NCBI GenBank assembly: GCA_009841225.1
Contig: VXMF01000009.1
Coordinates: 62,001 to 126,000, forward strand
DNA: 64,000 nucleotides
Source of the DNA: Terriglobia bacterium
GTDB lineage: Bacteria > Acidobacteriota > Terriglobia > Bryobacterales > UBA6623
Reading direction: 5' to 3'
Positions 1 to 64,000 of the stretch are shown piece after piece. The notes below the pieces were generated by a model. The model worked only from the letters and a program-made list of their open reading frames with translations. It searched no databases and had not been told where the DNA came from. Numbering within the stretch: the stretch's first letter is position 1; each line of letters starts with the position of its first letter. Position numbers and translations under genes: made by a program.

Positions 1-107
1 TCCATTCCCTAGGATCCCCGTTGGGCTCCGAACTCGGGCTCGCTGCCTTGGCGCTTGCGTGAGTTTCGGCAATAATCGCACAGCAGCAATACCAGAGGAG
101 GGTACCC

Positions 108-1217
108 GTGCCCTTAACGCAACCAACTACTCGCAGACCAAACGGACTGGCATTCAAAGCGACCTACAACGATGGCGGTGCCCTCGGCGGCTTGATCGGC
201 TACCGGGGCGTCTGCTCGGACCGCATCATCGTCCAGAACGTGGAAGTCGACAGAAGAGCATGGTGCAGCGATCCAGACAACAAATGTCTTCAATATTGCG
301 ACCGAGGCCGGAACGGTCCGCGACCGAAGGTGCCACCCCCGGATGGACAGGTCTATGACGGTGTGTGCTACGAGAGCCAGCTACTCGCAAGGAGGCCGTT
401 CAAGTTCTGGGCAGGCACTTATCAGTCGGGCCCGCACAGGGGTGAACCGATCCCCATAGATTTTGGGAAAGTCGTGGCGGGAGACATCGTGCTGCTGACG
501 ACGTTGGCTCCGCAGCGCATGGAGCGAGACCGCATTGTCTTCGCGTGCTACAGAGTGGGAAACGTCGGCAAGGACAAATGGGGCAACTACATCGAATCGG
601 ACGGCACCATGGACTTGGTGCTGCCGGAGAGAATCGCGATGTCCTGTCGGTATTGGGATTACCAATCTCCGAACAAGGACGGTTCAGTCTTCTGGGGCAG
701 CGGCTTGTTTCGGTATCTAGACACGGACAATACGAAACGCTTTGTCGATGAATTGGTGTTTCGGCTTGGAGACACCTCGGAGAGAGACATGCTGGTACGC
801 ACGCTGGGAAATGCCATCGAGATCAAACCCCCGCAAGGTGGACGCGGGAGACCGAGTGGCACTAGCGAGGGTGACGAGCACCGGCTGCTCAAGGAATTGG
901 TCGCTGCGAAGCCGGAATTGATCGGGCTGCCCGCAGGATCAGAGCCCGAGATCGAGCACAGCTTCTTGAGTGGAGATAGGGTAGACGTGAAGTTCGACCT
1001 GCCGAACGGCGACGCAGCAGTTGTGGAGGTGGAGACGATTGTCCCTGAGCCTGGAGCACATCAGGCGATAAAGTACCGGGCGCTGTTGGAGGTTCAAAGG
1101 TCGGAGGCCCTAGGTTCAGGTCACGTTGAAGCAATCTTGGTCGCGCACGAATTCGATGGCGAAACTCGGAAGCTAGCGGAGAAATACCAGATCAGGCTCG
1201 TGAAGTTGAGAGCTTGA
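108..1217 (+). CDS. Cys-rich protein with PD-(D/E)XK nuclease-like C-terminus
   Basis: 369 aa, function unknown. The GTG start is fixed by a strong Shine-Dalgarno sequence (GAGGAGG, 6 nt upstream). Residues 1-90 are cysteine-rich (C36, C53, C60, C64, C87), with a CxxxxxxCxxxC cluster that could bind zinc. Residues 115-155 ("VVAGDIVLL", "ACYRVGNV") have the feel of an EVE/ASCH-like beta barrel, but this is only resemblance. Residues 280-330 carry a D293 ... E307-V-E309 pattern with a downstream Q/K-containing helix, like NucS-type or restriction-endonuclease-fold nucleases; the usual E-x-K is E-x-E here. It stands alone, with no methylase or helicase visible. A modification-sensing nuclease is a guess; the start and reading frame are secure. 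Confidence 0.75.
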   Translation: MPLTQPTTRRPNGLAFKATYNDGGALGGLIGYRGVCSDRIIVQNVEVDRRAWCSDPDNKCLQYCDRGRNGPRPKVPPPDGQVYDGVCYESQLLARRPFKFWAGTYQSGPHRGEPIPIDFGKVVAGDIVLLTTLAPQRMERDRIVFACYRVGNVGKDKWGNYIESDGTMDLVLPERIAMSCRYWDYQSPNKDGSVFWGSGLFRYLDTDNTKRFVDELVFRLGDTSERDMLVRTLGNAIEIKPPQGGRGRPSGTSEGDEHRLLKELVAAKPELIGLPAGSEPEIEHSFLSGDRVDVKFDLPNGDAAVVEVETIVPEPGAHQAIKYRALLEVQRSEALGSGHVEAILVAHEFDGETRKLAEKYQIRLVKLRA

Positions 1218-1272
1218 GCGCCCGTTGTCCGGCAGGGGCGGAGCTGTTCATGCAGTTCCACCGCGCCCCACC

Positions 1273-1440
1273 CTAAGGGAAGCGGCCTCGCCGCTTGCCT
1301 GGGACCTGCGCGGAGACGCTGACGCACCGGACAATCTGCATTCGGCTGATGCCCTCAACGCTGGCCAGGATCATCTCGCCACGCAGCCGAAGCTGTGTGG
1401 CAACGTGGTCGACTCCGCTACGTCCATGGATCGCGCGCGG
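1273..1440 (-). pseudogene. possible IS630-type transposase N-terminal remnant
   Basis: One minus-strand frame of the 363-bp gap between 1218 and 1580 reads like the helix-turn-helix start of IS630-family transposases ("LRGEMILASVEGISRMQI", then "KRRGRFP" and a stop at 1273-1275). There is no DDE domain, no clear terminal repeat and no good start, so if genuine it is a decayed fragment. The rest of the gap (1441-1580) holds nothing I can recognise. This is a by-eye similarity and could be chance. Confidence 0.28.
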
Positions 1441-1580
1441 CCTCCTCGTTGAGCGCGAGCGGAGCTTGTTGGGGTCCTTGTGACACCGCTGCTCCCACCC
1501 GGGTGAATGGAGCCATTACCTTCCACGCATCTATGACTCGCTGAACTAGGAGAGGACTGTAGTTTCGCTTTCCGGAGAGC

Positions 1581-2378
1581 CTACAAGCTAGCCCGTCGAA
1601 GCTTCGATTCATCCATGTCGCTTCCGAGGCCGATCATTGCAGGGATCATCTCAATATCCAGCCCTTCATTCCGCACTCGAATGTCAAAATACAACAAGGT
1701 GATCGCAACATCCACGACTGGAGCCAACAGTGAATGTATGAAGGTGGCTGTCAGAAACGTAACGCCCTCTTCTAAATCGATTATCTGGAAGCGATCTGCA
1801 AGAAGTTCGAACCCGAGAAGGACGATTAAGGGAAGAGTAAGCCCTACCCAACGCCAGAAGTTGTAGCTCATCAATTCCGTGCTGCGTCGCAAGGCGTCTC
1901 TGTAGACCCTTCGTTCGAGCACGACAACATGGACAGAAAGTGCCCATCTGACTGTATAGATCAGACCGGGGACGACCAGAGCCAAGTACAGGAAAATGAG
2001 GAAAATGATTTTGACGAGCTCCGTTCCAAGCATCCTCAGAAACAATGCAGGCCGCATCTGTCTAAGGGCGTTCAAGATCCCTATCTTCACCCCCAGAACG
2101 CCGCGGGCGGTGACCAGTATGACCGTACCTTGGAAGAGGGTGCCCCCTACGAACCTTAGTGCGGAGACGATCCAGTTAATTGAGGGGCCCGGCTTCTCCC
2201 AGTCAACCGGCTTCAACGCCAGTTCGAGACACTCTGGCAGAGCCAGACAAAGCAGGCTGAGACCGACCAAGACGCCGAATCTTTCCCGATACAGCCGAAC
2301 AGCTCTACCGAGGATCTCAACAGTCCCACAAGGCCTGAGGCTAGAACCGGCCCCTAGTTGTTCAGAAGGTAATCCCAC
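1581..2378 (-). CDS. multi-pass membrane protein, unknown function
   Basis: 265 aa from a GTG start. It has about five to six hydrophobic segments (roughly residues 35-50, 75-95, 120-145, 170-190 and 210-235). The N-terminal "ILGRAVRLYRERF" and the C-terminal "LYFDIRVRNEGLDIEM" are typical of membrane proteins annotated as glycerophosphodiester-phosphodiesterase membrane-domain-like or DUF975-like. These family names do not tell us a function. The start is uncertain because no ribosome binding site is visible; a TATACT hexamer lies at 2401-2406, about 22 nt upstream. It is not in an operon with either neighbour. Confidence 0.7.
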   Translation of the reverse strand: MGLPSEQLGAGSSLRPCGTVEILGRAVRLYRERFGVLVGLSLLCLALPECLELALKPVDWEKPGPSINWIVSALRFVGGTLFQGTVILVTARGVLGVKIGILNALRQMRPALFLRMLGTELVKIIFLIFLYLALVVPGLIYTVRWALSVHVVVLERRVYRDALRRSTELMSYNFWRWVGLTLPLIVLLGFELLADRFQIIDLEEGVTFLTATFIHSLLAPVVDVAITLLYFDIRVRNEGLDIEMIPAMIGLGSDMDESKLRRASL

Positions 2379-2615
2379 CCGAAGCCGCAGCGAAGGACCA
2401 AGTATACCTGTAGCCGGTCAATCCGCATCTCGCGCCCGCCACGCAATCGGTGAGACGCAGTTCCATGAATTCCCAGCCCGAATTCTGAAAAGCTGCCGAC
2501 GAAGTGGTGGGTGCTCCTAGGCGCCGACGGTCGAAAGGCCTCACTCATCAAGATTCGACGTTTTACTTGAAGTAACCCGAGCACCTATCTGCACTAGCCA
2601 TTGCGCTCTGCCAAA

Positions 2616-3740
2616 ATGGCTCTCGTGCTACGCCATCACAATCTATCTGGGGGGCTGCGCCCTTTCGCCGTCGGCGCCTGCATGGCGCTAATGTTGAGCG
2701 AATCCGTCGCGGCTGCGACCAAGATCGGCTTCATCGGCCTGCGTCACGGCCACGCATGGCGCCAGCTGGGCGAGATCTCGGACATCGACGAGGCAGACTT
2801 CGTGGGCGTCGCCGAACCCATCCCGGGCTTGGTTGAGGCCGCCAAGAAAATCCAGCCCGACGCCCGCTACGCACCGGACTACCGCGTCTTCGTCAAAGAG
2901 ACACGGCCAGAAATCGTGTGGGCCTTCGTCGAGAACAACCGCCACCTCGAGATCGTGGACTTCCTGGCTCCGCTGGGGATCCACGTGATCTTCGAAAAGC
3001 CCCTCGCGGGAAGCTACGCCGACGCCCTGCGCATTCGCGAACTCGCCACCCGGCACGGCATCAGCGTCATGACCAACTACCAAATGGCGTGGTGGGCCGC
3101 CAACCACCAGCTCCGCCGCATGGTGTCCGACGGTTCCATCGGCAAGGTGTGGCGGATGCACGGCGTTGTCGGCAACTCGGGTCCCGCCCCGAGAGACCTG
3201 CGGCGCAAGGTGTTCTTCGACTGGCTCACCGATCCCGATGCCAACGGGGGAGGCGCGCTTGTCGATTTCGGGATCTACAGCGCAACCTGGGCGATATGGC
3301 ACTTAGGCCTGCCCCAGCACGTCTATGCCACGGTCAGCCAGCTGCAACCCGAGCGCTTTCCAAAGGTGGAAGACAACGCTGTATTCGTGCTCGCGTACCC
3401 GGAGGCGGTGGGCATTTTCGAGGCAAGCTGGGACCTGCCGCGCGGCTTCCAGCACTTGGAGGTCTTCGGCCTCAAGGGGAGCCTGTCGCTGGCGCGCGAT
3501 TCGCTGACTATCCAGGCGGGGCGAAAGGCTGCAACACCTGTCGACAGCACGGCCTTGACACCCGTCGCAAGTCACCCGGTGCGGTATATGATCGACCGCG
3601 TGACGAGCCGCCAGCCCCTCGAGCACATCGTGGCACTCGACCTCAACGTGGACGCGGTCCAGATTCTGGAAGCCGCGAAGATATCGGCGAGGGAGCAGCG
3701 CCCCGTGCAACTGCCGCTGCCCGCACCCGCTCGAGATTAG
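2616..3740 (+). CDS. exported Gfo/Idh/MocA-family oxidoreductase
   Basis: 374 aa, a predicted NAD(P)-dependent sugar or polyol oxidoreductase. The ATG at 2616 is preferred over an in-frame TTG at 2601. An N-terminal hydrophobic stretch (residues 15-34, ending near VAAA) looks like a signal peptide, as in periplasmic Gfo/Idh/MocA proteins of Acidobacteriota and Planctomycetes. The dinucleotide-binding strand is "IGFIGLRHGHAW", so the usual GxGxxG is altered to G-L-R-H-G-H. The catalytic-lysine motif EKP is at 127-129. The C-terminal half fits the family's substrate domain ("GGGALVDFGIYS"). Its convergent neighbour is a sulfatase, which hints at glycan catabolism, but the substrate is unknown. 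Confidence 0.85.
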   Translation: MALVLRHHNLSGGLRPFAVGACMALMLSESVAAATKIGFIGLRHGHAWRQLGEISDIDEADFVGVAEPIPGLVEAAKKIQPDARYAPDYRVFVKETRPEIVWAFVENNRHLEIVDFLAPLGIHVIFEKPLAGSYADALRIRELATRHGISVMTNYQMAWWAANHQLRRMVSDGSIGKVWRMHGVVGNSGPAPRDLRRKVFFDWLTDPDANGGGALVDFGIYSATWAIWHLGLPQHVYATVSQLQPERFPKVEDNAVFVLAYPEAVGIFEASWDLPRGFQHLEVFGLKGSLSLARDSLTIQAGRKAATPVDSTALTPVASHPVRYMIDRVTSRQPLEHIVALDLNVDAVQILEAAKISAREQRPVQLPLPAPARD

Positions 3741-3749
3741 CGCCCTGCT

Positions 3750-5060
3750 TCAGGGTGCTTGGCCCATCTCCGCAGCCACGCGCGATGTGAACTCGTCAAT
3801 GCGCTGTCGCAATTGCGCGACGGTCTCGGGATGGTCGGCGGCAATGTTGTATCGCTCGGAGGGATCGCGGTCGAGGTGGAACAGCTCCTGGCCCTCGACG
3901 ATGCGCAACTTCCAGGGTCCGACTCGAACGCCCTGCACGTTGCTTCCCCGGTGATAGATAAATTCCCGGCGCGGCGACTGCGCTGTGCGCCCCGCCCACA
4001 GCGCTGCTAGGTCGTGTCCGTCGGAGTCGGCCGGCACGTCCCCTCCTCCAGCCGCCAGCAGGGTAGCGTACAGGTCCAAGGTCGCGCCCATCTCCGCGGT
4101 TACTGTGCCCGGTTGCACTACCCCGGGCCAACGGACGATGAACGGAACTCGCACGCCCCCCTCGTAGGTGGTGTGCTTGGCCCCCCTGAGCGGTCCCGGC
4201 GAGCCCGCGTGCCACGGCACGACGCCCCCCGAGAGCATGCGGTCCGGCAAGTTGAGCCAAGGGCCGTTGTCACTGGTGAAGATCACGATCGTGTCGTCGG
4301 CCTGTCCGGTCTCCTCCAGAGCCTGCATGACCTGCCCCGCCGACCAGTCGATGGCCTCGATCACATCGCCGTAGAGCCCCGCTCGCGACGTGCCGCGAAA
4401 GCGTCCGGCTGTGCGAAGCGGCAAGTGAGGCATGCTGTAAGCCAGATATGCGAAGAATGGCTGGTCGGACCTCTCGCCGATCACGGCCACCACTTCTGCC
4501 GTATAGCGCAGGGTGAGCTGGTCTTGGTCAACCGGATGCTCGATACGCTCGGCGCCACGGTACAGCCACAGAGGCTCGTCCGTTTGGACCCACGGCTTGA
4601 TCATGTCGTTGGAGTACGGCAGGCCGAGCCAGCTATCGAAGCCCTTTCCGACCGGCAGGTATTCGGCGCGGGCGTAGCCGAGGTGCCACTTGCCAGCCAT
4701 TGCGGTCCGGTAGCCGACCGCGCCCAGCGCTTGGGCCAACGTCGCGTATTCGTCGGAAATCCCGCCATCGCCCCCCACCGAAGTGCCTCTGACGTCCGTT
4801 CGGCTCGGGTAGCGCCCCAATAGCAGCTGGGTGCGAGCGGGCACGCAGGACGGTGCCGAGTAGAACGCCGTCATCCGCAGTCCTTGGAACGCGAGCCTGT
4901 CGAGGTTGGGCGTGCGAATCGTAGGGTTGCCGTAAACGCCAAGGTCTCCGTAGCCTAGGTCGTCGGCAAACAACAAGACGATGTTCGGCGCGGCCGATGC
5001 GGCCGGCCAGCACAGCAGAGAACAAGCGAAGAGGGCAGCGATCCGGGGCACTGGCGCCAT
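3750..5060 (-). CDS. exported arylsulfatase-type sulfatase
   Basis: 436 aa. Residues 1-23 form a signal peptide ending in ASA, followed at once by the sulfatase start "PNIVLLFADDLG" with the metal-binding D-D pair at 33-34. The formylglycine signature is C72-V-P-A-R76, and GKWHLG lies at 123-128. The second metal site "FTSDNGPW" is present in the middle of the protein. All the key catalytic elements are therefore intact, and an FGE or anSME maturase would be needed elsewhere in the genome. Its ATG overlaps the stop of panC by one base (TAATG), so it is probably co-transcribed with the pantothenate genes although functionally unrelated. The natural sulfate ester is unknown. Confidence 0.92.
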   Translation of the reverse strand: MAPVPRIAALFACSLLCWPAASAAPNIVLLFADDLGYGDLGVYGNPTIRTPNLDRLAFQGLRMTAFYSAPSCVPARTQLLLGRYPSRTDVRGTSVGGDGGISDEYATLAQALGAVGYRTAMAGKWHLGYARAEYLPVGKGFDSWLGLPYSNDMIKPWVQTDEPLWLYRGAERIEHPVDQDQLTLRYTAEVVAVIGERSDQPFFAYLAYSMPHLPLRTAGRFRGTSRAGLYGDVIEAIDWSAGQVMQALEETGQADDTIVIFTSDNGPWLNLPDRMLSGGVVPWHAGSPGPLRGAKHTTYEGGVRVPFIVRWPGVVQPGTVTAEMGATLDLYATLLAAGGGDVPADSDGHDLAALWAGRTAQSPRREFIYHRGSNVQGVRVGPWKLRIVEGQELFHLDRDPSERYNIAADHPETVAQLRQRIDEFTSRVAAEMGQAP

Positions 5061-5923
5061 TATCGCGCCTTCACGGGGGCCGCATGAATGTTGTCGATCA
5101 GACGCGTCGAGCCGAAGAACGCAGCGGCCGCGATGCGAACCGGGCCATGGATCGATCGCACTGGCTCGAGCGTGTCCGGATCGACGATCTCGAGATAGTC
5201 CAGCTTGAGCAGCGGCTCTTCGTCGAGAACCTGCCTAGCGAGGGTCACAACCTTCCCAGCTTCTTGCTGGCCGGATTCGACCGCATTCCGCGCGCGCCGC
5301 AGTGCGCGAAAAATCACAGGGGCTGACGCCCGCTCGGCGCGACTAAGCAGGGCGTTCCGCGAACTCAGCGCAAGACCGTCCGGCTCGCGCACCGTTTCCA
5401 CGCTCGCGATCTCCACCGGCAGGCACGCGTCTTCGGCGAGCCGCCTCACTATGGCAAGCTGCTGGAAGTCCTTCTCGCCGAAGTATGCGATATCGGGCTG
5501 CACGGAGTTGAGCAGCTTCAGCACGACCGTGGCGACGCCGCGAAAATGCCCCGGGCGGCTCGCGCCGCACAAGCCGTCGGCAAGGCCCTCGATCTCGATC
5601 CTCATCGCAGGCGGGCGCGGGTACATTTCCGCGACGGCCGGTACGAACGCCATGTCCACGCCGTGGCGCCCGCAGACACTCAAGTCCGACTCGATGTCTC
5701 TGGGATAGCTGCGCAAGTCGTCCTGGCGGTCGAACTGGAGCGGATTAACAAAGATCGTGGCAACCACTCGGTCGCACTCCCCTCGAGCCCGATCGAACAT
5801 GGCGGTATGGGCAGCGTGAAGCGCACCCATCGTAGGCACGCAACCCACGCGCAAGCCGCCACGCTTGGCGGCCGCGACGCGCTCGCGGATCTCGGCGATG
5901 CGCTCGATGAGCTCGGTTGCCAT
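5060..5923 (-). CDS. panC: pantoate--beta-alanine ligase
   Basis: 287 aa, normal length. Catalyses ATP-dependent condensation of pantoate with beta-alanine to give pantothenate, in the cytoplasm. The nucleotidylyltransferase HIGH-type motif is "PTMGALHAAH" at 30-39, with Ala where many members have Gly before the last His. Other hallmarks are "FVNPLQF", "FGEKDFQQL" and the KMSKS-loop equivalent "REPDGLALSSRN". It follows panB by 5 nt and overlaps the next gene, a sulfatase, by one base. Assignment is secure. Confidence 0.97.
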   Translation of the reverse strand: MATELIERIAEIRERVAAAKRGGLRVGCVPTMGALHAAHTAMFDRARGECDRVVATIFVNPLQFDRQDDLRSYPRDIESDLSVCGRHGVDMAFVPAVAEMYPRPPAMRIEIEGLADGLCGASRPGHFRGVATVVLKLLNSVQPDIAYFGEKDFQQLAIVRRLAEDACLPVEIASVETVREPDGLALSSRNALLSRAERASAPVIFRALRRARNAVESGQQEAGKVVTLARQVLDEEPLLKLDYLEIVDPDTLEPVRSIHGPVRIAAAAFFGSTRLIDNIHAAPVKAR

Positions 5924-5928
5924 CCGGC

Positions 5929-6768
5929 TCAGTCCGAATAGTGGCCGCTCAGGACGCTCTTCTTGGAGACGGGGAACTCGGCTTGGCGAACCTCGCGGAC
6001 ATAATCTTCGGCGGCAGCCTCGAGTTGGCGGCCCAATTCCGCGAAGCGCTTGACAAAGCGCGGCGTGAATTCGTCGTAGAGTCCGAACGCATCGTGGCTG
6101 ACAAGCACTTGCCCGTCGCAGTACGGGCCGGCCCCAATGCCGATGGTCGGGATCTCCAGCGATTGGGTCACGTCCGCTGCAACCTTGTCCGGGATCATCT
6201 CGAGCACAAGTGCGAAGGCTCCGGCCGCCTGCAAGGCGTGGGCGCTTTCGAGCAGTTTCCTCGCCTCGTCCGCGTCGCGAGCCTGCTTGCGAAAGCCGCC
6301 GACCTGATGAATCGACTGCGGTGTGAGGCCCAAGTGGCCCATGACCGGGATGCCCGCTTCCGCCAATCGCTGCACCACCTCCAACACCTGGTGACCACCC
6401 TCGACTTTGACTGCGTGTGCACCGGCCTCGCTGACTAGCCGCCCAGCGCCGCGCACGGCCTCGGCGACACCAACGTGGCAGCTGAGGAAGGGCATGTCGG
6501 CAACGACCAATGCCCTGGACACGGCGCGAGACACGGCCGCGGTGTGATGCGCGATCATGTCCAGCGTGACCGACAGCGTGTTGGACTGCCCCAGCACGAC
6601 CATGCCGAGCGAGTCGCCCACCAGTAGCACGTCGACCCCAGCGCGGTCCAAGTGCCGCGCCATGGTGAAGTCGTACGCGGTCAGCATCGCGATCCTGTCA
6701 CCGGCCCGCTTCATGCGCAGCAGGTCAGGGGCTCTCACAACTTGGCGGGTGTTGCGCACGGTCAGCAT
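5929..6768 (-). CDS. panB: 3-methyl-2-oxobutanoate hydroxymethyltransferase
   Basis: 279 aa. Transfers a hydroxymethyl group from 5,10-methylene-THF to alpha-ketoisovalerate, giving ketopantoate, the first committed step of pantothenate synthesis. Family motifs present are "LTAYDFTMARHLD", "LLVGDSLGMV" (metal-binding Asp), "VKVEGG", "MGHLGLTPQ" and "GIGAGPYCDGQVLV". The ATG at 6768 lies inside the end of the upstream reductase gene (7-bp overlap) and has GAGGA immediately before it, so translational coupling is likely. The substrate for the next enzyme would be supplied directly by this protein. Confidence 0.97.
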   Translation of the reverse strand: MLTVRNTRQVVRAPDLLRMKRAGDRIAMLTAYDFTMARHLDRAGVDVLLVGDSLGMVVLGQSNTLSVTLDMIAHHTAAVSRAVSRALVVADMPFLSCHVGVAEAVRGAGRLVSEAGAHAVKVEGGHQVLEVVQRLAEAGIPVMGHLGLTPQSIHQVGGFRKQARDADEARKLLESAHALQAAGAFALVLEMIPDKVAADVTQSLEIPTIGIGAGPYCDGQVLVSHDAFGLYDEFTPRFVKRFAELGRQLEAAAEDYVREVRQAEFPVSKKSVLSGHYSD

Positions 6769-7619
6769 TCCTCGCTAAGCGCGGATCGCACTGCGGTCGC
6801 TTGGGAGTCCGACAGGCCACGCCTCTGCGCCAAATTCAACAGGTACTCCCCGCAGGCTCGGTAGAGGCCGACAAGCGCTGTCGGCGAATTCCGCATTGAG
6901 CCTAAGTGGCGCCGCACTGTAACCGCATCTCCCCGCGCGATGGGGCCGGTTAACGCTTGGTTCGCTTCCATTGTAGATGCATTCTCGAGGCTGGCATCCA
7001 GCAACGGGCGCAAAGCGCGCAGCGCATCCATGCGCTCGACGCCCGCACCCTGCATGAGAGTCGCTGCCGCGTCAACCAGACCAACCACGCAGTTGCTGGC
7101 CAGTACCGCTGCCGCATGGTACTGCGCCAATTGATCCTCAGCGACCTTGAATGTGGTGCATCGCAGCACAACTGCCAAGCCCTCACACCAAGCCAGCGCG
7201 CGGTCGTCGCCGCAAACTCCCACCAACGAACCTGGCAGCCGCTGCGCTCCCGCGTCCGGCGTCGGGAACGTCTGGAGCGGATGGAACATGGCGCACGGAA
7301 CACCGCGCCTCCGAAGCGGCCCCAAGCTAGCCGGCCCCAGCGCTCCGCTGGTCTGGAGAGCCGCCGCGAGATCGAATCGCGCCAGTTCCGCAACGACCTC
7401 CGTGACAGCCCTGTCAGGCACGGCGACGACCACGCAATCGCTGCTGGAAGCGAGCGCTTCGAGAGTCGCGGCGCGGGCTTCGATACCGGCCACGGCGGCC
7501 GCCGCACGAGCGCGGCTGCGAGATGAGACGATCACGTCGAAGTCGGCGGCCAGCAAGCGGGCCAGCGCCTGGCCGACACTACCCGCGCCGACGATTCCTA
7601 CAGTCAAGCCTTGGGACAC
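6762..7619 (-). CDS. panG: DUF2520 Rossmann protein, PanG-type ketopantoate reductase candidate
   Basis: 285 aa from a GTG start. An N-terminal Rossmann domain shows "GIVGAGSVG" at 8-16. The C-terminal half is the helical DUF2520 domain ("QYHAAAVLASNCVVGLVDAA" region and "LTGPIARGD"). This Rossmann-like plus DUF2520 architecture is that of PanG, described in Francisella as a ketopantoate reductase unrelated in family placement to classical PanE. The gene heads the panB-panC cluster, exactly the missing reductive step, which strongly supports that role. Not every DUF2520 protein has this activity, so the symbol rests on architecture plus context. A CATAAT hexamer 8 nt before the GTG suggests a leaderless transcript. 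Confidence 0.8.
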   Translation of the reverse strand: MSQGLTVGIVGAGSVGQALARLLAADFDVIVSSRSRARAAAAVAGIEARAATLEALASSSDCVVVAVPDRAVTEVVAELARFDLAAALQTSGALGPASLGPLRRRGVPCAMFHPLQTFPTPDAGAQRLPGSLVGVCGDDRALAWCEGLAVVLRCTTFKVAEDQLAQYHAAAVLASNCVVGLVDAAATLMQGAGVERMDALRALRPLLDASLENASTMEANQALTGPIARGDAVTVRRHLGSMRNSPTALVGLYRACGEYLLNLAQRRGLSDSQATAVRSALSEEC

Positions 7620-7627
7620 ACCGGGCC

Positions 7628-7633
7628 ATTATG
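7628..7633 (-). promoter_or_regulatory. putative -10 element of the pan cluster
   Basis: CATAAT (5 of 6 matches to TATAAT) ends 8 nt before the GTG of the panG-type gene, so transcription would begin at or beside the start codon. No convincing -35 hexamer is visible. Confidence 0.45.
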
Positions 7634-7703
7634 CCGCTTGGCTGGGTCTTCGCGCTCGTTTCGCGCCACAGTGCCGAGTCAGCGCAGACGGACGCTCGGC
7701 GCG

Positions 7704-8135
7704 CTAGGCCAATTCGCGCGACGGTCGGTTGTCTCGCAAGAAGTCCACGATGGATTCCAGCGAAGCTCCAGGCTGGAACACGCGCGCCACGCCCATGCCT
7801 AGCAACGTTCCTGCGTCGCTGTCGGGAATGATGCCGCCGACAATCACGCGGATATCGGCTGCGTCGGCTTCTTCGAGCAACGCCAGCACGCGGGGCACGA
7901 TCGCCATGTGCGCGCCCGAAAGGATCGATAGGCCGATAAACTCGACATCTTCCTGCACTGCCGCGCCGACGATCTGATCCGGCGTCTGGCGCAGCCCCGT
8001 GTAGACGACCTCCATGCCCGCGTCGCGCAATGCGCGGGCGATGATCTTGGCACCGCGGTCGTGGCCGTCCAGTCCGGGCTTGGCGACAAGGACGCGAACG
8101 GGCGGCACGGACGCACTTGGAGGCATCGTGGCCAT
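7704..8135 (-). CDS. stand-alone B12-binding (methylmalonyl-CoA mutase C-terminal-type) domain
   Basis: 143 aa from ATG 8135 (an in-frame TTG at 8144 and ATG at 8126 are alternatives). It is essentially only the cobalamin-binding domain, with the lower-ligand motif D23-G-H25-D-R-G28, a "SILSG" motif and the "GGIIPDSD" loop. Such small subunits pair with a separate catalytic TIM-barrel mutase chain (methylmalonyl-CoA, isobutyryl-CoA or related acyl-CoA mutases). No such catalytic chain, and no MeaB-type chaperone, is encoded in this window. The gene lies 84 nt upstream of the panG-type gene on the same strand. Which mutase it serves cannot be told from here. Confidence 0.88.
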
Positions 8136-8208
8136 CTTAGTCAATGGAACTTGTCTTGCGCCAGCTTCAAGCAGTGGCTGCCAGCATTCGTGGAAATGCC
8201 CCCAAGCC

Positions 8209-8214
8209 TATAAT
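8209..8214 (+). promoter_or_regulatory. putative -10 element for the beta-propeller operon
   Basis: A perfect TATAAT lies in the 126-bp divergent gap between the B12-binding gene and the first beta-propeller gene, 47 nt before the ATG at 8262. The -35 region is not recognisable. Confidence 0.5.
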
Positions 8215-8261
8215 GGAGGATTGGCTCTCGGCCGAGGGCCGGTGATGCATTTTGTGAACCC

Positions 8262-10487
8262 ATGAGAGCGCGAAAGTCTTGGCCACACGTGTCCCTGCTT
8301 CCACTCGCCGCGGCATTGGCGTTGAGCCCCCACCTGTCGGCGGCGGACTCGTGGGCCTCGTGGCGCGGCCCGGCATCCGACGGAGTCTCGCCTGATAGCG
8401 GCTTGCCGGAAGCTTGGTCTGCGGACGGTCAAAACCTGCTGTGGAAGGTGCCCTTCGGCAGTCGCTCGGCGCCAGTCGTAGTCGACGGACGAGTCTGCCT
8501 GATCCGGCTGGCCGAACCGGACACACATACACGCTGGCAGGAACAGGTCGTCTGCCTCGACGCCGATTCGGGCGAACTGGTCTGGGAGTACCGCTTCAAT
8601 GTGTTCCAAACCGACATTCCGCACCACCGCGTTGGCTGGGCCAGCCTAGTCGGCGACCCAAGCACCGGCAATGTCTTCGCGAACGGCATCGAGGGCATGG
8701 TAATCGCATTCGATCCCAAGGGAAACGTGCTGTGGGAGCGCTCCACCGCCGAGGAGACCGGGCGCATCTCGGGCTTCGGCGGCCGCACCGTAACGCCCGT
8801 TCTGGACGGAAACCTGTTGTTCGTGAGCTACTTGTCGGCGGGCTGGGGCTCCACCTTTATTCCCCGCCACCGCTTCTATGCCTTTGACAAACGTACCGGT
8901 GAGACGGTTTGGCTGTCCACCCCCGGCCAAGCGCCCTATGACACAACCTATTCCGTGCCCGTCGTGCGCGAGATTGATGGAAGCCGCCTGTTGATCGCCG
9001 GCAACGGGGATGGCGGCATCTACGCAATGCAGGCCGCCACCGGGATCAAGGTCTGGGAGTTCCCCCTGTCTAAACGAGGCATCAACTCGTCGGTCGTCGT
9101 CGATGGCACGACGGTCTACGCTTCCCACAGCGAGGAGAACGTCGATGGCAGCACGTCGATGGGACGCATCGTCGCACTGGATGCCGCAGACGTCGCGGAC
9201 GGCCGGCCGAAACAGCTATGGATGGTCGATGGGTTCGCGGCGGGCTATGCCTCGCCGGCGATCCAAGACGGCATTCTCTATCACGTCGACAACTCCGCCA
9301 ACTTGGTCGCGTTCGACGCCGCCACCGGCGCGGAATTGTGGGCGCGGAATATTGGCATCGCCCAGCGCTCGTCGCCGGTCATCGGCGACAACAAGCTGTA
9401 CGTTTCGGACATGGACGGGCAGCTGCATGTCCTGCGGCTCGCTGGGCGGCAGGAGCCAACACGAACCGATCTCGACGAATTCAAGAACGCCGATGGGAGC
9501 GCGACCCAGATCAACGGCCCGCCGGCGATCGCCAATGGCCGGGTCTACTTCGTCACCAACAACATGCTCTATTGCATCGGCAATTCGCAGGGCAAGGCCG
9601 GCAGCGCCCCGGATGTGGTCGGAGGGCCGACCGCGGCGCCAGCCGATGCCAAGCCGGCTCACTTGCAAGTCGTGCCCGCCGAGGCCAACCTCGTGCCCGG
9701 TGGCCGGGCGCGGTTCACGGCTAAGCTGTTCGACGCGAAGGGCCGACTGATCGGCGAGGGCAGCGCGGCATGGTCGATCGAAGGCGAACTCGAAGGGGAG
9801 CTGAGCGCGGATGGAGACTTCACGGCAGGCAGCCTGTTCCCGCAAGGCGGGTTGATTGTCGCAACCATCGGCGAGCTCACCGGCCAAGCGCGTGTAGCGG
9901 TGCGGCCGAACGGCGGCTTCACCGAGGATTTCGAGCGCTACCCGGCAGATAGCGTGCCGGAAGGATGGCCTGCGGCACGCGGACGCTTCGCAGTGGTCGA
10001 TGCAGATGGCGGCAAGCAGCTCAAGAAACCGTCTGGCAACCCGCGCAGCTGGCGCACGACGGTCTATGTCGGCAACCCACGCCAGAACGGATACGAGATC
10101 GAGGCCGAACTGATGTCCATGGAGCAGCGCAGGCGCATGGCTGACATGGGCTTGGTCTCGCACCGCTACACGCTGGCTCTGATGGGAAACGCTCAATCCC
10201 TGATGGTCCGCACCTGGCTGTCGGAGCTGGTCCGCTTCTCGAAGGAGGTCCCTTTCGAATGGGACCCCGAGGTCTGGTACCGCGTCAAGCTGCGCGTTGA
10301 GCCCGCCGCGGACGGCAGCACCGCGATCCGCGGCAAAGCTTGGCCGAAAGGCGACTCCGAGCCCGAGGCGTGGACGCTCGAAGCCGTGGACGCCCTCGGA
10401 CACGACCGTGGCAGCCCGGGCATCTACGGCTACTCCTCGGCCGACATTTACTACGACAACCTCAAGGTCACGCCATTCGGAGGCTGA
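8262..10487 (+). CDS. exported PQQ-type beta-propeller protein with Ig-like and LamG-like C-terminus
   Basis: 741 aa. A signal peptide (about residues 1-27, ending SAADS) is followed by a WD/PQQ-like propeller of the BamB/pyrrolo-quinoline-quinone repeat type. Repeated "GxVYxxD...G..xW" blades are seen, for example "VVVDGTTVYASHSE" and "AFDAATGAELWARN". From about residue 455 comes an Ig-like segment ("VVPAEANLVPGGRARFTAKL") and from about 560 a jelly-roll region beginning "EDFERYPADSVPEGW", like LamG or 3-keto-disaccharide-hydrolase domains. No dehydrogenase active site is apparent, so this is probably a binding or scaffold protein. It leads an operon with a second propeller 22 nt downstream. 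Confidence 0.85.
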   Translation: MRARKSWPHVSLLPLAAALALSPHLSAADSWASWRGPASDGVSPDSGLPEAWSADGQNLLWKVPFGSRSAPVVVDGRVCLIRLAEPDTHTRWQEQVVCLDADSGELVWEYRFNVFQTDIPHHRVGWASLVGDPSTGNVFANGIEGMVIAFDPKGNVLWERSTAEETGRISGFGGRTVTPVLDGNLLFVSYLSAGWGSTFIPRHRFYAFDKRTGETVWLSTPGQAPYDTTYSVPVVREIDGSRLLIAGNGDGGIYAMQAATGIKVWEFPLSKRGINSSVVVDGTTVYASHSEENVDGSTSMGRIVALDAADVADGRPKQLWMVDGFAAGYASPAIQDGILYHVDNSANLVAFDAATGAELWARNIGIAQRSSPVIGDNKLYVSDMDGQLHVLRLAGRQEPTRTDLDEFKNADGSATQINGPPAIANGRVYFVTNNMLYCIGNSQGKAGSAPDVVGGPTAAPADAKPAHLQVVPAEANLVPGGRARFTAKLFDAKGRLIGEGSAAWSIEGELEGELSADGDFTAGSLFPQGGLIVATIGELTGQARVAVRPNGGFTEDFERYPADSVPEGWPAARGRFAVVDADGGKQLKKPSGNPRSWRTTVYVGNPRQNGYEIEAELMSMEQRRRMADMGLVSHRYTLALMGNAQSLMVRTWLSELVRFSKEVPFEWDPEVWYRVKLRVEPAADGSTAIRGKAWPKGDSEPEAWTLEAVDALGHDRGSPGIYGYSSADIYYDNLKVTPFGG

Positions 10488-10509
10488 CCGCAGCCACCCG
10501 GAGATCCAA

Positions 10510-11937
10510 ATGCTAGCTCGCCTAACCCGAAGCCACTGTCTCACCCTCGCGCTTGCTACCACGCTGACATCGGCGGCCTCAGGTGCCGACTGGCCGATGT
10601 GGGGCGGCAACCCGTCGCGCAACATGGTCTCGTCCGAGACCGGTATTCCGACCACCTGGGATATCAAGTCGATGAACCAGATCAAGTGGCGGGCCGAAAT
10701 CGGTTCCCAGTCCTACGGGAACCCGGTGGTGGCGGACGGCAAGGTATTCCTCGGCACCAATAACGAACTGCTGCGCGACGCGGCCTATGGCGGCGATCGC
10801 GGCGTGCTGATGGCCTTTGACGAGCAATCCGGCGAGTTTCTGTGGCAGATGACTCACGCGAAGCTCGCGGCCGGGCGCGTTAACGACTGGCCCGAGCAGG
10901 GCGTTTGCTCCTCGCCGGCGGTGGTCGATGGCGTGGTCTACTACGTTTCCAACCGGGCCGAAGTGATGGCACTGGACGCCGAAGGCTTCCGCGATGGCGA
11001 GAACGACGGCCCTTACAAGGACGAAGCCAAGCGGGATCCTACCGATGGCGACGTGATCTGGTCGGTGGACATGTACAACGACCTCGGCGTGTTCCCCCAC
11101 AATCTAGCCGCAACTTCTCCGCTTGTCGTGGGCGACCTGCTCTTCGTCAGCACTTCGAACGGCGTGGACGAATCGCACATCAACGTTCCGTCAGTGCGCG
11201 GCCCGAGCTTTCTAGCCCTGAACCGCAAGACCGGCGAGGTCGTATGGGAGGACAGCTCTCCCGGGCGCGATATCCTGCACGGCCAATGGTCTTCGCCAGC
11301 ATACGGATCCGCCGGGGGCAAGAACCAAGTGATTTTCGCAGGAGGCGATGGCTGGCTGTACAGCTTCGTGCCGGAAACCGGCGATCTGATCTGGAAATTC
11401 GACGCCAACCCGAAAGAATCGGAATGGAAGCACGGGAGGGGCGACCGCAACAACATCATTGCGACGCCGGTCATTCTCGATGGCAAGGTCTACATCGCGG
11501 TCGGCCAAGACCCCGAGCACGGCGAGGGCGTGGGGCACCTCTGGGCCGTGGACGCCTCGGGGAGCGGAGACGTGACCGAGAGCCATGTCGTCTGGCACCA
11601 CCCCTTCCGCCGTACGATCTCCACGGTGGCCATTCACGAAGGGATTGTCTACGCTGCCAATTTCTCGGGATTCTTCCATGCCTTGGATCTGGCCTCGGGC
11701 GAGCTGCTGTGGGAGCACGACATGCTGGCCGCTGTTTGGGGTTCGCCCTACGTGGTCGACGGCAAGGTGATGATCGGCGACGAGGACGGCGACCTGTCCG
11801 TCTTGAAGGCCGGGCGGGAACTGGAGGTGCTGTCCGAGAGCAACTTCGGGAACGTGATCTACTCCACTCCCGTCGCAGCCAACGGCACCCTGTTCATCAT
11901 GACCCGCTCGCACCTGTATGCGATCGCGGCGGACTGA
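10510..11937 (+). CDS. second exported PQQ-type beta-propeller protein
   Basis: 475 aa. The ATG at 10510 is chosen because it directly precedes a signal peptide (hydrophobic core at residues 8-22, AASGA cleavage site); a longer in-frame extension reaches back into the preceding gene. The mature protein starts "DWPMWGGNPSRNMVS", a very common opening of exported PQQ-like propellers. Blades repeat "GDLLFVST", "GWLYSFVPETGDLIW", "GFFHALDLASGELLWE". Unlike its neighbour it consists of the propeller only. Two tandem paralogues with the same export route probably act together; ligand and partner are unknown. Confidence 0.88.
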   Translation: MLARLTRSHCLTLALATTLTSAASGADWPMWGGNPSRNMVSSETGIPTTWDIKSMNQIKWRAEIGSQSYGNPVVADGKVFLGTNNELLRDAAYGGDRGVLMAFDEQSGEFLWQMTHAKLAAGRVNDWPEQGVCSSPAVVDGVVYYVSNRAEVMALDAEGFRDGENDGPYKDEAKRDPTDGDVIWSVDMYNDLGVFPHNLAATSPLVVGDLLFVSTSNGVDESHINVPSVRGPSFLALNRKTGEVVWEDSSPGRDILHGQWSSPAYGSAGGKNQVIFAGGDGWLYSFVPETGDLIWKFDANPKESEWKHGRGDRNNIIATPVILDGKVYIAVGQDPEHGEGVGHLWAVDASGSGDVTESHVVWHHPFRRTISTVAIHEGIVYAANFSGFFHALDLASGELLWEHDMLAAVWGSPYVVDGKVMIGDEDGDLSVLKAGRELEVLSESNFGNVIYSTPVAANGTLFIMTRSHLYAIAAD

Positions 11938-11947
11938 AGTGCCGGGC

Positions 11948-13030
11948 ATGTCCGACGGACAAGGCAAGACGCAAGCCGCCAAGGCTGCGCTGGACGCGCA
12001 CGTGCGGGAGACCGTCGCGTGGCACTTCGACCCGGAGACCGGGTGCCCGTTCTGGCTGGAGTTCGCCAAGGAGCGCCTGGCCTGGGACCCGCGCGACCGA
12101 ATCGGCGGTTTCGACGATCTGCGCCTGCTGCCGCCCTTCGAGGACGAGTGGCTGCGCGGAGGCCCGGTGCGGCGCTGGGTGCCCAAGGGCTTGGCGGGCA
12201 GGCCGGTGTACGTGTTCGAAACCGGCGGGACGACCGGCGTGCCCAAGTCGCGGGTCAACGTCGAGGACTTCCAGACCGACTACGCCGAGTTCTCCAAGAC
12301 GCTGCCGGACGAGTTCTTTCCGCCCGGCTCGGACTGGCTTCACCTGGGCCCCACCGGGCCGCGGCGCCTGCGCCTCGCAGTCGAGCACCTCGCCCATGTC
12401 CGAGGCGGGATTTCGTTCTCGGTCGACCTTGACCCGCGCTGGGTGGTCAAGCTGCTCAAGCGCGGCCAGTACGAGGAGGCCGAGCGCTACCGCCAGCACT
12501 GCCTCGACCAAGCCATCACCATCCTGAAGGCGCACGACGGAATCCGCTGCCTGTTCGCGACGCCAAAGCTCTTGGAGGGTCTCTGCGATCGGATCTCGCT
12601 GAAGAAGTTCGGAATTACCGGCGTGTTCTGCGGCGGCACCGAGATGACGCCGGAGTTCCATCGCTTCGCGCGAGAAGAGCTGCTCGAAGGCGCGTACTTC
12701 GCGGCCACCTACGGCAACACGCTGATGGGCCTGGCATGCCACAAGCCGTTCGACCCGGCTGACGATCACGCCATCATCTACTACCCTCCCCAGCCGCGAG
12801 CAGCGCTGGAGGTCTGCAACCCGGACAACCTCGACGAGGTCGTCGAGTACGGCGCGACCGGGAGGGCCGTGCTGACCACCCTGACGCGGGAATTCTTCAT
12901 GCCGAGGTTCCCCGAGCGCGACATCTGCGAACGGGAGCGCCCGATCGACCTGTACCCGTGGGATGGCGTGCGCAACGTACGTCCGTACCAAGACTCCAAG
13001 ACGGGCTCGGTAACGGTCGGAGTCTACTAG
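11948..13030 (+). CDS. AMP-forming ligase-like protein lacking the C-terminal domain (PaaK-like)
   Basis: 360 aa from ATG 11948, 10 nt after the propeller stop. The adenylate-forming superfamily P-loop is seen as "FETGGTTGVPKSR" near residue 90-102. Later "GGTEMTPEF", the aromatic "ATYGNTLMG" (the usual YG(T/S)TE region) and "GRAVLTTL ... PERD" follow in family order. It ends soon after this arginine-aspartate region, so the mobile C-terminal domain with the catalytic lysine is missing. Phenylacetate-CoA ligase-like or LuxE-like proteins are the nearest types. It may adenylate an acid without a thioester step, or depend on a separate domain. The preceding genes encode exported propellers, whereas this one has no signal peptide. 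Confidence 0.72.
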   Translation: MSDGQGKTQAAKAALDAHVRETVAWHFDPETGCPFWLEFAKERLAWDPRDRIGGFDDLRLLPPFEDEWLRGGPVRRWVPKGLAGRPVYVFETGGTTGVPKSRVNVEDFQTDYAEFSKTLPDEFFPPGSDWLHLGPTGPRRLRLAVEHLAHVRGGISFSVDLDPRWVVKLLKRGQYEEAERYRQHCLDQAITILKAHDGIRCLFATPKLLEGLCDRISLKKFGITGVFCGGTEMTPEFHRFAREELLEGAYFAATYGNTLMGLACHKPFDPADDHAIIYYPPQPRAALEVCNPDNLDEVVEYGATGRAVLTTLTREFFMPRFPERDICERERPIDLYPWDGVRNVRPYQDSKTGSVTVGVY

Positions 13031-13051
13031 TACGGCAGGAAATTCGCGAAG

Positions 13052-13510
13052 ATGCCATCGACGTCGCAATCGCTTGTCGTCTCGCTGATTGCCGCTCTAT
13101 TCGTCATCGCCAGCGCGCCCGGCGCGCGGGCCGAGGACGATTCGGAAGAAATCCGGGCCCTAGTGGGCCGCTACGCCGCCGCACGCGAGTCAAGGGATCC
13201 ACAAGCTATCCGTAAGCTGTTCACCGCGGACGCCGACCAGCTCGTCTCGTCGGGCGTGTGGCGCCGGGGCAGCGAGGCTCTGGTGGAAGGCATGCTCTCC
13301 AGTTCGCGCCGCAATCCGGGCACGCGCACTCTGACGGTCGAAACGGTTCGGTTTCCTGCGCCAAGCGTCGCAGTGGCCGATGCCCGCTACGTTATCGCGG
13401 GCAGCGCTGGGGCCGCGGACCGCAAGATGTGGAGCACCTTCGTCTGCCTGCGCACTGACGACGGATGGCGCATCGCGGCGATTCGCAACATGCTTCCCGC
13501 CCCGCGCTAG
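13052..13510 (+). CDS. exported SnoaL/DUF4440-like (NTF2-fold) protein
   Basis: 152 aa. Residues 1-27 are a signal peptide (hydrophobic run, cleavage near ARAED). The remainder fits the small NTF2-like cone fold of SgcJ/EcaC and DUF4440 proteins: "[29 protein letters not shown]"-type opening helix and loop, then "[21 protein letters not shown]"-type final strands. These folds bind small molecules or act as cyclases or isomerases, so no activity can be assigned. It follows the ligase-like gene by 21 nt and likely ends that operon. The AtuA-like gene converges 18 nt downstream. Confidence 0.78.
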
Positions 13511-13528
13511 CCTGCCGCAGCGGGGCGC

Positions 13529-14884
13529 TCACGACAGGTCGAACACTTCCACGCTGGTGCTGATCTCCTCGCGCGGCAGCAGCGAGGCATGGTGCGCAAC
13601 GACCTGCCTGACGCGTGGCCGGCCGTCTCCGAAGCCGGTGGCCGTAGGCGGCCCGTTCAGCACCAGTGGGATCATCTCGCGGCTGAAACGCTCGACCGGG
13701 GCGCGTTCGGCGGCGCGCACGCCCATGCGCAACTGGACTTCGGGCGGATCGGGGTTTGGCGCTGCAACCGGGCCGTGACAAGCGTCCAAGCCCAGCACCT
13801 CGGCATGAACCTCATCGAACCTCAATCCCAGATCATCCAAGCGCTGGCGCACGATTCTGTCGGCGGCGCGTGCCTTCTGCGCTGCGTCCGGCCAACTGTA
13901 GACCAAGGTACCGATTGCCTGATAGCCCGCCACGTACGTGATCGAAGTCTTCAACGTGGGGGGGCGCTGCCCTCCGCGAACGCCTTCGACCGCCACCCTG
14001 TCGGGCCCGTCGTCGCGCAAGGTGATGCTTGTGAAATCGGCGCTGCAGTCCGGCGTCAGGTACGCCTTGGGGTCGCCAAGTTCGTACAGCAGCTGCTCCT
14101 TGATCGAAGCTAGCGTGACCCGCCCGCCAGTGCCGGGGTGCTTGCTGACCACGAAGTCACCGCTCGGGTCGGCCTCGACAACCGGAAATCCGATGTTCGC
14201 CATGTCTGGAAGCGTCTGCCAATCTACCGTGTAATTCCCTCCGGTGCACTGCGCGCCACACTCGATGATGTGGCCGGCGATCGTGCCCGCCGCCAGCCTG
14301 TCCCAGTCCTGCTCGGACCAGCGAAATTCATGGATCATGGGTGCCAGTGTCAGGGCGGTGTCGGTTGACCTGCCGGCAATCACGATGTGCGCTCCGGTCT
14401 CCAGAGCCGCCGCAAGCGGAAACCCGCCCAAGTAGACGTGGGCGCTGAGCAGATCCGCACGTATGGCCTCGATCGGCCGCCCGGTGTCGATCTCGTCAAA
14501 ACAGACGCCCCGCGAGTGCATCTCGTCGATACGGTCGAGAATGTCGTCGCCGAGCACGACCGCCACCCTCGCGTCGCCGATGCCGGCAGCGTTCGCTTTC
14601 TCCAAGATTGCCCTTGCACAGGCGCGCGGGTTCACACCACCGGCATTGGTAACGATTCGGATGCCGCGTTCCAGCATGCGCGGCAGCAAGGACACTGCGA
14701 GATCGACAGCATCGGTAGCGTATCCCTTCTCGGGGTCGCGCCGCCTCTGCTTCTCCAAGATCGACATGGTGACCTCGGAGAGATAGTCCAGCACCAGATA
14801 GTCGATCGGGCCGTCCGCCACCAGGCGCCGTGGAGCCTCGAGCCAGTCGCCCCAAAATCCTTGGCCGTTTGCGATCCGTATCAC
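13529..14884 (-). CDS. AtuA-like acyclic terpene utilisation family protein (DUF1446)
   Basis: 451 aa from a GTG start. The opening "IRIANGQGFWGDW" and "YLVLDYLSEVTM" are hallmarks of the DUF1446/AtuA family, as are "VTNAGGVNP" and "GRSTDTALTLAPMIHEF". AtuA is needed for citronellol and geraniol catabolism in Pseudomonas, but its biochemical activity is not settled, and most homologues occur outside terpene pathways. Full length compared with the core domain; the DUF4387 partner that often follows is absent. It is monocistronic and divergent from the SDR gene across a 190-bp gap. Confidence 0.85.
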   Translation of the reverse strand: MIRIANGQGFWGDWLEAPRRLVADGPIDYLVLDYLSEVTMSILEKQRRRDPEKGYATDAVDLAVSLLPRMLERGIRIVTNAGGVNPRACARAILEKANAAGIGDARVAVVLGDDILDRIDEMHSRGVCFDEIDTGRPIEAIRADLLSAHVYLGGFPLAAALETGAHIVIAGRSTDTALTLAPMIHEFRWSEQDWDRLAAGTIAGHIIECGAQCTGGNYTVDWQTLPDMANIGFPVVEADPSGDFVVSKHPGTGGRVTLASIKEQLLYELGDPKAYLTPDCSADFTSITLRDDGPDRVAVEGVRGGQRPPTLKTSITYVAGYQAIGTLVYSWPDAAQKARAADRIVRQRLDDLGLRFDEVHAEVLGLDACHGPVAAPNPDPPEVQLRMGVRAAERAPVERFSREMIPLVLNGPPTATGFGDGRPRVRQVVAHHASLLPREEISTSVEVFDLS

Positions 14885-15074
14885 GCTCCAATCCCGTTCG
14901 AATTCTTACAGCGCCAGCAACCCCGCTGCTAAGACCGGAAGCGCCTAGCCCGGGACCCGCGGGCTGCGGAAAAGCCTCTTGAAACAGGCGCCCCGCGCCC
15001 GCCTGCGCCCGCACCTAGCGGTTGCCGCCGCCCATGTTACAGTATTCCATTCCCGGGTCGGCCGAGGCTGGATC

Positions 15075-15866
15075 ATGCGCGCGGCTAAGCTTTCCGACAA
15101 GACCGCGCTGGTCACGGGAGCTTCATCCGGAATCGGGCGGGCATGCGCAATCAGGCTCGCCCGCGACGGTGCCCAGCTAGTGCTGCACGGGCGCCGACGG
15201 GAAGCACTGGAAGAAACCGCCCGCCTGATCGGCGATGCCAGGATCATCGACGCGGATCTCACGGATCCTGCCGCCCGCTCCTCGTTCTGCGCTCGTGTGC
15301 TGGACGAAGTGCAAGCTCTCGACATTCTGGTGCATAACGCAGGCATTGGCATTCTGGCGCCGTCGCACTCTACGGATCCCGATCATGCCCGGAACCTGAT
15401 GGCGCTGAATTTCTTGGCGCCCGTGGAGATCACGCGACAACTCGTCCCGCTGATGCGACCGGGCGGAAGCATCGTCATGGTGAGTTCTATCGCGGGCAAG
15501 CTATCCCTGCCCGGCATGGGCGTTTACGCTTCGTCGAAGCATGCCCTCAACGCATATGCCAACATCCTCAGGGGAGAATTGCGCGAGCGCGAGATTCACG
15601 TGCTCTCGTTTTGTCCCGGCTACGTGCGCACGCCATTCATGGGCAACATGCTGCAAGGTGCTTCGACCGCGCCGCTGCCCGGACGCATGAGATTTGCGCT
15701 AACTCCCGACCAGTGTGCCGAAGCCATACACTCCGGGATTCGCAAGCGCAAGCGCACCGTGGTCCTGCCGCGTCTCGGCTGGCTTGTAATCGCGGCGGAG
15801 CGTCTCTGCCCGGCCTTGGTGAACAGCGCCATGTCACGCGAGATGCGCAGGGACGGCCGAGGGTGA
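15075..15866 (+). CDS. short-chain dehydrogenase/reductase
   Basis: 263 aa. The ATG at 15075 has GAGG 7 nt upstream and places the cofactor motif at the usual distance; a longer frame from 14979 is rejected. The classical SDR features are TGASSGIG (14-21), NAGIG (87-91), catalytic S137, Y150 and K154. The acidic residue after beta-2 is not obvious ("LHGRRREAL"), which suggests NADPH preference. The substrate is unknown. Its stop overlaps the aroK start (GTGA), so it is co-transcribed with shikimate kinase and a LolD-like ATPase. Confidence 0.92.
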   Translation: MRAAKLSDKTALVTGASSGIGRACAIRLARDGAQLVLHGRRREALEETARLIGDARIIDADLTDPAARSSFCARVLDEVQALDILVHNAGIGILAPSHSTDPDHARNLMALNFLAPVEITRQLVPLMRPGGSIVMVSSIAGKLSLPGMGVYASSKHALNAYANILRGELREREIHVLSFCPGYVRTPFMGNMLQGASTAPLPGRMRFALTPDQCAEAIHSGIRKRKRTVVLPRLGWLVIAAERLCPALVNSAMSREMRRDGRG

Positions 15867-16429
15867 GCACTGACGCGCACGGCGCGGAACCGCCGCCGGA
15901 AAGCCCGAGAGCGATCTTCTTAGCGGGCTTCATGGGATGCGGCAAGTCCACAGTCGGCCAACGGCTCGCAAGGGCGCTTGGCTGGCCGTTCGTCGACCTA
16001 GATGCCGAGATTGAGAGGCTCGCGGGGCGCTCGATTCCGGACATCTTCGCGGCACACGGCGAAGACGGGTTTCGTGATTTCGAGCACGCAGCGCTGCTTG
16101 AGCAGGCCGAAATGAGCGGCGCCGCCGCGCCGCGAGTGGTGGCTCTGGGCGGGGGCACGTATGCCTTCGAGCGAAACCGCAGCCTGTTGCGACAGGTCGG
16201 CCCCACCGTCTGGCTCGACGCCCCGGCCGAGACGCTGTGGGAGCGGGTGCGGCTAGAGTCCCACCGCCCGCTGGCCAGCGACCGCGCCGAGTTCCTGCGC
16301 ATCTACGCGGCCCGAAAGGAGTCCTACGCCCAAGCTGACTGCAGAATCGATGCCTCCACGACGCCTGGAGAAGTCCTGCGCGAAGTGTTCAAGCTAGGAT
16401 GGATGCAGGGGCTTCGCGCAGATGGCTGA
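15863..16429 (+). CDS. aroK: shikimate kinase
   Basis: 188 aa from GTG 15863 in a 4-bp GTGA overlap with the SDR stop. ATP-dependent 3-phosphorylation of shikimate in the chorismate pathway. The Walker A is "GFMGCGKST" (22-30), the shikimate-binding Asp lies in "FVDLDAEIE" (D45, D47), followed by "GEDGFRDFE" with its Arg, and the "LGGGTY" loop at 95-100. The lid arginine lies in "HRPLAS". Length is normal with about 15 extra N-terminal residues. No other shikimate-pathway gene is nearby. Confidence 0.94.
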   Translation: MSTDAHGAEPPPESPRAIFLAGFMGCGKSTVGQRLARALGWPFVDLDAEIERLAGRSIPDIFAAHGEDGFRDFEHAALLEQAEMSGAAAPRVVALGGGTYAFERNRSLLRQVGPTVWLDAPAETLWERVRLESHRPLASDRAEFLRIYAARKESYAQADCRIDASTTPGEVLREVFKLGWMQGLRADG

Positions 16430-17105
16430 GTCAGTGATCCGCGCCGAAGGCCTGGGTAAGACCTTCCGCAGCGGCGAGCAAGCGCTGACCATATTCTCGG
16501 GGCTGACATTCCAAATCCGACAGGGCGAGAGCGTCGCGCTCGTCGGCGAGTCAGGCGCCGGGAAGTCCACCTTGCTGCACATCTTGGGCGCGCTTGAGAA
16601 GCCCACGACGGGCAAGGTGCTCTTTCGCGGAGACCCGCTCGCGTCGCTGAGCGAGGCCCAGTTGGCCAACTATCGCAACCGCGATGTCGGCTTCGTCTGG
16701 CAGAACTGCCACTTGCTGCCCGAATTCACGGCGATCGAGAACGTGGCGCTGCCACTGCGCATCGCGGGTGTGGCGGAGGACTCGGGTCAAAAGGAAGCGC
16801 AGACCTGGCTGCAGCGGGTGGGGCTGGCGGAACGGATCGATCACCAGTCCGGCGAACTGTCCGGCGGCGAGCAGCAGCGGGTTGCGATAGCCCGAGCGCT
16901 GGTGTGCAAGCCAAGGCTGCTCCTAGCCGACGAGCCGACGGGCAACCTCGACGAACGCACCGGCGAGGCCGTCATGAAGATGCTGTTGGAGCTGGCGGGT
17001 CAAGAAGGCCTGGCGATCCTGCTGGCAACGCACAACCCAACGTTTGCCGCGCTTTGCGACCGGGTCTTTAGATTTGATCACGGCAGGCTGCGCCAATCGG
17101 CCTAA
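16422..17105 (+). CDS. LolD/MacB-type ABC transporter ATP-binding protein
   Basis: 227 aa. Complete ABC ATPase: Walker A "GESGAGKST" (42-50), Q-loop "VWQN" (92-95), signature LSGGEQ (146-151), Walker B "LLLADEP" (166-172) and H-loop "ATHNP". The "[16 protein letters not shown]" stretch is typical of LolD-family ATPases, which release lipoproteins from the inner membrane with LolC/LolE or drive MacB-type mechanotransmission. No permease (FtsX/LolC fold) is adjacent, so the partner must be encoded elsewhere. It overlaps aroK by 8 bp and converges on recD2 with a 4-bp overlap. Confidence 0.88.
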
Positions 17106-19336
17106 GCGACGCCGGCCTCGCCAGAACCGTACAGCCTGCCCTGCCGATCCGAGCCGGCCTCGGCCTGCAAGAGCTCCCGCAACTTGGACCAGCGGCGCGA
17201 CTGCGTCGATGTCTGCACTGCGCGCCTGACCGCGCTGCGCTGGCCCACGAGCACGACCAGCCGCTTACCCCGCGTGATCGCGGTGTAGAGCAAGTTGCGC
17301 TGCAACATGATGAAGTGGCGGTCCATGAGCGGGATCACGACGGCAGGATATTCGGATCCCTGGCTCTTGTGGATCGTGGTGGCGAACGCGGGAACCAGCA
17401 TGTCTAGATCGCGCAGGGTGTAGCTGACCTTGCGTCCGTCAAACTCCACCTCGATCGTCCCCTCTTCCAGATCCAGCGATTCGATCCTGCCGATGTCGCC
17501 GTTGTACACGTCCCGGTCGTAATCGTTCTCGACTTGCATCACTTTGTCGCCCGGGACGAAGCTCCACCCGAACCGTTCTAGCTTTCGCTCCCCGGGCGGG
17601 TTGAGTGCACCTTGCAGCGCAGTGTTGAAGGCGCCAGCACCTATAGCACCGCGGTTCATCGGGCACAGCACTTGGATGTCGCGCACCGGATCGAGCCCGA
17701 AGCGCTGCGGAATCCGGCTGCGCACCATTTCGACGGTCTTTCTGATCGAGTCATCCGGCTCGCCGGCCGGAACGAAGTAGAAGTCGCTTTCCCCTTCCGG
17801 CTTGTCAAGCTCCGGCAGCTCGCCGCGATTGACCCGGTGCGCATTGACGACGATGCGGCTGCTGGCAGCCTGCCGAAAGACTTCGACCAAGCGCGCGACG
17901 GGCAGCGATTCGCTCGCGATCAGGTCGGCCAGCACTTGGCCTGGGCCGACGGAGGGGAGCTGATCGACATCCCCGACCAGCAGCAGAGCCGCACGTGGGG
18001 GCAGCGCCCGCATCAGCGAGTTCATCAGCGACACGTCGACCATCGAGGTCTCGTCCACCACGAGCAGGTCGCAGTCCAAAGGCTTGTCGGTGTTGCGCCG
18101 GAATCCCGCGCGACCGGGGTCGAACTCAAGCAGGCGATGGATCGTCTTGGCTTCTATGCCAGAGGTCTCGGCCAAGCGCTTAGCGGCTCTGCCCGTGGGC
18201 GCGCAAAGCGCGATTGCGACTCCCTTTGCCTGCAAGATCTTCAAGATGGCGTTGACAATCGTGGTCTTGCCCACGCCTGGACCGCCGGTGATCACCATCA
18301 CCTTGGACCGCAACGCCAAGCACACCGCCTTGACCTGGCTCGGGGCCAGTCTGAGATTGATCTGCCGCTCGACCCATGGCACCGCCCGATCGGTGTCCAC
18401 GCGGGGCCACGGCGGCGTCCCGCGCAACGACGCGCTCAGTACCTTGGCGATCCCTCGCTCGGCGCGGTGGAGGCGGGCCAGGAACAGGCAGGGCTCCTCC
18501 CCTACGCTGTCCTCGACGACATCACCCTGCTCGATCTCGGCCCGCAGGGCTGGCTCGATCTGATCGAGCGCGACACCGAGCAGTTCCTCGGCCGCCCGGA
18601 GCAGTTTCTCGCGCGGCAAGCCGCAGTGCCCGTCGCCCGTGGCCTCGCTCAGCGCGTAGCCTATGCCGGCGCGGATGCGAACCGGAGAGCCGCGATCCAC
18701 GCCGAGCTTCATCGCGATGCCATCGGCAACCTTGAACCCTATGCCCCGAATGTCCCTTGAAAGCACGTATGGGTTCTCGCTCATCACCTGCAAGGCATCG
18801 GCGCCGTACGTCTTGTAAATCCGTGCCGCGCGTGCCGAGCCGATGCCGTGCGAGTGCAGGAAGATCATGATTTCCCGCACGACTTTCTGCTCGTCCCAAG
18901 CCTCGATGATGCGCTTGGCGCGGACCGGACCGATGCCCGGAACTTCCCGCAGTCGCGCCGGATCGGTCTCTATCACCTTGAAGACATCGCCGCTGAACTC
19001 GGAGACGAGCTTCTTGGCGTAGACCGGGCCAATGCCGGGAATCGCTCCGGAACCGAGGTACTTCTCGATGCCGGAGTCTGATTCCGGTGCAGAGGCCTTG
19101 ATGTACGAGGCCTCAAACTGCCGCCCGTGCGAGCGGTCGTTCACCCACTGGCCGGATGCCGTGATCCATTGGCCGGGGCTGACCGCGGGCGTCCGACCGA
19201 CCACAGCCTGCAGTTCCCGCAACCCGCGAACCTGTACGCGCAGAACACAGAACCCGTTCTCGGAATTGTGGAACACAACCCGCTCGACCGAACCCGACAG
19301 AACCTCGCGTTCGAGAATCTGCGCTTGTTGGTCCAC
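17102..19336 (-). CDS. recD2: RecD2-type ATP-dependent DNA helicase
   Basis: 744 aa, an SF1B 5'-3' helicase found in bacteria without being part of RecBCD. The N-terminal OB-like segment (12-85) precedes helix-hairpin-helix repeats ("IPGIGPVYAKK" at 99, "VPGIGPVRAKR" at 132, "IRGIGFKVAD" near 197). The helicase motor has Walker A "GGPGVGKTT" (351-359), "APTGRAAKRL", "VVDETSMVD" (427-434), "VGDVDQLPSVGPG", and the C-terminal "TIHKSQGSEY" and "YTAITRGK". No RecB or RecC nearby, as expected for RecD2. It likely acts in stalled-fork or mismatch-related repair. Confidence 0.95.
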   Translation of the reverse strand: MDQQAQILEREVLSGSVERVVFHNSENGFCVLRVQVRGLRELQAVVGRTPAVSPGQWITASGQWVNDRSHGRQFEASYIKASAPESDSGIEKYLGSGAIPGIGPVYAKKLVSEFSGDVFKVIETDPARLREVPGIGPVRAKRIIEAWDEQKVVREIMIFLHSHGIGSARAARIYKTYGADALQVMSENPYVLSRDIRGIGFKVADGIAMKLGVDRGSPVRIRAGIGYALSEATGDGHCGLPREKLLRAAEELLGVALDQIEPALRAEIEQGDVVEDSVGEEPCLFLARLHRAERGIAKVLSASLRGTPPWPRVDTDRAVPWVERQINLRLAPSQVKAVCLALRSKVMVITGGPGVGKTTIVNAILKILQAKGVAIALCAPTGRAAKRLAETSGIEAKTIHRLLEFDPGRAGFRRNTDKPLDCDLLVVDETSMVDVSLMNSLMRALPPRAALLLVGDVDQLPSVGPGQVLADLIASESLPVARLVEVFRQAASSRIVVNAHRVNRGELPELDKPEGESDFYFVPAGEPDDSIRKTVEMVRSRIPQRFGLDPVRDIQVLCPMNRGAIGAGAFNTALQGALNPPGERKLERFGWSFVPGDKVMQVENDYDRDVYNGDIGRIESLDLEEGTIEVEFDGRKVSYTLRDLDMLVPAFATTIHKSQGSEYPAVVIPLMDRHFIMLQRNLLYTAITRGKRLVVLVGQRSAVRRAVQTSTQSRRWSKLRELLQAEAGSDRQGRLYGSGEAGVA

Positions 19337-19691
19337 AGGCTAGGACTGCTCCGCGGGCCGAGCATGGCCCGTTCGCAGTTCTACGATAGCGCAGCGCGCC
19401 GCCATCTCGACCGCAGGTCTCCGGCACGCGACAACGCAGCATCCATACGCTATGGCCGGCACTCCGGCGACAACTCTCGGGCACTGGCAGGGAAGCCCGC
19501 GAGCGCGATATTCGCTCCTCAGTGCGATAGCAACCTGTCGGGATCAATCGTTCCGGATCTGCATGCGCGGTGTTGCCAAAGGCGTGGTCCCAGAGAGACG
19601 CTCAGCCGTGGTTCTGGCGGACGGCTTGCGACCGTCACCGCCGGAATGCTCGCCTCTGGCAAGCAGGGGCTTCAACGCCTACCGGACCGCT
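19337..19691 (-). other. 355-bp noncoding gap between recD2 and the NCS2 permease gene
   Basis: Both flanking genes are on the minus strand, so this is upstream of recD2 and downstream of the permease gene. I see no tRNA, no known riboswitch shape and no strong terminator. Short frames here lack recognisable content or a ribosome binding site. Confidence 0.5.
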
Positions 19692-21431
19692 CTAGTTCTC
19701 CACGCGAACGGTAACGATGTCGATGTCGTGGTACTGCTGGTGGCGAACCGAAGTGGCGTAGTGCCGCAACAGCTTCAGCGAGATTGGCTCCTCGCCGCCT
19801 TGGTCTGCCCAGCGGCCCAGCAGGGCAATACGATCCTCGATATTGTGCTCAGCCGTCGATGCCATGAACTCCATCTCCGCGGCATTGCGATCACCGGACA
19901 GGGCCAAGAGCAAGTGCTTCGGAGGATCTCCGGATTCCCCGCCTTCGTCTTCCGGCAGCAGGCTCAGGATCGCCTCTTCCCCGGCAGCGCGCAGGCGGCT
20001 CGCGGATTCGTCGTCCCAGCTCCGCTCCTCGGCGAACTCGCTCAGGAACGAATCGACCCCCGGCAGCGATTTAGCCGTCAGGGTCGTCTTGAGAGTGAGC
20101 CGCTTCGGCTTGGTCGCTTGCATCGCAAGCACCATCAAGACTGCGGCCAAGCCACCGGCCGTCATGCCATTACCGAGGATCGATGCACCGAATTCACCTA
20201 AGCTGTCGGCAAAGATCTGCTGGTTTTGGAACCCGACACCGAGCCAGAAGGCCACCCCAATGACGACACTCTTGCGATAGTCCAGGCCGTCCTTGATCGC
20301 GATACGAATGCCCAGCGCGAACAGTATCGCCAACAGCACCAGCACGTAAGCCGATACGACCGGGTCCGGGATCGCGAGGATAATCGCCGCGAGCTTCGGA
20401 ATGAACGCAGCGGCTACGAACAGGCCTCCGATGCAAACGCCTACCGAGCGGGAGGCGACGCCGGTCAATTCGGTAATGGCCACGCTCGAGGAATAGGTGG
20501 TGTTGGGCACGGTGCACGTCAGGCCCGAAAGGAGGTTGCCCATTCCATCGGCCGCCACTGCTCCCTGCACCGCCCGAAAGTCGGTGGCGCGCGGCTCGCG
20601 CCACGAGACCTGCTGGATGCCAATGGCATCCCCGATCGTTTCGATGGCACCAACGATTGTCACCAAGACGAAGAGCGGCAACAGCTTCCAGAACGACGCA
20701 TCGAAGCTCAGATCGATCCCCGGCCAACCCGTTGTCGGCAGGCCTATCCAAGGAGCAGCCGCGACCATCGAAGTGTCGTACAACCCGTAGAACGACGCGA
20801 CGACACAGCCCGCCCCCACGCCGATTACCGGAGCCCACAGCCGCCAAGCTCCCGAGGCGAGCAGGGCCAGCGCCGTGGTCGCGACAAAAGTCGCGCCGGC
20901 GCAAGCCTGAGCGCCGCCCGCGGGTGTTCCCTCGGGCACATTCGCCAACATGTCGAACAGAATCGGAACGATCGTGACGGCGATCAGCATTATGACCGTG
21001 CCAGCCACCAGCGGAGTGATGACGCGTCGAAGCAGCGAAAGATGCGAGGCGAGCAGGAACTGGAACAGCGAGGACGCGATCACCAGTGTTGCCAGCAGGG
21101 CCGGGCCGCCCTCTACCAATGCAGATACCGAAACCGCGATGAAGGCTCCCGAGGTCCCCATGAGCAGGATATAGCCAGCACCGATACGCCCGACCTTGGT
21201 GGCCTGGATGAACGTGCTGACGCCACACACGCAAAGGCCTGCGAATACGGCCCACAGCAAGTAGTCCTCGCCCGTGCCGGCCGACCGGATCACGACCGCG
21301 GGTGTGAGTACGATGCCGCTTATGGAGAGCAGCGCATATTGCGCTCCTAGGCCAAGTGACAGCGCGACTGGAGGGCTTTCGTCCGGCTGGTAGCGAATCG
21401 CTCTGGGAGCGCGAGAATCTGACGAGGCCAC
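19692..21431 (-). CDS. NCS2-family nucleobase permease with extra C-terminal domain
   Basis: 579 aa from a GTG start. Residues 20-440 form the 14-segment NCS2/UraA-type permease with "AIETIGDAIG" (E264) and "GVPNTTYSS"-region motifs. The family's QNxG-type substrate motif in this region is replaced by S-S-x-A (residues 314-318), so substrate preference may differ from uracil or xanthine. A soluble tail of about 130 residues (450-579) follows. Its helix "SRLRAAGEEAILSLL" and final "LKLLRHYATSVRHQQYHDID" resemble the anti-sigma/RsbW-like GHKL fold, but the ATP-binding N and G boxes are not clearly visible. A TAGAAT hexamer lies 8 nt before the start. Confidence 0.85.
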   Translation of the reverse strand: MASSDSRAPRAIRYQPDESPPVALSLGLGAQYALLSISGIVLTPAVVIRSAGTGEDYLLWAVFAGLCVCGVSTFIQATKVGRIGAGYILLMGTSGAFIAVSVSALVEGGPALLATLVIASSLFQFLLASHLSLLRRVITPLVAGTVIMLIAVTIVPILFDMLANVPEGTPAGGAQACAGATFVATTALALLASGAWRLWAPVIGVGAGCVVASFYGLYDTSMVAAAPWIGLPTTGWPGIDLSFDASFWKLLPLFVLVTIVGAIETIGDAIGIQQVSWREPRATDFRAVQGAVAADGMGNLLSGLTCTVPNTTYSSSVAITELTGVASRSVGVCIGGLFVAAAFIPKLAAIILAIPDPVVSAYVLVLLAILFALGIRIAIKDGLDYRKSVVIGVAFWLGVGFQNQQIFADSLGEFGASILGNGMTAGGLAAVLMVLAMQATKPKRLTLKTTLTAKSLPGVDSFLSEFAEERSWDDESASRLRAAGEEAILSLLPEDEGGESGDPPKHLLLALSGDRNAAEMEFMASTAEHNIEDRIALLGRWADQGGEEPISLKLLRHYATSVRHQQYHDIDIVTVRVEN

Positions 21432-21439
21432 GGACGCCT

Positions 21440-21445
21440 ATTCTA
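21440..21445 (-). promoter_or_regulatory. putative -10 element of the NCS2 permease gene
   Basis: TAGAAT (5 of 6 to consensus) ends 8 nt before the GTG start, consistent with a leaderless message. No -35 match. Confidence 0.42.
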
Positions 21446-21585
21446 CCCGCCTGCCCGGCGATGGGCCGGAAGCTTCCGCAGTTGGCGAGACCAGACCTCG
21501 GTCACGCAACCCCGCAACGCGCGGGCGGTGCGCCACGCTATCGCGTCGCAAACCCCGCCCAGCAACGCTCGGCCCTGCCGTCCAG

Positions 21586-22437
21586 CTACCCCTTGTCGGA
21601 CCGGCCGATCCGGATCTCAGCCTTCAGCGGCGCAGCCTCGGCGTCCCCGCGGAAGCTGCCTTGTATGGGACTGGCCTCGGGATGCGAATTCCCAGCCGCC
21701 ACCGCTACATGCCGGTCGGCTACCGCTAGGCCCTGCGTGGGGTCGTAGCCGCGCCAGCCCCCGCCCGGCAGGTACACCTCTGCCCAAGCATGCATGAAGC
21801 GGGCGCCAGATCCTTGCTCTTGGTAGCCGCTCACGAATCGGGAGGCGATGCCGACGGCCCGGCAACAGTCCATGAAGAGGACGGCGAGGTCGCGACAGGC
21901 AACCCGCTCGGCGACCAGAGTCTGAGCAGGCAGCAGCGGCTCACCGTGCTCGCGCACGGTCACCGTGCATGCCTCGTGAATCGCTTGGTTGAGCGCGCTG
22001 AGGAACACCAGCGGTTGGCGCCCGGACCGAACAAGGATCGGGCGCATGAACTCATCCACGGCAGGGTCGGCCCCAGCGGGCCGCTCCAGCGCTGCTGCGA
22101 GGCGACCGCGCACGGTCGCGGAATACTCGAAGGGCAGCCTTCCCGCGCCGTCGCCAATGACCAAGTAATCGAACGGGTTGATCCGCAGCGTTTCGACCTC
22201 GAACTCGCTGGAGACCTCCAGTGCCTGTGTCAGGCCCGAGAACCACGCATGCGCAACGACGTTGCCCTCCACATCCAAGGCTTCGCTGAGCAATTCCGGC
22301 TCCGGCCTCACCCTGAGCCGGTATCGCAGCAGGCGCTGGAAGCTGTCGCACCTAGGCCTGAGTCGAATGATGTGCGGCTCCAAATATACCGGCTCGCTAT
22401 AGCGAAACCGCGTCGTGTGGCTCGCAACGAAGCGCAT
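21586..22437 (-). CDS. transglutaminase-like protein of the Anbu cluster
   Basis: 283 aa. The N-terminal bacterial transglutaminase-like domain ("HTTRFRYSEPVYLEPHIIRLRP"-type opening, residues 6-28) precedes the catalytic core: C181 ("VACRDLA"), H216 ("MHAWAEVYLPGGGW") and D232 ("GYDPT"). The triad is intact, so it is a predicted cysteine protease, amidase or acyltransferase. It is the last gene of a four-gene minus-strand cluster with ATP-grasp, alpha-E and Anbu, a combination seen in many proteobacteria and related phyla. It has no signal peptide, so it acts in the cytoplasm. Confidence 0.92.
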   Translation of the reverse strand: MRFVASHTTRFRYSEPVYLEPHIIRLRPRCDSFQRLLRYRLRVRPEPELLSEALDVEGNVVAHAWFSGLTQALEVSSEFEVETLRINPFDYLVIGDGAGRLPFEYSATVRGRLAAALERPAGADPAVDEFMRPILVRSGRQPLVFLSALNQAIHEACTVTVREHGEPLLPAQTLVAERVACRDLAVLFMDCCRAVGIASRFVSGYQEQGSGARFMHAWAEVYLPGGGWRGYDPTQGLAVADRHVAVAAGNSHPEASPIQGSFRGDAEAAPLKAEIRIGRSDKG

Positions 22438-22457
22438 GCTCGAGACTGCCGCGGGAG

Positions 22458-23213
22458 TCAGGACGGGCCGCTCTCGCCGTCGCCGTTAGGCGTCAGCTTG
22501 GCGAAGGCCTCCTCCAGCCACTCCCCGGGCAAGTCACGCATCGTGATGCGCAAGTGCTCCTGCCACCAGTTCGAGATGGCGGCAAGGTCGTCCTTCTGGA
22601 AGCGGTGCTCGACGACCCGGAACGAATTCGGCGCATACAGCACCACATCGATGGGAAAGTCGACATCGGCCGCGCTGATGCGGGTGGAGTCGAAAGCCAG
22701 GCAGCCCGCCTTGAAGGCGTGCCGCATCGAGTCCGCGTACGTCAGGGTGCGGTCGAGGATCGGCTTGCCGTACCCCGTCGAGCCAATCACGTGGTACGGG
22801 GTTGCCCGGCCCGTGTCGACCCAATTGCCCTCCGGATAGACCAGGTACAGCTTGTGCCTCTGGTCGTCCCTCATCTGACCGCCGATCAATGCCTTCATGT
22901 CGAACGACAGCCCCCCATCCACCAGAGACTGCTTGTCCTCACCTGACACTCGGCGCACTTGGTCGGTAAAGAGGTTGACGACTTGGTAGAGCTTGGTGAA
23001 GGGTTCCTCGCTATCGGCCAGCGCCTCCTCGAAGTACGTGAGCGCCTTGTCCCGTATCGAGCGCAGCCCCGAGGTCATGACGAAGAGCGCGCCGCCGTCT
23101 GTTTCGTAGCTGGTGACCTTTCGCGCGGTCAGACACTCGTTACCCGATGTCAGCCTGGTATCGGCGATGCCGACCAAGCCGTCTTGCACGTTGATTCCGA
23201 GACAGAACGTCAT
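22458..23213 (-). CDS. Anbu (bacterial proteasome-homologue) peptidase
   Basis: 251 aa, Ntn-hydrolase of the proteasome/HslV superfamily. It begins Met-Thr, so removal of Met exposes Thr1 as nucleophile without a propeptide. In that numbering Asp17 ("GIADTR") and a Lys near 31-33 ("ARKVTS") follow in proteasome order. Later "VIGSTGYGKPILDR" and "DVDFPIDVVLYA" are typical of Anbu. Anbu self-assembles into helical or ring-like oligomers; its physiological substrate is not known. The ATG overlaps the stop of the alpha-E gene by 4 bp. It is free of ATPase-subunit genes nearby. Confidence 0.93.
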   Translation of the reverse strand: MTFCLGINVQDGLVGIADTRLTSGNECLTARKVTSYETDGGALFVMTSGLRSIRDKALTYFEEALADSEEPFTKLYQVVNLFTDQVRRVSGEDKQSLVDGGLSFDMKALIGGQMRDDQRHKLYLVYPEGNWVDTGRATPYHVIGSTGYGKPILDRTLTYADSMRHAFKAGCLAFDSTRISAADVDFPIDVVLYAPNSFRVVEHRFQKDDLAAISNWWQEHLRITMRDLPGEWLEEAFAKLTPNGDGESGPS

Positions 23214-24187
23214 GTCACGGCAGCCCTCGCCGAACTGGCCCTGCTCGCGATCCGCGGTGCGAAGAATGAACTCTGCAAGGCTTCGCCAACCTCATTGAGG
23301 CCGACCTGCAATTGGTCCAGAAACTCGTGCAGGCCCGCAATGATCACCTCATCTACAGCAGTATAGTCAAGGCTCGACGCGAGCCGGCCAAGACGGCGCT
23401 CGGCCAGATTGTGGAAGGTTCCCGGCCGCGTGCCGGTGATGGCGTGGAGGGACTCGTCGGCGCGCCGCAGGCAATTCCTCACTGATCGCGGGAAGTCCGG
23501 ATCCAAGACCAAGAATTCGGCGGTCCTGTCGAGCCGGACCATGCCGTGCCGCTGCCGGTACATCTCCAGTGCGCTCACAGACTGCAGGACCGCCGTCCAG
23601 TGCAAGTCGTCCGTGGGGCTGCCCACGTCGGCGGGCGTGGGCAAGAGCATGAAGTAGCGAATGTCGACGATACGCGTGGTCTTGTCCGCCCGTTCCAAGA
23701 GGCGCCCGATGCGGCTGAAGTGCCACGCTTCGGAGTGAGACAGGGTTGCGTTGGTCGCCCCCTCAACGCCATGGCTGGCGCGCACGACGTGGCGGAGGAA
23801 GTCGTACGACAGTTCGTTGCTGGTATTGGCCTGGCTTTCGACGTACAGATACGCCTCGTTGATCTCCCCCCACACCGCTGCCGAGAGGATCTCGCGGATC
23901 GAGCGGGCATTCTCCCGCGCGGCGCGCATCGAGGAGATGATCGAGTTAGGATTGTTGGGATCGAACGTCAGGAACCAGCACACCTCCTCTTGGTCCGCGG
24001 CGCTGTATGCCTTCTTGAACGCCTCGGCATCGCCGGTAATCTCGACCAAGGGGCCCCACTGAGGCGGTAGGCCCGGCGGCAGGTCGAGCATGAGGTGCTC
24101 ATTGACCTCGACGAAACGGGCTACGTTCTCAGCCCGCTCGATATAGCGGCTCATCCAATAGACAGACTCTGCAACGCGGCTCAGCAT
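23210..24187 (-). CDS. alpha-E domain protein of the Anbu cluster
   Basis: 325 aa from ATG 24187; an in-frame TTG 42 nt further upstream would add 14 residues but the family start "MLSRVAESVYWMSRYIERAEN" minus its last residue argues for this ATG. All-helical protein of the COG2307/alpha-E family. Conserved points include "RYIERAEN" near the start, "NARSIREILSA" and "LERADKTTRIVD". Always or nearly always adjacent to a circularly permuted ATP-grasp protein, as here. No catalytic activity is established; it may be the partner or substrate-presenting subunit of the ATP-grasp enzyme. Confidence 0.9.
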   Translation of the reverse strand: MLSRVAESVYWMSRYIERAENVARFVEVNEHLMLDLPPGLPPQWGPLVEITGDAEAFKKAYSAADQEEVCWFLTFDPNNPNSIISSMRAARENARSIREILSAAVWGEINEAYLYVESQANTSNELSYDFLRHVVRASHGVEGATNATLSHSEAWHFSRIGRLLERADKTTRIVDIRYFMLLPTPADVGSPTDDLHWTAVLQSVSALEMYRQRHGMVRLDRTAEFLVLDPDFPRSVRNCLRRADESLHAITGTRPGTFHNLAERRLGRLASSLDYTAVDEVIIAGLHEFLDQLQVGLNEVGEALQSSFFAPRIASRASSARAAVT

Positions 24188-24235
24188 CTCATGTGTCTCA
24201 GGGCTTAAGACGTCCCGGCGCGCGGCCAAGCGCGA

Positions 24236-25690
24236 CTACACAGCTGCGGCGTCTTTGCCGGAAGCCAGCACCCACGTGTCCTTGCTCCCACCGCCTTGCG
24301 AGGAATTCACCACCAATGACCCCTCGCGCAAGGCTACGCGGGTCAGCCCGCCCGGCAGCACGAAGATCTCGCGGCCGTATAGGATGAACGGCCGCAGATC
24401 GACATGGCGGCCTTCGAAGCGGCCATCCACCAAGGTCGGCACGCGCGATAGCGACAGCGTCGGCTGGGCAATGTAGTTGCGGCTGTTCGCAAGGATCCTC
24501 CGCCTGAATTCCTCGTGCTCGCTCTCGCTGGCGTGCGGACCGACTAGCAGCCCGTAGCCGCCTGACTCGTTGGCGGGCTTGACCACCAGGCGCTCGATGT
24601 TTTCCAGCACGTGCTGGCGCTGCTGCGGATCCCAGCACATGTACGTCGGCACGTTGGGAATGATGATGTCCTCGCCCAAGTAGTAGCGGATGATCTGCGG
24701 CACGTAGGCGTAGATCACCTTGTCATCGGCTACGCCCGTGCCGGGCGCATTCACCAGCGTAACCCGACCCTTGCGGTACGCATCCATGACTCCGGGAACG
24801 CCGAGCAGGGAGTCGGGGCGAAACACCTGCGGGTCGAGGAAGTCGTCGTCTATGCGGCGATAGATGACGTGGACACGCTCCAAGCCGGCGGTGGTCCGCA
24901 TGTAGACCGTGCTGTCTTCGACGACCAAGTCCCGCCCCTCCACCAACTCGACGCCCATTTGCTGGGCAAGGAACGAATGTTCGAAATAGGCCGAGTTGAA
25001 GGGACCCGGTGTCACAACCGCCACCTGCGGGCGCTCGGCGTCGGGTGGCGCCACGTCCTCGAGCATGGCGAGCAACCGACCGGGGTAGTCCGCCACCAGG
25101 CGCACCCCCAACCCGCGGAAGACCTTCGGAAACGTCTGCTTGAGCACCGCGCGGTTCTGCAGCAGGTAGGACACGCCGGAGGGAACCCGCAGGTTGTCTT
25201 CCAGCACGTAGACCTGTCCGTCGGAGTCGCGAACCAAGTCGGTGCCGGTGACATGGCACCAGACGCCGTGCGGCGGCTCCAGCCCGATGCACTGCTCGCG
25301 GAACCCCTGGGCGGAAAGCACGATCTCTTCCGGAATGACGCCGTCGCTGATGACCTTGCGGTCGTGGTAAATGTCGTCGATGAACAGGTTCAACGCTTGG
25401 ATGCGCTGCTGCAGGCCCCGGTCGATCCACTCCCACTCCTCGGCCGTGACCAAGCGCGGCACAAGGTCGAACGGGAAGATCTTCTCCTGGCCGCGGTCAT
25501 CGCCGTAGACGTTGAACGTGATGCCCATGTGCATCAGGTTGCGCTCGGCGGCGCGTTGCCGCCGCTGGAAGTCCCCCTCGGGCAGGGAGTTGATCCGGTC
25601 CACGAGGAGGCCGAACTTGCCGCGCGGCGTGCCATCGGCATGGAATAGCTCGTCGTAGAATCCTTCCGTGTCGTAAGTGTTGAAATTCAT
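24236..25690 (-). CDS. circularly permuted ATP-grasp protein of the Anbu cluster
   Basis: 484 aa, COG2308/CP_ATPgrasp_2 family. Opening "[18 protein letters not shown]" and "[21 protein letters not shown]" are typical of the family. The ATP-grasp core is seen in "[17 protein letters not shown]", "[18 protein letters not shown]" and "[17 protein letters not shown]" (nucleotide-binding lysine and glycine loop), plus "[14 protein letters not shown]". Homologues are predicted carboxylate-amine ligases, possibly making short peptides or tagging proteins. It is the first gene of the cluster and starts with ATG at 25690, divergent from folD across 251 bp. No experimental substrate is known. Confidence 0.92.
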
Positions 25691-25923
25691 CTATCCGATC
25701 GCCGCGGGTGTCGGCAGCACGCCCTTCGAGGTGCTCCCTACTACCAGAAGACCACAGGAGCCCTCCCGAATTGAACAGAATTCTCGCGGTCGGGCCGGAA
25801 TGCGCTCCCGCCCCCGAAGCAGCGCCGCCCCTGGCCAACAGGCAGTGTGGCCGGGACGCCTCGCGACGCCACCGGTGCCGGTGCCGCCGAACCGCGCCCC
25901 GCGGCCTGTCCGGAGCGGTCTGA

Positions 25924-25929
25924 TAAGAT
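25924..25929 (+). promoter_or_regulatory. putative -10 element of folD-rsgA
   Basis: TAAGAT, inside TGATAAGATT, ends 12 nt before the folD ATG. This would give a leader of only about 5 nt. No -35 element is visible in the 251-bp divergent gap with the Anbu cluster, which otherwise contains nothing recognisable. Confidence 0.38.
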
Positions 25930-25941
25930 TCACTTTTCGGC

Positions 25942-26880
25942 ATGGCCGCGCGCATTCTGGATGGCAACGCAATCCGCGACAGCGTCCTAGCGGAGTTGGC
26001 TTCCCGGGTCGAGCAGGCTGCACGCTGCGGCGTCCGCCCCGGCCTTGCGGCCGTCTTGGTCGGCGAGGATCCAGCCTCCAAGATTTACGTTCGGAACAAG
26101 ATCCGCGCCTGCGACCGCATCGGGGCGCACTCCGAGACCCTGCGCCTGCCCGCCGAAACCACCACGCCGGAACTGGTGGCTGTGGTCGAGGAGCTCAACC
26201 GGCGCGAGCAGATCGACGGCATCCTGGTCCAACTGCCGCTGCCCGGCCACATCGACGCCCAGCGCGTGCTCGGCTGCGTCTCCCCGGAGAAGGACGTCGA
26301 CGGATTCCATCCCGTCAACGTAGGCAAGCTCGCGAGCGGGCAGTCTTGCCTGGCCCCATGCACGCCGCGCGGCCTCATAGAAATCCTCAAGCGCAGCCAG
26401 ATTCCAATCAAGGGCCGCCACGCCGTCGTCGTCGGTCGCAGCAACATCGTGGGCAAGCCGGCCGCGCTGCTGCTGCTGGCCGAACACGCCACCGTCACCA
26501 TCTGCCACTCTCGGACTCCGGACCTGCCCGCGGTTTGCCGGCGGGCTGAGATCCTCGTGGCCGCGGCCGGCAGGCCGGCCATGCTGACGCGGGAACACAT
26601 CGGCGAGGGGGCGGTGGTGCTCGATGTCGGGATCAACCGCTTGGAGGATGCGGCCACGGTCCGCCGCCTGTTCGCGCACGCCCCCCGGCGGCTGGAGCGA
26701 TTCGACAAGACCGGCAGCGCCCTCGTTGGAGACGTCCATCCGGGCGACGTGATCCAGCGCGCCTCCGCCTTCACGCCGGTGCCCGGCGGGGTCGGGCCGC
26801 TAACGATCGCGATGTTGATGTCCAACACCTTGGCGGCAGCCAGTCGGCGCATCCCTGCCGACGCACCCACGCAGGCATGA
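25942..26880 (+). CDS. folD: methylenetetrahydrofolate dehydrogenase / methenyl-THF cyclohydrolase
   Basis: 312 aa, bifunctional cytoplasmic enzyme interconverting 5,10-methylene-THF, methenyl-THF and 10-formyl-THF. The catalytic Y49-x3-K53 pair is in "IYVRNKIRACDRIG". Signatures "DGILVQLPLP" (92-101), "DVDGFHPVNVG" (118-128) and the NADP-binding "VVGRSNIVGKP" (163-173) are complete, as is the C-terminal "TPVPGGVGPLT". Slightly longer than the E. coli enzyme owing to its C-terminal tail. It overlaps rsgA by 4 bp (ATGA). It supplies the one-carbon donor used by panB, though they are not adjacent. Confidence 0.97.
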   Translation: MAARILDGNAIRDSVLAELASRVEQAARCGVRPGLAAVLVGEDPASKIYVRNKIRACDRIGAHSETLRLPAETTTPELVAVVEELNRREQIDGILVQLPLPGHIDAQRVLGCVSPEKDVDGFHPVNVGKLASGQSCLAPCTPRGLIEILKRSQIPIKGRHAVVVGRSNIVGKPAALLLLAEHATVTICHSRTPDLPAVCRRAEILVAAAGRPAMLTREHIGEGAVVLDVGINRLEDAATVRRLFAHAPRRLERFDKTGSALVGDVHPGDVIQRASAFTPVPGGVGPLTIAMLMSNTLAAASRRIPADAPTQA

Positions 26881-27866
26881 GCCTCGACGCTTATGGCTGG
26901 GAGCCGTTCTTCCAGCGCCAGCTGCCCGGCCCGCCCGGCGCAGAGACCGGACGCGTCCGGTTGGCGACGGCGCGGAAAGTCGATGTGTTCGCAGCGGACC
27001 GAACCGTCCCTGTGAGCCTTCCGCGAAACGTTGGCGCGGCAGCGGTCGGCGATTGGGTGCTGTTCGATCCGAAGAAGCGGATTGCCACCAAGATCTTGGC
27101 AAGGCGCAATGCGCTCGCTCGCAACCGTCCGGGCCATGCCGCTAAGCGCCAAGTCTTGGCGGCAAACATCGATGTCGCCGTGATCGTGGCGGCCCTGGAC
27201 CGGGAACTGCGCCCCAGGCAGATAGAACGCTACCTGACGAGCGTGCTGGCCAGCGGGGCCACACCATTGATCGTGCTCAACAAAGCAGACCAGTGTCCGA
27301 CTTCCGAGGCAATAGCCAGGACCTTGCGCAATGCGGATCCCCGCTACCCGGTGATCACGACCAGTGCCACCACGGGCGAAGGCGTGAGCGCCCTCGAAGA
27401 CCAGCTCCCGGAGCGCGGCACGATCGCGCTCGCAGGACCGTCCGGAGCGGGCAAGTCTTCGCTGATCAACGCGATGCTGCAGTCGGAGCACCTTACGATC
27501 GGCAGCGTCAGAAGCCAGGACAATCGTGGGCGGCACACGACCACGCGGCGCGAGCTGGTAGAGCATCCCAAGGGCTGCCTGCTGATGGACATGCCCGGCA
27601 TCCGCGAGCTGTATCCGTGGAGCAGTCCTGAGGTCGTCGACCAAGTGTTCCCCGAGATCTCAGGGCTGGGGCAGGCCTGCCACTACCGCGACTGCCGCCA
27701 CCAGAGCGAGCCCGGCTGCTCCATCCGGGCCGCAGAGCAAGATGGATCTATCGACCCTGGCCGCCTCGCAAGCTTCCTAGAATTGCGCCAAGAGCAGGAA
27801 GACCTGCAGCGGAGCGTTGCAGAACGGCGCTCGGGCGCGGACGGACGCGCTCGCAGCCCCCTATAG
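26877..27866 (+). CDS. rsgA: ribosome small-subunit-dependent GTPase A
   Basis: 329 aa. Late-stage 30S assembly GTPase. The domain order OB-fold, circularly permuted GTPase, zinc domain is clear: NKAD (135-138, G4) comes before the P-loop "GPSGAGKSS" (187-195, G1) and DMPG (238-241, G3). The zinc site is C268-x4-C273-x-H275-x5-C281. All residues needed for activity are present. It overlaps folD by 4 bp and converges on the SPOR-domain gene with a 6-bp overlap of 3' ends. Confidence 0.96.
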   Translation: MSLDAYGWEPFFQRQLPGPPGAETGRVRLATARKVDVFAADRTVPVSLPRNVGAAAVGDWVLFDPKKRIATKILARRNALARNRPGHAAKRQVLAANIDVAVIVAALDRELRPRQIERYLTSVLASGATPLIVLNKADQCPTSEAIARTLRNADPRYPVITTSATTGEGVSALEDQLPERGTIALAGPSGAGKSSLINAMLQSEHLTIGSVRSQDNRGRHTTTRRELVEHPKGCLLMDMPGIRELYPWSSPEVVDQVFPEISGLGQACHYRDCRHQSEPGCSIRAAEQDGSIDPGRLASFLELRQEQEDLQRSVAERRSGADGRARSPL

Positions 27867-28565
27867 CCTGCGCACCATCACCGCAAAGCCATCCTGCGCT
27901 AGCCGAACCTTGGCCGACTCCGCCTCCCTGTCGTTGGGAAACGGCCCGACGACAACGCGATAGAGCCCGTCGTCACCGGCCGGCTGGATGTGCCCCGGAA
28001 ACCCTTGGGCTCGCAGCCAATCGACCAGGCCCTTGGCGTTCTTGCGCGAGTTCAAGGCGGCCACCTGATAGTGCAGCCTCTTGCCTAGTTCAGCCTTGGG
28101 CTGCGACGTGGGCTCGCGCGCCGCGGTTGTCGGCTCGGGCGACGCGGGCGAGGCGGCAGGAGACGGCTCTTCTGTGGACGCGTCAGCGGCCGAAGGCTGC
28201 TCTGCGGTCGACCGCGGCTTGACCGCGGCCGTGGGCTTGACCCGTTCGATGAGCTGGCGCTGCTGGCCGCTACCAGCCGACTGCTTGGCCTCGCTTGCCG
28301 CCTTGACCTTGGCGCGCTCCTCTTCCAATTGCTCGATCAGGACGTCGGGAATCGCCACAGGCTCGGTATGAGCGTCGGCCTCCTTCTCCAAGAAGGCCAG
28401 CAAGCTGGAATCGCCGCGCAGGGCTCGCTCGTGTCCGTGCTCGACTCCACCGACAAAAGCCAAACCCAGCGCGGCTACGCTGAACAGGATCAGCCCGAGC
28501 ACCTGCTTGAATCCAAAGACGACTTCAATCTCGTCTGCGGCTTTGGTCCTAGGTTTCCGAGCCAT
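27861..28565 (-). CDS. SPOR-domain inner-membrane protein
   Basis: 234 aa from ATG 28565; the upstream in-frame TTG is less likely. A short cytoplasmic N-terminus ("ARKPRTKAADEIEVVF") is followed by one transmembrane helix (about residues 22-42). A long Pro/Ala/Ser/Glu-rich linker (about 95-155) leads to a C-terminal SPOR domain (about 160-234: "YQVAALNSRKNAKGLVDWL", "YRVVVGPF", "AFAVMVRRL"-like end). SPOR domains bind peptidoglycan lacking stem peptides at the division site, so this is a likely septal protein. Topology is single-pass type II with SPOR in the periplasm. Confidence 0.88.
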   Translation of the reverse strand: MARKPRTKAADEIEVVFGFKQVLGLILFSVAALGLAFVGGVEHGHERALRGDSSLLAFLEKEADAHTEPVAIPDVLIEQLEEERAKVKAASEAKQSAGSGQQRQLIERVKPTAAVKPRSTAEQPSAADASTEEPSPAASPASPEPTTAAREPTSQPKAELGKRLHYQVAALNSRKNAKGLVDWLRAQGFPGHIQPAGDDGLYRVVVGPFPNDREAESAKVRLAQDGFAVMVRRL

Positions 28566-28570
28566 ACTCA

Positions 28571-28576
28571 ATTGTA
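28571..28576 (-). promoter_or_regulatory. putative -10 element of the SPOR gene
   Basis: TACAAT (5 of 6) lies only 5 nt before the ATG at 28565. The predicted transcription start therefore falls at the start codon. Confidence 0.45.
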
Positions 28577-28923
28577 GCGAACCCTAAAACATTTTCATCT
28601 AATTTGTGCCGTAGCGGACCAATATCTGGGGTCTGTGACGCAACCGGCGGCGGGCACCCTCCGCGCCACGACAACAAGACCGGAACAATCCAACTCCGCG
28701 GCTTGCCCAGCCCGAAGGTGCTGTGCGACTTCCGCAGCCGTCGCGATGGGTGGCCGGGCCGGCCTAGGAAACGGCGGGCTCAGCCCTCGCGGAGCTATGC
28801 CGCCCGAACGCCGTCGGCGCCGAAGAGCAGCGCGGGCGTTGGGCGACACGCTCTGCGCAGCCGCGACGAGCGGAGGGAGGGCACGGAAGCTGTCCGATGA
28901 AGTCCGTCGGTACCGGTTACCGC
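28577..28923 (-). other. about 350-bp noncoding gap upstream of the SPOR gene
   Basis: It separates the slipin gene 3' end from the SPOR gene promoter. An AT-rich patch (28590-28612, TAAAACATTTTCATC) stands out from the GC-rich surroundings and may be an UP-type element. Frames that cross the gap have low-complexity Arg/Pro content and no supported start. Confidence 0.4.
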
Positions 28924-29700
28924 TCAGCCCTGCTGGTCATCGCCGTTGCCCATGCTGGCGGTCCACTTGGCCAAGCCGTGGAACAAGTCTACCGGAAGCG
29001 GCAGCACAATGGTGCTGTTCTTCTCAGTGCCGATCTCGGTCAGGGTCTGCAGGTACCTCAGAGTGATCGAGGCCGGCTGGTCGCTGAGCTTGCCCGCGGC
29101 TTCGGTCAGCTTGGTGGCGGCCTGCAACTCGCCGTCCGCATGGATGACTTTGGCGCGGCGCTCGCGCTCGGCTTCGGCCTGCCGCGCGATCGCCCGAATC
29201 ATCTGCTCCGGTAGGTCGACATGCTTGACCTCCACCGCTTGGACCTTGATGCCCCACGTGCCGGTTTGCTCGTCTAGCGTCGACTGCAAGCGCGCATTGA
29301 GCTGCTCCCGCTGGCTGAGCAACTCGTCCAACTCGGCTTCGCCCAAGACCGAGCGGAGTCGCGTCTGCGCTAGCTGCGAAGTGGCGTGAATGTAGTGCGC
29401 TACCTCCACCACCGCCTTGGTGGGGTCCATGACCCGGAAGAAGACCACTGCGCTGACCTTGACCGTAACGTTGTCACGTGTCACCACGTCCTGCGACGGC
29501 ACCTCCAGAGTTTCCACTCGCAGGGGAATGCGGACCATCCGATCCAAGGGGCGGAACACAAAGATGATCCCGGGCCCCTTGGGCTGAGGCAGCAGGCGTC
29601 CGAGCCGAAAGATCACGCCACGCTCGTATTCGGTGAGAATCTTGATGCAGTTGATCAGGTAGAGTGCAACGATTCCTATCAGGAATAGTGTGATATTCAT
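28924..29700 (-). CDS. slipin (SPFH/stomatin-like membrane protein)
   Basis: 258 aa. An N-terminal membrane helix (3-18) is followed by the SPFH/band-7 domain: "[18 protein letters not shown]", "[20 protein letters not shown]", and "[29 protein letters not shown]"-type helix, which is the family's most conserved stretch (shortened here). Bacterial slipins form membrane-associated oligomers and pair with NfeD proteins. Here NfeD lies 140 bp upstream on the same strand, the usual partnership. A Shine-Dalgarno AGGAGA 6 nt before the ATG is clear, so it can be translated independently. Cytoplasmic-face location expected. Confidence 0.94.
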
Positions 29701-29840
29701 GCGAGTCTCCTTGGCGCGGCGGATCGAAATCCGCAGGCTGCGGCATGTTCTGAGGATACTAGGCGTTCGCTAGCAAGGCAACGCGGCTCTTGCCCACGGC
29801 GATTCCGTGCGGACTGATCGCGGCCTTGAGCGCGGACACA

Positions 29841-31157
29841 TCAGCTCTGATTCGGCTCGACCTCGAGGAACATACCGTCCACTGCGATCACGCGAACACT
29901 CTCGCCTGCAGCAATGCTCGATGCCGCACGGGCATTCCAGAGCTCGCCGTGGACGAACACTTTGCCTTCCGGATCCAGAGCAGCGCGCACTTCGCCGATC
30001 TCGCCGACCATCGCTTCGCTGCCGGTCACGGACTTGAGCCGGAACGAGCGAATCGCGAGCTGCAGCAGGAACACGCTGATCGCGGCGAACGGGAGGGTGA
30101 TGCCGACAGCCGAGAACCATCCGACCTGCAGCTCGGGCACGTCGGTGTCAACGAGTATGACCAATCCCAAGACCATCGCGATGATGCCGCCCGTGGCAAG
30201 GATCCCGTTGGTCGGAGTAAACGCTTCGAGCACGAACAGCCCCAATGCCAGCACGGTCAGTGCGACGCCGGCAACGTTGATGGGCAGCAGCGAGAGGGCC
30301 ATCAGCCCCAGAATCAGGAGAATCCCGCCGGCAACGCCGGGAAACACCAAGCCTGGATTCGTAAACTCGATGTACACTCCAGCCGCGCCAAGCGCCAGAA
30401 TCAGCAAAGCCAGGCTCGGATCCACAAACGGAAGCAGCGTGCGCTGGCGTAGATTCGGCACGAAGGTGTAGGTATCGGCCGCCGCCAGCGCCAGTGTCTG
30501 CTCACTGCCGTCAAAGCGGACAATCGTGCGACCGTCAACCTGAGCGAGCAGGTCGTCGATGTCCTTTGCGACAACCTCGATGAGGTTGGACTCAAGGGCG
30601 TCCTCTTCCGTAAACGAGGCGCTCTCCAACACCGCCTGCTGGGCCAGCTCGCTGTTCCGTCCGCGCTTGTCGGTGACAGCCCGCAAAGACGCCGCAGTGT
30701 CGTTCTCGACCTTCTCTTTCATCGTGCCCTTCAGCTCGCCGCCGAGAGCCAAGACGGGATGGGCCGCCCCGGTGTTCGTGCCCGGAGCCATCGCGGCCAC
30801 GTCGGCCGAGACAAGGATGATGAAGCCCGCCGAAGCTGCATGGCCGCCACTGGGCGAGACGTAGGTGATGACTGGAACCGGTGAAGCGAGGATGGCTTGG
30901 ACGATCTCGTTGGTCGTTTGCAGCATCCCGCCCGGCGTATTGAGCCGCAACACCACGGCCTGGTCACTCGACGATTCAGCCTCGCGCAGGCCATCGGCGA
31001 CGATTTCGCCCGTGAGAGGATGCACGATCGTGTCCAAGTCGATCACCATCACGCGGTTCGCCCCCTGCACAACGACGCCGGCCGTGAGGAGAGAAACGAG
31101 CAGCACGGCCCCACGGGCCGGCCAGGCCGACACAAGCTGGCTGAGCAACCGCGCCAT
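29841..31157 (-). CDS. NfeD-family membrane serine protease
   Basis: 438 aa. N-terminal signal or anchor (10-32), then a ClpP-like protease domain (about 35-235). The nucleophile region is "YVSPSGGHAASAGFIIL" (Ser in H-A-A-S-A-G) and a catalytic Lys is likely in "DKRGRNSELAQ". Four to five transmembrane segments (about 245-375) and a C-terminal OB-fold NfeD domain (about 380-438, "GEIGEVRAALDPEGKVFVHGELW"-type) complete the long-form NfeD architecture. Long NfeD proteases cut stomatin C-termini, for instance in Pyrococcus. The slipin gene downstream is the presumptive partner. It is divergent from the SpoIIE-type phosphatase gene. Confidence 0.93.
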   Translation of the reverse strand: MARLLSQLVSAWPARGAVLLVSLLTAGVVVQGANRVMVIDLDTIVHPLTGEIVADGLREAESSSDQAVVLRLNTPGGMLQTTNEIVQAILASPVPVITYVSPSGGHAASAGFIILVSADVAAMAPGTNTGAAHPVLALGGELKGTMKEKVENDTAASLRAVTDKRGRNSELAQQAVLESASFTEEDALESNLIEVVAKDIDDLLAQVDGRTIVRFDGSEQTLALAAADTYTFVPNLRQRTLLPFVDPSLALLILALGAAGVYIEFTNPGLVFPGVAGGILLILGLMALSLLPINVAGVALTVLALGLFVLEAFTPTNGILATGGIIAMVLGLVILVDTDVPELQVGWFSAVGITLPFAAISVFLLQLAIRSFRLKSVTGSEAMVGEIGEVRAALDPEGKVFVHGELWNARAASSIAAGESVRVIAVDGMFLEVEPNQS

Positions 31158-31167
31158 AGCTGACTAG

Positions 31168-31173
31168 AGTGTA
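31168..31173 (-). promoter_or_regulatory. putative -10 element of nfeD
   Basis: TACACT (4 of 6 to consensus) ends 10 nt before the nfeD ATG. It lies back-to-back with the SpoIIE-gene element at 31241-31246 in the same 100-bp divergent gap. Confidence 0.3.
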
Positions 31174-31240
31174 ATGCTTTACCGAACTCATCGCCCGTAT
31201 CCGACAGCCCGTCGTCGCCAAGGGCGCTGGCTGCTCAACC

Positions 31241-31246
31241 TAGAAT
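31241..31246 (+). promoter_or_regulatory. putative -10 element of the 31-38 kb operon
   Basis: TAGAAT (5 of 6) ends 11 nt before the ATG of the SpoIIE-type phosphatase gene; the leader would be about 4-5 nt. No SD sequence precedes that ATG. Confidence 0.42.
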
Positions 31247-31257
31247 GGTGAGACTGG

Positions 31258-33225
31258 ATGGCCTCTCCCCGTTTCAGGCCGAGCAGGACCGACACCGTCC
31301 TGATCTTGCTGGCGGTCGTGATGGCTGCGCTCTGGCTGCTGCAGTCGGTCGTCTCCGCGCTTGAGCCGCATCTGCGATTGGTCCAAGCGCTGCTGATGCT
31401 GTCGGGCGGCCTGTTGGTGGTCTACCGCCTGATGGCACTGGGGCGGTGGCTGGTGCGCAAGCTGCTGTGGCGCGTGCGCCACCGCATGATCGCGGTCTTC
31501 TTCTTCGTCGGTGCCTTGCCAATCTCGCTGGGCGCACTGGTCGCGGCATGGGGCATCATCGTCTTGCTGGGCCCGGTGACCGCGCACTTGGTCACCGTAG
31601 AGTTCTTGCGCCAGTCCTCTCGCCTAGAAGCTATAGCCGCTCCGCTGTTGTGGCAGTTGCGCGCATTGCCGCCGGGCGACAGGCCTGCGTTCCTGCGCCG
31701 TTTCCACGCCCAAGCGACCGGCCAATTTCCTGGACTCATGCTGCAGGCCGAACTCGACGCCATCACAGAGTCCGTTCCCGAAGGCTCGCTGTCGGGGGTG
31801 CTGCCGACTCAGCTGCCCCTAGGCGGGGCCTTGGTGCGCACGGACGACGCATTCTTGCTCGCGGCTGTAGCCCAGGAGGGATCCCCGTCCGAGCGCGTCG
31901 TCGCAGTCGTCCCAGTAACTTCTTCGACCTTGAGCGGCATCCTCCCGGGCCTTGGGATCTTGGAGATCCCACGACAGGCGGACGGAACGGCAGAAGATGT
32001 CCGACCGGCCGCAGTGATGCGTCGAGCTCTGCCGGTCGGCGGGGGCATTCCGCCGCCTGCGAACGCGCTCGACTGGCAGATCAACTGGCCAGTCCAAACG
32101 GACGTAGTCGATCCGGATACGGACCAGGCCCAGTCAGTCACATTCTTGCTCCGGACCCGACCATCGGCGCTATGGCAGAGGATCTTCTCGCAAGAGACCG
32201 AGATGACCTTCGGAGTCTTTGCGGTCCTAGGCTTCGCCCTCGGGGCATTGTTTGTCGGCAATCTGCTAGTGTCGCTCGTCGTCGCGATCTCACTGACCCG
32301 CACGCTGACGCGCGCGGTGAACGATCTCTACGTAGGCACGACCCACGTGAACCGCGGCGACTTCGCTTACAAGATCGACGTTCGCGGAACCGATCAGATC
32401 AGTGACCTGTCGCGGTCGTTCAACACCATGACCGCGTCGCTGGAACGTCTCATGGAAGATTCTAAGCGGCGCCAGCAGCTTGAGGCCGAGCTTGAGATTG
32501 CCCGCGAAGTTCAGGGCCGACTCTTCCCGGCGAGCCCGCCCGAGCTCGGCGACCTCGAAGTGCTGGGCGTGTGCCGCCCCGCTCGCGCCGTGTCAGGAGA
32601 CTTCTTTGACTACGTGCATCTCGATGACGGCAGACTGATGATCAGCTTTGGCGACGTCTCGGGCAAGGGCATTTCGGCGGCCTTAGTCATGGCCTCGCTG
32701 CATTCGATCGTGCGCACGCAAGTCGCCCTGCTGAGCTCGGGCGGCTCCCAGGGCTTGGAGCGCGCGGCAAGCCTAGTGGTCGAGCGCGCCAACTTACAAT
32801 TGTGCGAGGGAACGGCGCCGGAAAAGTTCTCGACTCTGTTCTTCGGGGCCTACGATCCCAACAGTGGCACACTGACATATTCCAACGCCGGACACCTGCC
32901 GCCGCTTCTGCTGCGCGACGGGGAGATCAGGAGCCTGGAGATCAACGGCATGATCGTGGGAGCGTTTCCGCACGCCGAATACTCCGCTGCGAGCCTCGCC
33001 CTCAAAAGCGGCGACACCTTGGTGGCCTACACGGATGGGGTGACCGAGCCGGAAAACGCACAGGGCGAGGAGTACGGCGAAGAACGGCTGCGCCAGGCCG
33101 TAAGCTGCCGCGCCGGCCGGGCGCTGCAGTCGGTGATCGAAGATGTGATGGACGATGTCGTCCGCTGGACCGGTGACTCGACCCTGCAAGACGACATGAC
33201 GATGCTGGTTCTGCGGAGGCGCTGA
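31258..33225 (+). CDS. membrane sensor with HAMP and SpoIIE/PP2C phosphatase domains
   Basis: 655 aa. Transmembrane segments at about 12-60 and 78-106 precede a periplasmic sensor region (about 110-320) and another membrane segment near 325-350. A HAMP domain ("GDFAYKIDVRGTDQISDLSRSFN"-type, about 365-400) and a coiled linker ("QQLEAELEIAREVQGRLFP") lead to a SpoIIE-type PP2C phosphatase (about 430-655). Metal-binding motifs are "SGDFFDYV", "GDVSGKG", "YTDGVTE" and "DDMTMLVL". Such proteins dephosphorylate anti-anti-sigma (STAS) proteins. No STAS or anti-sigma gene is in the window. Its TGA overlaps the next ATG (TGATG). Confidence 0.92.
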   Translation: MASPRFRPSRTDTVLILLAVVMAALWLLQSVVSALEPHLRLVQALLMLSGGLLVVYRLMALGRWLVRKLLWRVRHRMIAVFFFVGALPISLGALVAAWGIIVLLGPVTAHLVTVEFLRQSSRLEAIAAPLLWQLRALPPGDRPAFLRRFHAQATGQFPGLMLQAELDAITESVPEGSLSGVLPTQLPLGGALVRTDDAFLLAAVAQEGSPSERVVAVVPVTSSTLSGILPGLGILEIPRQADGTAEDVRPAAVMRRALPVGGGIPPPANALDWQINWPVQTDVVDPDTDQAQSVTFLLRTRPSALWQRIFSQETEMTFGVFAVLGFALGALFVGNLLVSLVVAISLTRTLTRAVNDLYVGTTHVNRGDFAYKIDVRGTDQISDLSRSFNTMTASLERLMEDSKRRQQLEAELEIAREVQGRLFPASPPELGDLEVLGVCRPARAVSGDFFDYVHLDDGRLMISFGDVSGKGISAALVMASLHSIVRTQVALLSSGGSQGLERAASLVVERANLQLCEGTAPEKFSTLFFGAYDPNSGTLTYSNAGHLPPLLLRDGEIRSLEINGMIVGAFPHAEYSAASLALKSGDTLVAYTDGVTEPENAQGEEYGEERLRQAVSCRAGRALQSVIEDVMDDVVRWTGDSTLQDDMTMLVLRRR

Positions 33226-34247
33226 TGCCGATCAGATGGCAGCAATCCCCGGGCACCGGGATCAAGATACTGATCACCGTTACCACCAGCGCGCTGGCAG
33301 GGGGCACCGTGGGCTTCCGGCTGATCGAGGGCCAGAGCTGGTTCGACAGCTTCTATATGACCCTCGTGACCCTGACCACGATCGGCTACGAGGAGACGAT
33401 AGCGCTCAGTCAGTATGGGCGCTACTTCAACGCGATGCTGATCATTACCGGATTCAGCGTTATCTTCGTAGCTGTCGGCATGCTGGTCGACGCTTTGATC
33501 CGGCTTGAGATTCTCGACAGGTTCCAACAGGTAGCATTGAGACGCATGCTTCAGAAGTTTTCCGACCACTACATCGTTTGCGGCTTGGGCCGGGTGGGCC
33601 AAGCCGTGGTCCGGCAACTCGTGCTGGAAAAACAGAAAGTCATAGCTGTAGACAAGGCCGGTACGGCGGAGCCGCAGGCGCGCGATATCGAAGTGCCTGT
33701 TCTGGTCGAGGACGCGACGCTGCAAGAAACTCTGGACAGTGCCGGCACGCGACGCGCCAAGGGCTTGGTGGCGGCCTTGTCCAGCGACGCCGACAACGTC
33801 TACATCACGCTCTCGGCCCGCGTGCTCAATCCGGAGCTCCGGATCGTCGCCCGCGCCTCGTCGCTGGACGCGAAGAAGCGCCTGCTGCAAGCCGGGGCCA
33901 ACGATGTCGTCATGCCCTACGCCTTCTCGGGCTACCGCCTGGCACAGGGCCTGTCAAGGCCGCACGCAGCGGATTTCTTGGATGTGTCCGGCTCCATAGA
34001 GGAGTCCGCGTCGGGGCTCGAGTTGATAGAACTCCCCGTCGCTCCCGGCAGCCGCTGGTTGGGCCAGACCCTGGCCGAAGCCGGATTCGCCGACCATCTC
34101 GACGTGATCGTGCTTGCTCTGTCCAGACACGACGCGGAGATGCGATTTAACCCCCCGCAGGACACCCGCCTGCGCGAGGGCGACGTGCTGGTCATCATGG
34201 GCCGGAAGACTACCCTGGACAGGTTGCACCTGCAAAAGGGTGCCTGA
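33225..34247 (+). CDS. two-TM potassium channel with RCK (TrkA-N/TrkA-C) domains
   Basis: 340 aa. A MthK-like plan: TM1 (about 13-33), pore helix and selectivity filter T51-T-I-G-Y-E-E57, TM2 (about 66-92), RCK-N with "GLGRVG" (120-125) and C-terminal TrkA-C ("VAPGSRWLGQTLAEAGFAD"-type, about 265-338). The filter ends GYEE rather than GYGD, a variant seen in some prokaryotic channels; K+ selectivity is likely but not certain. It overlaps the phosphatase gene (TGATG) and the nnrDE gene (TGATG), so it is part of one transcript. Confidence 0.92.
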   Translation: MPIRWQQSPGTGIKILITVTTSALAGGTVGFRLIEGQSWFDSFYMTLVTLTTIGYEETIALSQYGRYFNAMLIITGFSVIFVAVGMLVDALIRLEILDRFQQVALRRMLQKFSDHYIVCGLGRVGQAVVRQLVLEKQKVIAVDKAGTAEPQARDIEVPVLVEDATLQETLDSAGTRRAKGLVAALSSDADNVYITLSARVLNPELRIVARASSLDAKKRLLQAGANDVVMPYAFSGYRLAQGLSRPHAADFLDVSGSIEESASGLELIELPVAPGSRWLGQTLAEAGFADHLDVIVLALSRHDAEMRFNPPQDTRLREGDVLVIMGRKTTLDRLHLQKGA

Positions 34248-35809
34248 TGCTGCGCGCGCTCACGGCCGCAGAGATGCGCTCGGCGGACCGGGCCACGATC
34301 GAGGAGCGCGGAATTCCCAGCCTCGTGCTGATGGAGAACGCGGCACAGGCGGTGGCGCGCAAACTGAGTCAGGAAACCCCCTCCCTAGCCGCCGAAAAGG
34401 TGGTGGTGCTGTGTGGCAAGGGCAACAACGGGGGAGACGGCCTCGCCGTGGCAAGGCAACTCCTACAGGTTTGTCCGGGACTCGACCTGACAGTGGCCGT
34501 GTTCGCTGAACGCGCCGTGCTGTCGAAGGACACCCGCGCCAATTGGGACATGCTCGCGGCCCAGGACTTCCGCGCCGAGACAGTCACGGCCGAAGCCGAT
34601 TGGGCGGCTCTGCTGCCACGGGTCGGGGACGCGACCCTGGTGGTCGATGCCTTGCTGGGCACGGGCATGCGCGGGCCTGCCAGAGGGCTGGCAGCGCAGG
34701 TGATCGGCGACGTCAATGCTGGCTTTCGCAACGCTAGGGTGATCGCAGTAGACATGCCCTCCGGTCTCGGGAGCGATTCGCCCGAAAGCCCTGGACCGGC
34801 CATGCGGGCGGACATGACAGTCACATTCACGGCCCCAAAGGTCAGCCAGATCGTCGGCCCCACCTGCGAGCGCCTCGGCAGCCTCTCGGTAGCCAGAATC
34901 GGCACCGCCGATTCCGTGATCGAAGCGTTGCCCGGGCCGCGACTGTTGCTAAACGAGCCAGCGGACGTCGCCGAGTACGCCGCAACCCGCGACCGATCCT
35001 CCCACAAGGGCAGCTACGGCCATGTGCTGGCCATCGGCGGGTCCTGTTCCAAGCCCGGAGCCATTCTCATGGCGTCCACAGCGGCCCTGCGGGCCGGAGC
35101 CGGCTTGGTGACGGTTGTCGCCCCGGCCGGGGCCGCGGACGGAATCATCGGGACGACTCCGGAGCTGATGCTGGAACCCGCTAGCGCGCTTGCCGACGGG
35201 ACGCTGGGCCCGGCCTCGCTCGACGATCGACTGTACGAGGGCAAGACGGTGGTCGCGATCGGCCCCGGGATCGGGCGATCCGAGGCCAACGAGGAACTGG
35301 TGCGAAACGTGGCGCGAGAGTGCTCCCTGCCCTTGGTGATTGACGCCGACGGGCTCGCTGCGGTCAAGGGAATCAATCTGGGGGCCCGACCCTCCCCGAC
35401 CGTCCTGACGCCCCACCCGGGCGAAATGGGCCGGTTGCTGGACAAGACTTCGGCCCAGGTCCAGCGGGACAGGATCGGGGCAGCGAGGGCCCTAGCAGCA
35501 GCAACCGGCTCCTACGCGGTGCTCAAGGGGGACCGCAGCCTGATCGCGGCCCCGACCGGGGACGTGATCGTCAACCCCACCGGAACGCCCGGCATGGCCA
35601 CGGCCGGGTCAGGCGACATCTTGACCGGCATGGTGTCCGCCCTCTTGGCGCAGTTCCCGCAGCGTCCGGTCTTGCACACGGTGGCCGCCGCCGTCTACCT
35701 GCACGGACTTGCCGGCGAAGCGGCCGCGGCAGACCTAGGCCAGCAAGGCATGCTAGCGACCGATATCGCCCGCCATCTCGCGGCCGCATTCGAAATGGTG
35801 CGAGCGTGA
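34247..35809 (+). CDS. nnrDE: bifunctional NAD(P)H-hydrate epimerase / ADP-dependent dehydratase
   Basis: 520 aa, metabolite-repair enzyme for damaged NADH and NADPH. The N-terminal YjeF_N epimerase (1-215) has "GIPSLVLMENAAQAVA", "CGKGNNGGDGLAVAR" and "VDALLGTGMRGPARG". The C-terminal ribokinase-like dehydratase (about 230-520) has "SHKGSYGHVLAIGGS", "KPGAILMASTAALRAGAGLV", "TPHPGEMGRL" and "GTPGMATAGSGDILTG". Both catalytic sets look intact, and this fusion is the commonest bacterial arrangement. Translationally coupled to the K+ channel gene and to tsaE (GTGA overlap). The nnrDE-tsaE adjacency is frequent in bacteria. Confidence 0.97.
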   Translation: MLRALTAAEMRSADRATIEERGIPSLVLMENAAQAVARKLSQETPSLAAEKVVVLCGKGNNGGDGLAVARQLLQVCPGLDLTVAVFAERAVLSKDTRANWDMLAAQDFRAETVTAEADWAALLPRVGDATLVVDALLGTGMRGPARGLAAQVIGDVNAGFRNARVIAVDMPSGLGSDSPESPGPAMRADMTVTFTAPKVSQIVGPTCERLGSLSVARIGTADSVIEALPGPRLLLNEPADVAEYAATRDRSSHKGSYGHVLAIGGSCSKPGAILMASTAALRAGAGLVTVVAPAGAADGIIGTTPELMLEPASALADGTLGPASLDDRLYEGKTVVAIGPGIGRSEANEELVRNVARECSLPLVIDADGLAAVKGINLGARPSPTVLTPHPGEMGRLLDKTSAQVQRDRIGAARALAAATGSYAVLKGDRSLIAAPTGDVIVNPTGTPGMATAGSGDILTGMVSALLAQFPQRPVLHTVAAAVYLHGLAGEAAAADLGQQGMLATDIARHLAAAFEMVRA

Positions 35810-36261
35810 CCTACCGCACTCGCTCGCCCACCGAGACGGCCGAGGTGGGAGCCCGTATCGCCGCCATGTTGAGGCCCCCGGCCGTCGTCATGCTGATCGG
35901 CGATCTCGGCTCGGGCAAGACCACCTTGGCCAAGGGAATCGTGCAGGCACTGGGGGCAGCGCCGCCGGAAGAAGTGCTTAGCCCGACGTTCTCGCTCGTC
36001 CACGAATACGAAGGCGAGCCCAAGGTCTACCATCTGGACCTGTATCGCTTGGACACCGTGCCGCAGTTGGAAACGCTCGGGCTGGAGGACATCTGGGAAC
36101 AGCAGGCGATCGTGCTGATCGAATGGGGAGAGCGCTTCGACAGCGAACTGCCCGGGGCTCGGCTCGAGGTCCGGTTGGACTATGACGGCGACCATGGCCG
36201 CGTGATCGAAATCTGTACGGACGACGCCGCAGGGCAACAGCGGTTGTCCCAGTCGATATAA
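35806..36261 (+). CDS. tsaE: tRNA threonylcarbamoyladenosine biosynthesis ATPase TsaE
   Basis: 151 aa from a GTG start in a 4-bp GTGA overlap. P-loop ATPase that works with TsaB and TsaD to make t6A37 in tRNA. Walker A is "GDLGSGKTTLAKG" (32-44). Family motifs "SPTFSLVHEY" (59-68), "HLDLYRL" (76-82) and "IEWGERF" near 105 follow in the usual order. Normal length. The gene for TsaB or TsaD is not nearby. Its stop overlaps a TATAAT hexamer that may drive ruvA. Confidence 0.96.
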   Translation: MTYRTRSPTETAEVGARIAAMLRPPAVVMLIGDLGSGKTTLAKGIVQALGAAPPEEVLSPTFSLVHEYEGEPKVYHLDLYRLDTVPQLETLGLEDIWEQQAIVLIEWGERFDSELPGARLEVRLDYDGDHGRVIEICTDDAAGQQRLSQSI

Positions 36262-36262
36262 T
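36257..36262 (+). promoter_or_regulatory. putative internal -10 element before ruvA
   Basis: A perfect TATAAT overlaps the tsaE stop codon and ends 12 nt before the ruvA ATG. It could give ruvAB-dNK its own near-leaderless promoter within the operon. No LexA-type box is apparent near it. Confidence 0.42.
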
Positions 36263-36274
36263 CTCTGGCTTGCC

Positions 36275-36865
36275 ATGATTGCGTCCTTGCGGGGAAAGAT
36301 CGCTGATAAGCAAGCAGGCAAGGTCGTCGTCGATGTCGGCGGCGTGGGTTACGAGGTCGCAGTCCCTGTCGAGACCTACAGCCAAGTCGGAGAACTAGGC
36401 GAAGACATCTCGTTGCACGTGCATACACACATGCGAGAGGGCACAATCTCGCTCTACGGCTTCCACAGCCCGCGGGACCGGGGCCTCTTCGAGAAGTTCA
36501 TCGACGTCAGCGGGGTTGGACCGCGCCTCGCCCTGACGCTCCTATCGGGCTTGCCAACCGCCGAGTTGCTGGCGGCGATCCAAAGTGGAGACTCCAAGAA
36601 ATTGGTGCGCATCCCGGGAGTCGGCAAGAAGACTGGCGAGCGGATCGTGCTCGAGCTGAAGGATAAACTGGGGACAGTCGCGACCGGCGAGGATGGCGGC
36701 GAGGATGGTGCCGGCGCGGTCGAGGAAGACGTCATCACCGCTCTGATCAGCCTGGGCTGCAGCGCGGACGCCGCCAACAGGGCCGTGCGCAAGGCGAGGC
36801 AGGACGGAGCGCCCGCGGAGTTCGAGACGCTCTTCCGCCAAGCGATGGAGCTGATCAAGCGCTAG
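36275..36865 (+). CDS. ruvA: Holliday junction branch migration protein RuvA
   Basis: 196 aa. The N-terminal OB domain (1-62, "MIASLRGKIADKQAGKVVVD" opening) precedes tandem helix-hairpin-helix motifs ("VSGVGPRLALTLLS" near 73 and "IPGVGKKTGERIVLELKD" near 108). After an acidic linker comes domain III (about 150-196), which touches RuvB. Binds four-way junctions as a tetramer and loads RuvB. ruvB follows by 11 nt; ruvC is not in this window, as in organisms where it is unlinked. Confidence 0.97.
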   Translation: MIASLRGKIADKQAGKVVVDVGGVGYEVAVPVETYSQVGELGEDISLHVHTHMREGTISLYGFHSPRDRGLFEKFIDVSGVGPRLALTLLSGLPTAELLAAIQSGDSKKLVRIPGVGKKTGERIVLELKDKLGTVATGEDGGEDGAGAVEEDVITALISLGCSADAANRAVRKARQDGAPAEFETLFRQAMELIKR

Positions 36866-36876
36866 CGGTCGTCAAC

Positions 36877-37902
36877 ATGGCCACGAAGCGCATCGTCAGT
36901 CCGGCAGCCTCAGACGAGGACCGCCAGTCCGATCTCACGCTCCGGCCGCAGAAACTGGACGAATTCATCGGCCAGACCACGCTGAAGGAAAACCTGTCGA
37001 TCGCGGTCGAGGCGGCGCGGATGCGAGGCGATGCACTCGATCACGTGCTGCTCTACGGCCCACCCGGCCTAGGCAAGACGACTCTCGCCACGATCATTGC
37101 GAACGAGCTCGAAGTGCGAGCGGACTACACTTCCGGGCCCGTCCTGCAGAAGAAGCTAGATCTGACCGGCATGCTAACCACCATCCAGGGCCGACAGGTC
37201 TTCTTTATCGACGAAGTCCACCGCCTGCTGCCCGATATCGAGGAAATGCTCTATTCCTCGCTGGAGGACTTCCGGGTCGACCTTGTCGTCGGCACCGGAC
37301 CTGGCGCGCGCATGCATTCCATTCCCATCCCTCCGTTCACGGCGATCGGCGCCACCACGCGCCAGGGGCTGATCAGCGGGCCCCTCCGCTCGCGGTTCGG
37401 CATCGTGCTGCGCTTGAATCCATACGATGCGGTCGATCTAATGCGCATCGTCTTCCGCTCGGCAGGACTGCTCAAGGTCGAGATCGAGGAAGAGGCCGCC
37501 GAGGAGATTGCGCGTCGCGCGCGCGGAACGCCGCGGATCGCAAACCGGCTGCTGCGCCGCGTTCGCGACTACTCAGAAGTTCGCGCCGACGGGCGCGTCG
37601 ACCAAGAGATCGCCTGCACCGCTCTGGATATGCTGGAAGTGGACCCGCTCGGGCTCGATGAGATTGACCGCAAGATCATGGAGACGATCTTGGCGAAGTA
37701 CTCGGGCGGCCCGGTCGGCCTCAACACACTGTCCGCTTCGGTCGGCGAAGATGCGAGCACCATCGAAGAGGTCTATGAGCCGTATCTGATGCAACTGGGC
37801 TTCTTGGACCGCACGCATCGCGGACGCGTCGGCACGTTGCAAGCGTTCGAGTACTTCAAGCTGGATCCGCCGGGCGGGGCACAGGGCCTGCTGGGCTACT
37901 AA
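36877..37902 (+). CDS. ruvB: Holliday junction DNA helicase RuvB
   Basis: 341 aa, hexameric AAA+ motor. Opening "SDLTLRPQKLDEFIGQ" is typical. Walker A "GPPGLGKTT" (61-69), Walker B "FIDEVHR" (110-116), sensor 1 "GATTR" and the sensor 2 arginine region "ARGTPRIANRLLRRVRDY" are complete. The C-terminal winged helix ends with "GRVGTLQAFEYFKL". No lesion or unusual feature. It is between ruvA and a deoxynucleoside kinase gene. Confidence 0.97.
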   Translation: MATKRIVSPAASDEDRQSDLTLRPQKLDEFIGQTTLKENLSIAVEAARMRGDALDHVLLYGPPGLGKTTLATIIANELEVRADYTSGPVLQKKLDLTGMLTTIQGRQVFFIDEVHRLLPDIEEMLYSSLEDFRVDLVVGTGPGARMHSIPIPPFTAIGATTRQGLISGPLRSRFGIVLRLNPYDAVDLMRIVFRSAGLLKVEIEEEAAEEIARRARGTPRIANRLLRRVRDYSEVRADGRVDQEIACTALDMLEVDPLGLDEIDRKIMETILAKYSGGPVGLNTLSASVGEDASTIEEVYEPYLMQLGFLDRTHRGRVGTLQAFEYFKLDPPGGAQGLLGY

Positions 37903-37912
37903 AGGACTTCAC

Positions 37913-38533
37913 GTGAGAAAGCCCTTGCATTACATCGCCATCGAGGGCCCGCTACGCGTAGGCAAGTCGAAACTGGCGGCGGCGCTGGCCGAGCGCCTGC
38001 GCGGCCGCGCCATCTTCGACGAGCGTTCGAACCCCCACTTGGGCGGATTCTACACCGGCAGGCCGGGCGCCGCCTTCCGCACCCAGATGCACTTCCTGTT
38101 AAGGCGCTTCCGCCAGTGCTCGGAGGCGGGCATCGAAGCCTCTCAGATCCCGGTCGTAGCCGACTACTTGTTCGAGCGGGACAAGATCTTCGCCTATCTC
38201 AATCTCGACGACGACGAAATCTTGATCTACGACTCCTACTACCGGACCTTCAAGAGCCAGCTGCCCGTTCCGGGGCTGACGGTGTACCTAAAGGCCACGC
38301 CGGAGTTGCTGCGAAGACGGGTCTCGACCGGGCCGGAGTCCAACGTTTCAGACGCTTACTTGGAGGCGATGGTGCGCGCATTCGATCACTTTTTCAGCAA
38401 GTACGATCCGATGGAACTGATCGTCGTTGACGCGGCACAGACCGATATCCTCAGCAGGCCCGACGACCTGCAGGCCCTTGTTGAGGAAGTGAGCCGCCCG
38501 GTAATCGGCAGCCAGGCGCTGTTGCCGATTTGA
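37913..38533 (+). CDS. deoxynucleoside kinase
   Basis: 206 aa from a GTG with AAAGGA about 5 nt upstream. dNK/dGK-type P-loop kinase that salvages deoxynucleosides to dNMPs. Walker A is "EGPLRVGKSKLA" (10-21). The "DYLFERDKIFA" motif holds the ERS/ERD-type catalytic and sugar-recognising residues. A "PELLRRRVSTGPES" lid-like segment follows. Base specificity cannot be read from sequence by eye. It lies 10 nt after ruvB, within a repair-gene run; nrdJ is 14 kb away. Confidence 0.88.
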   Translation: MRKPLHYIAIEGPLRVGKSKLAAALAERLRGRAIFDERSNPHLGGFYTGRPGAAFRTQMHFLLRRFRQCSEAGIEASQIPVVADYLFERDKIFAYLNLDDDEILIYDSYYRTFKSQLPVPGLTVYLKATPELLRRRVSTGPESNVSDAYLEAMVRAFDHFFSKYDPMELIVVDAAQTDILSRPDDLQALVEEVSRPVIGSQALLPI

Positions 38534-38573
38534 CCCAACGTCCCTGCGAGCCGAGCCTATAGAGTCGTATCCC

Positions 38574-39443
38574 ATGGCCTTGGAGTGGATCCATCTGCTG
38601 GGCGCGTTCGGCGGCGGTCTGTTCGCGGCCGCGATCGGCACGCTGCCCTCCTTCGTCTTCACGGGCCTGCTGGTCTTGGTCGGCGTGGCCGTCTCCGCAG
38701 CAGGCGGAGGCACGGACGTGCTAACGCAGGTGGCGTTCGGACCCGTGTTCGGGCCGCACATCGCATTCGCCGGCGGCGCGGCGGCGACGGCCTACGCCTA
38801 TCGCCGCGGCTACGTCGCGAGCGGCCGCGACATTTCGCTGCCGTTGATGGGGCTGAACCGGCCTGACGTGCTCTTGGTCGGAGCGGCCTTCGGTTCGATT
38901 GGCTACCTGTTGGAGCTTGCCTGGCGCTTGGTCGGGCTCGCCCCGCACACCGACACCATCGCGATGACAGTGGTGATCTCCGCGATGATCGCGCGCCTGC
39001 TGTTCGGGCGGAGCGGACTGGCCAGTCGCCAGTTCCGGCCCGACGAGAGCCGGAATTGGGTCAGGCACCAGGAACGCCCCGCCCAGTGCGCTGCGATCGG
39101 GCTCGGCGTCGGACTCCTGTCGGCGTTCATGGCTATCGTGCTCGGGCCAGAGCGCGGCGGCGACGTGGTCGGCTTCGGCATCGCGGCTACGTCGCTCGTG
39201 TTCGCCCAGTTCGGTCTCAAGGTCCCGGTAACGCACCATATGGCGCTGCCCGCGGCCGCTGCCGTGCTCGCCTCGGGCGACTTCCTATTCGGCCCCGTGT
39301 TCGGCATCGTGGGCGCGTTCGCGGGAGAGGGATTCTCGCGGGTTTTCCACCAGCACGGCGATACCCATGTTGATCCGCCAGCAGCGGGCATCGCGCTCAC
39401 GATGGTACTGATCCGAGTGCTCTGGCCGCTGCCGATCGCATGA
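38574..39443 (+). CDS. multi-pass membrane protein, unknown function
   Basis: 289 aa with about eight hydrophobic segments, rich in Gly and Ala, and "FGPVFGPHIAFAGGAAATAYAYRRG"-like repeats at both ends ("FGPVFGIVGAFAGEGF" near residue 240). The duplicated FGPVFG motif suggests an internal inverted or tandem repeat, as in many small-molecule permeases. No family is recognised. It lies 40 nt after the deoxynucleoside kinase gene and has a weak TATAGA 10 nt before its ATG, so it may be the operon end or a separate unit. Confidence 0.68.
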   Translation: MALEWIHLLGAFGGGLFAAAIGTLPSFVFTGLLVLVGVAVSAAGGGTDVLTQVAFGPVFGPHIAFAGGAAATAYAYRRGYVASGRDISLPLMGLNRPDVLLVGAAFGSIGYLLELAWRLVGLAPHTDTIAMTVVISAMIARLLFGRSGLASRQFRPDESRNWVRHQERPAQCAAIGLGVGLLSAFMAIVLGPERGGDVVGFGIAATSLVFAQFGLKVPVTHHMALPAAAAVLASGDFLFGPVFGIVGAFAGEGFSRVFHQHGDTHVDPPAAGIALTMVLIRVLWPLPIA

Positions 39444-39781
39444 TCTACCGCCCGTAGCCGCTAGCACCGACCGGGAGATTTCGCGCGATCGCTCGACAAT
39501 TCCCTGGAATATGTGCAGAGGCCAGGTCGGTCCGGCGGAGTGCGGCGCGACTGCAGAGCTGGGTGCGACGGAGGACGGTGACTGCATTGGCCCGTCCGAG
39601 GTCCTGAAGATCCGTGAGAGTTCCGCACGTCCGCCGAGCGCTGCGCGGCAACTTCACCGCGGGAGCCGTCCGCGACACGCCTGGGGTCGGGTGTTCGAAG
39701 CGAACGGCTCTCCCGAAAACAGCGAGAAGAAAAGTCTCGTTCGCACACCCCGCTCCCGACCAGTCGCCGCAGGCGCCGGTG
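39444..39781 (+). other. 338-bp noncoding gap before the S41-like gene
   Basis: Contains no recognisable gene, tRNA or terminator. Short frames on both strands lack homology I can recognise. Near its 3' end lies the TATGAT hexamer used as the putative promoter of the next gene. Confidence 0.45.
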
Positions 39782-39787
39782 TATGAT
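39782..39787 (+). promoter_or_regulatory. putative -10 element of the S41-like gene
   Basis: TATGAT (5 of 6) ends 10 nt before the ATG at 39798 and runs through the alternative ATG at 39783, which favours the later start. Confidence 0.35.
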
Positions 39788-39797
39788 GAAGCATCCC

Positions 39798-41024
39798 ATG
39801 AGTTCCCGACTCAAACTCAGTGTGATCTGCAGTTCCTGCCTGATCTCGATCCTGCTGGTCGTGGGAGCGGTGCTCGGCAAGAGCGAGCAGCAGGAAGGGG
39901 CATATCGTCCGCTGGCCGTGTACACCGAGATCCTCGCTCGCATCAAGAGCGACTATGTCGAAGAGCCCGATATCGCCAAAGTCACGCAGGGTGCGCTGCA
40001 CGGATTGGTCGAATATCTCGACGCTGCATCCAGCTATCTCTCCAAGGAGCAATTCGACGCCTATCAAGAGGCGTCGCGCAATTCCGATAGGGGCAGCGGC
40101 CTTGCGAGCGGAATGGTCGTGCGCAAGCAGGGAGCTTACACGAGCGTGCTGTCCGTCGTGCCCGGCTCGCCGGCCGACAAAGCGGGGATCCGGGCCGACG
40201 ACTTGCTGGACGCCATCGATGACGTTAGCACGCGGGTCATGCCCCCGGCCTACCTCCAGGCGATGCTGAGCGGTGCGGCAGGCACCGGAGTCAAGGTCAT
40301 GGTACGCCCCGCATCCGACTACGAGTCGCCGGTAGAGCACACCTTGGTACGAGCGGATCCCAGCCTGCCCGAAGTCGCCTTCCGCATGCTGGAAGACCGG
40401 ATCGGCTACGTGGATGCGGACTTCTTGGCCGACAGCCACGTCGGCCAGGTCTCTTCGGCCATACAGTGCTTGGAAGCTGACGGCGCCGAGAAGCTCATCC
40501 TCGACCTGCGCGGCAACGCGATGGGAAGCCCGGATGCCGGCATCGCCCTGGCAGACCTGCTCCTGACCGGCGGTACGATCACCAAACTGGACGGGCAGAA
40601 TTACTCGGCAAAGCTGTTCAACGCCTCTGCCGATTCAGCTGTGACCGAGCTTCCGGTCGTTGTAATCGTGGACCGCCCGACCTCGGGTGGGGCGGAGATC
40701 GCAGCGGCCGCCATCCAGCAGAATGATCGCGGCGAGGTGGTCGGGGAAGCGACCTCGGGGTTGGCCGCAGTCCAAGAGACTATCGGCCTAGACGACGGAG
40801 CAGCCCTGATCCTGTCCGTCGCGAACTACCACGGCCCGGGCGGCGAGGCTATCCACAACGAGGGCGTCGAGCCGGATAGCGCTGTCTCCCAACGGGACTT
40901 GCGGCGCTACCGCGAGGTGAGGCATCGCTTGTTCGACACACCGGAGGCGCGGCAAAGGGCGGAAGAAGAAGTGGGCGACCCCTTTCTCAAGCAAGCCATC
41001 GAAGCCCTGACCGGCAAGGCCTGA
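39798..41024 (+). CDS. S41/C-terminal-processing-peptidase homologue with degenerate active site
   Basis: 408 aa from ATG 39798 (ATG 39783 would add 5 residues). A signal anchor (about 5-27) is followed by the N-terminal CTP helices, a PDZ domain (about 95-170, "SVVPGSPADKAGIRADDLLDAID"-type) and the S41 core. In E. coli Prc the core reads VDRFSASASE with nucleophile Ser, and GKG with general-base Lys 25 residues later. Here the equivalents are "VDRPTSGGAE" (291-300), giving Gly297 at the Ser site, and "GEATSGLAAVQ" (316-326), giving Leu322 at the Lys site, exactly 25 apart. Without both residues it is probably not a peptidase. It may act as a regulator or scaffold. Single gene with no operon partner. 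Confidence 0.85.
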   Translation: MSSRLKLSVICSSCLISILLVVGAVLGKSEQQEGAYRPLAVYTEILARIKSDYVEEPDIAKVTQGALHGLVEYLDAASSYLSKEQFDAYQEASRNSDRGSGLASGMVVRKQGAYTSVLSVVPGSPADKAGIRADDLLDAIDDVSTRVMPPAYLQAMLSGAAGTGVKVMVRPASDYESPVEHTLVRADPSLPEVAFRMLEDRIGYVDADFLADSHVGQVSSAIQCLEADGAEKLILDLRGNAMGSPDAGIALADLLLTGGTITKLDGQNYSAKLFNASADSAVTELPVVVIVDRPTSGGAEIAAAAIQQNDRGEVVGEATSGLAAVQETIGLDDGAALILSVANYHGPGGEAIHNEGVEPDSAVSQRDLRRYREVRHRLFDTPEARQRAEEEVGDPFLKQAIEALTGKA

Positions 41025-41032
41025 CCGCGGGG

Positions 41033-41371
41033 CTACTGCACGATCGTGCGCTGGTCGCCTGGGACCGGGCTGGGGTTGTCGATTCGGATCTTGCCGAAGG
41101 CCGATTCGTATTGCGCGACGTTCTGGGCCAACACGAGATGCAACGCCTTGGCCTGCTGCGGGCTCATGTACACGCCCACGAACGAGGAGAACGTAACTTC
41201 GCTGCCAGTACCGACAGTAAGCCTCCCGAACTGGAGGAAGAAGTCCCAAACGCTGACGTTCACCTGCACGCTATTGGCATAGTCCTCCCGGTATTCATCG
41301 GCCCGCACTACGCGGACCTTGTCCGGCTGGGGCTGTTCTTGGACGATTCCGGTCGTTGGCTTTTGTTCCAT
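41033..41371 (-). CDS. DUF3467 domain protein
   Basis: 112 aa. The start at ATG 41371 is chosen because a CATAAT hexamer lies 6 nt upstream and it gives the family's usual length; ATG 41386 or a longer frame to 41509 would overlap the divergent sugar transferase. Core motifs "EDYANSVQVNVSVWDFFLQFG" with its last residue omitted, "FVGVYMSPQQAKALHLVLAQN" and "YESAFGKI" fit DUF3467. The family is small, cytoplasmic and of unknown function. It converges on the S41-like gene 8 bp away. Confidence 0.85.
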   Translation of the reverse strand: MEQKPTTGIVQEQPQPDKVRVVRADEYREDYANSVQVNVSVWDFFLQFGRLTVGTGSEVTFSSFVGVYMSPQQAKALHLVLAQNVAQYESAFGKIRIDNPSPVPGDQRTIVQ

Positions 41372-41377
41372 ATCCGT

Positions 41378-41383
41378 ATTATG
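41378..41383 (-). promoter_or_regulatory. putative -10 element of the DUF3467 gene
   Basis: CATAAT (5 of 6) ends 6 nt before the ATG at 41371, another case of a promoter placed at the start codon. Confidence 0.45.
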
Positions 41384-41431
41384 CATGTGTGACTGCCGCG
41401 CGAAGCGGCCGCCGCGTTCCAGAGTGCCCAC

Positions 41432-42850
41432 GTGTTCCAGCGCCACCAACAAAGCGAAGCCCTGTTGATCGCCGCCGCTGACGTGGTCCTGGTTGTGCTC
41501 GCTTTGCAAGCGTCCTACTGGACGCGCGCTTCACTGCCCCTGCGCGAGTTCTACCTTGATCCAACGGCCAAGCTAGTCGTGTTGGCGACGGCACTGTTCG
41601 CCGTGGTGGCCAGCGGCAGGGCTACCCGCGTATACGAGAGCCTGTCGTCCGCGGAGCGTCCCCCGATCCTCGCCGGCACGCTGCGGCAGACGCTGGCCGC
41701 CGCCCTGGGGCTACTGACGTTGCTCTACCTGCTGCATCTCGACCCACCTGTAAGCCGCTTGTTCCTGGTTCTGTTCTTCGCCTACCTTGCCACCCTGCAG
41801 TTCATCCAGAGATCTCTGGTGGAGCGATTTCGCGGCAGCCTGCGCCGAGCGGCTGGCGCCGTGACGTCCGTCGTTGTCGTCGGCAGCGGAGCGCGCGCCA
41901 TCGAACTTGCGCGAGACATCGAGGCGTCCGAGCGCCACGGGCTGAAGCTGGTCGCACTGATCGATTGCGACCGTGAGAGCGAATCCCGAGTGAGCCTTGG
42001 CCGGCCCTACTCCGTCTACCCCCTGGCCGCGCTGCCGTCGCTGTTGACCGAGCGGCCTGTCGACGAGGTGACGTTCACGGTTCCGGCCGAGCGCCTCCGA
42101 GAAATGCGCGACGTAATCGCCCTATGCGACGAGCACGGCGTGACAACCCGGGTGGTCGCCGATTTCTTTCCGCACGCGCACAGCCGCGTGCACTTCGACC
42201 GTTTCGGCGACCTTCCCATGCTGACGTTCTCCATCACCCCGGCCAGCGACCTGCAGTTGCTCGTCAAGCGAGTCTCCGACGCGCTGCTGGCAACTGCCGG
42301 CCTAGTGGCGCTTGGCGCACCGATGCTCGTGGTGGCGGCCCTGGTCAAGTTCACCTCGCGTGGGCCGGTGCTGTTCCGGCAGCAACGCTGCGGCCTCAAC
42401 GGCCGACTCTTTACTTGCTACAAGTTCCGCTCGATGGTCGCGGACGCCGAATCGAAGCAGCGCGGGCTCGAGCACCTTAATGAAAAGGACGGGCCGGCCT
42501 TCAAGATCAGCGACGATCCCCGGCTGACGCCGATTGGCGGATTCCTGCGGCGGTTCTCGATCGATGAGTGGCCCCAGTTCTGGAACGTCCTGAAAGGCGA
42601 CATGTCGATCATCGGGCCACGCCCGGCTGTGCCGTCCGAGGTGAGCCAGTACAAGATCTGGCAGAGGCGGCGGCTACGGATGCGCCCGGGCCTCACCTGC
42701 CTGTGGGCGATCCGCGGCCGTGACGGGCTAGATTTCGATGAGTGGATGCAAATGGACCTTGAGTACATTGATCGCTGGTCGCTGCTGCTGGACTTGCAGG
42801 TCTTGGCCCGCACGATTCCCGTCGTTCTAGCGGGCAAGGGAGCGCACTGA
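41432..42850 (+). CDS. polyprenyl-phosphate sugar-1-phosphate transferase (WcaJ-like)
   Basis: 472 aa from a GTG start. Four N-terminal transmembrane helices (about 8-28, 46-62, 85-102, 108-125), a CoA-binding-like Rossmann segment (about 145-250, "VVVVGSGARAIELARDIE") and a fifth membrane segment (280-305). The cytoplasmic C-terminal bacterial sugar transferase domain has "KFRSM" (331-335), "SIDEWPQFWNVLKGDMSIIG" (376-395) and "GPRP". It starts exopolysaccharide, O-antigen or glycan-repeat synthesis on undecaprenyl phosphate. No glycosyltransferase, flippase or polymerase genes are alongside, so it is an orphan initiator. Confidence 0.95.
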   Translation: MFQRHQQSEALLIAAADVVLVVLALQASYWTRASLPLREFYLDPTAKLVVLATALFAVVASGRATRVYESLSSAERPPILAGTLRQTLAAALGLLTLLYLLHLDPPVSRLFLVLFFAYLATLQFIQRSLVERFRGSLRRAAGAVTSVVVVGSGARAIELARDIEASERHGLKLVALIDCDRESESRVSLGRPYSVYPLAALPSLLTERPVDEVTFTVPAERLREMRDVIALCDEHGVTTRVVADFFPHAHSRVHFDRFGDLPMLTFSITPASDLQLLVKRVSDALLATAGLVALGAPMLVVAALVKFTSRGPVLFRQQRCGLNGRLFTCYKFRSMVADAESKQRGLEHLNEKDGPAFKISDDPRLTPIGGFLRRFSIDEWPQFWNVLKGDMSIIGPRPAVPSEVSQYKIWQRRRLRMRPGLTCLWAIRGRDGLDFDEWMQMDLEYIDRWSLLLDLQVLARTIPVVLAGKGAH

Positions 42851-42885
42851 TCCGCGCGTGCCAGGTCCCGCCGACGAGTCGCCGG

Positions 42886-44640
42886 CTACCCACCCGCGAG
42901 CGGGTGCGGCAGGAGCGGCGGCCGGGGGATGTTGCCGGAGGGCCGCCTGACGGTGACGTCCTCGAACAACAGCGACGGCACCACCAACGACACCACGACC
43001 GGCCGTCTCACCGCCGCGAATCCAAGCGCCGAGCCGCTTCCTGCCAGAAACCGTGCCGTATGCACGGCGCTGGCTTCCGACGCGGCCACGATGTCGCGGA
43101 AGTCGGACTCTTGCATGCCGGCCAGCACGACCTTGCCGACCATTTCCTCGCGGCCGTCTGCGAACAGCTTGTATGCGACCGCTCCCGCAATCTCCGAGCG
43201 TTCGCCCGAGCGAGTCGCAGAACCCGGCCCGCGTTCTCGGGAGATCCGGCCGGCGGCGTTGCCAACGCGGCGGACGATGATGCCGAATTCCAGTTCCCGT
43301 TCTTCCACCAAGCTGAGCAGTTCGCTGCGCAACTCGTCCGGCGCCAACCCCTGCCGCGGGACCACGAACAGGTTCGACGGCGCCGGTCCGCCTCCGCGCC
43401 GATGTCCGTTGCTGTCCGGAACGCCCTGTACCGGATTCCGCGTCGAGAGCAGGGTCTTGAGAATCCCGCGCTGGATGAGAGCGGTCTGCTGGGCGGCAAC
43501 GCCCTCGTCGTCGATGGCATAGCCGCCAAGCAGGGCGACCTGTTCGTGCTCCTCGCGAGCTGGATCGTCCATCACGTCGAGAAATCGCGGCAAGACGCGC
43601 GAGCCGAGCTTGTCCACGAACGGATTGCCGGCCCGCTCCATGGCACGGGCGAGGCGGGAGTCATCCGCCATCGGGACACGGACCGCGAGCAGGCGCGGGA
43701 CGAGCACCTGCCTGACCACCTCGGCTGCCGCCTGCCCTTCGAACAGAACCGGCCCGGTGTAGCGGTCCAAGACCGGCGCGGCGCGAAGTTGCTGCAAACG
43801 CTCGGCTAGGTCGGCGGCCAGTGCGAGCAACTCGGCTCGGTCGGGCAGCCGTTCCCAAACACGGGCATGCACCGAGGCCGAATCCTCGAACGTCGTTCCA
43901 TCATCGCCCTGGGTTCCCGCCGAGATCCGCACGGAAGCGCTGGGGTCGAGGCGGGTGAACGATGTACCCTCGCTGTTGACATACGAAACGCGGCGGCTGG
44001 CGGCCTCGACCTCAACTTCCGAGACGGAGACGTGCGGCAGGCCGCGGAAACCCGCGGAGACTTCCAGTGCCAATGCCTCCAGGGCCGATACGCTGATTTC
44101 CGCCAGCGGTCGCGCATCGTCGTGCCGGTGCGGCTCTTGAACGCTAAAGTCGGGCACCTGCTCGACCTGCGTCGCGTTCTGCAGAACGGCGCGTTTCTTG
44201 GAAAGATGGTCCAGCGCCTGCTTGTAGGCGCTGTCAGTTGCCAGCCAGATCTTGCGCCTCAGCTCGCTGTAGTCGTCCTCGAGCGGCAGCGTAGTGGGAA
44301 ATCCCGCTCGCGAGAGCGCGGAGCCGAATTCGGGCCGCGTGAACAGATTGGTGTTGTCGAAGCTAGCCTCGCCCACGCGAACTTCGACCGACAGCAGGCG
44401 GCTGGCGCCCTCGCTGCGACCGACCGGAGCGCCGAGCGAGGCTGTTGCCCGGGCACTTGTCGTTTCGTGCACTTGGTAGGACACAAAATACGGCTTGCTC
44501 ATGTCACGCAGTTGCAACTCGGACATGGTGCGCTGCAGCTCGTCCCGCATCGCCCTCATCAGGACCGACTCTTGCGCGAGAGCGGGAGCCGTCGCGAGCA
44601 GGGCAAGCAGCGGCAGGATGAGCCGGGCCTGCGGCGTCAT
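42886..44640 (-). CDS. exported TldE/PmbA-like protein without zinc motif
   Basis: 584 aa. A signal peptide (about 1-22, ending ALAQ) is clear. The body shares the TldD/PmbA fold with the gene upstream: "VSYQVHETTSARATASLGA", "YVNSEGTSF", "YTGPVLFEGQAAAEVVRQVL". The position of HExxxH in TldD reads "AAAEVVRQ" here, so no zinc site is present, as in TldE/PmbA. The third TldD zinc ligand Cys is also missing. It overlaps the TldD-like gene by 4 bp (ATGA). Together they look like an exported version of the cytoplasmic TldD-TldE heterodimer, in which TldE helps hold the substrate channel. Confidence 0.88.
   Translation of the reverse strand: MTPQARLILPLLALLATAPALAQESVLMRAMRDELQRTMSELQLRDMSKPYFVSYQVHETTSARATASLGAPVGRSEGASRLLSVEVRVGEASFDNTNLFTRPEFGSALSRAGFPTTLPLEDDYSELRRKIWLATDSAYKQALDHLSKKRAVLQNATQVEQVPDFSVQEPHRHDDARPLAEISVSALEALALEVSAGFRGLPHVSVSEVEVEAASRRVSYVNSEGTSFTRLDPSASVRISAGTQGDDGTTFEDSASVHARVWERLPDRAELLALAADLAERLQQLRAAPVLDRYTGPVLFEGQAAAEVVRQVLVPRLLAVRVPMADDSRLARAMERAGNPFVDKLGSRVLPRFLDVMDDPAREEHEQVALLGGYAIDDEGVAAQQTALIQRGILKTLLSTRNPVQGVPDSNGHRRGGGPAPSNLFVVPRQGLAPDELRSELLSLVEERELEFGIIVRRVGNAAGRISRERGPGSATRSGERSEIAGAVAYKLFADGREEMVGKVVLAGMQESDFRDIVAASEASAVHTARFLAGSGSALGFAAVRRPVVVSLVVPSLLFEDVTVRRPSGNIPRPPLLPHPLAGG
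42891..42906. terminator. small hairpin between convergent genes
   Basis: CACCCG-CGAG-CGGGTG, a 6-bp stem with a tetraloop, lies 40 nt after the sugar transferase stop and inside the last codons of the TldE-like gene. No T-tract follows on either strand, so it is at best a weak or Rho-assisted terminator. Confidence 0.25.
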
Positions 44641-46376
44641 CGGACACCTCCGCGCTCAAGACTCTGCGGAGCGGGCCTTGAGTCGTCTGGCGGCGGTAGC
44701 AGCGGAAGCGGGACCTGCGACTTCGCCTTCTTCTGTACCTCGATCTGGGATACGAGGATCGCCGGGGACGCGGCCGAGACCGGCACGCCGCCCGACTCGG
44801 CACCGCAGGTGCCGTTGAATACCCCGACTTCGCCGCCCGCCGAGATGACCTTGCTGAAAGTAGTCAGCGGCGTGCCGATCAGGTCGACGCCGCGAACCAG
44901 TTCCTGTCGGCCATCGGCATAGATCCGATAGACCACGACGGGAGTGACATTGAAGGCATTTGGAACCGTGCGGCCGGTGAATGTGAACCCGCCCTGAACG
45001 TCTTCGAAGTACAGGCCGTAATCCTTGCCTTGCTCCTCGAGCAGAGCGATCAGTTCCTGCTTGAGTTCTTCTTCTGAACGCAGCTCGCTCACCTCAACGA
45101 AGAGATTGGACTGTCGCGAGACCGGGGCGAACCCGGCCTGCTTGCGCCCGTGACCGTTGGAGCGGCCAAAGCCCTTGATGGGCGTCCGTGACATCAGGAA
45201 CTGCTCCAAGACGCCGCTCTGGATCACCGGTACGCGCTGCGCCTTCACGCCTTGGTTGTCGTAGCGATACGCACCCGCCAAGTCCGTGGATCCCAGGCGA
45301 GTGACCGTAGGATCGAATATCACGGAGAACGCCTCCGGTAGCACAGTCTCCCCCAACATGCGTCCGAAGGTCTGGGCGTCTTGGTCCCGCTTCTGACGGT
45401 GGCCCTCGACCCTGTGACCCAGTATTTCGTGGAAGAAGACCCCGCTCGCCCTGCCGGAGAGAATCGCGGGACCGGTATACGGCTCGGCCAGCGGCGCGTT
45501 GCGGAGGCCGGCTAGATCGCGAATCATCCGCTCCACAGCATCGAGCACGGTCGCATCGTCCGGCAGTCCGCTGGGATCGAACGCGAAGAATGACTCGTAG
45601 CGAGGCAGTTCCATCCCGTCTTCGGCCTTGGTCAGCGCCGAAATCACCAGGCGCACGCGAGGCTCGGCCGTGCGAATCTTCGAGCCCTCGCTGTTGACAT
45701 ACCAGCGCGTCACCACCGATCCGCTAATCACGGCATCGGCGGAGTAGACGTGGGGCGCCTGCGCGAACGGTGCCGAGTAGCGCTTCAATCTGTCTTCCCA
45801 GGCCGCCAGATCCAGGTCGAACGAACGCAGGTCTTCGATCGACCGCTGTTCATCCTCGGCCGAGAAGTCCGCCAGGAGTTCTTCGTCGTGCACCGTGACC
45901 TGTACATTGGTTTTCACTTTGGTGAGCTGCTCCGTCGCTTCCCTGTACTTGCGGTCAGTCTGGAACCACAGCGTGCTGCGCAGCGCATCGATGTCCGCAA
46001 CAGGGGCCTCTACGCGTGAGAGGCGGAGCCGGCCGCCCCCGCCCCTGCCCCGGATCGGGCGGGTGTTGTCAAGGCTGTGGCTGCCGACCCTGAGATCAAT
46101 GTCGAGCAAGCGGCGCTCGCTATCGGAACGGCCCGCCAGCGCACCGAAAGACGCTCGCGCATACGAGGTGCGCTCCTCGGTGATCTCGTAGCTGAGGAAG
46201 TACAGCGGTGTGGGCTGACCTGACAGGGTCTCGACCGAGCGGTCAAGCTCCTGCTGCATCGCATCCAGGACAGCATCCGACGCGTGAAGTGGCCAACACG
46301 CAAGCAGCGCGAAGGCCGCCGCTGCGCCCAAGCGAAGCGCCCTCAGTGAAGGTGGTATCATTCCGCTCGCCATCAT
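44637..46376 (-). CDS. exported TldD-like zinc metalloprotease
   Basis: 579 aa from ATG 46376. A longer frame to 46574 is rejected: TAGAAT sits 7 nt before this ATG and a signal peptide (about 11-32, ending LHA) follows. The zinc motif is H316-E-I-L-G-H321, and the third ligand Cys lies in "GTCGAESGG" (C524), matching the H/H/C triad of TldD. Classical TldD/TldE cut unfolded peptides such as CcdA and mature microcin B17 in the cytoplasm. This pair carries signal peptides, so a periplasmic or outer-surface peptidase is predicted. Divergent from an exported sulfatase. Confidence 0.9.
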
Positions 46377-46383
46377 TGTGTTC

Positions 46384-46389
46384 ATTCTA
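46384..46389 (-). promoter_or_regulatory. putative -10 element of the tldD-like gene
   Basis: TAGAAT (5 of 6) ends 7 nt before the ATG at 46376. It also overlaps an upstream in-frame ATG at 46385, which argues against that codon as the start. Confidence 0.42.
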
Positions 46390-46488
46390 GGCGTGCGGCC
46401 AATGCGGAACTTGACAGAAAGGCGCGATCGACACTGCCAAGACCGGCGCCGGGGGGACTTCGCCTCAATCGATAGAAGGAGCGCTCGA

Positions 46489-47910
46489 GTGAGGACACGG
46501 CTCATTCTTGTCGCCGCCACTGCGCTCTGCTGCGCCAGTGGTCCGCAGACCGCAGTGGAGACGCGACCGAACATCCTGATGATCGCGGTCGACGACCTGC
46601 GGCCTGAGCTGGCGTCGTTCGGCGCCTCGTATATTCAGTCCCCGAACATCGATCAGCTGGTGTCAGCGGGGCGAGCCTTCCGCAGACACTATGTCCAAGC
46701 TCCGACCTGTGGCGCGTCCCGATACACGCTGTTGACCGGACGCTACGGCGGAGCCAGTAACGCCGCGCTGTTCGAACGTGCCGCGCAGTTGCAGGATGAC
46801 CCAAGCACCGTGCCTCCGAGCATGCCCGCATGGTTTCGCCGGCACGGTTACACGACAGTTTCGGTAGGCAAGGTCTCTCATCATCCCGGCGGCCTCGGCG
46901 GAGAGGACTGGGACGACCCTCGCCAGCTGGAAATGCCCGACTCGTGGGATCGCCACCTGCTGCCAGCCGGACCCTGGCAGCATCCACGCGGCTGGATGCA
47001 TGGTCTGGCTCACGGAGAAATCCGGGGCAATCCCGCCGAGATGGCCGTGTACCAAGCCGAGGACGGCCCTGATTCGATTTATCCGGACGGGCGCTCGATC
47101 GACGAGGCTCTGCGGCAACTGGACCTGCTGACCGCCGATTCCGAGCGGCCGTTCTTCCTCGCCGTCGGAATCCTTCGCCCTCACCTGCCGTTCGGTGCGC
47201 CGCTCCGGTACCTCAGCCATTACGCCGACAAGCAACTGCCGCCGACGCCCCATCCGACCAAGCCGAAGGGAAGGACCACTTGGCACCCTTCGAATGAGTT
47301 CATGAAGTACCAGCTTTGGAATCGCGATCCGAACACGGACGCCGAATTCGCGCAGCAGGTGCGGAAACACTACGCCGCATGCGTGACCTACGCCGACGCG
47401 CAGGTCGGGCGCCTTCTAGAGCGACTTCAGCAGAGCGGTGCTTCGGCAAACACCGTTGTGCTGCTTTGGGGGGATCACGGTTGGCACTTGGGCGAACACG
47501 CAATCTGGGGCAAGCACGCCCTCTACGAGGAATCCTTGCGGTCCCCCCTCGTCATCTCCTATGGCGGGCTGCCGCAGCCCGGAGTGCCGTCGGATGGGCT
47601 GGTCGAGACCTTGGACGTGTTCCCCACGCTCTGCGACCTGGCCGGATTGCCGCAGCCGGACTTCGTGCAGGGAGTCTCGCTGCGCCCGATCCTAGACGAT
47701 CCGGCCGCAAGCGGCCACCCCGCCATCTCCTACCGTCGAGAAGCCCGGACGATACGCACGGCGACACACCGCCTGATCCTTCACGACGACGGGTTCGCGG
47801 AGCTGTACGACCACACGTCAGCCGACCACGAAACCGTGAATGTCGCGGCTTCGAATCCGATCCTGGTAGCGGAACTTTCCGAGAGGCTCCGCGATCGCTT
47901 GGAGCGGTAA
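46489..47910 (+). CDS. exported iduronate-2-sulfatase-like sulfatase
   Basis: 473 aa from GTG 46489, which has AGAAGGAG 8 nt upstream; the longer frame from 46378 is not used. Signal peptide or lipoprotein-type leader with Cys near residue 14-15 ("ATALCCASG"), so lipidation is possible. Sulfatase core: "[11 protein letters not shown]" (metal Asp pair), formylglycine motif "C-G-A-S-R" in "[15 protein letters not shown]" and "[21 protein letters not shown]" minus its last residue. Ala replaces Pro in CxPxR, a permitted FGE target. "[10 protein letters not shown]" is typical of iduronate-2-sulfatases. Substrate is unknown. Confidence 0.92.
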
Positions 47911-48014
47911 TGGACCTGCCGGCCGCCGCGCGGTGATAGACTGGCAGCGCGAGGGCGATTCTCCGGAGCTGTCTATCGGGCTGCCCGGCAGTGCTCACTC
48001 TTGGCAGTGGATTC

Positions 48015-50537
48015 ATGCGTTTCAGGTCGCATGGCTTGATCGGCGCGCTAGCGGCCTCGTCGCTCTGCGCAGCCCCGCAAGCGCCCCCTGCCGCCGAGGC
48101 GATCAGCTTCTTCGAGTCCGAGATCCGGCCGATCCTCCACACTCGCTGCTCCCAGTGCCACAACGACCGGCTCCGCACTAGCGGCCTTTCGCTGGCTTCC
48201 CTCCAGGGCCTGCTGGAGGGTGGAAAGCGCGGGCCAGCGATCTCCGTCGACCGGCCTTCAGAGAGCCTAGTCCTCGCCGCCCTGCGCCAGTCCGAGACGC
48301 TCAGCATGCCGCCAGACGGGAAGCTGCCGGATGCCAAGATCGCCGCCATCGAACGCTGGATCGAACTCGGCGCCCCTTGGCCTGAGCCCTCCGCGAAGCC
48401 CGCCCCTGCAGCAGGTGCCGGGCACTGGTCGTTCCAGCCGATCACGCGGCCACAGCCTCCGAGCGTCTCGCAACCGGCTTGGCCGCGCAATCCGATCGAC
48501 CGATTCATATTGGCGCGGCTCGAAGAGGCCGGCCTGAAACCGTCTGCCGAAGCATCCGCTACCACCTTGGTGCGTCGAGTCCATCTCGATCTCACCGGGC
48601 TCCCGCCCGCTCCAGAGGTGGTTCGCGACTTTGTCGCAGACTCCGCGCCCGGCGCCTACGAACGCATCGTGGAACGCTTGCTCGATTCGCCCGCCTATGG
48701 CGAGCGCTGGGGCCGGCACTGGCTCGACATCGCCCGCTACGCCGATTCGAACGGCTACAACGCCGACGCTGGCCGTGAGATTTGGATGTACCGCGACTGG
48801 GTGATCGATGCCCTCAATCACGACCTGCCGTTCCAACAGTTCGCCATCGAACAGCTCGCCGGCGACATGTTGCCGAATCCCTCCAAGCAACAGATCGTGG
48901 CGACGGGATTCCATCGCAACACCCTGCTAAATCTCGAGGGAGGGGTCGACTTCGAACAGTACAGGGTAGAGTCCGTCGTCGACCGTGTCGACGTGACCGG
49001 CATAGCTTTCCTCGGGCTCTCGCTGGGATGTGCCCGCTGTCATGATCACAAGTACGACCCCATTTCGCAGCGCGAGTTCTACGAGTTCTTCGCCTTCTTC
49101 AACAACATCGATGAACTCAGCGGTGCTTTCAGGAACAACGAGGGCCGGGCTCGCGCCTTCGAGCCCGTGCTCGAGTTCGGCACCGACGAAGAATACCTAC
49201 GCCGGGACGCCATCAAGGCGCAGATCGAGGCCATGCGGGCCGAACAGTCCGCCTACCAGAAGGCACTCCTCGCTAGGCAGCCCGAATGGGAAGCGAGCCT
49301 GACCGAGGCCCAGATCGCCAAGCTTCCGCTCGGTGTCCAGCGCATCCTGCGCAAAGCCCCGGAGGACCGCTTGGAGGGCCGACAAGTGTTCGTGCGCAAC
49401 GAATTCCTAGCACAGGACCCCGGCATGCAGGAACGCCGCAAGGCGATTGCCGCTGTCGGGGCGCTATTGCCGAAGATCCCGAGCACTCTGGTGATGCGCG
49501 AACTGCCGGAACCGCGCCCGACGCACATCCTGCTGCAAGGCGAGTTCCTCCACAAGGGCAAGCAGGTGTCCGCCGGTACGCCCGCTGTCTTGCCGCCGCT
49601 CGAAGCCGAGAATCCGAACCGCCTCGACCTAGCCCGCTGGATCGTTCGCCGCGACAACCCCCTGATGCCGCGCGTCACGGTCAACCGCGTCTGGCAGCGC
49701 TATTTCGGACGGGGAATCGTGGCGACCGAGAACGATTTTGGCACGCAGGGCGAGCCTCCCGCCCAACCAGCCCTACTGGATTGGCTCGCGTCCGAGTTCA
49801 TGGACAACGACTGGAGCTTGAAGACGCTGCACCGCTTGATCGTCACCTCGGCCACCTACCGACAGGCCTCCGGACACCGATCCGACCTAGCCGCGGCGGA
49901 CCCCGAAAACCGCTTGCTGGGACAACAGAACCGCCTGCGCGTGGAATCCGAGATCGTTCGCGACCTAGCCCTTTCGGCCAGCGGCATGCTGACCCACGAG
50001 GTCGGCGGCCCGAGCGTCTTCCCGGCGCAGCCGCCCGGAGTGATGATTCGCAAGCCGTGGCCGGAGAGCGAGGGCAAGGACCGCTATCGGCGCGGGCTGT
50101 ACACCCATTTCTGGCGCACCAGCCCCCATCCAGGCCTGATGGTCTTTGACAGCCCCGATGCCCTGACCACGGCAACTAAGCGCACCCGGTCCAATACTCC
50201 GCTTCAGGCGCTCACGCTGCTGAACGACACCGGCTTCCACGAATTCGCCCAAGGGCTCGCCCGCCGCGTCGTAGAGGATCACCCTGAAAGCGGCGTGGCA
50301 GAGCGGGCCGCGCATGCCTTCCGAATCTGCCTCGCTCGCTCACCATCGGCGGACGAGTTGGAGACGCTGACCAACTTCGCCAGCGCTCAGTTGGACGAGT
50401 TCCAAACCTATCCGGAGCGAGCAATGGGGATCCTGACGCTTGGCAGCCGAGAGGGCGAGGAGCCAGCGGAGCTCGCCGCTTGGACCACCTTGGCAAGCAC
50501 GCTGATGAACCTTGACGAGTTCGTTACGCGGGAGTGA
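48015..50537 (+). CDS. PSCyt1-DUF1549-DUF1553 (PSD1) cytochrome-type protein
   Basis: 840 aa from ATG 48015 (a GTG at 47991 is possible). Signal peptide (about 1-27). The planctomycete-type cytochrome c domain has heme motif C45-S-Q-C-H49. DUF1549 follows with "RFILARLEEAGL", "YAYGERWGRHWLDIARYADSNG"-like sequence and a second "GCARCHDHKYDPI" motif. The C-terminal DUF1553 region includes "NRVWQRYFGRGIV" and "TPLQALTLLND". Widely found in Planctomycetes, Verrucomicrobia and Acidobacteriota, almost always next to DUF1501 genes. Its redox partner and substrate are unknown. Sulfatase is immediately upstream on the same strand, and DUF1501 follows by 6 nt. Confidence 0.93.
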   Translation: MRFRSHGLIGALAASSLCAAPQAPPAAEAISFFESEIRPILHTRCSQCHNDRLRTSGLSLASLQGLLEGGKRGPAISVDRPSESLVLAALRQSETLSMPPDGKLPDAKIAAIERWIELGAPWPEPSAKPAPAAGAGHWSFQPITRPQPPSVSQPAWPRNPIDRFILARLEEAGLKPSAEASATTLVRRVHLDLTGLPPAPEVVRDFVADSAPGAYERIVERLLDSPAYGERWGRHWLDIARYADSNGYNADAGREIWMYRDWVIDALNHDLPFQQFAIEQLAGDMLPNPSKQQIVATGFHRNTLLNLEGGVDFEQYRVESVVDRVDVTGIAFLGLSLGCARCHDHKYDPISQREFYEFFAFFNNIDELSGAFRNNEGRARAFEPVLEFGTDEEYLRRDAIKAQIEAMRAEQSAYQKALLARQPEWEASLTEAQIAKLPLGVQRILRKAPEDRLEGRQVFVRNEFLAQDPGMQERRKAIAAVGALLPKIPSTLVMRELPEPRPTHILLQGEFLHKGKQVSAGTPAVLPPLEAENPNRLDLARWIVRRDNPLMPRVTVNRVWQRYFGRGIVATENDFGTQGEPPAQPALLDWLASEFMDNDWSLKTLHRLIVTSATYRQASGHRSDLAAADPENRLLGQQNRLRVESEIVRDLALSASGMLTHEVGGPSVFPAQPPGVMIRKPWPESEGKDRYRRGLYTHFWRTSPHPGLMVFDSPDALTTATKRTRSNTPLQALTLLNDTGFHEFAQGLARRVVEDHPESGVAERAAHAFRICLARSPSADELETLTNFASAQLDEFQTYPERAMGILTLGSREGEEPAELAAWTTLASTLMNLDEFVTRE

Positions 50538-50543
50538 CCCGTC

Positions 50544-51998
50544 ATGACACGCACACAACTCCACCTATTGCACGCCACCCGGCGTCACTTCTTCAGCCAG
50601 TGCTTCGTGGGCCTGGGCGGTTTGGCACTCGCCGACCTGCTCAGCCCGACCGGGCTGCACGCAGCGTCCGGCTCCGTCTCAGGGAGCCCCCTGGCACCCA
50701 AGCGCCCCCATTTCGCACCCAAGGCAAAGCGTGTCGTGTACCTGTTCATGGCTGGCGCGCCCAGCCAGTTCGAGACTTGGCTCTGGCGTCCGAAGCTCAG
50801 GGAACTCGACGGCCAAGCGACCCCAGACTCCTTCTTGGACGGCAAGCGCTTCGCATTCATGGAGCAGTTCACCAAGCAGCGTCCCAAGCTGCTCGGCCCG
50901 CAGCGCAACTTTCGTCGACACGGCCAGTCCGGCACCTGGGTGTCCGAAGTCTTCCCTCACATGGCAGGAATCGTGGACGACCTGTCCCTGATCTACACGC
51001 TCAAGACCGAGAACTTCAACCACGCTCCCGCAAAGCTCTTCTTCAGCACCGGTTCGACGCGCTACGGGCGGCCCTCGATGGGATCGTGGATCACCTACGG
51101 GCTCGGCAGCGAATCCGAGAACCTGCCCGCCTTTGTCGTCTTGCGCTCCGGTAAGCGCAACCTGATGGGCGGTGCCAACATATGGGGCAGCGGGTTCCTG
51201 CCGACGGCCTACCAAGGGGTGGAATTCCTCCGCTCCGCGGATCCCATCCCGAATCTGTCCAGCCCTCCCGGATTCTCAGCCGAAAGGCAGGCAGCGCGAG
51301 TCAGCGCCATTCGCGAACTCAACCTGGCGCGTCTCGCAGAAGTCGGCGATCCCGAGATTTCCACGCGCATCGCCGCGTACGAGCTCGCCCACCGCATGCA
51401 GACCAGCGGTCCGGAACTGATGGATCTGTCCAGCGAGAGCCAGGCTACGCTGGACCTCTACGGAGCCGAGCCGGGCAAGTCGACCTTCGCCAACAATTGC
51501 CTGGTCGCCCGCCGCCTCTTGGAGGGCGGCACGCGCTTCGTGCAGCTGTATCACACCGGCTGGGACCACCACGGCAACCGCGTCAACAACCTCGCCGACA
51601 AGCTCGACGAGGTCGCCCTGGACGTGGACCGGGCCTCGGCAGCGCTGGTCACCGACCTCAAGCAGCGCGGACTGCTAGACGACACGCTGGTGATCTGGGG
51701 CGGCGAGTTCGGCCGGACCCCCATGGGCGAGATCAAGGAACTGCCCGGCCGCAACCACCACATCGACAACTTCCCCATGTGGTTTGCCGGAGGCGGCATC
51801 AAGCCCGGCCAGACCATCGGAGAGGTTGACGACCTCGGGTTCTTCATCACCAAGGACCCAATCGAGGTCTATGACGTGCAGGCGACGATACTTCACCTGC
51901 TCGGCCTGGACCACACCAAGCTCACATTCCGGCACCAAGGCCGCGATTTCCGGCTCACCGACGTGGCCGGTCACGTGATCGAGCCGTTGCTGGCCTGA
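50544..51998 (+). CDS. DUF1501 (exported, Tat-type) protein
   Basis: 484 aa. The N-terminus "TRRHFFSQC" plus "LGGLALADLLSP" is a Tat-like leader usual in DUF1501 proteins. The family core includes "VVYLFMAGAPSQFETW", "FYT" alpha/beta-hydrolase or phosphatase-like segments, "TLKTENFNHAPAKLFFSTGS" (typical), "LYHTGWDHHG" and "VIWGGEFGRTPMGE". These are alkaline-phosphatase/sulfatase-superfamily-like but lacking an obvious catalytic Ser/Cys. Partner of the PSD1 protein 6 nt upstream. Function unknown; periplasmic. Confidence 0.93.
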   Translation: MTRTQLHLLHATRRHFFSQCFVGLGGLALADLLSPTGLHAASGSVSGSPLAPKRPHFAPKAKRVVYLFMAGAPSQFETWLWRPKLRELDGQATPDSFLDGKRFAFMEQFTKQRPKLLGPQRNFRRHGQSGTWVSEVFPHMAGIVDDLSLIYTLKTENFNHAPAKLFFSTGSTRYGRPSMGSWITYGLGSESENLPAFVVLRSGKRNLMGGANIWGSGFLPTAYQGVEFLRSADPIPNLSSPPGFSAERQAARVSAIRELNLARLAEVGDPEISTRIAAYELAHRMQTSGPELMDLSSESQATLDLYGAEPGKSTFANNCLVARRLLEGGTRFVQLYHTGWDHHGNRVNNLADKLDEVALDVDRASAALVTDLKQRGLLDDTLVIWGGEFGRTPMGEIKELPGRNHHIDNFPMWFAGGGIKPGQTIGEVDDLGFFITKDPIEVYDVQATILHLLGLDHTKLTFRHQGRDFRLTDVAGHVIEPLLA

Positions 51999-52000
51999 CG

Positions 52001-52022
52001 CCCGCCAGCGATCGCTAGCGGG
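52001..52022. terminator. bidirectional hairpin between DUF1501 and nrdJ
   Basis: A stem CCCGC-c-AGC / GCT-a-GCGGG with loop GATC lies 3 nt after the DUF1501 stop, in the 87-bp convergent gap before the nrdJ 3' end. It has one mismatch and no T-tract. Confidence 0.38.
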
Positions 52023-52085
52023 GCTGCGGGCCGGCGCCCAACGCCCCGAGCCCGCGCGGGTCTGGTGAAGGTCGTCGCCCGCCCG

Positions 52086-54932
52086 TCAGCTGCAGCCCGA
52101 GGTCGAGCCGCAGTTCGGGCAGCGGTAGCAGTTGCCGTTCACCGTCATGATCGAGCCGCACTCCGTGCACGGCGGGCCATCCACGGGCGAGTCCAGGGCT
52201 TGGACGCCTTCCTCCTCCGCGACGCTGGCCGGGGCCGCCGCGCTCGCAGCCGCGGCCGGCAGGGCTTGGTCGATTTGGCCGACAGCCTCCTCGTTGTGCG
52301 AAGCGTACCTCGCGCCCAGCCAGCGGAAGATGTAGTCGGTGATGGACTTGGCGTAGTGGATGTCCTTGTTGTTCGTCCAGCCGCTCGGCTCGAACCGCAC
52401 GTGGCCGAACTTCTCCACCAAGGTGTGCAGCGGCACTCCGTACTGCAGCGTCAGCGAGATGGCCGTCGCGAAGTTGTCCATCAGGCCGCTGATCGTCGAG
52501 CCCTCCTTGGCCATGCGGATGAAGATCTCGCCGGGCTGCTTGGTGTCCGGATAGAGCCCGACCGTGAGATAGCCTTCATGCCCCCCTACGGAGAACTTGT
52601 GCGTTAGAGACTCGCGCTCGTCCGGCAGCCTGCGGCGCAGCGGCCGCGGCGTGGTGTCTGGGGTCGCGTCCGCTTCGCCCTCGTCCGACTGGCCCGTGCT
52701 CAGTGGCTGCGCCCCCTTCGAGCCATCGCGGTAGATGGCGACAGCCTTCAGCCCCAAGCGCCACGCGTCCATGTAGGCGTTGGCGATGTCGTCCACCGAG
52801 GATTCCTGCGGCATGTTGATCGTCTTCGAGATCGCGCCCGAGATGAAGGGCTGCACTGCGGCCATCATCTTCAGGTGCCCGCCAAAGTGGATCGAGCGCT
52901 CGCCATTGAGCGGCTTGAAGCTGCAATCGAACACCGGCAGGTGATCTTCGCTGAGTTCCGACGCACCCTCGATCGTTTCCGTCGCATCGATGTGGTCGAC
53001 GATCTCGGCAACCTGTTGCTCGCTGTAGCCGATCCGCTCCAGCGCTTCGGAGACCGTATTGTTGACGATCTTGATCACGCCGCCACCCACCAGCTTCTTG
53101 TACTTGACAAGCGCAAGCTCCGGCTCCACGCCAGTCGTGTCGCAGTCCATCATGAACCCGATCGTGCCGGTCGGCGCGATCACCGTGACCTGGCCGTTGC
53201 GGTAGCCGTGCTGCTGCCCGACCGAGTAGGCTTCCTGCCACGCCGCTTCGGCCGCAGCCCGCAGGTCGGGCTGCACGCCCTGATCGGCGATCTCCTTGCT
53301 CGCATCCCGGTGCATCCGAATCACCTCGAGGAAGGGCTCGCGGTTGTCCGTGAAGCCCTTGAACGGGCCCCGCACCTCGGCGATCTGCGCACTGGTCAGG
53401 TAAGCCTGGCCGCACATCGTGGCCGAGACCGCTCCCGCAATGGCCCGGCCGCGATCCGAGTCGTACGGCACGCCCATGGACATCAGCATTGCGCCAAGAT
53501 TGGCGAAGCCGAGGCCCAGCGGGCGATAGGCGTGGGAGTTGAACGCGATCCGCTCCGTCGGATAGGCCGCGTTGTCGACCAAGATCTCCTGCGCCAAGAT
53601 CACCGTGCCAACCGCGCGGCGGAAGGACTCGACCTCGAAGGTGCCGCTCGCGGATTGGAACTTCTTCAAGTTCAGTGACGCCAGATTGCAGGCCGAATCG
53701 TTCAAGAACATGTATTCCGAACAGGGGTTCGAAGCATGGATTCGGTCCGTGTTCTTGACCGGGTTCCACCTGTTGATGGTCGTGTCGAACTGCATTCCGG
53801 GATCGCCGCACTGGTGCGTGGCCTCGGCGATGTCGCTCAGCAGGTCCTTGGCGCTGTGGCGCTCCTTGGGCTGCTTGCTCAGCACGGACCGTGTCCACCA
53901 ATCGCGCCCCTCGTCGGCCGCGTGCATGAACTCGTCGGTGACCCGTACCGAGTTGTTGGCATTTTGGAACGAGATTGTCGAGTAGGCGTCCCCGTCGATC
54001 GCCGAATCGTATCCGTTCTGAATCAACACGTGGGCCTTCTTCTCTTCGCGCGCCTTGCACCAGATGAAGTCCTTCACGTCCGGGTGATCGACATCGAGGA
54101 TCACCATCTTGGCGGCGCGGCGCGTCTTGCCGCCGGACTTGATCACTCCGGCAAACGCGTCAAAGCCCTTCATGAACGACACGGGGCCGGAGGCGCGCCC
54201 GCCACCGGCTAGGCCGGCATCGTCCTCGCGGATGTTGGAGAGGTTCGTGCCGGTGCCCGAGCCCCACTTGAACAGCATGCCTTCGGTCTTGGCCAAGTCC
54301 AGGATCGACTCCAGCGAGTCTTGGACCGAGTTGATGAAGCAGGCCGAGCACTGCGGCCGATGCTGGTCCGGATCCAGCGCAGTGACGCGCTCGCTGGACT
54401 CTTCCCACGCCCAGCCGTAGCCGCGCGACTCCTTGCGCACGCCGACGTTGAACCACACCGGGGAATTGAAGCTCGCCTTCTGGGTCAGCATCAGGTGCGC
54501 CAAGTCATCGCGGAAGGCCTCCACGTCGGCCTCGGACGCGAAGTAGCCGCCAAGGCCGCCCCAGTCCGCGATCGTGTCCACCACCCGGTGCACCAGCTGG
54601 CGCAGGCTGGACTCGCGGTCCGGCCGCCCGACCGTGCCGTGGAAGTACTTGCTGGCCACGATGTTGGTCGCGGTCTGCGACCAGTCGGACGGCATCTCCA
54701 CGTCCGTCTGCTCGAAGACAATGTTGCCCTTCACGTCGGCGATCACCGCCGAGCGCTGCTCCCACTCGAGCACGTCATATGGCGTCTGGCCATTCTTGAG
54801 ATCGCTGGTGAAATAACGCTCGAAGGCCAGGCCGCGCCGGATTTGCGCCGCGTCCTTGGCGGCCTCCGCCCCTGTGGCAGCCGCCACTCCTGCTTTAGGC
54901 GCCACAACCGTTTCGATTCCTACCGTGCCCAT
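52086..54932 (-). CDS. nrdJ: vitamin B12-dependent (class II) ribonucleotide reductase
   Basis: 948 aa. Reduces ribonucleotides with adenosylcobalamin as radical source, so works with or without oxygen. Start ATG 54932 has AAGGAGG 11 nt upstream. The N-terminal redox Cys is in "QCSACFINS", the thiyl-radical site is N-P-C-S-E ("SNPCSEYMFLNDSACNLASL" minus nothing added) and the paired Cys in "DSACNL". The C-terminal zinc-ribbon-like tail has "CTECGS ... CYRCPNCGSTSGCS", typical of long NrdJ. An NrdR-type operator pair may regulate it. No cobalamin riboswitch is visible in the leader. Confidence 0.97.
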   Translation of the reverse strand: MGTVGIETVVAPKAGVAAATGAEAAKDAAQIRRGLAFERYFTSDLKNGQTPYDVLEWEQRSAVIADVKGNIVFEQTDVEMPSDWSQTATNIVASKYFHGTVGRPDRESSLRQLVHRVVDTIADWGGLGGYFASEADVEAFRDDLAHLMLTQKASFNSPVWFNVGVRKESRGYGWAWEESSERVTALDPDQHRPQCSACFINSVQDSLESILDLAKTEGMLFKWGSGTGTNLSNIREDDAGLAGGGRASGPVSFMKGFDAFAGVIKSGGKTRRAAKMVILDVDHPDVKDFIWCKAREEKKAHVLIQNGYDSAIDGDAYSTISFQNANNSVRVTDEFMHAADEGRDWWTRSVLSKQPKERHSAKDLLSDIAEATHQCGDPGMQFDTTINRWNPVKNTDRIHASNPCSEYMFLNDSACNLASLNLKKFQSASGTFEVESFRRAVGTVILAQEILVDNAAYPTERIAFNSHAYRPLGLGFANLGAMLMSMGVPYDSDRGRAIAGAVSATMCGQAYLTSAQIAEVRGPFKGFTDNREPFLEVIRMHRDASKEIADQGVQPDLRAAAEAAWQEAYSVGQQHGYRNGQVTVIAPTGTIGFMMDCDTTGVEPELALVKYKKLVGGGVIKIVNNTVSEALERIGYSEQQVAEIVDHIDATETIEGASELSEDHLPVFDCSFKPLNGERSIHFGGHLKMMAAVQPFISGAISKTINMPQESSVDDIANAYMDAWRLGLKAVAIYRDGSKGAQPLSTGQSDEGEADATPDTTPRPLRRRLPDERESLTHKFSVGGHEGYLTVGLYPDTKQPGEIFIRMAKEGSTISGLMDNFATAISLTLQYGVPLHTLVEKFGHVRFEPSGWTNNKDIHYAKSITDYIFRWLGARYASHNEEAVGQIDQALPAAAASAAAPASVAEEEGVQALDSPVDGPPCTECGSIMTVNGNCYRCPNCGSTSGCS

Positions 54933-55030
54933 CTCGTCACTGGCCTCCTTGCTGCTCTCGCATCGTCAATCGCATGTCGCGTCGCTGACTCGCTCCAAGC
55001 GATACCGCGCACAACTTTAGCACATCTGCA

Positions 55031-55046
55031 GCACATCTGGTTGTTA
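55031..55046. promoter_or_regulatory. putative NrdR box 2 (overlapping the -10)
   Basis: GCACATCTGGTTGTTA keeps the conserved CAC...TTGT arms of the NrdR consensus but diverges in the middle. It overlaps a TATAAC hexamer (minus strand, 55043-55048), so binding could block RNA polymerase. Confidence 0.35.
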
Positions 55047-55061
55047 TATGTTCCGCGAAAT

Positions 55062-55077
55062 GCACTAGATATTGGAG
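55062..55077. promoter_or_regulatory. putative NrdR box 1
   Basis: GCACTAGATATTGGAG matches 11 of 16 positions of the consensus ACACTATATATTGTGT, including the CACTAnATATTG core. Its centre is 31 bp from box 2, the three-turn spacing usual for tandem NrdR sites. Confidence 0.42.
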
Positions 55078-55295
55078 ACTGCTTCCCAAAGAATGCAATC
55101 CCCCAGAGATTCTCCAACAAGCATACACAGCTGTCAAGGCCGTCCCGGGAGCGCGGAAAACTGCCCCGAATCACCGTAAGCTTGCGCGAATCAAGCCCAT
55201 CTGCCACCATCCCGCCACCAATGCGCGAAGAATAGGGCCGAAATTTTTTCCGCGATTCGGGGCTAAAATTCCGGCGCGTTCGCCAGACCTGCAAG

Positions 55296-56504
55296 TCAAG
55301 CCCAGATCGACTGCACGCGATCGCGCCCGACCCGCGCTTCGCCGCTGCGCACGACCGCGAATTTCGTCGCGATCGGGCCGATCATCTCGTACAACACCAC
55401 CGCCGACAGCACGATGGTGGAGATGACCGGGTAGTACAGGGGGAACTGCTGGCCGATCATCAGCACCAAGCCCACGGCGAGGCCGGCCTGGGTAAGCAGC
55501 CCGAACCCGAGCAGATTCTGCACGCGGGGGTCCATGCCCAGCCGGCGGCTGCCCAGCCAGGCGCCGCCAAACTTGCCGCAGCCTCGCGCGAACAGGTAGA
55601 CCAGGCCCACCATGCCGATCGATGCCAGGCGCTGGACGTCCAAGTCCGCTCCCGCCAGCACGAAAAAGATCGCGTAGAACGGCGGGTCCGTGCCCTCCAA
55701 GGTCTTGAACAGACGGCGGCTGCGTCGCGAGAGGTTTACCATCGTCGCGCCGACGGCGAGGCTTGCGATGAGCGGCGACAGTTCAGCGATCCGGGCCACC
55801 CCGACACACAGCAGGATCGAGCCCGCAAGGAGAATCAGCATCTCCCCCGTCTCGCTGACCTGGCGCGCCCAGCCGGCCAGCATCAGGCCGGTCAGGAACC
55901 CGAGCGCGACCGAGCCGACCAACTGCCAGACCAGCGGGAAACCGGCCTGCCAAATCGTCTGCAAGAGGCTCTGCTGGCCCCAGCCGGCGACCATGTCGAC
56001 CAATGCCGCGCAGATCAGGTATGCGATCAGGCAGACGATGTTGTTGACGGCGATGATGCCGAGCAGGGAGTCGCTCAGCGGCCCGCGCGCATTGCACTCT
56101 CGCAGCACCATCAGGGTGGACGCCGGGGCAGTCGCAATCGACACCGAGGCCAGCAGCAGCGCGACCTGCCACGGCTGCCCGAGGGCCAGCATCGTCGTTA
56201 GCACCATGGCGGCGGCCAGCATGGACTCCATGAGCGTGAGCCGCACGATCTTGCCGCCGATGCGGCGCACGAGGCTGAACTCGAACACGCCGCCGATCGA
56301 GAACAGGATCAAGCCCAGCGCCACCTCGCTGAGCGCTTCCAGCGCCTGAACGTTCTCGTGGCTCACCCAGCCCAGCATGGATGGACCCAGCGCCATGCCA
56401 GCCAGGATGTAGCCGGTCACTTCCGGGATGCGCAGCAGGCGCACCAAGTGGCCGGAAGCCAGCGCCAGCAGCAGGATCAACCCCAGCGAGGAGAGCTCAT
56501 TCAT
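55296..56504 (-). CDS. CPA2-type cation:proton antiporter (KefB/NhaP-like)
   Basis: 402 aa, about 12 membrane segments. Opening "LILLLALASGHLVRLLRIPEVTGYILAG"-type stretch is the classic CPA2 start, "GPSMLG" and "FSIGGVFEFSL" follow, and "IAVNNIVCLIAYLICAA" holds the position of the usual ion-binding Asp, here with Asn and no acidic residue visible at that site. Later "DPPFYAIFFVLAGADLD" is typical. There is no C-terminal TrkA domain. The transported ion is unknown. Its ATG lies within the 3' end of the PDZ gene (8-bp overlap), so these are coupled. Confidence 0.88.
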   Translation of the reverse strand: MNELSSLGLILLLALASGHLVRLLRIPEVTGYILAGMALGPSMLGWVSHENVQALEALSEVALGLILFSIGGVFEFSLVRRIGGKIVRLTLMESMLAAAMVLTTMLALGQPWQVALLLASVSIATAPASTLMVLRECNARGPLSDSLLGIIAVNNIVCLIAYLICAALVDMVAGWGQQSLLQTIWQAGFPLVWQLVGSVALGFLTGLMLAGWARQVSETGEMLILLAGSILLCVGVARIAELSPLIASLAVGATMVNLSRRSRRLFKTLEGTDPPFYAIFFVLAGADLDVQRLASIGMVGLVYLFARGCGKFGGAWLGSRRLGMDPRVQNLLGFGLLTQAGLAVGLVLMIGQQFPLYYPVISTIVLSAVVLYEMIGPIATKFAVVRSGEARVGRDRVQSIWA

Positions 56505-57753
56505 CGACCCGCACCAGTGTGCCCCACATGCGCCCGCGGCGCTCTAGGACCAAGTGAACCTGGCCGCCCGTGACCCGGAAGGCGTCCTCCAGATCGGAGA
56601 ACGCCAGCGCCGGCTTCTGGTTGACCATCAACAGCCTGTCCCCCCGGCGGGCTCCCGTGCTCGCTGCCAAGCTCCCTGCCATCACCGGCCCCAGCAGCAG
56701 GCCGTCCTGCGGCTCGACGAATCCGCGGGTCGACACGGCAGCCTCGGCCAGCGGACGCGCCTGCAGGGCGATCCTAATCGTGCGGCGCGCACGCCAAACG
56801 CGCAGGTCGAACAGCTCGCGCGAGACCGGCAGCACCAGGCTGCCCACATCGTCCAGAGTGGAAACCGGCGCGCCATCGATCGTCAGAATCATGTCGCCCG
56901 GCCGCAGTCCCGCTTCGTGCGCCCGGTGGCCCCACCAAGTCTCGCGGACGATGACGCCGCCCTCTCGACGGAAGAATTCCAGCTCGTCCTCTTCGGCCAT
57001 GGCCAGGCGCATGCCGTAGCGCTGTGGCAGCAAGTCCTGAGCTCCCGTTTCCGAGCGCGCCTGCAGCTCCAACGCACCGACCTCGACAGCGATCAAGGTT
57101 CCAGCACAGTCCAGCGCTACAGCAACCAGCCCGCCCTCGAGCGAGAAGATGCCCGCCCCGGCCTGAGCCGCCCCAAGTTCGAGATTCGTCAGCACCTCGA
57201 GCACTTCGACCTCGCCGCAGCGCCGCTCCATCACGCCGAATAGATTGCCGGGCGCGTACCGCAGCCCTCCCGCGCTGGAGCGCCACACCGCCAGCAGCCA
57301 AGAGCCCCACGGGTAGAGGCGCACCGGGCGGCGACCGCTGACGACAGCGTCCAACGGAGCCTTGAGCAGAACATAGGGCAGGTGCGGTGCGGCCACGCTC
57401 GTCAGCAGCTCGACCTCGCGGTCTTCGAGCGCCGTGCGGTCACGCGCCGGAAACGGCCCCAGGCGAGCCGAGGTCACGACCTCGCCCGCCTGCCAGACCA
57501 CCCCGCTCTGGCCGGTCCCGGCCAGCAATACCACGCTCTCTTCCACTTGCGTGGCGATATAGGAAAAATGCCCCGCAATGCGCTCCACCATGCGGCGGTC
57601 AGCGTAGCGGGCCAGCTGCGGCAAATCCGATGACGCTGGAACGACTTCCTCCGGCACGACGCCGGGCTTGACCGCGAAGCCAACCAGCAGGATCACGAGA
57701 CACGCTACGGCCAGCACAGCGATGTAGCGCGGATCAGACCTCCGGACTGCCAT
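56497..57753 (-). CDS. membrane-anchored HtrA-like pseudoprotease with two PDZ domains
   Basis: 418 aa from ATG 57753 (an upstream in-frame start at 57834 overlaps the preceding gene). N-terminal membrane anchor (about 9-28). A trypsin-like barrel (about 65-235) is degenerate: the TNxHV catalytic-His motif reads T-S-A-R97-L, and GNSGGPL reads A-Q-A198-G-A-G-I, so His and Ser are both lost. Two PDZ domains follow (about 262-335, "AGLRPGDMILTIDGAPV"; about 350-415, "TGARRGDRLLMVNQKPA"). A protein-binding or peptide-sensing role is likelier than proteolysis. Lies between the MFS gene (19 nt) and the antiporter gene. Confidence 0.8.
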   Translation of the reverse strand: MAVRRSDPRYIAVLAVACLVILLVGFAVKPGVVPEEVVPASSDLPQLARYADRRMVERIAGHFSYIATQVEESVVLLAGTGQSGVVWQAGEVVTSARLGPFPARDRTALEDREVELLTSVAAPHLPYVLLKAPLDAVVSGRRPVRLYPWGSWLLAVWRSSAGGLRYAPGNLFGVMERRCGEVEVLEVLTNLELGAAQAGAGIFSLEGGLVAVALDCAGTLIAVEVGALELQARSETGAQDLLPQRYGMRLAMAEEDELEFFRREGGVIVRETWWGHRAHEAGLRPGDMILTIDGAPVSTLDDVGSLVLPVSRELFDLRVWRARRTIRIALQARPLAEAAVSTRGFVEPQDGLLLGPVMAGSLAASTGARRGDRLLMVNQKPALAFSDLEDAFRVTGGQVHLVLERRGRMWGTLVRVDE

Positions 57754-57772
57754 CCAACTCCCTGGGCCGAGC

Positions 57773-58972
57773 TCAGACCATGACCGCATCCCCGCTGACG
57801 CGGCAGTCCACGACCAGCAAGAACAGCGCCCCAACCGCGGCGAGCATGCACCCGAGAATAGCCCACACCGGCGTGCCGAACCCCACGATGCTGACGAGCG
57901 CGCCCACTGCCCAGCTACCCGCCAACGACACCACCAGCGACACGTGCAAGGAGCGCATCACCCACAGGCTCCTCCCCAAAGTCGCCGGCCAGTCTCCTAG
58001 GCGCAGAGTGAGTGATAACAGCATTCCCGTCGCCAGCCCGAGCAGCAGCGCCCCCGCGACCGCCAGCACGGCCAGCACCGCATACAGCAGACTGGCAGCG
58101 CCCGCCACCGCCAAGGCCAGCGGCCCGACTAGTGGGTAGAGGTTGTCGCGCAGGTTGGGCAGACGTTTCGCTGTCGCCCAGCCGAAGGCCAGTCCTAGCC
58201 AGAACACCGCCATCACAACCGCTCCCTCGACAAGCGAGAATCCCGCCCGCCGGGACAGGTAGGAAGTCAGCCATGCCACGGCCAAACCGCACGCGGTGGC
58301 CTGCAGCAACAGGCTGGCAGCGATCAGGATCCCGCGCGCGTGAGTGCCCTCGTCGGCGTGCCCCGCACCCCAGCGCTCCGTTGCGGCTTCGAACCTTACG
58401 CGCCCGGCGCGAATTGACGTCAGAGCCAGTAGCAGCGGAACAGCGGAAGCGGCCAGCAGGACCGGGTCTAGCCGCGATGCCGGGTTCGCGATCCACGCAC
58501 TGATCAAGTTCGCGGCCACGCCCCCCAGTCCTAGACAGGCACCGCACATGCCCATGATCGCCGCCGGGCGCCAAGGGGGCAGCATCGCGAGCACAAGCGC
58601 CACGCTCAGCCGCAGACAGCCGCCGCACGCGAGCCCCAGCAGGGCCAGGGACGCGGGCTTGGCCCACGCGTGCTGCAGCGCCGCGAGGTAGACCATCCCG
58701 CCGGCGGAACCGATCCCGCACAGGACCAGGAATGCCCGGGTCCCTTTGTCGGGAGCCGCACGGGCAGACAGTCGCCGCCCGGGTAGCAGCGCGCACAGTG
58801 CGCCCGCCGCGGCGGCAGCCTCAGGGCCGACCAAGGTGATCGAAACCAGAGCCTGACGCAATACGAGGATGCCCAGAAAGCCCAAGCCCGCGCCCAGCGC
58901 GAACAGAGCCAAGGCGGCGAGCCGAATATGGGTTACGTCAAGTACGCGTTTCGGCAATGCCGCTGCGGGCAT
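57773..58972 (-). CDS. MFS-type 12-transmembrane transporter
   Basis: 399 aa, 11-12 hydrophobic helices spread over the whole length and a central charged loop (about 195-215). No single family signature beyond MFS-like order of helices ("GLACGGCLRLS" near 110, "VFWLGLAFGWATAKRLPNLRDN" near 260). Substrate unknown. It begins a three-gene minus-strand operon with the PDZ pseudoprotease and the antiporter. Confidence 0.75.
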   Translation of the reverse strand: MPAAALPKRVLDVTHIRLAALALFALGAGLGFLGILVLRQALVSITLVGPEAAAAAGALCALLPGRRLSARAAPDKGTRAFLVLCGIGSAGGMVYLAALQHAWAKPASLALLGLACGGCLRLSVALVLAMLPPWRPAAIMGMCGACLGLGGVAANLISAWIANPASRLDPVLLAASAVPLLLALTSIRAGRVRFEAATERWGAGHADEGTHARGILIAASLLLQATACGLAVAWLTSYLSRRAGFSLVEGAVVMAVFWLGLAFGWATAKRLPNLRDNLYPLVGPLALAVAGAASLLYAVLAVLAVAGALLLGLATGMLLSLTLRLGDWPATLGRSLWVMRSLHVSLVVSLAGSWAVGALVSIVGFGTPVWAILGCMLAAVGALFLLVVDCRVSGDAVMV

Positions 58973-58978
58973 GGCCGC

Positions 58979-58984
58979 ATTGTA
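58979..58984 (-). promoter_or_regulatory. putative -10 element of the MFS-PDZ-antiporter operon
   Basis: TACAAT (5 of 6) ends 6 nt before the ATG at 58972, giving a predicted leaderless transcript. Confidence 0.45.
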
Positions 58985-59030
58985 TCAGCGGAGCCTAGAC
59001 TCGCGACCCCAGCGAAGCTACGCCTTGGCC

Positions 59031-59813
59031 CTATGCATCGGACGCCAGACTTCGCAGCCGGCCGCCTAGATCCTTCACGGCCCCCCACATCAGCGCCGCC
59101 TCGGTCGAGCATCCGATCAGCTTCATTCCGCGCTCGATCCAGAACTCCGCCAGCGCGCCGTCGCGCACCTGGATCGCGGGCCAGATGCCCCGCTCCTCGC
59201 AAGCAGCGATCACGCGCTCAATGGCCCCAACCAACTTGGTGTCGTACCACTGGCCTCCCACGCCGAGCGAGATCGACAGGTCCGCCGGACCCACCAGCAG
59301 GCAGTCCAGGCCCTCTACGGACGCCAGTTCGGGCAACCGATCCAAGGCTCGGGCGGACTCGACCTGAGCGATCATCAGAGTCTCTTGGTTGCAGTGGGAA
59401 ACGATGTCATCGAAGCGCGCGGTCTGGTAGCCGATCTGGGGCGGTCCCAAGCCGAAGCCGCGGCGGCCCAGCGGGGGGAACTTGGCCCCGCGCACAGCGC
59501 GCGCCAACTGATCGGGGTCTTCGCAGCGGGGAAAGATGATTCCCTCGGCGCCGGAGTCGAGGGCGCGGGCCACAAGGTCGTACTGAAAGTCGCACACGCG
59601 CACCACGGCCGTGATGTCTGTCATGCGGTAGGCACGCAGCAACTCGTGCAGAGTATCGGACGAGAACGGGCTGTGCTCGGAATCGAGAAATACCCAGTCC
59701 ATGGCCGCCGCCTGGAACATCTTGGGGACTTCTGCCGTACCGATCTGCGAATGCGCGATACCGACGGCAACCTTGCCTGCCGTCAAGATTGCCTTGGTCT
59801 TGTTGGGCCTCAT
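59031..59813 (-). CDS. HpcH/HpaI-family aldolase
   Basis: 260 aa, class II (metal) pyruvate-dependent aldolase of the 2,4-dihydroxyhept-2-enedioate type. Motifs: "DWVFLDSEHSPFS" with the catalytic His, "AEGIIFPRCEDPDQ", "IAQVESARAL" with the metal-binding Glu, and "LLVGPADLSISLGV" with the metal-binding Asp. Length normal. Cytoplasmic; cleaves 4-hydroxy-2-keto acids to pyruvate and an aldehyde, but the physiological substrate is unclear because the neighbours (MFS transporter, porin) are not a catabolic set. Confidence 0.92.
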   Translation of the reverse strand: MRPNKTKAILTAGKVAVGIAHSQIGTAEVPKMFQAAAMDWVFLDSEHSPFSSDTLHELLRAYRMTDITAVVRVCDFQYDLVARALDSGAEGIIFPRCEDPDQLARAVRGAKFPPLGRRGFGLGPPQIGYQTARFDDIVSHCNQETLMIAQVESARALDRLPELASVEGLDCLLVGPADLSISLGVGGQWYDTKLVGAIERVIAACEERGIWPAIQVRDGALAEFWIERGMKLIGCSTEAALMWGAVKDLGGRLRSLASDA

Positions 59814-59819
59814 GCTCCA

Positions 59820-59825
59820 ACTGTA
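59820..59825 (-). promoter_or_regulatory. putative -10 element of the HpaI-type gene
   Basis: TACAGT (4 of 6) lies 6 nt before the ATG; GGAG is also present very close to the start, so a leadered message cannot be excluded. Confidence 0.3.
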
Positions 59826-59877
59826 TCGCAGGCCGCGATCTGGCTTGCCGCCGGCGAAACCGCTGCGGTCTGAAGTC

Positions 59878-61173
59878 TCACAGTGTTACCAGCAGCGTCG
59901 TGTGGAGGAACGTTTGGGAATCGCCGCCCGGCACTTCCCGCACGACGAACTGCCCCGCCGCGAACCGCGACACTCCGAAGCTGACCTCTACCTTGGCCGT
60001 GGGGGCGTAGCGGAGAACAACATCCACTTCCGATCCGATGTGCGCGCTGGAAGCGCCGCCAAGCGGAGCGTGCGCTCGCGCCACGAAGTTGGTCTGGTAC
60101 AGGCCGTCGTGGCGGCTGGCAAGCCGCAAGTCGAGGAAGTCCACATTCACCTGCCATGCCCTGCGAGGGTGCAGCTCCACGCCCGTCTTGAGGGCCCGCA
60201 AGTTTCGCAACGACACGATGTCCTGCACGCCATAGATCCTGTGAGGCCCTGGAAACAACGTGTCGAAGGTGCCGATCCGTCCGTCCTGCGGATCGGAATC
60301 TCCGCTGGCGTAGCTCCACTCCACACCGAGCCTAGGCCGCAAGCGACGCTGCTCGAGCGTCTTGCCAAGCGCCCACACCCCCATCCAAGCGCCCTGGCTC
60401 CGGTTCTGTGTCCGGCCCCCTTGACCCGCGAGGATGACTTGGTAGTCCCAAGTCTCGGCGAGCAGCCCCGAGAATCGCGAACCGGCGGTGCGCAACACCC
60501 CACCGAGATTGGAGGACAGATCCACCGGGCGTCGCGACGTGAAGAAAAACGGCTCGATTTGGTGGCCGCCGAGGCCGGAGCCGATCACTCCCACAGCGCC
60601 ATAAACCCAGCGCGTGCGCGAGGGCGGATCAAAGCCGTCGCTGATGTCCACTTGGGTGACTGCCAGCAGGTTGACGCTGTCCTTGCCTCGCCTCAGCACG
60701 AGTTCCGACCCGTCCCAGGCCGGAGAAATGTTGCTCCAGTTGCGGACGCCGATGATCCGTTCGTCAATGAACGAGAGCTCGCGCCTTCCAACGAAGAGCG
60801 TTAGCGGGCCGTCATCGTCCCCCAACGCCAAATAGCCCTGGCGAATATCGACGGGATCCTTGAGTGCCCGGTCATCGCGGTCGCTCGCGAACCCCTGCAC
60901 GTGCGAGTCCTGGGCTTCGACGAAGATACGCACGTGGCGCGTCGGTCGCATCGTGGCGTCGAACCGCAGGCGCGTGGTTGTAAACGCGTCCTGTTTCGTC
61001 GGGTCATCCCCGCCGCCATCGCGCGTCTCGGCACGCGCCCGCAATTCGGCCCCGAATTCGTAGCGCGGCGCTTGCTCGCGAGTGCGGTTCTGGCCAAGCG
61101 CCGCAATCGGAGCGAGGACCGCCATTGCGGCCAGGAGCGCCCCGCATGCTGTGCGCTGGAACGGCGAATGCAT
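59878..61173 (-). CDS. alginate-export-type outer-membrane beta-barrel protein
   Basis: 431 aa. Signal peptide (about 1-28, ending ALGQ) and then alternating beta-strand sequence typical of AlgE-like porins: "FGAELRARAETRDGG", "RLRFDATMRPTRHVRIFVEAQ" minus one residue, "GYLALGDDDGPLTLFVGRREL" minus one residue, "RLRPRLGVEWSYASGDSDP". The last residues ("FLHTTLLVTL") end in an aromatic/leucine strand like outer-membrane proteins. The substrate is unknown; "alginate export" is a family name only. Preceded 37 bp by lepA on the same strand. Confidence 0.85.
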   Translation of the reverse strand: MHSPFQRTACGALLAAMAVLAPIAALGQNRTREQAPRYEFGAELRARAETRDGGGDDPTKQDAFTTTRLRFDATMRPTRHVRIFVEAQDSHVQGFASDRDDRALKDPVDIRQGYLALGDDDGPLTLFVGRRELSFIDERIIGVRNWSNISPAWDGSELVLRRGKDSVNLLAVTQVDISDGFDPPSRTRWVYGAVGVIGSGLGGHQIEPFFFTSRRPVDLSSNLGGVLRTAGSRFSGLLAETWDYQVILAGQGGRTQNRSQGAWMGVWALGKTLEQRRLRPRLGVEWSYASGDSDPQDGRIGTFDTLFPGPHRIYGVQDIVSLRNLRALKTGVELHPRRAWQVNVDFLDLRLASRHDGLYQTNFVARAHAPLGGASSAHIGSEVDVVLRYAPTAKVEVSFGVSRFAAGQFVVREVPGGDSQTFLHTTLLVTL

Positions 61174-61210
61174 CCCGGCAGCCCCCTGGGCCAGTTCCCT
61201 CGCAGCTCGA

Positions 61211-63016
61211 CTAGGCGTCGTCGCTGACGCTCAGTACCGCCAGGAACGCCTCCTGTGGAATATCGACGCGTCCGACCCGCTTCATCCTGCGCTTGCCCTC
61301 GCGCTGCTTTTCGAGGAGCTTCCGCTTGCGCGTGATGTCGCCTCCGTAACACTTCGCGGTCACGTTCTTGCGCAGGGGCGCGATGTTGTCGCGGGCCACG
61401 ATGCGATTGCCGATCGCGGCCTGCAGCGCAACTTCGAACTGCTGGCGCGGAATGAGCTTGCGAAATCGTTGGATCAGCGCTTTGCCGCGGTCATAGGCCT
61501 GATCCTTGTGCACGATGATCGACAGGGCGTCAATCGCGTCCCCGGCAACCAAGATGTCCAGCTTGACCATCGGGGATGCCCAGAAGCCAGAAAAGTGGTA
61601 GTCGATCGAGGCATAGCCCCTGGAGACGGTCTTCAGGCGGTCATAGAAATCGAGCACGATCTCGTTGAGCGGAACTTCGTAGGTGAGTACGACACGATGG
61701 CCGGCAGCGTATTCGAACCCTTTCTGCACGCCGCGCTTGTCCTCGAACAGCTTCAGGATTCCGCCCAAGTAGTCGTCCGCAGTGATCACGGTCACCGTGA
61801 ACACCGGCTCCTCGATCTGCTTGATCGACGCTTCGGCAGGCCAGCGGCTGGCGTTGTCGACTTCCACCACCTCGCCGTCGGTCTTGGTCACACGGTAGCG
61901 CACGCCCGGCGCGGTGGTTATCAGGCGTATGTCAAACTCTCGCTCCAGGCGCTCCTGCACGATCTCCAAGTGCAGCAGGCCCAAGAAGCCGCAGCGAAAC
62001 CCGAATCCGAGCGCTGCTGAGCTTTCCGGCTCGAACTGGAAGGAGCGGTCGTTGAGCTGCAGCTTTTCCAAGGCGTCGCGCAACACGTCGTGCTGGTGGG
62101 ATTCGACCGGGTACAGCCCCGCGAACACCATCGGCTTGGATTCTTCGAAGCCAGGCAGAGGCTCGTCCGGCAGGTTGCGCTCATCGCAGATCGTATCCCC
62201 GATGTGGGTCTCTGTAACGTTCTTGATGTTGGCCACCACCCAGCCGACCTCGCCAGCCCAGAGCGTCTGGCAGGCAACCGGCTTCGGCGTGCGGAAGCCA
62301 AGCTCTTCGACATCGTATGTCCGCCCAGTCGACCACAAACGGATCTTCATGCCCTTCGAGAGCGAGCCATCCACCACGCGCACCAGCATCACGACCCCGC
62401 GGTAAGAGTCGTACCAAGAGTCGAACAACAGGGCGCGCAACGGCGCCGCCGGCCGCGAGCGCGGGGGCGGCACGCGCCTGACAACAGCCTCGAGCACACC
62501 CTCCACCCCGAGCCCAGTCTTGGCGCTGATCCGAAGCGCGTCGTGCGCTTCCAAGCCGATCGTGCTCTCGATCTCGTCCTGAACGCGGTCCGGCTCCGCG
62601 GCCGGCAGGTCGATCTTGTTCAGCACAGGCACGATCTCCAGATCGTGCTCCAGCGCGAGATAAGCGTTCGCCATCGTCTGCGCCTCTACGCCCTGCGCGG
62701 CGTCCACTACCAACAGGGCGCCCTCGCAGGCGGCTAGACTCCGCGACACCTCGTAGGCGAAATCGACGTGGCCCGGCGTGTCGATAAGATTGAGCTGGTA
62801 AGTCTCGCCGTCAAGCGCTTGGTAGGCGATCCGGACCGCTTGGGCCTTGATCGTGATGCCGCGCTCGCGCTCGAGATCCATCGAATCCAGCACTTGCTCC
62901 TGCATCTCCCGGCTGCTGAGCGCACCGGTGGACTCGAGCAGGCGATCCGCCAGCGTCGACTTGCCGTGGTCGATGTGGGCGATGATCGAGAAGTTGCGGA
63001 TCAAGGAGAGGTCCAT
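61211..63016 (-). CDS. lepA: elongation factor 4 (LepA)
   Basis: 601 aa, full length. GTPase domain with G1 "AHIDHGKST" (13-21), G3 "DTPGHVDF", G4 "NKID", then domains II, III and V and the LepA-specific C-terminal domain with "[19 protein letters not shown]". Back-translocase-like ribosome factor, cytoplasm and membrane associated. TACAAT at 63077-63082 is 60 nt upstream and could be its promoter. No lepB (signal peptidase) follows as it does in many proteobacteria. Confidence 0.97.
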
Positions 63017-63257
63017 GCGGCTATGGAAGGCTCGCCCGGCGGCAAGTCCGGCCGCCGAGCACTCTCCCCTGCTCCAATTGTAGCTATCCGCCTGCGGTGC
63101 AAGCGGTCCGCGACGTGTCGCTAGGTGCCCCGGCGGCCCTGGAGGCAGGCCGAACTACAGGTCTGTAACGGTTTGGCGACAAGATCGGGGCGAGCGATTG
63201 AACCCCGACCAGACGCATGTGCCCGCAGCCATTGCGCACCCGGCCAAGCGCGTGGGT

Positions 63258-64000
63258 CTAATTCGACTCGTGGGAAGCGATGTCTTCCAAGAGGCGCCGA
63301 GCGCGGCTGAACGTGTCGGTGCCGCCACCTTCGAATCCCGGCCATTCAAGCGTTCCATCCGGCTCGAAGCGGACACTCTTCGTGGCAGCCACGATGCGCA
63401 TCAGACGCTCCGCGCTGACCTTGGAGTCCTCTCGCAGCTTGATGACCAAGCGGTCACCGTGCCGCTCGATCAACGGGATACGCATAGCTTCCGCCCGGTG
63501 CTTGAGCAAGGCATGCGCCAACAGGTTATCGACTGCAGGCGGAAGCGGGCCATAGCGGTCTCGCAGTTCCGCCACGGCACGATCGCGATCGGCGTCGTCC
63601 CGCACCGCGGCAAGCCGCTTGTACAGCTGCAGCCGCTGTGTCTCTTCCGGCACGTAGCTGGCTGGGATGTGAAAGTCCAGGCGCAGCTTGACCTGGGTCC
63701 GAACTACGTCTTCAACCCGCTCGCCCCGCAGCTTGCGCACGGCCTCTTCGAGCAACTGCGTGTAAGTTTCGAAACCAACCGCCGCGACCTGGCCGCTCTG
63801 CTCCCCCCCGAGCAAGTTGCCGGCCCCCCGCAACTCTAGGTCGAGCGCGGCCATCTTGAAGCCTGCGCCCAGCTCGCTGAACTCCCGCAGGGCGGCCAGC
63901 CGCTTGCGGGCAACGTCGCTCAGTTCGCGCTCCGGCGGCACTAACAAGTACGCGTACGCACGCCGATTGGAGCGCCCCACGCGCCCGCGCAGCTGGTACA
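63258..64000 (-). CDS. mfd: transcription-repair coupling factor, C-terminal part (partial at window edge)
   Basis: About 247 residues are visible. Reading from the window edge, the frame begins "YQLRGRVGRSNRRAYAYLL", the helicase motif VI of Mfd/RecG, and continues into the TRCF C-terminal domain ("AALDLELRGAGNLLGGEQSG", "FETYTQLLEEAV"), which contacts UvrA-binding and translocase regions. The motif "LRGAGNLLG" is diagnostic for Mfd. The N-terminal RNA-polymerase-binding and UvrB-like parts lie beyond the right edge. Reading direction is minus; the stop is at 63258. Confidence 0.95.
   Translation of the reverse strand, partial: YQLRGRVGRSNRRAYAYLLVPPERELSDVARKRLAALREFSELGAGFKMAALDLELRGAGNLLGGEQSGQVAAVGFETYTQLLEEAVRKLRGERVEDVVRTQVKLRLDFHIPASYVPEETQRLQLYKRLAAVRDDADRDRAVAELRDRYGPLPPAVDNLLAHALLKHRAEAMRIPLIERHGDRLVIKLREDSKVSAERLMRIVAATKSVRFEPDGTLEWPGFEGGGTDTFSRARRLLEDIASHESN

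What the first reader, a model, noticed from the sequence alone, without database searches (positions are those of the whole stretch)
42886..46376. Exported TldD/TldE-like pair with one zinc-competent and one zinc-free partner
The upstream gene keeps H316-E-x-x-x-H321 and C524, the H/H/C zinc triad of TldD, while the downstream one lacks all of these and mirrors TldE. Both have signal peptides, unlike the classical cytoplasmic heterodimer. The 4-bp overlap and neighbouring exported sulfatase imply an extracytoplasmic peptidase that could work with surface glycan or peptide breakdown.
Basis: partly seen in the sequence, partly recalled or inferred. Interest (0 to 1): 0.55.

Follow-up and report, generated by a model that had tools for sequence, protein, structure and literature searches.

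The report
Exported, separately evolved TldD/E-like peptidase pair
Two overlapping genes make a pair of apparently secreted proteins built like the bacterial peptide-trimming enzyme TldD/E, one with a metal-binding active site and one without, and their family tree suggests that this working-plus-dead partnership evolved a second time, outside the cytoplasm.

Summary
Window 46376-42886(-) encodes overlapping proteins D (P0001, 579 aa; HEILGH 316-321, C524) and E (P0002, 584 aa; no such residues). Both start with signal-peptide-like sequences and are predicted to fold like E. coli TldD/E. Searches of the window's genome gave no other TldD/E-type gene. The pair is not simply TldD plus TldE relocated: exported D and E are sisters in trees (100/100), and grouping exported D with TldD is rejected (AU p 4.8e-10; N half 2.4e-7; C half 4e-4). 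The zinc-free partner thus seems to have arisen at least twice. Relatives lie in MAGs titled as eight phyla. D and E are usually adjacent (110 of 121); five natural D-E fusions lack the second signal peptide; three genomes keep both unlinked. This suggests a heterodimer in one extracytoplasmic compartment, most likely a metallopeptidase for unfolded peptides. Location, dimer and activity are inferred, not assayed. The sulfatase link is not conserved. Ten literature searches listed no paper on this exported branch.

The parts
44637..46376 (-). D subunit (P0001, 579 aa): exported TldD-like, zinc-competent
42886..44640 (-). E subunit (P0002, 584 aa): exported zinc-free partner
44637..44640 (-). 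4-bp overlap of D stop and E start
   Evidence: a start codon at this spacing exists in 49 of 110 D/E pairs
46278..46376 (-). signal-peptide-like N-terminus of D (residues 1-33, proposed cut HAS/D)
   Evidence: hydropathy rule; the cut site is my reading
44575..44640 (-). signal-peptide-like N-terminus of E (residues 1-22, proposed cut ALA/QE)
   Evidence: hydropathy rule; the cut site is my reading
45414..45431 (-). HEILGH (H316, E317, H321): two metal ligands and general base by analogy with TldD H262/E263/H267
   Evidence: PMC5810440 passages
44805..44807 (-). C524, third metal ligand by analogy with TldD C454
43696..43713 (-). E residues 310-315 (RQVLVP) at the position of HExxxH: ligands lost
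   Evidence: alignment; numbering counted by me
44640..44726 (-). proline-rich C-terminal tail of D (551-579), an exported-branch feature
42889..42945 (-). proline-rich C-terminal tail of E (566-584)

Best explanation
The two genes encode the subunits of an extracytoplasmic, metal-dependent peptidase that works like E. coli TldD/E but belongs to a separate branch. Each subunit is exported, more likely by the Sec than the Tat route. D and E pair into a hollow heterodimer. D holds a metal ion with H316, H321 and C524, with E317 as base, and cuts unfolded peptides or peptide tails that thread into the cavity. E completes the shell and the substrate path but has no active site. The branch duplicated its own ancestral TldD-like gene and lost the metal site in one copy, independently of the event that made TldE. 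Shown here: sequence, fold models, conservation, gene pairing, fusions, tree. Inferred: export, dimer, metal, peptidase activity, threading. The substrate is not identified; bulk trimming of unfolded periplasmic peptides is my best guess.
For: Fold: D model pLDDT 87.2, pTM 0.85, VIA Z 36.2 to TldD 5nj5_A over 440 residues, model range 33-551. E model pLDDT 87.1, pTM 0.86, Z 28.9 to TldD and 24.6 to TldE of E. coli. Active site. Export. Pairing: 110 of 121 non-fused D rows have an E core downstream. Five D-E fusions have a hydrophilic linker where E's signal peptide would be; the three whose N-terminus is held (L117, L141, L166) are not among the signal-rule failures. In three genomes D and E are both present but unlinked: G051, G324 (about 150 kb apart), G334. 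D/E distance matrices correlate, r 0.936 over 90 pairs. Purifying selection on both, dN/dS 0.09-0.23 against three relatives. Separate origin. Profile cross-scores, medians: exported E with exported D 315 bits, with cytoplasmic E 24; cytoplasmic E with cytoplasmic D 224, with exported E 22. The clamp-tip columns are filled 74% in exported E and 9% in TldE.
Against: No experiment. The signal peptides come from a simple hydropathy rule. The exported and cytoplasmic halves are joined by a long branch, and the AU test shares the model's pull. Exported E rows score about equally with cytoplasmic D and E profiles (22 of 35 prefer D; the window's E ties at 29.9), and Foldseek E-values for E slightly favour TldE over TldD, though VIA Z and TM-score favour TldD. 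The TldD clamp tether K456/D272 is not conserved: A526 and H326. The fold also contains N-deacetylases (title of a 2022 review seen in a reference list; paper not held). No E was found in G341 (its D matches only to model position 530 of 566), in G340 (D at a contig edge), or in G033 with its unpaired relative. In G325 and G342 D and E lie on different contigs but both at contig ends, so they may be ordinary adjacent pairs broken by assembly. The mirror-tree value has no species background removed. The loci are partly redundant.
Confidence: 0.72

Rival explanations
1. Same exported heterodimer, but it hydrolyses an amide bond in a non-peptide or modified substrate (such as an N-acyl group) rather than trimming peptides.
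For: The TldD/TldE family includes N-deacetylases (title of Vobruba et al. 2022 in a reference list) and lincosamide-cluster members LmbIH/LmbQ (passages). The residues tethering the clamp differ from TldD.
Against: The zinc triad, the general base and the brace Arg362 equivalent are kept in 35 of 35 exported D rows. No neighbour of any kind recurs widely.
Confidence: 0.13
2. D works alone or as a homodimer; E has drifted to another role.
For: BipI is a TldD-type protease described as self-sufficient (PMC12707348, passages). L086 is an unpaired relative, and G341 gave no E.
Against: Fusions and strong adjacency, three genomes that keep both although unlinked, purifying selection on E.
Confidence: 0.08
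3. Exported E is orthologous to TldE, and the tree is an artefact of long branches or of gene conversion between neighbouring D and E.
For: Long inner branch between the halves; adjacent genes can convert each other; Foldseek E-values for E slightly favour TldE; profile scores of exported E with cytoplasmic D and E are nearly equal.
Against: Both protein halves give the exported clade at 100/100 and reject the D clade. E keeps the clamp segment that TldE lacks. Exported E scores over ten times higher with exported D than with TldE (median 315 against 24 bits).
Confidence: 0.12
4. One reading: a surface enzyme working with the neighbouring sulfatase in glycan or glycopeptide breakdown.
For: Adjacent, divergently transcribed sulfatase in the window and in two near relatives; its start looks signal-like to my eye.
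Against: Sulfatase matches in 3 of 118 loci; the pair recurs in 116 loci, the next neighbour family in 15.
Confidence: 0.04

Closest known systems
E. coli TldD/TldE (TldD/PmbA; MEROPS M103), PDB 5NJ5 series
   Same: Fold over the mature chain, HExxxH plus remote Cys in one partner and none in the other, brace Arg362 equivalent kept, D/E pairing
   Different: Signal peptides; no PF01523 match; K456/D272 tether replaced (A526/H326); E keeps the clamp segment; proline-rich tails; separate D/E duplication; usually one two-gene unit, sometimes fused
PmbA/TldE structures (1VL4, 3QTD, 1VPB, 6J6A)
   Same: Fold of the zinc-free subunit, Z 23.1-25.6
   Different: E is not the sister of TldE in the tree; VIA Z and TM-score are higher for TldD chains
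BipI (biphenomycin TldD-type protease, PMC12707348, passages)
   Same: TldD-type metal motif
   Different: No TldE partner found near its cluster; part of a RiPP cluster; no export mentioned in the passages read
Leptospira exoproteome TldD (PMC5881292, passages)
   Same: TldD reported outside the cell
   Different: 49.9 kDa, the size of ordinary TldD; the paper puts around 60% of its proteins in the class without a signal sequence or with non-classical export. Not tested for membership of this branch

Membership tests
TldD/PmbA superfamily | C-terminal and central domains (PF19289, PF19290) above curated cut-off | tested here: met
   Both proteins
TldD/PmbA superfamily | TldD/E fold including the N-terminal domain | tested here: met
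   AF2 models; VIA Z 36.2 (D, model range 33-551) and 28.9 (E, 22-567)
TldD/PmbA superfamily | N-terminal Pfam domain PF01523 | tested here: not met
   No match listed for P0001 or P0002 nor anywhere in the genome; too diverged for the model although the predicted fold is kept
TldD (catalytic subunit) | HExxxH plus remote Cys | tested here: met
TldD (catalytic subunit) | Clamp tether Lys456 with Glu270/Asp272 | tested here: not met
   E270 equivalent kept in 35 of 35; Lys456 position is Ala in 34 of 35 exported D but Lys in 28 of 28 and 5 of 5 cytoplasmic D; Asp272 position His in 28 of 35
TldD (catalytic subunit) | NCBIfam equivalog cut-offs (NF008006, NF040952) | tested here: not met
   45.3 of 513 and 73.9 of 635 bits
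TldD (catalytic subunit) | Groups with TldD in a tree | tested here: not met
   AU p 4.8e-10; halves
TldE/PmbA (zinc-free subunit) | Lacks HExxxH and the Cys | tested here: met
TldE/PmbA (zinc-free subunit) | Clamp insertion absent | tested here: not met
   Clamp-tip columns filled 74% in exported E, 9% in TldE
TldE/PmbA (zinc-free subunit) | Groups with TldE in a tree | tested here: not met
   exported D and E form one side of the tree, 100/100
TldD/E heterodimer | No N-terminal signal sequence (cytoplasmic type) | tested here: not met
   Signal-like in 116 of 123 D and 107 of 111 E against 1 of 53 controls; a prediction, not an assay
TldD/E heterodimer | Physical heterodimer, metal binding, peptidase activity | not testable with these tools
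   Only indirect support: fusions and pairing

The most novel reading that the evidence does not exclude
Bacteria invented the 'one active, one dead subunit' TldD/E machine twice. The second version lies outside the cytoplasm in many phyla, may in some genomes be the only TldD/E-type enzyme, is sometimes a single fused chain, and uses a swapped clamp anchor (R322/R327/E527 in place of K456/D272) and conserved proline-rich tails, perhaps docking on the partner.
Probability: 0.6. Interest if true: 0.72.

Novelty: new variant of a known kind. Interest (0 to 1): 0.6.

Why it matters
TldD/E is described as a heterodimer that trims unfolded peptides; the cytoplasmic-type proteins checked here lack a signal sequence. 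A parallel, exported branch under several phylum names would be a little-noticed extracytoplasmic peptidase, lying outside the Pfam model for the N-terminal domain. A second, independent loss of the metal site in one partner makes a direct question testable: why does this hollow-shell enzyme repeatedly need a dead partner? Natural fusions give ready single-chain material for structure and assay.

Tried and rejected
Sulfatase/glycan context: rejected, not conserved. A shared neighbour as a clue to substrate: none recurs widely; LptF/G-like, NTP-transferase and similar neighbours are confined to a few loci (names are my reading of sequence starts, not searched). Tat export: 1 of 123 D and 3 of 111 E show a Tat-like motif, so Sec is more likely. 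Cytoplasmic twin in the own genome: none found. A mixed alignment of fusions with single D and E proteins (A4) has its invariant columns only in the D half of the fusion, which I took to mean that E rows were laid onto that half; I did not use it and did not fold a fused chain. My first cytoplasmic N-terminus control mis-oriented many loci and was replaced. A plasmid search for annotated relatives gave matches under 60% identity, the named ones TldD or TldD/PmbA-related (25 of 46 records listed). In the first tree some kept columns could be filled mainly by exported rows, so I repeated it with shared columns. I first counted five genomes with unlinked D and E; a check of contig ends reduced this to three.
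Full report
WHAT IS THERE. On the minus strand, window 46376-44637 encodes a 579-residue protein (D, P0001) and 44640-42886 a 584-residue protein (E, P0002); the ends overlap by 4 bp. D carries HEILGH from residue 316 and C524. Both match the central and C-terminal TldD/PmbA Pfam domains above cut-off, but neither matches the N-terminal one, PF01523. D and E are 31% identical over 527 columns; for E. coli TldD and TldE 18% is reported (PMC5810440, section read). The genome (5.74 Mb, completeness 98.55) gave no PF01523 match and no PF19289 or P0001-like match other than this pair. The nearest named relatives are MAGs titled Bryobacterales at 92-93% identity (L102, L103), and L103 shares all seven neighbour genes tested.

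FOLD AND ACTIVE SITE. The AlphaFold2 model of D (45-row alignment) has pLDDT 87.2 and pTM 0.85. It matches E. coli TldD over residues 33-551 (VIA Z 36.2, rmsd 3.3, 440 aligned), so the N-terminal domain keeps the fold although its Pfam model fails. The E model (43 rows; pLDDT 87.1, pTM 0.86) matches TldD at Z 28.9 and E. coli TldE at 24.6. Foldseek E-values slightly prefer TldE (8e-25 against 2e-22), while its TM-score prefers TldD (0.61 against 0.56). On a 125-row alignment thinned by me, the residues equivalent to TldD H262, E263, H267, C454, E270 and R362 are unchanged in 35 of 35 exported D. The clamp-tether residue K456 is Lys in 28 of 28 and 5 of 5 cytoplasmic D rows but Ala in 34 of 35 exported D. 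The D272 position is His in 28 of 35. In their place exported D has near-invariant R322, R327 and E527. A swapped salt bridge is my inference. Over all 126 D rows, 122 fill the ten scored columns and 119 show H, E, H, C. Two of the remaining three are fusions scored on the wrong half; the third, in L136, is degenerate.

EXPORT. With one hydropathy and cleavage rule, 116 of 123 D and 107 of 111 E are signal-like (3 of 126 D and 4 of 115 E rows were dropped because their N-terminus was not covered or not aligned). Of 53 cytoplasmic-type TldD/E, tested by hydropathy alone, 1 passes. Two of the seven D failures (L118, L163) begin at contig starts. Tat-like motifs are rare (1 of 123 and 3 of 111). 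SignalP was not available.

PAIRING. In the loci D lies upstream of E; the E rows without an upstream D are the unlinked L041, two at the start of tandem arrays (L131, L136), and L119, whose open frame merely starts early. Of 121 non-fused D rows, 110 have an E core downstream on the same strand within 1.5 kb, and in 49 of these 110 a start codon sits at the 4-bp-overlap spacing. Five open frames are D-E fusions: L117 and L118 (titled Gammaproteobacteria), L141 (unplaced bacterium), L163 (Acidobacteria), L166 (Bacteroidetes). In each, the place of E's signal peptide is taken by a short hydrophilic linker. The three with a visible N-terminus pass the signal rule. Where no E stands beside D, I searched nine genomes. 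Three hold an E clearly elsewhere: G051 and G334 on other contigs, G324 about 150 kb away. Two (G325, G342) hold D and E each at a contig end, so these may be adjacent pairs broken by assembly. One (G343) holds E in pieces. Three gave no E: G341, whose D is short at the C-terminus (model position 530 of 566); G340, where D is at a contig edge; and G033, whose single relative is the unpaired L086. Distances among 90 D/E pairs correlate at r 0.936 (permuted maximum 0.077; species background not removed). dN/dS is 0.09-0.18 for D and 0.13-0.23 for E against three relatives. Together these argue for a two-subunit enzyme acting in one compartment.

ORIGIN. A tree of 68 rows (18 exported D, 18 exported E, 14 cytoplasmic D, 14 cytoplasmic E and 4 of the HESCGH/HESVGH type, picked by me for diversity) puts exported D and E on one side and the rest on the other, 100/100. 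With 64 rows and only the 390 columns filled in at least 70% of each group, the result is the same. Group profiles agree: exported E scores 315 bits (median) with exported D and 24 with TldE; TldE scores 224 with TldD and 22 with exported E. Against this, exported E scores almost equally with cytoplasmic D and E profiles (22 of 35 favour D; the window's E ties). Exported E keeps the clamp-tip columns (74% filled) that TldE lacks (9%); the TldD clamp is residues 450-463 (PMC5810440). On this unrooted tree the zinc-free state needs at least two changes. An unpaired relative without a signal-like start (L086) branches near the base of the exported half, but on a long branch and with weak support. 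Gene conversion or long-branch pull remain possible.

DISTRIBUTION. In a sample of 297 genomes of the window's phylum, 46 have a strong relative (best E below 1e-70; my count from the listing, which scored at most four candidates a genome). Of these, 32 also have a PF01523 match and 14 do not (my count); G033's single match is marginal. The 80 kept loci are titled Acidobacteriota 29, Bacteroidota 16, Pseudomonadota 12, Ignavibacteriota 6, Gemmatimonadota 4, Planctomycetota 3, Chlorobiota 2, Caldifarciminota 1, and 7 unassigned; MAG titles were not verified. Of 44 genomes carrying such loci, 21 have PF01523. So the pair often coexists with the cytoplasmic enzyme and in some genomes may be the only one.

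CONTEXT. No neighbour is widely shared: the pair itself recurs in 116 loci, the next neighbour family in 15. Window neighbours are a divergent sulfatase, then PSCyt/PSD1 and DUF1501 genes, a bacterial sugar transferase, an S41 peptidase and a deoxynucleoside kinase. PSD1 and DUF1501 relatives lie beside the pair in L034, L035 and L103. The sulfatase hypothesis therefore falls.

MECHANISM. E. coli TldD/E is a hollow heterodimer proposed to trim unfolded peptides from the N-terminus, with the metal site in TldD only (PMC5810440, abstract, passages and one section; review PMC10885120, passages). By homology and kept residues, the window pair most likely does the same outside the cytoplasm. An exported-branch feature is a proline-rich tail on both subunits: at least 4 Pro in the last 30 residues in 99 of 116 D and 98 of 106 E, against 1 of 56 and 0 of 31 cytoplasmic D and E. 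The D tail is kept in front of the linker in the fusions, which would fit docking on the partner; this is speculation.

LITERATURE. The listings of ten searches of the open-access library named no paper on an exported TldD/E branch or on D-E fusions of it; I read passages in six of the papers. TldD was found in a Leptospira exoproteome, but at the size of ordinary TldD (PMC5881292), and TldD/PmbA entries appear in a Vibrio proteomics table (PMC12797937). Subscription journals are mostly not held, including the 2022 review of the family.

VERDICT.

Noticed in passing
L117 7644-11252, L118 2-3319, L141 713-4264, L163 1-3399, L166 7947-11453: Natural D-E fusions with the inner signal peptide replaced by a hydrophilic linker.
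   Followed up: yes
L131, L132, L136, L137, L148: Tandem arrays of two to four D/E pairs in MAGs titled Gammaproteobacteria or OMG group.
   Followed up: partly
L136 6175-8004: A D-like copy in such an array with the second His and the Cys replaced (N and S), apparently dead.
   Followed up: partly
L086 6268-7920 (G033): Unpaired TldD-like protein with HEAVGH, no signal-like start and no E found in the genome, near the base of the exported half of the tree (long branch).
   Followed up: partly
L034 and L035, downstream of E: PSD1 and DUF1501 genes follow E on the same strand in two related genomes; in the window they lie on the other side of the pair, beyond the sulfatase.
   Followed up: no
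L085 2273-4033 and L095 6432-8724: D (L085) and E (L095) are split over separate open frames, probably by a frameshift in the record or the gene; D in L095 runs into the contig end.
   Followed up: no
window 39783-41024: S41 (C-terminal processing type) peptidase with PDZ domain near the pair, transcribed on the opposite strand; its start looks signal-like to my eye.
   Followed up: no
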